Source: a virus. From it: a stretch of 21,250 bases of DNA. Positions 1 through 21,250 of the stretch are shown one piece after another. The notes beneath the pieces are model-generated. The model was not told the origin of the DNA. It did no database searches and saw only the letters and a list, made by a program, of their open reading frames with translations. The translations under genes were made by a program, and so were the position numbers. The DNA lies in IMG/VR virus record IMGVR_UViG_3300021389_000187, positions 1-21,250 of that record, one strand, 5' to 3'. How positions within the stretch are numbered: the stretch's first letter is position 1; every line of letters starts with the position of its first letter.

Positions 1-2
1 AC

Positions 3-359
3 ACAAATACATCTGGCGCTACACACATAGCCTACCTCTTCGCAAGCCTCCCCGGTATATCTAAGGTGGGGAGCTACACGGGTAACGGTGGAACACAGAC
101 TATCGACTGTGGCTTTACGTCAGGTGCAAGGTTCATCCTTGTGAAGCGCACAGACAGTACAGGTGACTGGTATGTCTGGGATACAGAACGTGGTATTGTT
201 GCTGGTAATGACCCACACTTGAGCCTCAACACTACAGCGGCAGAAGTAACGACGGATGATAGCATTGATCCCGTAAGTAGTGGTTTTGCTGTTAATCAAT
301 TAGCTGCTACGAATATCAATGTATCAGCTGCAACTTACATCTTCTACGCAATAGCATAA
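3..359 (+). CDS. Tail fibre-like protein, C-terminal fragment (5' end outside window)
   Basis: The reading frame is open from the left edge of the window (first full codon at base 3) to a TAA at 357-359, so this is the last ~118 residues of a longer gene. A GTG at 66 could be misread as a start, but the frame continues upstream with plausible protein (AYLFASLPGISKVGSYTGN crosses it) and has no ribosome binding site there. The text, including QTIDCGFTSGARFILVKR and DWYVWDTERGI, matches the beta-rich C-terminal domain I know from tail fibre and appendage proteins of marine phages (DUF7483-like, recalled from memory). It probably forms the distal, host-contacting part of the fibre. The tail fibre assembly chaperone directly downstream supports this. 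The family match is good; receptor role is inference. Confidence 0.75.
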   Translation, partial: TNTSGATHIAYLFASLPGISKVGSYTGNGGTQTIDCGFTSGARFILVKRTDSTGDWYVWDTERGIVAGNDPHLSLNTTAAEVTTDDSIDPVSSGFAVNQLAATNINVSAATYIFYAIA

Positions 360-374
360 CAAGGAGAACACAAC

Positions 375-944
375 ATGTATTCTAAAATTAACGGTGGAAC
401 AGTAACTCGGTTCCCATACACATTCGGTGATCTACGCAAGGAACACCCTAACGTATCATTCCCTAAGAACATCACACAGGGTGTCATGCAGAAGTATGGC
501 ATGGTGGGTGTCCTAGAAGGGCCAAAGCCTACACCTACAGCCTACCAGACAGTCAAGCGTAATGCTCTGCCTACACGCCCTGTCATTGGTCAGTACACAG
601 AAGATGATGCACCTATGCCTGACATGGTTGGTGAAGACATTATCGCTGGTTACTGGATGATTGGCTACACTGCTGTAGATATGTTCGCTGACACTACAGA
701 TGAAGGTGGTGTAACTACCACTAAAGCTGAACATGAAGCTGCGTATCAGGCTACACTTGATGTTAAGGCTGCTGAGGCTGTACGTAGGAAGCGTGATGAG
801 CTTATTGCTGAGACAGACTGGATGGCTTTGTCAGACGTAACTATGTCCGCTGAGGTAACCACATACCGTCAAGCCCTACGTGACATCACAGAACATGTGG
901 CATTTCCGCACCTTTCTGAAGACGATTGGCCCACTAAGCCATAA
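375..944 (+). CDS. Putative tail fibre assembly chaperone (Phage_tail_APC-like C-terminus)
   Basis: 189 residues, starting 15 bases after the fibre gene stop with an AGGAG at 362-366. The C-terminal ~50 residues (about 137-189) have the pattern of the phage tail assembly chaperone family (pfam16778 type): RRKRDELIAETDW, then YRQALRDI and a final WPTKP. Family members in temperate and marine phages help fold or trimerise the fibre encoded just upstream, which is the position here. The N-terminal part (FPYTFGDLRKEHPNVSFP) resembles a segment that often precedes this domain in marine phages and may contact the fibre or be a minor virion component. The chaperone call rests on the C-terminal motif and gene order; function was not tested. 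Confidence 0.7.
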   Translation: MYSKINGGTVTRFPYTFGDLRKEHPNVSFPKNITQGVMQKYGMVGVLEGPKPTPTAYQTVKRNALPTRPVIGQYTEDDAPMPDMVGEDIIAGYWMIGYTAVDMFADTTDEGGVTTTKAEHEAAYQATLDVKAAEAVRRKRDELIAETDWMALSDVTMSAEVTTYRQALRDITEHVAFPHLSEDDWPTKP

Positions 945-950
945 TAGTAC

Positions 951-979
951 TTGACAAGAGTAGAGTAGTGGTGTATAAT
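951..979 (+). promoter_or_regulatory. Consensus sigma70 promoter for the internal virion protein cluster
   Basis: TTGACA at 951-956 and TATAAT at 974-979 are separated by exactly 17 bases: a perfect match to the bacterial sigma70 consensus. The -35 begins 7 bases after the stop of the preceding gene. Transcription would start near 986, giving a leader of roughly 105 bases before the ATG at 1092. It likely drives the five-gene block 1092-9685 using host RNA polymerase. Confidence 0.85.
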
Positions 980-997
980 AAACTTAAGGTTTCCCCA

Positions 998-1036
998 GGG
1001 GTATATAGGCATACCTCTAAGGTACTCTAAGGTACC
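998..1036 (+). promoter_or_regulatory. Structured leader: 7-bp hairpin plus 10-bp tandem repeat
   Basis: In the transcribed leader, bases 998-1004 can pair with 1011-1017 (seven pairs, one G-U) around a six-base loop. Overlapping its right arm, CTCTAAGGTA occurs twice in tandem at 1015-1024 and 1025-1034, and a GGTACC palindrome lies at 1031-1036. A third TAAGGT lies at 985-990 by the expected transcription start. The repeat unit equals about one DNA helical turn, so it could be an operator, or an RNA site that controls translation or stability. No known protein is assigned. Confidence 0.5.
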
Positions 1037-1091
1037 AACATCACCTCTCTCCTCCTACTGATAGAAGATAATAAGGACATGGAGTTACTAA

Positions 1092-2801
1092 ATGTTTAAT
1101 CCACAACAGAAACATACTATCTTAACTAAGTTAGGATATAATGGTCCAGCTGATGAGAAGTCGATGGAGCAGTTCGTGGCTTCTAATCCTGCTGCAGCTG
1201 CTAAGATTGGTAAGTTTGAGAATGCAGCTAAAAAGATCATGACTCCTCCTCCTCAGATGGCTAACCCCGGTACACCTCCTGTGGAGATGGCCGAGGGTGG
1301 CCTTCCTGTCAAAGGTACTGCTGCTTACAACGTACAGACGTACGACCCTGTCTCAGGTAAGAACTTAACGCCTACTCAGCTTGCTAATAGACAGCGTAAC
1401 TTCCCTGAGCAATACTCTGCAGCTTCTACCACTGCTGCTGATACTACTGCTACTGATACTACAGGTACTACAGGTACTCCGTTTGGTTCGCTCCTCGGCT
1501 CGCTGACGGATGGTACTGTCGGTCCGGATGGTACTGTCGGTCCGGATGGTACTAAAGATACTACAGGTGCTACCGAGGGCACTGAGACCGTAGTTGAAGA
1601 AAAACCTCAGACCCTGCTGCAGAAGGCTACAGCTGACTACATGACTGCTGTACCTACTATCGAAGCTCCTACAGCGATGGGGGCTACCCAGATCTCTGGT
1701 CAAGACTTGGATGCTGTACAGGCTGCTCAGATCGCGGAGGGTACTGGCCAGTTGACTGGCGATGTATCTCAAGTTCAAACTCAAACAGCGGATGCTGAGG
1801 TCGCAGGAGCCCCTGTAGTACAGGAAGCTATTACGTACGACCCTACAAAAGTGTCAGGTGAGATTGCAGCTGAGTTGGAGAAGCTAAAGGCTGCTCAAGG
1901 TCTACCGTCTGAACTGGCTACTGTTCGTGGTCAGATGTCTTTATTGATGCAAGACTTCGATGAGGGCACTCCTCCTTGGGCATCAGGTGCTATGCGGACT
2001 GCCATGCAGACTATGGCTGCTCGTGGTCTAGGTTCATCCTCTATGGCTGGTCAAGCTATCGTGCAAGCTGCTATGGAGTCTGCTTTACCTATCGCTGGGG
2101 CCGATGCTAGGACTCAGGCTGAGTTTGAGATGAAGAATCTTGACAACCGTCAACAGACTGCTATCTTTAAGACACAACAACGTATCTCTGGTTTGTTGTC
2201 GGACCAAGCCTCCGAGAATGCTGCCAAGAACTTCAATGCTCAGTCAGAGAACCAAGTGAACATGTTCCGGTCTAACATGCAGGCCACAGTGGCTCAGTTC
2301 AATGCTTCTCAGATTAATGCTATTCGTCAATTCAACGCTGGTGAGACTAACGCTATCAACAAGTTTAATGCTGATATAAAGGAACAACGTGAACAGTTTA
2401 ACGCTAAGAACGATGTACTGATCCAGCAGGCTAACGTAACATTCCGTAACAACATGTTCGAGGCGAAGATGGGTATCAAGTCCCAAGAGGCTGTAGCCCA
2501 AGCTCAGATCACCTCTCAGGAGACTATGAAGCAGATGGCTCTAGACGCAGAGCGTAAGATGAAACAAGCTGAGTTGGCTCATCAGGCTTCCCAAGCTCAA
2601 ATGGCACGGGAACAACAGGCCGAGCAGGCTGCAATGGAACGGGCATTTCAAGCTGAACAAGCGACAGCAGACCGTGCCTTAACTGTTCTTACGACCACAA
2701 TGGCAGCTGATACACAGAAAGAACTGTCTAAGATGGCAAGCAGTGACGCAAACAAAGCAGGTTTTGGTAAACTCATTGGTACCATCATCGGTCTAAAATA
2801 A
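1092..2801 (+). CDS. Virion protein with hendecad-repeat coiled coil (putative internal/ejection protein)
   Basis: 569 residues; GGAG at 1081-1084 lies seven bases before the ATG. Three regions are visible. Residues 1-45 form a compact start; about 45-190 is low-complexity, Gly/Thr/Pro-rich linker, including an 18-bp DNA tandem repeat encoding a duplicated DGTVGP. Residues about 200-380 are Ala/Gln/Met-rich and probably helical. From residue 381 to about 534 an 11-residue repeat runs with FNA-type starts at 381, 392, 403, 414, 425 and 436, then A/K-Q-x-x-L/I-type starts at 469, 480, 491 and 502. No signal peptide or catalytic motif was seen. Position first in an operon with a lysozyme-like protein and a 1192-residue protein suggests an internal core/ejection protein like the T7 gp14-gp15-gp16 set, but I see no direct T7 homology. 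Role is inference. Confidence 0.7.
   Translation: MFNPQQKHTILTKLGYNGPADEKSMEQFVASNPAAAAKIGKFENAAKKIMTPPPQMANPGTPPVEMAEGGLPVKGTAAYNVQTYDPVSGKNLTPTQLANRQRNFPEQYSAASTTAADTTATDTTGTTGTPFGSLLGSLTDGTVGPDGTVGPDGTKDTTGATEGTETVVEEKPQTLLQKATADYMTAVPTIEAPTAMGATQISGQDLDAVQAAQIAEGTGQLTGDVSQVQTQTADAEVAGAPVVQEAITYDPTKVSGEIAAELEKLKAAQGLPSELATVRGQMSLLMQDFDEGTPPWASGAMRTAMQTMAARGLGSSSMAGQAIVQAAMESALPIAGADARTQAEFEMKNLDNRQQTAIFKTQQRISGLLSDQASENAAKNFNAQSENQVNMFRSNMQATVAQFNASQINAIRQFNAGETNAINKFNADIKEQREQFNAKNDVLIQQANVTFRNNMFEAKMGIKSQEAVAQAQITSQETMKQMALDAERKMKQAELAHQASQAQMAREQQAEQAAMERAFQAEQATADRALTVLTTTMAADTQKELSKMASSDANKAGFGKLIGTIIGLK
1508..1553. repeat. 18-bp tandem repeat inside coding region
   Basis: GGATGGTACTGTCGGTCC is repeated perfectly at 1508-1525 and 1526-1543, followed by a partial copy (first 10 bases) at 1544-1553. 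It encodes a duplicated six-residue DGTVGP-type linker and keeps the frame, so it probably lengthens a flexible linker by slippage. Confidence 0.9.
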
Positions 2802-2813
2802 GGAGATTAAACG

Positions 2814-3596
2814 ATGGATTACTCAAAAGGACTAAAAACACTACGGTCAGCTGCTGATAACTTCGACTATGATCGTTACGTAAGAGATGTAGAAGCGGGT
2901 AAGTTTGCTAAGAAGACTAAGTCCTCTAAGGAAATAGGACAAGAGGGTCTCATGCGCCGTAAAGCAGAGGCTTTGGATGTTCCTGATATGGATGCAGATG
3001 AACCTGCAATGGGTCCATTAGCCGAACGCTACCTACAGCTTCGTAATCGTCGTAAAAGCGGTGGGTTCTCATCAGGTGTCGAAGAGGCTCTCCAAGAGGC
3101 TATGGAATACAAAGAAGAGCAGAAGGAAGGCAAAGGGCTTATGCGCCCTAAGGCTCGCCCCCCGATGAGGCCAGAGGCTCGCCCTTGGCAAGACTCTGAT
3201 AGTTTCATCAACAAGTTGATTGAGTCTGAGTCTTCAGGTCGTACAGACGCTGAGTTTACTACTAAAGGTGGTCGTCGGTTCGTAGGTCAAGGTCAATTCG
3301 GGGAAGCTCGTCTGGCTGACTTTAAGAAGTACACCAACACAGAGTTTACTCAGGAAGACTTCAAGAAAGACCCTAACCTACAGGACGAGGTCATGAAGTG
3401 GCACGTACGGGATTTGGATAAGCAAATTAGCAAGACAAAGGGTGCTGAAAACTTCGATAGAGACGGCTTACGTGCTGTAGCTCACCTCGGTGGTATCAGC
3501 GGTATGAAACAGTTTGTAGCCTCTGGCGGCAAGTACAACCCGTCTGACGAGCTGGGGACATCCCTCACAAAGTACTATAATAAGTTCAAAGGATAA
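2814..3596 (+). CDS. Virion-associated lysozyme/transglycosylase-like protein
   Basis: 260 residues, 12 bases after the upstream gene, with AGGAG at 2802-2806. The N-terminal half (1-125) is charged and low-complexity, with Arg-Pro-rich repeats (MRPKARP, MRPEARP). The C-terminal half resembles soluble lytic transglycosylase or goose-lysozyme folds: FINKLIESESSGR at 131-143 carries the ExSG-type catalytic glutamate (E139, or E137), and GQGQFGEARL at 158-167 matches the glycine/glutamine segment that follows it. Such domains in short-tailed phages cut peptidoglycan locally as DNA is injected; in T7 this domain is the N-terminus of gp16. Here it is a separate protein beside the large ejection-type protein. 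Remote similarity; the active-site residue is inferred from the pattern. Confidence 0.65.
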   Translation: MDYSKGLKTLRSAADNFDYDRYVRDVEAGKFAKKTKSSKEIGQEGLMRRKAEALDVPDMDADEPAMGPLAERYLQLRNRRKSGGFSSGVEEALQEAMEYKEEQKEGKGLMRPKARPPMRPEARPWQDSDSFINKLIESESSGRTDAEFTTKGGRRFVGQGQFGEARLADFKKYTNTEFTQEDFKKDPNLQDEVMKWHVRDLDKQISKTKGAENFDRDGLRAVAHLGGISGMKQFVASGGKYNPSDELGTSLTKYYNKFKG

Positions 3597-3601
3597 TAAC
3601 A

Positions 3602-4171
3602 ATGTCAGCTATGAATGATATACTACTAGATGGGTCTATTCCCGGCGAGGAGATGACTGTTGAGTTTGGATCACGTCCTTGGCATCGCCCCCCTGAGATT
3701 GAAGACCCAGTGGAAGCACTGGACTACCACCTTGACCGTATGGAAGAACCCAAGGTTCGTAAGGCTATCTTAGACGCTATTGAACTTGGTATCCCTGTCC
3801 GTGACCTTAACCTTGGCATGTTACGTACGGCAGTCTCCACCGCTGTACACGACTTGGACACTATGTTCATGATCGCCTCCATTACTCATGAAGCGTTAGA
3901 GCTTATGGCTGAAGAAGAAGGTCTTGAGTTCAAGACTGGCTTCGAGGAGACAGAGGAAGATCGTGAGGCAGAGTACAGTCTCAACTCCATGAAAGCCTCT
4001 AAACTGCTGGAGAAGCACAAGAGCACCGGAGACTTGGAAGGAATGACCCTTGAGAGCCCCTCAGAGCCTGTTACAGAGCCATCTATGCCTGTAGACGATG
4101 CGGAACCCATGATTGAAGATAACACGCCTGTAGAAGCTCCTAAGGGCTTGATGGCACGGAAGGATATGTAA
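3602..4171 (+). CDS. Conserved marine-phage virion protein, unknown function
   Basis: 189 residues; start 5 bases after the previous stop, with a weak AAGGAT upstream. The opening (SIPGEEMTVEFGSRPWHRPP, then DPVEALDYHLDRM) is a pattern I recall from uncharacterised structural-region proteins of marine phages. Residues about 30-105 look like a compact helical domain; about 110-189 are acidic and proline-rich, probably disordered. The C-terminus ends in GLMARK, echoing GLMRRK and GLMRPK in the lysozyme-like protein just upstream. No catalytic motif, signal peptide or membrane segment was seen. The location between lysozyme-like and ejection-type proteins suggests a virion or assembly role, by context only. 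Confidence 0.65.
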   Translation: MSAMNDILLDGSIPGEEMTVEFGSRPWHRPPEIEDPVEALDYHLDRMEEPKVRKAILDAIELGIPVRDLNLGMLRTAVSTAVHDLDTMFMIASITHEALELMAEEEGLEFKTGFEETEEDREAEYSLNSMKASKLLEKHKSTGDLEGMTLESPSEPVTEPSMPVDDAEPMIEDNTPVEAPKGLMARKDM

Positions 4172-4172
4172 T

Positions 4173-6104
4173 ATGGCATTCTTTGCAGGACTAGCTGAAG
4201 GCTTTATAACTGGACGTAAGATGAAGGCGGAGAAGGAAGAGACTGACCGCCTTGCTGATTACCGTAAGACTGAACAAGAGTACCGTGCTTCCCGTGACAC
4301 AGTATCTGACACTCGTTACATCGAAGAGAAAGAGGCAGCGCGTAAACGTCAAGCAATCGAAGATGCACGTTACGAGACTGAGCAGAAACGGAGTGACATC
4401 CGGTGGGGGGCTGAGTTCGGTCTTCGTGAAGGCGAAGCTGAACGGGCTGGAAGCCAATGGGATGCTACCTTCAACTACCGTCAAGAACGTGATAAAGTAG
4501 GCGATGAACAGTGGTTAGCTCAACAAGATATTATTGCTGCAGAAGCTGTAGAGTCTCGTCGTCGCTTTGAAAAGCAGTTCGACTTTACTTCTCAAGAAGC
4601 GGATAAAGCTGCCGATAGGTGGAAGGCTCGCTTTGGTTTTGATGAACAGCAAGCTTTGAATGCTGAACAGTGGCAGCAGGCTATGCAAGAGTACCGTGAG
4701 ACACGGGACACTGTATCCGACCAACAATGGACCGATACTTTTGCGTATACCAAAGACCAAGCAACTGCTGCAGAGAACCGTTGGAGAGAAGAATTTGGTT
4801 TCCGTGAAGGTCAAGCCCTTACAGCCGCACAGCAATGGGAAGCTGAGAAGGCGTGGCGTGAGCAACGTGCCGAGGTTGCAGATCAGCAGTTTGACACGCA
4901 GTTGTCTGACAAGCGTATGACTACCTTGATTAACGCTGGGCTGACACCCAGTGGTCAACCTGGTACTACGGGAGGAAAGGGTAACACCCCTGCTGCTATC
5001 GCAGAGTCTGTTATTGCTCTTAAGTCTCGTGTAGGCTCTGCTGAGTTAGATGCTGATGATAAGAAGTACTTTGATATTATCCTCCAAGACCCTGCCGCTG
5101 CCCACAAGATCTACAGCTTTATGCAAAAGCAGGCAAGTGAAGGTAATGTAATTGGTATCGAAGACATTCCTTCTCTTATCCAGATCGCCGGTATCTCAGA
5201 GGGTAAGAACGAGGAGGCTATGGCCTTTCTCAAGTCTAACGGTGTTGATGTGAAGAACCAAGACGAGTTCTTTAGGGCACTACAAACTTTGAGGGACTAC
5301 AGCCCCACCCGTGTAATCACAGACATCGGTTCCGATGCATACCGTAACCCTAACGACATCAAGGTCATTAAGGACCAACGTGATCTATTTGTGGATACGT
5401 CTATTCCTGCTGCTCAAGCTATGTTGGCATCCCTCCCTGAGGGGGATCCGGCACGGGGTGAGTTGTCTCGGGCTCTTGATAACGTAGGAAGTGGTGATGC
5501 TGTGATTAAGTCACGTGCTATCTCTACTCTTATGAGGTACATCGTTACTCCTGAGCATATCAAGCGTCTGGAGTCACGTGGCGGAGCCTTTAAGAACCTG
5601 TCTCAGAACGAGTTCCTAATGCCGTACATGCCTGAACCTGAGGCTGAAATTAAGGCAACTGGTGGAACACCTAAGGCAACTGGTGGAGAGGTACCGGCTT
5701 CCGGTCTAACCCCTTCCCCTGAGCCTATTGCAGCTTCTGAACCGACTGTACTCGATGACGTACCTTCGTTCGACTCCGTTGGTGATTACAACGCATGGAG
5801 AGAAGCCGGTAACTCTGGCCCAGTCATCGTAATGGGGCAACGGGGTAACGCCGCTCCTATAGCCCGTGAAGAACCTGTTCAGCCTGAGGCTCCAGCTGTA
5901 GATGAATCTATTGCTGCACCCGAAGAGGTATCTTCTGATGTAGAAGGGTTAGCTAACTTAGCTAAGGAGCAAGGTATACGTTCTCAATCGGAACTCAACA
6001 AGTTTATATTCAAGAATGTAGAACCTGTTCCCGGTGATCGTAAAGCCACTAACCAACTACAACGCCAGATGTTCGAAGAGTTATCAGCTATACTAGGATT
6101 ATAA
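4173..6104 (+). CDS. Virion protein with 18-residue aromatic helical repeats (putative internal protein)
   Basis: 643 residues; ATG one base after the previous stop. Residues 37-240 are a charged, Gln/Glu/Arg-rich, proline-free stretch with Trp/Phe/Tyr at near-exact 18-residue steps: W78, W96, W114, F132, W150, W167, W186, W204, W222, F240, most followed four residues later by Phe/Tyr/Trp. Eighteen residues is five full alpha-helical turns, so the aromatics should line one face of a long straight helix. Residues about 270-480 look globular and helical; about 485-590 are a Pro/Ala/Glu-rich linker with a short direct repeat (KATGG twice); about 590-643 form a final helical domain. No enzyme motif was recognised. 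Its place before the 1192-residue protein suggests an internal core or ejection component. Structural role likely, exact role unknown. Confidence 0.7.
   Translation: MAFFAGLAEGFITGRKMKAEKEETDRLADYRKTEQEYRASRDTVSDTRYIEEKEAARKRQAIEDARYETEQKRSDIRWGAEFGLREGEAERAGSQWDATFNYRQERDKVGDEQWLAQQDIIAAEAVESRRRFEKQFDFTSQEADKAADRWKARFGFDEQQALNAEQWQQAMQEYRETRDTVSDQQWTDTFAYTKDQATAAENRWREEFGFREGQALTAAQQWEAEKAWREQRAEVADQQFDTQLSDKRMTTLINAGLTPSGQPGTTGGKGNTPAAIAESVIALKSRVGSAELDADDKKYFDIILQDPAAAHKIYSFMQKQASEGNVIGIEDIPSLIQIAGISEGKNEEAMAFLKSNGVDVKNQDEFFRALQTLRDYSPTRVITDIGSDAYRNPNDIKVIKDQRDLFVDTSIPAAQAMLASLPEGDPARGELSRALDNVGSGDAVIKSRAISTLMRYIVTPEHIKRLESRGGAFKNLSQNEFLMPYMPEPEAEIKATGGTPKATGGEVPASGLTPSPEPIAASEPTVLDDVPSFDSVGDYNAWREAGNSGPVIVMGQRGNAAPIAREEPVQPEAPAVDESIAAPEEVSSDVEGLANLAKEQGIRSQSELNKFIFKNVEPVPGDRKATNQLQRQMFEELSAILGL
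5651..5687. repeat. 16-bp direct repeat, 21-bp period, in coding linker
   Basis: TAAGGCAACTGGTGGA occurs at 5651-5666 and 5672-5687. The 21-base period keeps frame and encodes a duplicated KATGG segment in a proline-rich linker. Confidence 0.85.
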
Positions 6105-6106
6105 TA

Positions 6107-9100
6107 ATGAATAATAACCTAACAGCATATGACGGTTTCAGCCTTACTCTAGACGAGGAGGAAGAGGAGACCATCTTTGAGGGCTTCACTCCGATTGAAA
6201 ACCAACAGGTAGAGGAGGAACCTTTCGTAGAGGAGGAACCTCTTTTAGAGGGGTTCACACCGGACACCACGGAGGAGACTGCCTCGGAGGAGGCACCTAC
6301 TAGCTTCGTACCCTCTGGTTTCACAGCTGGTGAGTACTCTGAGAACACGATGGTTGAGGACGGACTGTACCAACCTATTGAAGAGTACATGAACCTGCGG
6401 TTCGGCATTCAGGCCACCGAAGGCAAGACTCGTGAAGAAGTAGTAAACAAGTACCTTAACAGCAGACGCGGCAATGCTATGGGTAACTCCATTGACGCTT
6501 TGTCTGAGGCTGACTTCCTTTACAGTATCAAGGATGACCAAGAGAAGTTAGCTAAAGTTGGACGTGCCTACGGTGTCTACGAGAACATGGCTGGTCTCTT
6601 CTCCAAGCATACGACTGCTGGGGAGAAGGCTGAGGTTGTCATGGACTCCGTTTGGTCTCTTATCGTGGACCCTATCAACTTGGCCGGGGGTATCATCGGC
6701 CGAGCTATAGGTGGCACTGCTACTAGAGTAGGGATTAAAACACTTAACAAGATGGCTACCCAAGCTGCCATGAAGGAGTTGACTAAGCAAGCTGGTAAAG
6801 CTACTGCTAAGAAGGCTGCTGCACGTGTGTACAAGGCCGCTGCAACTACAGCACAGGCTAAGGCTGCTACAGAGATGACGGAGTACGCCACAAAGCTGGC
6901 TGCTACTAAGGGTTTCCAACGTGTGATGACCAAGGCTGGCCTCAAGGAGGTTGCTGCGGCTACTGTTGTCGATTCTATCGCAGGGACTGGTACTGAGTGG
7001 CTCTACCAACGTAGTCTAGCTCAGACAGGTGTTCAAGACGAGGTTAACCCTTACGCTGTAGGTTTAGCTGCGTTGTCGGGTATGGTTATGGGCGGTATCC
7101 AAGCTGGCCGTGTAGCCTACCGTGGTTCCACAGGTCAAGCTCTGGTCTCTGAGGTCGTACAACAAGGTGACCCTAAGAAAGTGGCACGTGAGATGCAGGA
7201 GTCTATCGCTGCGTATATGCAAGAGGGAACACTGGATAAGACATCGTCGTGGGCCTCTAAACTTGCAGACGGCGAGGAGCTTGCCGCTAAAGACACTGAC
7301 TTCTTTGTAGAACTCCTACTTGGCCGGTCTGTAGAAGTAGAGGGTGGTGAGAGTAAACAGTTGTTCAAAGGTCTCGGCCAAACCATGCAGGAGAATGGTT
7401 TCTTCTACGTTAAGCGTGACAAGGATGATAAGATATCGAACTTCGTTGCTGACTTCATCAAGGAGATGGACGATGTAGACGCACAGGGTATCATCCGTGC
7501 GTACAGTGAGAACTCTGGCAACCCTATCACAGACCTAGAGGACATAACAGCTGAGAAGCTGGGTGATCTGTTCGCTAGTAAGATGAACCAAGGTGCTCGT
7601 ACCATGAACGCTGCAAAGCAGATGGCTGATACACTTGACATCAACATCGAGGACTTGGACATCGAGAAGTACCTAGAGGTCTCTATGGGTCTTAAGATGC
7701 TGGAAACACCACCTACTAAGTTTGATGAGTGGGGAGCTGGCGCTGGTGCCGGTATCCGTAAAGCCCAGAATAACATGATTAGATCTCTGGTGTCTCACCC
7801 ATCTACATCTATGTTGAACGTAGTTGGTTATACTGCTGCGTCCGCCATCGGTTCCGCGAGTGATATGACACAGGCTTTGCTGTACGCAAGCCGTGGAGCC
7901 CTACACAACATGGTTGGCCAGTTCGACAAGGGTGCGGATTTCAACCGTGTTGCTAAGTCATTGGCTAAGGCTAACGCCAATCGTGTACGGCTGTTGGTCG
8001 ACCCAGATATGACAGCAGAGGCCTTTAAGTCAGCACTGCTCCGTAATACAGGGGCTATGGAGAAACTAAGCCGTGTTCAATCAGGTGGTGTTGAAATCTC
8101 CTCTGGTATCGAAGAGATGGCCAAGATGGGTGGAACCCAACGTGCTTTCTGGCAGAAGGCCGAAAGTGGTATCGACGTAGTGCAGGCTGCAACCTTTGTG
8201 GACGCACAGGACATCTGGACAAAGTCCCAGGAGTACGTATTCCAAATGGACAAGAACTTACGTACAACCTTCAATAAGAGTTGGGATGAGTTCTACACCA
8301 GTGCGGATGCCCAGAAGATCATGGCGACAAAGCAATACAAACAACTGGAGGCCACTGCTGTTGATAAGACGCTGGAGATGACATTCTCTAAGTCGTACAA
8401 GGGTAAGAAGGCTCTAGGTGAGATTGCTGGGTTTATCGAGGATGCTCGTAACATACCGGGTCTCGGGGCTCTTGTGCCCTTCGGTAAGTTCTTTAACAAC
8501 ACCATTGACTTTACTGTTAAGAATAGCCCAGTGGGTCTTGCAGCTAAGGTAACAGGACTAGGGTACAAGGACGTACCTATCAGTGAGATGGTAGCTCGTA
8601 CAACGGTAGCAGCTGGTCTGGTATACTCTATGGCCAGCGGTGAGGACGAAGCTAGACGTCAGGGCCTAGGCCTCTACGAGAAGGTGAACGAGCGCACAGG
8701 TGAAGTTAGTAGTCTTCAGTACGACTACCCGTTGTCCCTCTTTAAGGCAGCTGGTCGTATCTTCTCCTACAAACAAGCCGGGGAGAACGTGCCTGATGAG
8801 ATTGCGGAACAGGTTATCCGTGACTTCTTTGGTGGATCTTTGACACGTAACATCTCTAAGTCAGGTGATGTTATGGTTGACGCTGTAGCTTCCTTGATTA
8901 AAATGGAACTAGAAGATTCCGCTGAGAAGGCTAAACAAGCCATAGGCTCTATTGGTTCCCAGTATGTGTCTGCCTCTACTCGTTTTGTAGAACCTATCAA
9001 CGAGCTGGTAGGGTTGGTGATGTCCGACTCCATTGAGCGTGGACCTGAGTTGAACACTGGGACAGGGTTTGCCAAACAGGCAAAGGACTCCATGCGGTAC

Positions 9101-9685
9101 TTCAACAACGTAGCCGAGCTCTTCACAGGTAAAGCATCTCAAGTCAAGTACTCTTCTACTGAGGGTGTGATGGACCCGCAGTCAGCTAAGATGCTAGGTT
9201 CACGACCTGAGATGCATACAGACGCACTGCGTGTGATGCAAATGTTAGGCTACGAGGGTTGGCAACTTAACGCTGCCTTCAAGGTATCCAAGGCTACACC
9301 TGAGGCTGGCAACCAGTACCAACGTAACTTCTTTAACCTCATAGAGAGCGAGGCATCTGTGTTGATGCAGAACTCTGTATTCCGGTCTATGAGCACTGAG
9401 CAACAGCGTATCATGTGGGATAAGAAGGTAAAAGAAGTCAAGACAATGGCCTCAAGAGACCTGTTTCTAAGAGGGGAGGGGGATAGCACTTTGTACGAAC
9501 AGTACGACCTAGTCAACTCTTCTTCTGCAGAAGAGCTCCAACGTGCTATGGAGGAGCTTGGTGTTGAAGGTAAGGATGTCTTCGACCTGAATAGGGAGAC
9601 GTTAGTTATCTTGAAGAATAGTATTAAAACGCAGAAGACACTCGACGAGCTGAGTATCCCAGCTGGAGCTTATGCGAGGCCTTAA
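6107..9685 (+). CDS. Large internal virion/DNA-ejection-type protein
   Basis: 1192 residues, two bases after the previous stop, with a weak AGGA upstream. The first ~80 residues are very acidic and carry Gly-Phe motifs at 10, 26, 49 and 71 (GFSL, GFTP, GFTP, GFTA). Hydrophobic, glycine-rich stretches follow near residues 180-205 (IVDPINLAGGIIGRAIGG) and 320-345 (GLAALSGMVMGG), around an Ala/Lys-rich helical region; other hydrophobic segments lie near 560-600 and 830. The size is close to T7 gp16 (about 1300 residues), and such hydrophobic helices suit a protein that enters the host envelope during ejection. Unlike gp16 it has no lysozyme motif; that domain is on the separate 2814-3596 gene. 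Last gene of the + block. The ejection role is inferred from size, context and composition. Confidence 0.65.
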   Translation: MNNNLTAYDGFSLTLDEEEEETIFEGFTPIENQQVEEEPFVEEEPLLEGFTPDTTEETASEEAPTSFVPSGFTAGEYSENTMVEDGLYQPIEEYMNLRFGIQATEGKTREEVVNKYLNSRRGNAMGNSIDALSEADFLYSIKDDQEKLAKVGRAYGVYENMAGLFSKHTTAGEKAEVVMDSVWSLIVDPINLAGGIIGRAIGGTATRVGIKTLNKMATQAAMKELTKQAGKATAKKAAARVYKAAATTAQAKAATEMTEYATKLAATKGFQRVMTKAGLKEVAAATVVDSIAGTGTEWLYQRSLAQTGVQDEVNPYAVGLAALSGMVMGGIQAGRVAYRGSTGQALVSEVVQQGDPKKVAREMQESIAAYMQEGTLDKTSSWASKLADGEELAAKDTDFFVELLLGRSVEVEGGESKQLFKGLGQTMQENGFFYVKRDKDDKISNFVADFIKEMDDVDAQGIIRAYSENSGNPITDLEDITAEKLGDLFASKMNQGARTMNAAKQMADTLDINIEDLDIEKYLEVSMGLKMLETPPTKFDEWGAGAGAGIRKAQNNMIRSLVSHPSTSMLNVVGYTAASAIGSASDMTQALLYASRGALHNMVGQFDKGADFNRVAKSLAKANANRVRLLVDPDMTAEAFKSALLRNTGAMEKLSRVQSGGVEISSGIEEMAKMGGTQRAFWQKAESGIDVVQAATFVDAQDIWTKSQEYVFQMDKNLRTTFNKSWDEFYTSADAQKIMATKQYKQLEATAVDKTLEMTFSKSYKGKKALGEIAGFIEDARNIPGLGALVPFGKFFNNTIDFTVKNSPVGLAAKVTGLGYKDVPISEMVARTTVAAGLVYSMASGEDEARRQGLGLYEKVNERTGEVSSLQYDYPLSLFKAAGRIFSYKQAGENVPDEIAEQVIRDFFGGSLTRNISKSGDVMVDAVASLIKMELEDSAEKAKQAIGSIGSQYVSASTRFVEPINELVGLVMSDSIERGPELNTGTGFAKQAKDSMRYFNNVAELFTGKASQVKYSSTEGVMDPQSAKMLGSRPEMHTDALRVMQMLGYEGWQLNAAFKVSKATPEAGNQYQRNFFNLIESEASVLMQNSVFRSMSTEQQRIMWDKKVKEVKTMASRDLFLRGEGDSTLYEQYDLVNSSSAEELQRAMEELGVEGKDVFDLNRETLVILKNSIKTQKTLDELSIPAGAYARP
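6209..6241. repeat. 15-bp direct repeat, 18-bp period, in acidic N-terminus
   Basis: GTAGAGGAGGAACCT occurs at 6209-6223 and 6227-6241, encoding a duplicated VEEEP segment. It keeps frame and looks like recent local duplication. Confidence 0.85.
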
Positions 9686-9689
9686 ATGC

Positions 9690-9726
9690 AAAAAGGCCCC
9701 CCTCAGTTTTTACACCGAGAGGGGCC
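9690..9726 (-). terminator. Intrinsic terminator ending the minus-strand block
   Basis: GGCCCCCCTC (9695-9704) can pair with GAGAGGGGCC (9717-9726), ten pairs with one mismatch. Read on the minus strand the stem is followed by five Ts (9694-9690), a canonical intrinsic terminator for leftward transcription. On the + strand no T run follows the stem, so it is a weaker stop for the virion block, although it lies just after that block's last gene. Confidence 0.85.
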
Positions 9727-9733
9727 AGTTAGT

Positions 9734-9976
9734 CTACTTATTATAATTGAGGATTAGGTCTGCATACCTATAAGCCTCTTCCACGAGTTCTTCCGCTCGT
9801 GCTTTACTACTACTGGAAGCCAGCAGCCCGGCTAATACTGAAGCTGCTATTGTTGCCCTTGAAGGGGAGAGACCCTCAGGTGCACGTGCTTTCATAGTAA
9901 TCTTCCTGCCTTCAACGAAGGCCTTAGCCTCTTGCTCCAGACATGGTGCAGGGGGCTTCTTTTGTTTAGTGGCCAT
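9734..9976 (-). CDS. Small alanine/lysine-rich protein, unknown
   Basis: 80 residues, last gene of the minus block, with its own promoter at 10010-10038 and a terminator just after it. The N-terminus is basic (MATKQKKPP), a mildly hydrophobic stretch occurs near 45-57 (TIAASVLAGLLASSSS), and the C-terminus is an amphipathic helix ending YRYADLILNYNK. The hydrophobic stretch is short and Ser/Ala-rich, so a holin is possible but poorly supported. No family was recognised. A weak GGTGAAG lies ahead of the ATG. The single-gene transcription unit suggests separately timed expression. Confidence 0.6.
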   Translation of the reverse strand: MATKQKKPPAPCLEQEAKAFVEGRKITMKARAPEGLSPSRATIAASVLAGLLASSSSKARAEELVEEAYRYADLILNYNK

Positions 9977-10009
9977 TGTGCTTCACCCTATACTAAATTC
10001 TACCCGTGT

Positions 10010-10038
10010 ACTGTACCATATCTGCAACACTTTGTCAA
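10010..10038 (-). promoter_or_regulatory. Sigma70-like promoter for the 80-aa gene
   Basis: On the minus strand TTGACA (10038-10033) is followed after 17 bases by TACAGT (10015-10010) with an extended -10 TGG just ahead. The -35 begins 3 bases after the stop codon of the ClpP-like gene. Expected start near 10003, leading into the gene at 9976. Confidence 0.65.
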
Positions 10039-10041
10039 GTA

Positions 10042-10728
10042 TTAATACGTATCAATGATCTCGTCGATGATACCATGTTTCTTACACTCCTCAGGAGTAA
10101 GCCACTCGTCTGTGGGGTGAAGGAGGTGTTTGCGGATGTAGGTCTCAGACTTCTTAGTACACTTCTTGTAATGTTCTATCATGCGATCACCTGTTAGATC
10201 AAACTCTTTAATGATTGCTTGAAGCTCATGCTCTTTACCTCTACTGCCCCACGAGAACTGGTGTGACATAACAGAGGTGTTGTGTGTCAGTAGACGACGC
10301 TCACCTGCCATAATTGTGAGTACACCGCATGAAGCTACGAGTCCCTTGCCGATAGTAACCACTGGAATCTCTGACATCATCATTGCATCGATCAAGTGGA
10401 AGGCTGAATGAACTGAACCACCGGGGCTGTTGATAATCAATGTAAGCTGGGTAGGTCGTACTTCATCAGGCATCAGGTTGTACTCATAGATAGCTGCTAC
10501 AAGAGGCATGATCTTCTCTTGATCAAACTTGTCTACTAACATAAGAATACCATTCTCACGCAGGTAGCTGCCCGGTTGTTTCATCTCAGGAATAGGCTCG
10601 GGGGGCTTACAGCTAGGACAGACCATGGGTGCCGCTACTGGCTCAGGAGCCTTAGCAGGGGCTGGTTTAGTAGCCTTAGTCTTTTTAGCTGGTGTCTTCT
10701 TAACATTGGTTATCAGTTTATTAAACAT
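10042..10728 (-). CDS. ClpP-like serine protease
   Basis: 228 residues; AAGGA seven bases before the ATG. Residues 1-50 are a Lys/Pro/Ala-rich extension containing a lone CPSC (37-40); 52-228 form a ClpP/crotonase-fold protease. Visible landmarks are LIINSPGGSV (97-106, oxyanion loop), GLVASCGVL (129-137) with nucleophile S133, MSHQ with H156, and DEWLTPEEC starting at D207 as the likely acid, then the family ending KKHGIIDEI. The triad is therefore complete. Bacterial ClpP degrades proteins with an ATPase partner; phage members can be prohead proteases. This gene sits in the replication/host-takeover block, far from any capsid gene, with PhoH and DUF3310, so regulated degradation of host or early phage proteins is at least as likely as capsid maturation. 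Fold confident, target unknown. Confidence 0.85.
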   Translation of the reverse strand: MFNKLITNVKKTPAKKTKATKPAPAKAPEPVAAPMVCPSCKPPEPIPEMKQPGSYLRENGILMLVDKFDQEKIMPLVAAIYEYNLMPDEVRPTQLTLIINSPGGSVHSAFHLIDAMMMSEIPVVTIGKGLVASCGVLTIMAGERRLLTHNTSVMSHQFSWGSRGKEHELQAIIKEFDLTGDRMIEHYKKCTKKSETYIRKHLLHPTDEWLTPEECKKHGIIDEIIDTY

Positions 10729-10767
10729 GTTAGCGTCCTTGTAAGGGGTACAGACAGTGAAAGTTTT

Positions 10768-11085
10768 TCATAGCTTGTCATGTCCTTTAAGTTCATTTAT
10801 ACGCATCTCTGCGTACCTGATAACCTTCTCTAAGTCTATGATCTCGGACTCGAGCATGGTCTTGTCGGGGTAGGCCTTAAACCCTGCGCGGCTTGCGTAC
10901 TTGACGATGTTGCCACGCCAGAACTCGAAGCTGTTACGCATGATAAAAGTGATCGGCTCAATGGCCCAGCGTGTGTAATGGCTAGGCTCTTGAACAATAT
11001 TATCTTTATTCATATATTTATCTCCACAGAAAAAACAGTTAAATCCTTCTGGGGTACTATCCCCGCACCAATTACAATCTACCAT
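10768..11085 (-). CDS. Zinc-ribbon DUF3310 protein (T7 gp1.7-related family)
   Basis: 105 residues from the ATG at 11085. A longer reading begins 30 bases upstream at 11115, but GAGGAG at 11096-11091 sits five bases before the inner ATG, and that start overlaps the PhoH stop (ATGGTAG), typical of coupled translation. Residues 1-20 carry a CxxC-x9-CxxC zinc ribbon (C4, C7, C17, C20). Residues about 27-100 match DUF3310: PSHYTRWAIEPITFI, then FWRGNIVKYASRAG and LEKVIRYAEMRI. The T7 member of this family, gp1.7, acts on nucleotides (a dTMP/dGMP kinase). A role in nucleotide metabolism is plausible given MazG and RNR nearby, but the kinase activity cannot be assumed for this divergent protein. 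Confidence 0.8.
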   Translation of the reverse strand: MVDCNWCGDSTPEGFNCFFCGDKYMNKDNIVQEPSHYTRWAIEPITFIMRNSFEFWRGNIVKYASRAGFKAYPDKTMLESEIIDLEKVIRYAEMRINELKGHDKL

Positions 11086-11789
11086 ATCTTCTCCTCGTAG
11101 AAAACCCGAACCCACTGTGCACAGATGTCTGACCGTACAATGTCGTCAAGTGTAAACTCGATAACAGGAACAGGGAGCATGTGCTTCTTAGCAAGGTGTG
11201 TGATCTTGGTCAACCCGTCTCCGTCCTTAAGGTCTGTCTGCTGTACGTCTCCATTAAGAACGATGGTAGAACCTTCTCCTACCCGTGTGAGTAGCATCTT
11301 GAGTTCATGGGTAGTGATGTTCTGCGCCTCATCGCAGATGATGAAAGCGTTATCGAATGACCGACCTCGCATCATAGCCAGAGGAGCTGTTTCAATATTA
11401 CCGTTCTTAACGCCAGTTTCAACAGCACCTTTACCTAGGTGTTTGGTGAGCACGTCCAGTACGGGGAGAGCCCAAGGGGCCACCTTCTCGGCCAGATCAC
11501 CGGGTAGGATACCGATGTCCTTGCCTACAGAGACCATAGGACGTGTGATAACAATACGATCAATGGTTTTAGTTGTGTACAGATCAGCGGCCATTGTTGT
11601 GGTAACGTACGTCTTACCAGTCCCAGCTGGTCCAAAGACTATAACTTGATTAGAAGTCTTGATAGCTTCCATCAGGTTAGCTTGATTGTCCGTCTTGGGT
11701 AAGATACCTGACGTCTTCTTAGCAGCTGCACCTTTATAGGTAGTTATACGCCTAGTCTTCTCTTTTGGTTTTGGTTTCTGGGGAGCCAT
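11079..11789 (-). CDS. phoH: PhoH-like ATPase
   Basis: 236 residues; AGGA six bases before the ATG. A basic N-terminus (1-30) leads to the PhoH P-loop domain: Walker A GPAGTGKT (53-60), the family segment ITRPMVSVGKDIGILPGD (81-98), Walker B IICDEAQN (150-157) and sensor-like VLNGDVQQTDL (177-187). PhoH proteins are RNA-associated ATPases induced by phosphate starvation in bacteria and are very common in marine phages, including SIO1. Their phage role is unsettled; RNA turnover or phosphate stress are the usual suggestions. It heads a PhoH-DUF3310-ClpP transcript with its own promoter (11843-11872), and overlaps DUF3310 by seven bases. Confidence 0.93.
   Translation of the reverse strand: MAPQKPKPKEKTRRITTYKGAAAKKTSGILPKTDNQANLMEAIKTSNQVIVFGPAGTGKTYVTTTMAADLYTTKTIDRIVITRPMVSVGKDIGILPGDLAEKVAPWALPVLDVLTKHLGKGAVETGVKNGNIETAPLAMMRGRSFDNAFIICDEAQNITTHELKMLLTRVGEGSTIVLNGDVQQTDLKDGDGLTKITHLAKKHMLPVPVIEFTLDDIVRSDICAQWVRVFYEEKIW
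11091..11096 (-). promoter_or_regulatory. Ribosome binding site that sets the DUF3310 start
   Basis: GAGGAG on the minus strand, five bases before the ATG at 11085 and inside the end of phoH. It favours the inner start over the upstream one at 11115. Confidence 0.8.
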
Positions 11790-11809
11790 GTCTTTTCCTA
11801 TTCTGTATT

Positions 11810-11839
11810 AAAAAAGGGGAAGACCTTTCGATCCTCCCC
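11810..11839 (-). terminator. Strong intrinsic terminator after RNR
   Basis: On the minus strand GGGGAGGATC (11839-11830) pairs fully with GGTCTTCCCC (11825-11816), ten pairs including two G-U, closed by a GAAA tetraloop, and is followed by six Ts (11815-11810). It separates RNR from phoH. Confidence 0.9.
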
Positions 11840-11842
11840 GTT

Positions 11843-11872
11843 AGTATAGCACATTACACTATGGTATGTCAA
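11843..11872 (-). promoter_or_regulatory. Extended -10 sigma70 promoter for phoH
   Basis: Minus strand: TTGACA (11872-11867), 18-base spacer, TATACT (11848-11843) with TGC just before it. The -35 starts about 10 bases after the RNR stop. Expected start near 11836 falls inside the terminator stem described separately. The TGTGCTATACTA core is shared with the SSB promoter. Confidence 0.8.
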
Positions 11873-11881
11873 GGTTAAGTG

Positions 11882-13645
11882 TTAGCTACATTCCTTCTGA
11901 CCTGTTATAGGATCGAAGTAGCAAGCACCTCCCTCGTCTACGTAGTCGCCGTTGTCTTCTTCCACCTTCACAGGAACTACGTCCTCAGAGGATGAAGCAT
12001 TCAAGATACCGTACCGCTTACCAGAGGCCCGGAAGGTTGTACAACCAGAGGCACCGCCATCGTAAGCAGCCATGTAGACATCCTTGAACTCTTCCCATGT
12101 AACATCGTCTCCAACATTACAAGTCTTAGAACAGGCGGAGTCAACGTACTTAGAAGCTAGGTTAAGTACTTTAACGTGGGCCATAACTGGAAGGTCATCA
12201 GCCTTACGCCCTTTGACCCCAAAGACACGGAAGCCGTAGTCGTCTACCCGTTCGATACGTGGCCCATCGTAGGTCTGGATGGTACGATCAAAGCCGTAGG
12301 AGAAGACTGGCTCAATACCCGAGGATACGTTATCAGCTGAGAGGCTGATTGTACCAGTAGGTGCAACACTCAAGAGGTGAGAGTTACGGATACCGTGGTT
12401 GTGGATAAGTTCTCGGATATCCTCAGGTAGTGTCTTAGCGAAGTCACTGTCAAGGTACGCACGGTCAAAGAGAGGAAATGGACCCTTCTCTACAGCGAGC
12501 GACACAGACGAGCGGTAGGTTGTGTCACGTATACAAGCCATGATGTCCTCTAGTACAATGAGGAACATCGGAGAGCCGTACGGATGGCCCATAGCCTCGA
12601 TAGCGTTGGCTACCCCTGTAACCCCTAGGCCCATACGGCGTTTGGACCGAGCCTCACCTTCCTGTGAAGGCAGTGGGTACACAGCCCGATCAACTACGTT
12701 ATCCATGGCCCGTACTACGTGTGGGATGTCATACTTCAGCTTATCAAAGTCAAAGGCATAACCACCTGCTGCATTTTTCTTGAGGTACTTAGTCAAGTTG
12801 AATGAACCAAGTAGACAAGCACCGTTGGGTGGCAATGGTTGCTCCCCGCAAGGGTTAGTAGCTGCGATAGTCTCACAGTAATGCAAGTTGTTCTTCTGGT
12901 TGATACGGTCAATGAACAGGATACCTGGTTCTGCCCAGTCCCAAGTGGACCGGAGGATGTCATCCCATAGAGCACGTGCGTTGATGGTGTCGTATACCCG
13001 ACCTTCAAACTCTAAGTCGAATGTACCGTCGTTCTTGACGGCCTGCATGAACTTATCAGTAACACCGACAGACAGATTAAACTGTGTGAGGGTGGTTGAG
13101 TTGTTCTTAATACGGATGAACTCGGCAATGTCCGGGTGGTCTACCCGAAGAACACCCATCTGGGCTCCGCGTCTGTGGCCTGCTGAGGAGATAGTCTTAC
13201 ATACTGCGTCAAAGATACCCATGAAGCTAAGAGGACCACTAGAGCGGCTGTCTAAGCCCTTGATAAGGGCCCCTGAGGGACGAAGAGTAGAGAAGTCGTA
13301 TCCGATACCCCCTCCTAGTTGCATCGTTGTAGCAGCCTCCTCAGCTGCTTTCATGATGCCTCCCATGCTGTCTGGGATGGTCATCGAGACAAAGCAGTTG
13401 TAAGGGGTCACTCGCCGTGGAGCACCCATCGCGGACTGTACCCGACCCGCTGGCATGAACCGCATATCGTATAGGATATCACGGAAGTTAAGGAAGTGCT
13501 CTTGGTCGTCTTGCAACGCCTCCGCTACCCGTGTCATAGCCCCCTTGAAGCTCTCCCCTTTGGAGCGGTACTTCATGGCGTGGATCTCCTCAGAGATACC
13601 GATTGTTGGGCCGTAGTTATCTTCCGGTGTTGAGTTTTTAATCAT
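11882..13645 (-). CDS. nrdJ: Class II (B12-dependent) ribonucleotide reductase
   Basis: 587 residues; GGAG ahead of the ATG. It reduces ribonucleotides to deoxyribonucleotides. Landmarks: MPAGR (64-68), NCFVS with C84, a GGGIGYDFS stretch (111-119), NPCGEQ (264-269) giving N264, thiyl C266 and E268, ACLLGSFNL with C277 as partner of C84, and APTGTISL near 430. The C-terminus ends with a cysteine pair (C575, C586) for re-reduction. Class II is favoured because no NrdB radical subunit or ATP cone is present and the sequence resembles NrdJ of SIO1/cobavirus-type roseophages. It therefore needs adenosylcobalamin from the host. Somewhat shorter than many bacterial NrdJ. It ends the transcript that includes MazG and DUF1127. 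Confidence 0.93.
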   Translation of the reverse strand: MIKNSTPEDNYGPTIGISEEIHAMKYRSKGESFKGAMTRVAEALQDDQEHFLNFRDILYDMRFMPAGRVQSAMGAPRRVTPYNCFVSMTIPDSMGGIMKAAEEAATTMQLGGGIGYDFSTLRPSGALIKGLDSRSSGPLSFMGIFDAVCKTISSAGHRRGAQMGVLRVDHPDIAEFIRIKNNSTTLTQFNLSVGVTDKFMQAVKNDGTFDLEFEGRVYDTINARALWDDILRSTWDWAEPGILFIDRINQKNNLHYCETIAATNPCGEQPLPPNGACLLGSFNLTKYLKKNAAGGYAFDFDKLKYDIPHVVRAMDNVVDRAVYPLPSQEGEARSKRRMGLGVTGVANAIEAMGHPYGSPMFLIVLEDIMACIRDTTYRSSVSLAVEKGPFPLFDRAYLDSDFAKTLPEDIRELIHNHGIRNSHLLSVAPTGTISLSADNVSSGIEPVFSYGFDRTIQTYDGPRIERVDDYGFRVFGVKGRKADDLPVMAHVKVLNLASKYVDSACSKTCNVGDDVTWEEFKDVYMAAYDGGASGCTTFRASGKRYGILNASSSEDVVPVKVEEDNGDYVDEGGACYFDPITGQKECS

Positions 13646-13704
13646 ACTTTATCTCCAGTTGTTTATTAAATAATTCCATCACGATCATTAGGCTATTATT
13701 TTCT

Positions 13705-13896
13705 TTACTTACCACGTTCTTGTTTATCCTCTGGAAGCCATACCATACGGTCAATGTCTACCCGTGTAATCCCGATATCTTTTAACTCACGGTCTGACAA
13801 ACGGTTAAGAATCTTAATCGCTTGACGATGCTCTGACCACATCACACAGTACCGAATGAACCGTACAACTATATTGTTTACCCATCTTTTCTTCAT
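13705..13896 (-). CDS. DUF1127 (YjiS-like) small basic protein
   Basis: 63 residues, starting within the ATGA overlap with the MazG stop. The C-terminal half, LNRLSDRELKDIGITRVDID (31-50), is the DUF1127 signature; the N-terminus is basic and partly hydrophobic (MKKRWVNNIVVRFIRY). These small arginine-rich proteins are widespread in Alphaproteobacteria, where some bind RNA or influence RNA turnover and phosphate/carbon regulation. Seen here is only the motif; RNA-directed control of host metabolism is inference. It may have been taken from the host. Between it and RNR lie 59 bases with only the RNR ribosome binding site visible. Confidence 0.85.
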   Translation of the reverse strand: MKKRWVNNIVVRFIRYCVMWSEHRQAIKILNRLSDRELKDIGITRVDIDRMVWLPEDKQERGK

Positions 13897-14267
13897 CGAT
13901 TGTCACCTGATCCTTGTAAGACACCGCGAGATGCGCGGTCATTTAGTTTATTCATATTCATTTCTAATACTTCAGCCAAGCTGCTATCGAAGAAGTTAGC
14001 TAGGGCTGTGGCGTAGAACACAACATCTCCGATCTCCTTGATGATGTCGTTCCTGTCTAACTTAGTGCTATCCCTAAGTAACTTCTTTGTCTTCTCTGCT
14101 ACCTCGCCAGCCTCACCGACAAGACCTAAGACGTTCTCTACCAGTCTGGTGTCGCCTTCTGTGACGATCTTATGTTCTACCCAGTACGAGTACTCAGTAG
14201 GGGTTACTAGAACCTCTTGGAAAACCTCCATATCATCGAAAAACTCTATATCATCCCGTGTAATCAT
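13893..14267 (-). CDS. mazG: MazG-like nucleotide pyrophosphohydrolase
   Basis: 124 residues, starting in an ATGA overlap with the small gene upstream. Residues 43-118 are an all-alpha NTP pyrophosphatase domain: GLVGEAGEVAEK (48-59, with E52, E55 and E58) and KEIGDVVFY (77-85, E78 and D81) supply the metal-binding acids; MNMNKLNDRASRG is the usual family ending. Such enzymes split (d)NTPs to monophosphates and pyrophosphate. In marine phages they are suggested to act on (p)ppGpp or to sanitise or recycle host nucleotides; the substrate cannot be read from sequence. Cotranscribed with RNR, fitting nucleotide management. Confidence 0.88.
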   Translation of the reverse strand: MITRDDIEFFDDMEVFQEVLVTPTEYSYWVEHKIVTEGDTRLVENVLGLVGEAGEVAEKTKKLLRDSTKLDRNDIIKEIGDVVFYATALANFFDSSLAEVLEMNMNKLNDRASRGVLQGSGDNR

Positions 14268-14431
14268 GTTTCTACCTCTTCCGCTAATATTTGTGTTACC
14301 TTTACATCTTCTAATTCGTATAATACATTCCGAACCTGCTCCGATAAGGAGCTCTGACGGTCAGCTGTATCCAGATCCCAGTAGAAGTAACTGGGGTCCA
14401 CCTTTAGTTTTATTGTTACTTCAAATTCCAT
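14264..14431 (-). CDS. 55-residue protein, unknown
   Basis: A small gene from ATG at 14431 to TGA at 14266-14264, overlapping the mazG start as ATGA. It encodes MEFEVTIKLKVDPSYFYWDL at the N-terminus and ends with ILAEEVET. It looks like a small beta-alpha protein: two alternating beta strands, a charged helix (SSLSEQVRNVLYELED), then another strand. I recall similar short proteins in marine phages but cannot name a function. GGAG lies nine bases before the ATG. The promoter just upstream would start transcription at or after that GGAG, so the message could be nearly leaderless. Confidence 0.75.
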   Translation of the reverse strand: MEFEVTIKLKVDPSYFYWDLDTADRQSSLSEQVRNVLYELEDVKVTQILAEEVET

Positions 14432-14445
14432 CGTCACGATCTCCA

Positions 14446-14474
14446 GTTATACTATAAAGACGAGTGTAAGTCAA
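14446..14474 (-). promoter_or_regulatory. Sigma70-like promoter for the 55-aa/mazG/DUF1127/RNR transcript
   Basis: Minus strand: TTGACT (14474-14469), 17-base spacer, TATAAC (14451-14446). It lies between the terminator at 14476-14503 and the gene at 14431. The expected start near 14439 is only about eight bases before the ATG. Confidence 0.65.
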
Positions 14475-14475
14475 C

Positions 14476-14503
14476 AAGGAAAGAGGTGACTATTTGTCAC
14501 CCC
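14476..14503 (-). terminator. Intrinsic terminator after the metallophosphoesterase
   Basis: On the minus strand GGGGTGAC (14503-14496) pairs with GTCACCTC (14490-14483), eight pairs with one G-U and a five-base loop, followed by a T-rich TTTCCTT. It closes the nuclease/endonuclease/phosphoesterase transcript. The T run is interrupted, so it may be leaky. Confidence 0.7.
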
Positions 14504-14523
14504 TAAGCCTTTCTTCAGTATCC

Positions 14524-15303
14524 TCATCCATACTCCCTTCGAAGTGCCTCCAGCGATACCCACTGAGCATCGTACTGACCGTCGGATATATTTCTTTTGA
14601 TGAGAACACCTTTCCACCATTCCTTATTTGCTTGACCAGCCCAAGCCTCTGGAGCACCTTTAAAGCACCCAACCACAACCCCAATCGCACCATTAGAGCC
14701 AACGTCATCCTTGAAATACATATCACGTTTATGACTGTGACCAACACTGCAAGAACGATACCGCTTTTGAATGAGAGCATAAGCATGGTGAACACCACTA
14801 ATGGCACGGCCAAAATTGCCAGCGCCCACATAATGAGCGTAGTCGACGCCATCATAATTATAGATCGCGGGGGCCCCATCGGTGTACTCATGGTATTCGT
14901 CGAACCATTTCTTTGTGTTGAGGTGTGAGAATGATATCCCATACTTATCTCCTTCCAGTCTGGGGTCATAAGAGATTGCAGTCTTGATACGATGCTCGTG
15001 GTTGCCCTCGAAGCCATACCAAGCTGGCCGCTTACGGCGTTGCTTCTTGAAGCGGTAACGAAGTAACTCCTGAGCCTCGTTGTACGACTCGATGTCACGT
15101 CCGTAGTTCTGGGACACAACTGCCTCGGGCTTACGAGTGTCGTACGAGTTAAGTGACTTCATATCTGCACCGTCACCAAGGTCAACCACATAGTCTGGAC
15201 GGATGTCGTAGATCAGACCACCTAGGTAGTCAAAGCGTTCATTGCTTGTCTCTGGGGAGGCATGGCCACACGAGAACACAATCGCTGTTTTACCTGTTGT
15301 CAT
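14524..15303 (-). CDS. Calcineurin-like metallophosphoesterase
   Basis: 259 residues from the ATG at 15303. A start 24 bases upstream is possible, but GAGGAG at 15317-15312 is well placed for the inner ATG, which overlaps the endonuclease I stop as ATGA. Metal-site motifs: SCGH (11-14), DLGD (41-44), GNHEHR (100-105) and GHSH (188-191). The first motif is normally DxH, so a Cys replaces its Asp; the rest are intact. From memory this Cys is typical of this phage subfamily. The family includes DNA nucleases and nucleotide phosphatases. Following a Cas4-like nuclease and endonuclease I, a role in DNA processing is plausible but unproven. Confidence 0.85.
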   Translation of the reverse strand: MTTGKTAIVFSCGHASPETSNERFDYLGGLIYDIRPDYVVDLGDGADMKSLNSYDTRKPEAVVSQNYGRDIESYNEAQELLRYRFKKQRRKRPAWYGFEGNHEHRIKTAISYDPRLEGDKYGISFSHLNTKKWFDEYHEYTDGAPAIYNYDGVDYAHYVGAGNFGRAISGVHHAYALIQKRYRSCSVGHSHKRDMYFKDDVGSNGAIGVVVGCFKGAPEAWAGQANKEWWKGVLIKRNISDGQYDAQWVSLEALRREYG

Positions 15304-15707
15304 TCTTTCTTCTCCTCTTGGGTCCATTCCTCTGGAATAACCTTGTCTGCGTACAGGAACCCTTCGTTCTCACACCAGTAGGCGTAAGAGCTCTTGGCTC
15401 CCTTGTAGAGTTTAGCACGAGAGTTGCTGAACACAAACCTGATATCGTACTTAGGGAATTGCTTCTTTATCTCTTTGTGCTTACGTCGATCAGCTGAAAC
15501 AAATCGACCCTTGGTCTCGATGATGATACCGTTACTGAGTACAAAGTCAGGTGTGTATGTTCTAGTCTTACTATCCAACCACTTGATCTTCATAGTCTCG
15601 TACTCGAAGTATATCTCTCGTTCATTGAGGTTTATACTTGTTGCCTCTTCAAGACCTGATCGGTAGCCTGCCTGTATGGCCCTTTGACGGGTGCTGCTTC
15701 TTTTCAT
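15300..15707 (-). CDS. T7 endonuclease I-like Holliday junction resolvase
   Basis: 135 residues, close to the 149 of T7 gp3. GYRSGLE (14-20), TPDFVLSNGIIIETKG (52-67) and KHKEIKKQFP mark the family. Catalytic residues by alignment in mind to T7 E20, D55, E65 and K67 are E20, D54, E64 and K66, all present. The enzyme resolves four-way junctions and branched DNA during replication and packaging, and in T7 helps degrade host DNA. It starts in an ATGA overlap with the Cas4-like nuclease stop, so the two are probably made together. Confidence 0.93.
   Translation of the reverse strand: MKRSSTRQRAIQAGYRSGLEEATSINLNEREIYFEYETMKIKWLDSKTRTYTPDFVLSNGIIIETKGRFVSADRRKHKEIKKQFPKYDIRFVFSNSRAKLYKGAKSSYAYWCENEGFLYADKVIPEEWTQEEKKE
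15312..15317 (-). promoter_or_regulatory. Ribosome binding site that sets the metallophosphoesterase start
   Basis: GAGGAG on the minus strand, eight bases before the ATG at 15303, inside the end of the endonuclease I gene; it supports the inner start. Confidence 0.75.
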
Positions 15708-16567
15708 GACCAGTCATCCGCTTCGTCAACCTTCAAGGGCTTCTTGACCTTCGTTAGGTAGACAGGACCGTGGCTGTAGGCGTACATCTTTAGGCCGGGC
15801 CAGCAAACCTTCTTGAACTCACAGTAACTGCATTCCATACCTAGTTTCATGTTAGGTGATGTCTTGCTCTGCGGTACGTCCTCGAAGGCACGTGGCGGTG
15901 GTACTTTCTTCTTGACCATAGCCTTAATCTGCTCGATATCCTTTTCCTTGGTCTTCAGATCCTCTGAAAAGTCGTGAATATCTAAACATATATGCCCGTT
16001 GACCTTATCAATAACTAGGAACGCACCACGGGTCTTATCAGTTACGAGTGGATCATCCTTAGCTGCGTAGACGTAGGAAGATAGTTGAGAGATGTAGCCG
16101 AAGGGGTCTTGCTCCCTAAGGTTTCCTTCTTGGAACTTCTTGAAGGAGAAGGGTGATGCTGACTTAACATCAACTGTCATACCGTCTATAACACAGTCAC
16201 GGCTACCCTTGATACCGTGGGCCTCCATCCTGTCTTGTTGGCCAGTGACGGTGTGCCCTGCTTGCTGTACAATACTTAAAGCAAGTTCCTCGATCATATC
16301 TCCGTAGAAGAACTTGAGCAGGGCGTTGGCACGTAGTGGGATGGCTAGGTCAGTCTTGTTGATCTTGTACCATGTCTTACGGCTACAGGGTGAACCCAGG
16401 GACGACATAGATAGGTAGCCCCTTGGTTCCTGTGGGTCTTTAAAACGGCCATGGGCCATCTCCGCTATGTTCGTTCCCATACTCTGTCCGATAAGGTAAT
16501 CCCATCCACGTAGGCCGTGGAGAACCTCTTCCATGTCTTCTACAAGAGTATCTATTGTTGTAGTCAT
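15704..16567 (-). CDS. Cas4-like PD-(D/E)XK exonuclease with four-cysteine (Fe-S) motif
   Basis: 287 residues; GGAG eight bases ahead of the ATG. Core nuclease residues: SRDCVIDG with D124, then VDVKSA with D133 and K135, and QLSSYVYA with Q161. C61 (in SPCSRKTWY) and C246, C249, C255 (CSYCEFKKVC) reproduce the four cysteines that hold a 4Fe-4S cluster in Cas4/AddB-type nucleases. It probably resects DNA ends. In T7 the matching job, 5'-3' exonuclease gp6, is done by an unrelated protein; this is the likely functional replacement in a block that has SSB, endonuclease I and polymerase but no gp6. No cas genes or CRISPR array are near, so a CRISPR role is unlikely. Confidence 0.85.
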   Translation of the reverse strand: MTTTIDTLVEDMEEVLHGLRGWDYLIGQSMGTNIAEMAHGRFKDPQEPRGYLSMSSLGSPCSRKTWYKINKTDLAIPLRANALLKFFYGDMIEELALSIVQQAGHTVTGQQDRMEAHGIKGSRDCVIDGMTVDVKSASPFSFKKFQEGNLREQDPFGYISQLSSYVYAAKDDPLVTDKTRGAFLVIDKVNGHICLDIHDFSEDLKTKEKDIEQIKAMVKKKVPPPRAFEDVPQSKTSPNMKLGMECSYCEFKKVCWPGLKMYAYSHGPVYLTKVKKPLKVDEADDWS

Positions 16568-16581
16568 TATTATCTCCTGTT

Positions 16582-16611
16582 ACTAGATGAAGAAGGGGGC
16601 CGTAGCCCCCT
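16582..16611 (-). terminator. GC-rich hairpin terminator/attenuator after SSB
   Basis: On the minus strand AGGGGGC (16611-16605) pairs perfectly with GCCCCCT (16600-16594) around a TACG loop, a UNCG-type tetraloop closed by C-G, which is exceptionally stable in RNA. TTCTTCATC follows, only a partial T run. It sits between SSB and the nuclease and may lower expression of downstream genes or protect the SSB message 3' end. Confidence 0.75.
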
Positions 16612-16622
16612 CCCCTTGTTTC

Positions 16623-17156
16623 TTAGAATGGGATTTCATCATCATCAAGTGTCGTTGCACTAGGGGCCGGTGTACTCGTTGTCCCTCCCGTGGTGTAATC
16701 CTTAGGTTTGATGGTAGTGCCTGTCCCGCCTCCTTCGAAGGGAACATGGTCGATAACCTGCACCCCCTGTAGTCGGCAACCTTTACCCATCTTGGTATCA
16801 TACACATCCAAGTACACAACACCTACGGACCCGTTACCAATAAGACCGTCATTACCTAAATCCCATTCCGCTCCTGAGGGGGTAAAGACCTGAGGGGCTC
16901 CTGCTGCCCAATCCCGTCCGAACTTGTCTGTCCATGGGCGTTTGAATGTAACACGGACTCCTTTACCGTCCGGGTCTTTCTTACCCTGCTTACGTACACC
17001 CTCGCTCTTCATCGAAGCGAATACATCGTCTTCCATGAGAAGGGTCACTGTTGTAGCACCGTCTGTCTCAACATCGTACTCGCCTTGGTCCCGGTTAATT
17101 TCAAACAATTTAGCCCACTCGAGGATGCCTGTCAATTCAATTGTCTTAGTAGCCAT
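16623..17156 (-). CDS. Single-stranded DNA-binding protein (T7 gp2.5-like role)
   Basis: 177 residues, with GGAG seven bases before the ATG. The first ~135 residues look like a beta-rich OB-fold (TVTLLMEDD; RVTFKRPWTDKFG; VGVVYLDVYDTKMGKGCRL). Then comes a Gly/Thr/Pro linker (about 140-168) and an acidic tail DDDEIPF, the hallmark of SSB and gp2.5, where a final Phe contacts polymerase and primase-helicase. It coats single-stranded DNA at the fork. Its own promoter upstream and a stable hairpin downstream suggest it is made in excess relative to neighbours, as expected for a stoichiometric protein. Confidence 0.85.
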   Translation of the reverse strand: MATKTIELTGILEWAKLFEINRDQGEYDVETDGATTVTLLMEDDVFASMKSEGVRKQGKKDPDGKGVRVTFKRPWTDKFGRDWAAGAPQVFTPSGAEWDLGNDGLIGNGSVGVVYLDVYDTKMGKGCRLQGVQVIDHVPFEGGGTGTTIKPKDYTTGGTTSTPAPSATTLDDDEIPF

Positions 17157-17189
17157 GTTTATCTCCTATAGCTCTGTTTGTATTCTGGT

Positions 17190-17218
17190 AGTATAGCACA
17201 CTGTAAAAAGCGTGTCAA
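17190..17218 (-). promoter_or_regulatory. Extended -10 sigma70 promoter for SSB
   Basis: Minus strand: TTGACA (17218-17213), 17-base spacer, TATACT (17195-17190) with TGC just ahead. The -35 starts five bases after the DNA polymerase stop. The GTGTGCTATACTA core almost matches the phoH promoter, suggesting a shared phage promoter class. Confidence 0.85.
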
Positions 17219-17223
17219 CACCA

Positions 17224-19182
17224 TTAGTGTGTATCGTACCAAGTTCTACCTACATCGTAAGAACCTGGGGTAGGTATTTTGAAACCAAGCTCGATGCCTG
17301 TCTCTGTCATAGTAGTTGCGATCAGATTACCAAGGTGTTCAGCTTCTTCCTTAGTGCCGATAACCTCTACCTGATACTCATCGTGTACGAAGGCTACCAT
17401 CTTGAAGCGTATACCTTCTTGTCTTGCTTTGGCATGGAAGTTGAGCAGTGTGTGTTTCATAAGCACTGACTCACCAGACTGTAGCATACCAGCCAAAGCC
17501 TTGTAGGCACTGGGCACCTTGACCTTACGGCCATCGTAACCCTTGAAGTACCCTTGCTCACCGATCTGAGGGATCAGTTTGCGTTTGAGAGAGGCTAGGC
17601 CGTCTATGCTTTGCTCGAAGCGGGTACGTGCTTCCGCCGCCTCCCTTTGGTTGACCCCGAGGATACTTGCTGTCTTACCGACACCAGCTCCAAGTAGCCA
17701 CGCATAGATGAAAGTCTTAGCCATATCCCGTGTACCGTTTGGAACATCGAGAGCCTTCTTGTTCATATTGTGGATGTCTGTCTCGTCCTCCTTTTTACCT
17801 TCCATAATAGCCTTGGCGTACATGTCAGCGTCAAAGTACCGCCATAAGTAGTCGGCGAGTACACGAAGCTGAATACCGTCTGCGTCACAGCCCACAAGCC
17901 ATGAACCTTCTGGTGTACCCCAACAACCCCGTATGTGGCTATCGTACTTGGCCTTAACCTCCTCTACAGCCGTCTTAGGCTCCCCGTGAAAGACAGAGGA
18001 GATATTAGCTGTATTAGGGTCACTGTGTGCACACCTGCCTGTCCACGCGCCTACGTTGTTGATAGTCCCGTGTATCCTGTTGTCAGGTCTCACTTGACCC
18101 AACCACTCTGCAAGTGAGCTACGGCGTCCCTCAAGGGTAAGCCACTGTGCCAACCCTCTTGCACCCTCAGGTGCGTTCTCAGGTAGGGTTAATAGGTTCT
18201 CCTCTGATACAGTATACCCGTACCGAGCTAGATCAGCTTTCTTCTCGTTGTAGAAGGTCTGGTCCATCTTGGCTACTTTCTTGCCGTAAGGGTCACCAAC
18301 CTTTAACCTCTCGAACTTAAGGTGTGTCTTCGTCTTATCGAAAGGCTTCCAACCCGCAGCCCAGAGCACGTCTATACGAACCCTAGAAGAAGAAGGATTG
18401 AAGTTTATGAAGTCGAAGCATTGTAGCTCCCCGTTTACAACATTAGTTACTGCATACTTCTCCTTCGCTTGAATGACATTCGAGTACAAGGTACCGTCTT
18501 TCTTGGTACGGTATTGAATGCTGCTCACCTGTTTTAGCTTAGGCGGGAAGTCAACTTGGAATTGATCCTCCAGTACAGCCATCTCCTTTGTTACATTGTC
18601 GAGTAGCTCTTGGGCGAGACTGGTGTTGAAGTGAAAACCGTAGTACTTGGTACGCACCAGCTCTATCTGTAGGTCATGCTCGGCTCTCAGGGAACGCCTC
18701 CACTCCGGGTCGTAGATGATACCCTTGAAGTGGTTGAACAGAGCTTCTGTAGTATCTAGGTCGTTGACCCAGTAGTCGACCATATCTTGGCTGAAGTTAG
18801 TGAAGTCGTCGAAGTCTCCTTTGTGGACACCTAGGCGGATCCCCCACGACTTGAGGCTGTGAGGCCCCTTGCCACCTAAGGGGATAGGTACATCGTAGTC
18901 AACAGTACGGGAGACCACCAAGGTGTCGATGACCTTACGGGGGTCCAGAGGACTGTCTAACCACTTGTTGAGGAGTGGGAGATCATACTGAATAAAGTTA
19001 TGGCCTACCATCCTGTCAAGAGATAGGTGCCATTCCGTAGCTGCCTTTCTCGCTACAGGATCTTCGTGAATGTTTTCAAACTTGAACACCTCCCCAGTGT
19101 TACTCATCTTACCACCTACTAGCCAACACTTGTCTGGGTTGTCGATAGCATTAGTTTCTATGTCACAGTGCGCAATTCGCAT
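17224..19182 (-). CDS. T7-like family A DNA polymerase
   Basis: 652 residues (T7 gp5 has 704); GAGGAGG just before the ATG. The N-terminal 3'-5' exonuclease has DIET (D7, E9), GHNFIQYDLPLL (D67) and YWVND (Y137, D141), so proofreading looks intact. The polymerase has motif A GCDADGIQLR (D433), motif B RDMAKTFIYAWLLGAG (R485, K489, Y493) and motif C VHDEYQV (H600, D601, E602). The O-helix residue equivalent to E. coli F762/T7 Y526 is Tyr (Y493), a state associated with fast, virulent phages. The T7 thioredoxin-binding loop was not recognisable by eye. It replicates phage DNA with the primase-helicase and SSB encoded on either side. Confidence 0.95.
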   Translation of the reverse strand: MRIAHCDIETNAIDNPDKCWLVGGKMSNTGEVFKFENIHEDPVARKAATEWHLSLDRMVGHNFIQYDLPLLNKWLDSPLDPRKVIDTLVVSRTVDYDVPIPLGGKGPHSLKSWGIRLGVHKGDFDDFTNFSQDMVDYWVNDLDTTEALFNHFKGIIYDPEWRRSLRAEHDLQIELVRTKYYGFHFNTSLAQELLDNVTKEMAVLEDQFQVDFPPKLKQVSSIQYRTKKDGTLYSNVIQAKEKYAVTNVVNGELQCFDFINFNPSSSRVRIDVLWAAGWKPFDKTKTHLKFERLKVGDPYGKKVAKMDQTFYNEKKADLARYGYTVSEENLLTLPENAPEGARGLAQWLTLEGRRSSLAEWLGQVRPDNRIHGTINNVGAWTGRCAHSDPNTANISSVFHGEPKTAVEEVKAKYDSHIRGCWGTPEGSWLVGCDADGIQLRVLADYLWRYFDADMYAKAIMEGKKEDETDIHNMNKKALDVPNGTRDMAKTFIYAWLLGAGVGKTASILGVNQREAAEARTRFEQSIDGLASLKRKLIPQIGEQGYFKGYDGRKVKVPSAYKALAGMLQSGESVLMKHTLLNFHAKARQEGIRFKMVAFVHDEYQVEVIGTKEEAEHLGNLIATTMTETGIELGFKIPTPGSYDVGRTWYDTH

Positions 19183-19191
19183 AAACCCTCC

Positions 19192-19443
19192 TCAATGAAC
19201 TGCCATAACCAGCAGCTCTATTTCATCCTGTAGCCGCTCTGCCCTTCCAAGATCACCTGCTGCTAAAGCCTCAGATAGTTCTTTCTCTGTCTGGAAGAGC
19301 TGCCTGTCTATGAACGCACAGTCGATATCATCAACGATCTCGATGTCAGTGAACTCTTCAAAGCCCATGTCCAAAAGATCCTGATCTTCGAAACCGTCAT
19401 AGGCGTCGTAGTCGAAGTCGTCTTCGTCGTAGTAGTTAGACAT
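19192..19443 (-). CDS. Small acidic protein, unknown
   Basis: 83 residues. A TTG at 19446 could be read as a start, but the ATG at 19443 is preferred; AAGGGGA lies upstream. It overlaps the primase-helicase stop by eight bases (ATGTCTAA). Residues 1-45 are extremely Asp/Glu/Tyr/Phe-rich (YYDEDDFDYDAYDGFEDQD); residues 48-78 form a helix (TEKELSEALAAGDLGRAERL). Such acidic proteins can mimic DNA or bind replication proteins, and its place between helicase and polymerase fits, but this is a guess. Not matched to a family. Confidence 0.65.
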   Translation of the reverse strand: MSNYYDEDDFDYDAYDGFEDQDLLDMGFEEFTDIEIVDDIDCAFIDRQLFQTEKELSEALAAGDLGRAERLQDEIELLVMAVH

Positions 19444-21016
19444 CAAACTTTTCCCCTTCTGCTAGGATGGTAGTTTCTGGATTGTAGTAGATAGACCCTG
19501 CTTTACCTAGTCGGCTGAATGGCCGGTTCTTATCAACGATAAACGTGGTGGTATTGCGCTCCTCTTCATCCTCTGACTCAACATTACGCTCCAGTTTGAT
19601 ACAGATGATTGCCTCTTCCTCCAAGGAACCAGCGTACTTAGTACGCCCGTCATCATTAACCTGTGATATAAATACCACCCCAATGTCAAGCTCCTTGGCT
19701 AACTGAGCCATACGTGAACCCACTGCCGTGAGTAGAGACGTAGCCCCATCTGCACCGCCTTGCGACAGATAGGCCAGACGTTGTACGTGGTCGATGAACA
19801 CATAGTCCACACCGTAGACTGTAGCAGCCATACGAACGTAGTCCAGCACCTTCATAGGGTCATCGTGGGAACGCAGCTCAAAGACAACTGTACGGTCGTC
19901 TGCGATACGCTGTGCAGCCCCGATCACTGCCTCCTCACTTACGTTAGATGCCGCAGCGTCCTCCTTGGTCCGTACGTTCTTGCCCAGCTCGTATGTAGCC
20001 ATAGCTCGGTACGTTGTGGAACGCATCTCCTCCATGTGCATCATCGCGATCTTAACAGCAGGGTCGCTCTTGAGTAGACCGCACTCGAAGAATCGTACCA
20101 TCTCTGTCTTACCGCCTCCACGTGGAGCCTTGACGAATGTGATACCCCCTTTAACTAGACCTCGGATCTTATCGTCTAGCCCACTGTGCCCTGTAGCTAC
20201 GTAGCTGTACGGGTTCTCACGTTTGATGGTCTCTTCGATGTCGAGATCACCTAAGTAGAAGTTGTCAGGGCTAAACCGTTGAGGCTTACGTGCTGACCAC
20301 ATTAAGTCGTCAGCGGCACCTTTCATCAGGAACTCGTTAGCATCCTTGAACTTGGACATAGGTACGAAGAAGAACTTCTCAGGGAAGAGTTCATACAGAC
20401 GTTCGGCCGCGGCCTTACCGGGTGCATCTTGCTCCCCGGCGTAGATGACTTCCTTAAAGCTGTTCATGTACTCGTAGTTCTTCTTGATGAACCGCTCCGA
20501 GAGACTAGCACTTGGCAGCGACTTAACAGGGAACGACTTACCTAAGATCTGGAACAGGGAGGCAGCATCGAACTCACCCTCGGTTATGTACAGTCTGTTA
20601 GAGCTGCCCTTGTTGAAGTCTGGACCGAAGAGATCGTCTAGGCTTCCTTTGTCCTTCAACCAGAACTTCTTCTCGTCGTACCCACGGTATTTGACGTTGC
20701 TTGGCCACTTGAAGGCGTACCGTACTGGCTTTTTATCTGCGTCAAGTTGGAGTTGGATACCGTACATCTGACACACATCGGTATCAATACCACGGATACC
20801 TTCGTATGTACTAGAAATTACTTCTCTTTGCATTACAGGTTTCTCTCTTTGCTTCATTGGATAGTCTTCTTTGGCCCAGTCGAAGGTCTTCTCTCGGCTA
20901 GGGTACCCTCGACTACAGCTATGGCATTTACCTACTTGCTCTACCGGGTTCCAGCTGAACGCATCGGAGGAGCCACAGGCTTCGAATGGACATGGTTGGT
21001 GAGCTATATTACTCAT
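19436..21016 (-). CDS. T7 gp4-like primase-helicase
   Basis: 526 residues (T7 gp4A has 566), starting in an ATGA overlap with the upstream gene. A zinc-binding domain comes first (C9, C14, C31, C34), then a TOPRIM-like primase core with ITEGEFDAASL (144-154), and a RecA/DnaB-type helicase with Walker A APRGGGKT (297-304), MHMEEM (326-331), Walker B YVFIDH (405-410, D409) and FISQVN (449-454). It unwinds DNA and makes primers for the polymerase. In the second TOPRIM motif, usually DxD, the text is GEQDAPG (194-200), with Glu in place of the first Asp; the family's AG pair is also altered. All other key residues appear intact. Confidence 0.93.
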   Translation of the reverse strand: MSNIAHQPCPFEACGSSDAFSWNPVEQVGKCHSCSRGYPSREKTFDWAKEDYPMKQREKPVMQREVISSTYEGIRGIDTDVCQMYGIQLQLDADKKPVRYAFKWPSNVKYRGYDEKKFWLKDKGSLDDLFGPDFNKGSSNRLYITEGEFDAASLFQILGKSFPVKSLPSASLSERFIKKNYEYMNSFKEVIYAGEQDAPGKAAAERLYELFPEKFFFVPMSKFKDANEFLMKGAADDLMWSARKPQRFSPDNFYLGDLDIEETIKRENPYSYVATGHSGLDDKIRGLVKGGITFVKAPRGGGKTEMVRFFECGLLKSDPAVKIAMMHMEEMRSTTYRAMATYELGKNVRTKEDAAASNVSEEAVIGAAQRIADDRTVVFELRSHDDPMKVLDYVRMAATVYGVDYVFIDHVQRLAYLSQGGADGATSLLTAVGSRMAQLAKELDIGVVFISQVNDDGRTKYAGSLEEEAIICIKLERNVESEDEEERNTTTFIVDKNRPFSRLGKAGSIYYNPETTILAEGEKFDV

Positions 21017-21240
21017 AGGGTAAGAGCCTCCTTGCCCTTGACGTAGTACGCACCCTCGGGTAGGTTCATACCTGCTAAGATGTCTCGTAGTTGTTGGTAG
21101 CTAAGTTCTAAGACTTGTGCCCTGTTCGAGTCGGGGAGGACTTGACTGATATACACAACGTCTGTATCCAGTACAACCTCTACGTCTTCAAACATAGCTG
21201 TCTCGTCTAAGGTAGTGATGACGGTATAGTCAAAATCCAT
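21013..21240 (-). CDS. Small protein of unknown function, possibly 5'-incomplete
   Basis: At least 75 residues, overlapping the primase-helicase start as ATGA. No ribosome binding site is visible in the ten bases before the ATG at 21240, and the frame is open to the window edge, so the true start may lie outside. The first ~40 residues alternate as beta strands with many acidic residues (MDFDYTVITTLDET, VEVVLDTDVVYISQV); a helix follows (LSYQQLRDILAGM). No family recognised. It is translationally coupled to the primase-helicase, suggesting a replication-linked role by context only. Confidence 0.6.
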   Translation of the reverse strand: MDFDYTVITTLDETAMFEDVEVVLDTDVVYISQVLPDSNRAQVLELSYQQLRDILAGMNLPEGAYYVKGKEALTL

Positions 21241-21250
21241 TTCAACCGTT

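Follow-up and report, generated by a model that had tools for sequence, protein, structure and literature searches.

The aromatic ladder

The locus raises the question of what a ladder of aromatic residues with a step of 18 does in a phage protein encoded directly before a giant gene. The window (the whole 21,250-nucleotide IMG/VR fragment IMGVR_UViG_3300021389_000187) carries this ladder in a 643-residue protein (Table 1). The first-pass annotation had placed it at 4281-4895, corresponding to residues 37-241, and the aromatic residues that it listed (Y49, Y67 and the ten ladder positions of Table 1) are all as stated. In the 643-residue ORF, 16 pairs of Trp, Phe or Tyr were observed at lag 18 and 3.2 were expected (0 of 5000 shuffles reached 16), and the aromatic autocorrelation has its maxima at lags 18, 36 and 54. 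A BLOSUM62 self-comparison of residues 25-254 gave z = 8.9 at lag 18 and z = 8.6 at lag 54. This significant 18-residue self-alignment was exceeded in 0 of 2000 shuffles (99% point of the null, 3.8). Residues 255-643 were without periodicity in the same comparison.

The ladder had been called exact. This holds for the dominant lag of 18, but the spacing W150-W167-W186 is 17 and then 19, and the step from Y67 to W78 is 11. A second aromatic residue four positions on had been noted in most units and is present in six of ten (82, 100, 136, 154, 190, 208); six of ten also have an aromatic residue at +6 (102, 138, 156, 192, 210, 228). On an ideal helix, with a rotation of 100 degrees per residue, the +6 aromatics are offset by 120 degrees from the W/F column, which contradicts the proposal that all aromatics face one side of the helix. 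The units share a mean pairwise identity of 22% (9% for shuffled units) and, at the nucleotide level, of 38%. Thus, the array is old and does not result from recent DNA duplication.

We consider a helical ladder region plausible: the linker contains 0 Pro, 8 Gly and 0 Cys in its 230 residues, and residues 2-254 form a near-continuous helix in an AlphaFold2 model, in which the ladder has a pLDDT of about 40 from a 16-sequence alignment. A fully helical stretch from residue 78 to 240 would be about 24 nm long at 0.15 nm per residue. At 18/5 = 3.6 residues per turn the repeat would be untwisted, and the data support the idea that this late gene encodes a straight helical repeat. Conserved positions on an ideal helix, with faces chosen by hand, form two clusters separated by about 137 degrees, W1/F5/D12/D16 and Y7/R11/V14/Q18. 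By this geometric argument, the two faces would let roughly 6-12 helices pack side by side in a ring. Fourier analysis of hydrophobicity was uninformative.

Table 1 Features of the ladder gene and of neighbouring genes in the window.
Feature	Position	Strand	Description
Other repeat protein, 569 aa	1092..2801	+	Phe at 381, 392, 403, 414, 425, 436
Endolysin-like protein, 260 aa	2814..3596	+	phrog_26675, E 4e-13
Acidic 189-aa protein	3602..4171	+	C-terminal KGLMAR; gp14-like by size and place only
Ladder gene	4173..6104	+	643 aa, pI 4.7, without predicted membrane segment
N-terminus, residues 1-24	4173..4244	+	M-[SA]-F-[WF]-x-G-x-A-x-G, common to all orthologues (alignments)
Helical length-variable linker with repeat, residues 25-254	4245..4934	+	46-271 residues in orthologues
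Y49 and Y67	4317..4373	+	Extra upstream 18-step; then 11-residue step to W78
18-residue ladder proper, residues 78-240	4404..4892	+	W78 W96 W114 F132 W150 W167 W186 W204 W222 F240; W167 one residue early
Conserved helical domain, residues ~258-470	4944..5582	+	Common to all orthologues whatever the linker length
Giant gene, 1192 aa	6107..9685	+	Mostly helical; gp16-like by size and place only

Source phage and orthologues

The DNA polymerase of the window is 64% identical to those of CRP-13 and CRP-9, two Roseobacter phages with short tails and a morphogenesis module of the HMO-2011 type (PMC8528129). The source of the ladder gene is an HMO-2011-type short-tailed marine phage. Direct searches of INPHARED and IMG/VR returned no match to the ladder protein; relatives were reached via the conserved 1192-residue neighbour, and further ones via the conserved N-terminal pattern. 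The orthologues come from HMO-2011-type marine podoviruses; all of them retain residues 1-24 and the 258-470 domain, and the linker in between is poorly conserved and variable in length. Among these relatives the identity of the ladder protein is only about 19-26%, and that of the downstream giant 41-45%.

Three orthologues (L009, L014 and L004) have linkers of only 46-77 residues; therefore a long ladder is dispensable for the core function. Where orthologue linkers are repetitive at all, the periodicity is 25 or 7 residues and not 18, so that the exact 18-residue ladder is a trait of the window phage and not of its orthologue family. Three orthologues (L028, L026 and L024) still match the 18-residue profile described below. 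The aromatic spacing is not conserved among orthologues, but it is kept in unrelated proteins. In L003 (587-2938), the linker contains about 195 residues that are missing from its close relative L004 (5556-7322). This insertion resembles two copies of an 86-residue block (pairs Y102/Y188, F127/F213, F143/F229, F150/F236 and F168/F254).

The same unit in other phages

The unit has the consensus W-x3-F-x-Y-x3-R-D-x-[VI]-[AS]-D-x-Q. When IMG/VR and GTDB genome contigs were scanned for two successive units, 28 other distinct ORFs with lag-18 z > 5.4 were found in uncultured phages and prophages, a few of them near-duplicates. Their N-termini are of several types, including GGYG[SN]S, GYEDID and GRGM.RSS, and the named genome records include Clostridia, Lachnospiraceae, Ruminococcus, Oscillospiraceae and one Bacteroidales MAG. 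A profile built from 59 two-unit segments of 25 other ladder proteins, with the window excluded, matches the window protein with E 1.2e-7 (0.25 for the best of 5000 shuffles), with best matches at residues 96-117 and 167-202. When the aromatics were fixed and all other residues shuffled, 0 of 2000 sequences reached the full-sequence score and 1 of 2000 reached the best single-domain score; thus, R11, D12, V14, D16 and Q18 also contribute to the match. When the profile of the orthologue family was compared with that of the GGYG-type family, the probability was 73%.

A family of unknown function, phrog_21397, matches residues 162-234 of the window protein (E 1e-10) and also L216 and L240, two unrelated ladder proteins; the match is confined to the repeat, and other domains differ. 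In a scan for W-x3-F three times in succession, L183, L216 and L240 were, among the matches listed, the only ones kept after reading of the frames; L240, whose local z is as low as 2.3, was retained for its sequence and its phrog_21397 match. A scan with a six-Trp ladder pattern yielded no polar ladder, mostly out-of-frame low-complexity repeats and the hydrophobic L052. The latter (5849-6898, minus strand) is a different, hydrophobic 18-residue Trp ladder with a tape-measure-like look. BLAST with the ladder alone gave two matches, H24 and H25 (E 3 and 10), that look unrelated on reading.

The repeat had been thought to belong to no named family. Pfam indeed has none for the ladder protein, and a text search of the literature found no description of an 18-residue repeat in phages, but tape measure proteins of siphophages have aromatic periodicities of 11 and 18, which are the closest repeat in print, and the unit is widespread in uncultured phages. 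In the phage collection the repeat was matched by only one unannotated gut record, and therefore the unit may have stayed without a name.

Gene neighbourhood

The window has a small, a medium and a giant protein of 189, 643 and 1192 residues at the end of the late module (about 165-189, 468-783 and 1204-1291 in relatives), and the giant gene starts 3 bases past the last base of the ladder stop codon. Order and size match those of T7 gp14, gp15 and gp16, for which Table 1 of PMC8954989 lists 196, 747 and 1318 residues. Tunnel proteins of the T7 gp15 and P22 gp20 type likewise lie between a small and a giant protein, are helix-rich and lack a membrane segment; PMC8954989 gives them 449-982 residues, and the descriptions consulted mention no aromatic repeat ladder.

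Elsewhere, ladder genes also lie late in the structural module, e.g., in L379 with a P22-like portal. A giant ORF directly follows the ladder gene in 13 of 14 cases, compared with 11 of 67 for other same-strand ORFs (Fisher p = 8e-8, a guide only, as kin loci were maybe counted repeatedly and many giants extend past the end of their contig), and in 15 of 17 by a looser count. The giant behind the ladder gene of L373 has an LPD38 domain, and that behind the ladder-poor family member L270 has MuF_C; domains of these types are found in polyvalent proteins, which are thought to enter the host together with the phage DNA (PMC5512222). No kinship was found between the 1192-residue protein of the window and the L373 giant, and the former matched no family in Pfam or PHROGs and gave a poor model (mean pLDDT 40). 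Its relatives have one marginal hydrophobic segment near residues 340-367 with a hydropathy of 1.5-1.8; in the window copy the maximum is only 1.32.

A candidate DNA-ejection protein

The ladder gene product is probably a late, virion-associated protein, and its placement before a giant late gene suggests that it is part of the phage DNA delivery machinery. We see about an even chance that the ladder region serves as a spacer, helical and variable in length, within a podovirus ejection (pilot) protein that occupies the position of T7 gp15 and forms a bundle or tube. One orthologue weakly matches a PHROG annotated as 'pilot protein for DNA ejection' (E 0.035). PDB profiles and Foldseek, the latter with a low-confidence model, gave no sequence or fold match to known ejection proteins; this and the short linkers of L009, L014 and L004 speak against the ejection reading. 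A PDB profile match to a glycosyltransferase (E 0.002) is doubtful and non-phage and was treated as chance.

From these data we infer presence of the ladder protein in the virion, ejection, and assembly into an oligomeric tube that would serve as a DNA conduit. Before infection, the protein would lie inside or close to the head or portal together with the giant 1192-residue protein, and it would be released on infection. The released proteins might then assemble into a bundle or tube, with the helices side by side via their two conserved faces, and this tube would extend the short tail across the envelope. The helix would lengthen the path for DNA, and the linker, long, polar and free of Pro, could change its length freely between conserved ends. 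The H pilot protein of phiX174, which forms a helical barrel through which DNA passes and has a non-heptad periodicity, resembles what is proposed here; it is heptad/hendecad based and comes from a phage unrelated to the ladder phage.

Instead, the linker might be a tape-measure-like ruler: a chaperone would bind its aromatics during assembly, and its length would determine that of a tail or core structure. Siphophage tape measure proteins are similar in having a long helix, tandem W/F at fixed spacing and a variable repeat number. Their W/F repeats of 11 or 11-11-18 (PMC3271669; PMC5099701) and the strong variation of linker length between relatives would fit, but the phage is of a short-tailed type (PMC8528129), the gene neighbourhood differs, and the chaperone matched at 375-944 is one for tail-fibre assembly. 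In the one tape measure protein compared, that of TP901-1, the spacings differ as well (aromatic peaks at 11, 29 and 40); its signal at lag 18 is weak (9 pairs, 4.9 expected, 51 of 1000 shuffles), and the ladder profile does not match it. No tail tube gene was recognised by Pfam or PHROGs in the six ORFs scanned of the window, which is itself a fragment. We regard a ruler function as distinctly improbable. The same small likelihood is given to a spacer under low constraint, in which the helix merely joins the conserved ends and the ladder, functionless in itself, arose by slippage or duplication. Conserved ends around a poorly conserved, length-variable linker and the residues that L003 has gained or L004 lost would be expected of such a spacer. 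However, the units have diverged and yet kept the aromatic register, and their non-aromatic positions match unrelated ladders, both of which argue for selection on the unit.

A structural protein that is not ejected, i.e., a head-interior, scaffold-like or tail-associated fibre with coiled-coil packing, is unlikely, if somewhat less so. It would be consistent with the late-gene position, the polar helical sequence and the weak match of one orthologue to a head-tail adaptor family (E 0.012), but the constant placement before giants, some with injected-protein domains, is better explained by ejection. We regard the ladder as one of the aromatic helix repeats of phages, here in an ejection-protein-like gene. 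It is tempting to extend the ejection reading to all carriers of the unit, with the widespread two-faced repeat building straight DNA-ejection tubes of adjustable length in uncultured short-tailed phages, both those of Gram-negative and those of Gram-positive hosts, and with the tube protein encoded beside a giant partner or cargo; this generalisation is doubtful. If the repeat does mark ejection proteins, it would be a sequence signature for a protein class that usually evolves beyond recognition, and the ejection apparatus could be annotated in the numerous uncultured short-tailed phages whose ladder protein and giant neighbour both lack a named family. The repeat would further represent a natural untwisted 18/5 helical assembly, tunable in length by gain or loss of units.

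The 11-residue repeat and motifs of neighbouring proteins

The first-pass annotation had also proposed that an 11-residue repeat in the 569-residue protein belongs to an adjacent gene and packs against the ladder. The repeat is real (z = 5.6 at lag 11 and 6.2 at lag 33), but two genes lie between. Pairing of the two repeats found no support: the GGYG-type ladder proteins contain no match to the profile of the 11-residue family, and the 11-residue protein is absent among the matches to the ladder profile. A resemblance in a GSS motif between the 11-residue protein of the window and GGYG-type ladder proteins was unsupported by hhalign. In the 569-residue protein, the Phe ladder at 381-436 adjoins a strongly conserved block, RGL-x-[AS]-SSMAG-x-A, common to relatives.

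The motif GLM-[AS]-[RK] forms the extreme C-terminus of the 165-189-residue protein in every relative examined (loci: window, L002, L004, L013, L014, L018, L019, L020, L021, L024 and L035), and motifs of the GLMRP-[KR] type recur in the endolysin-like protein (2814-3596 in the window). Possibly, the GLM motifs act as a binding or cleavage signal.
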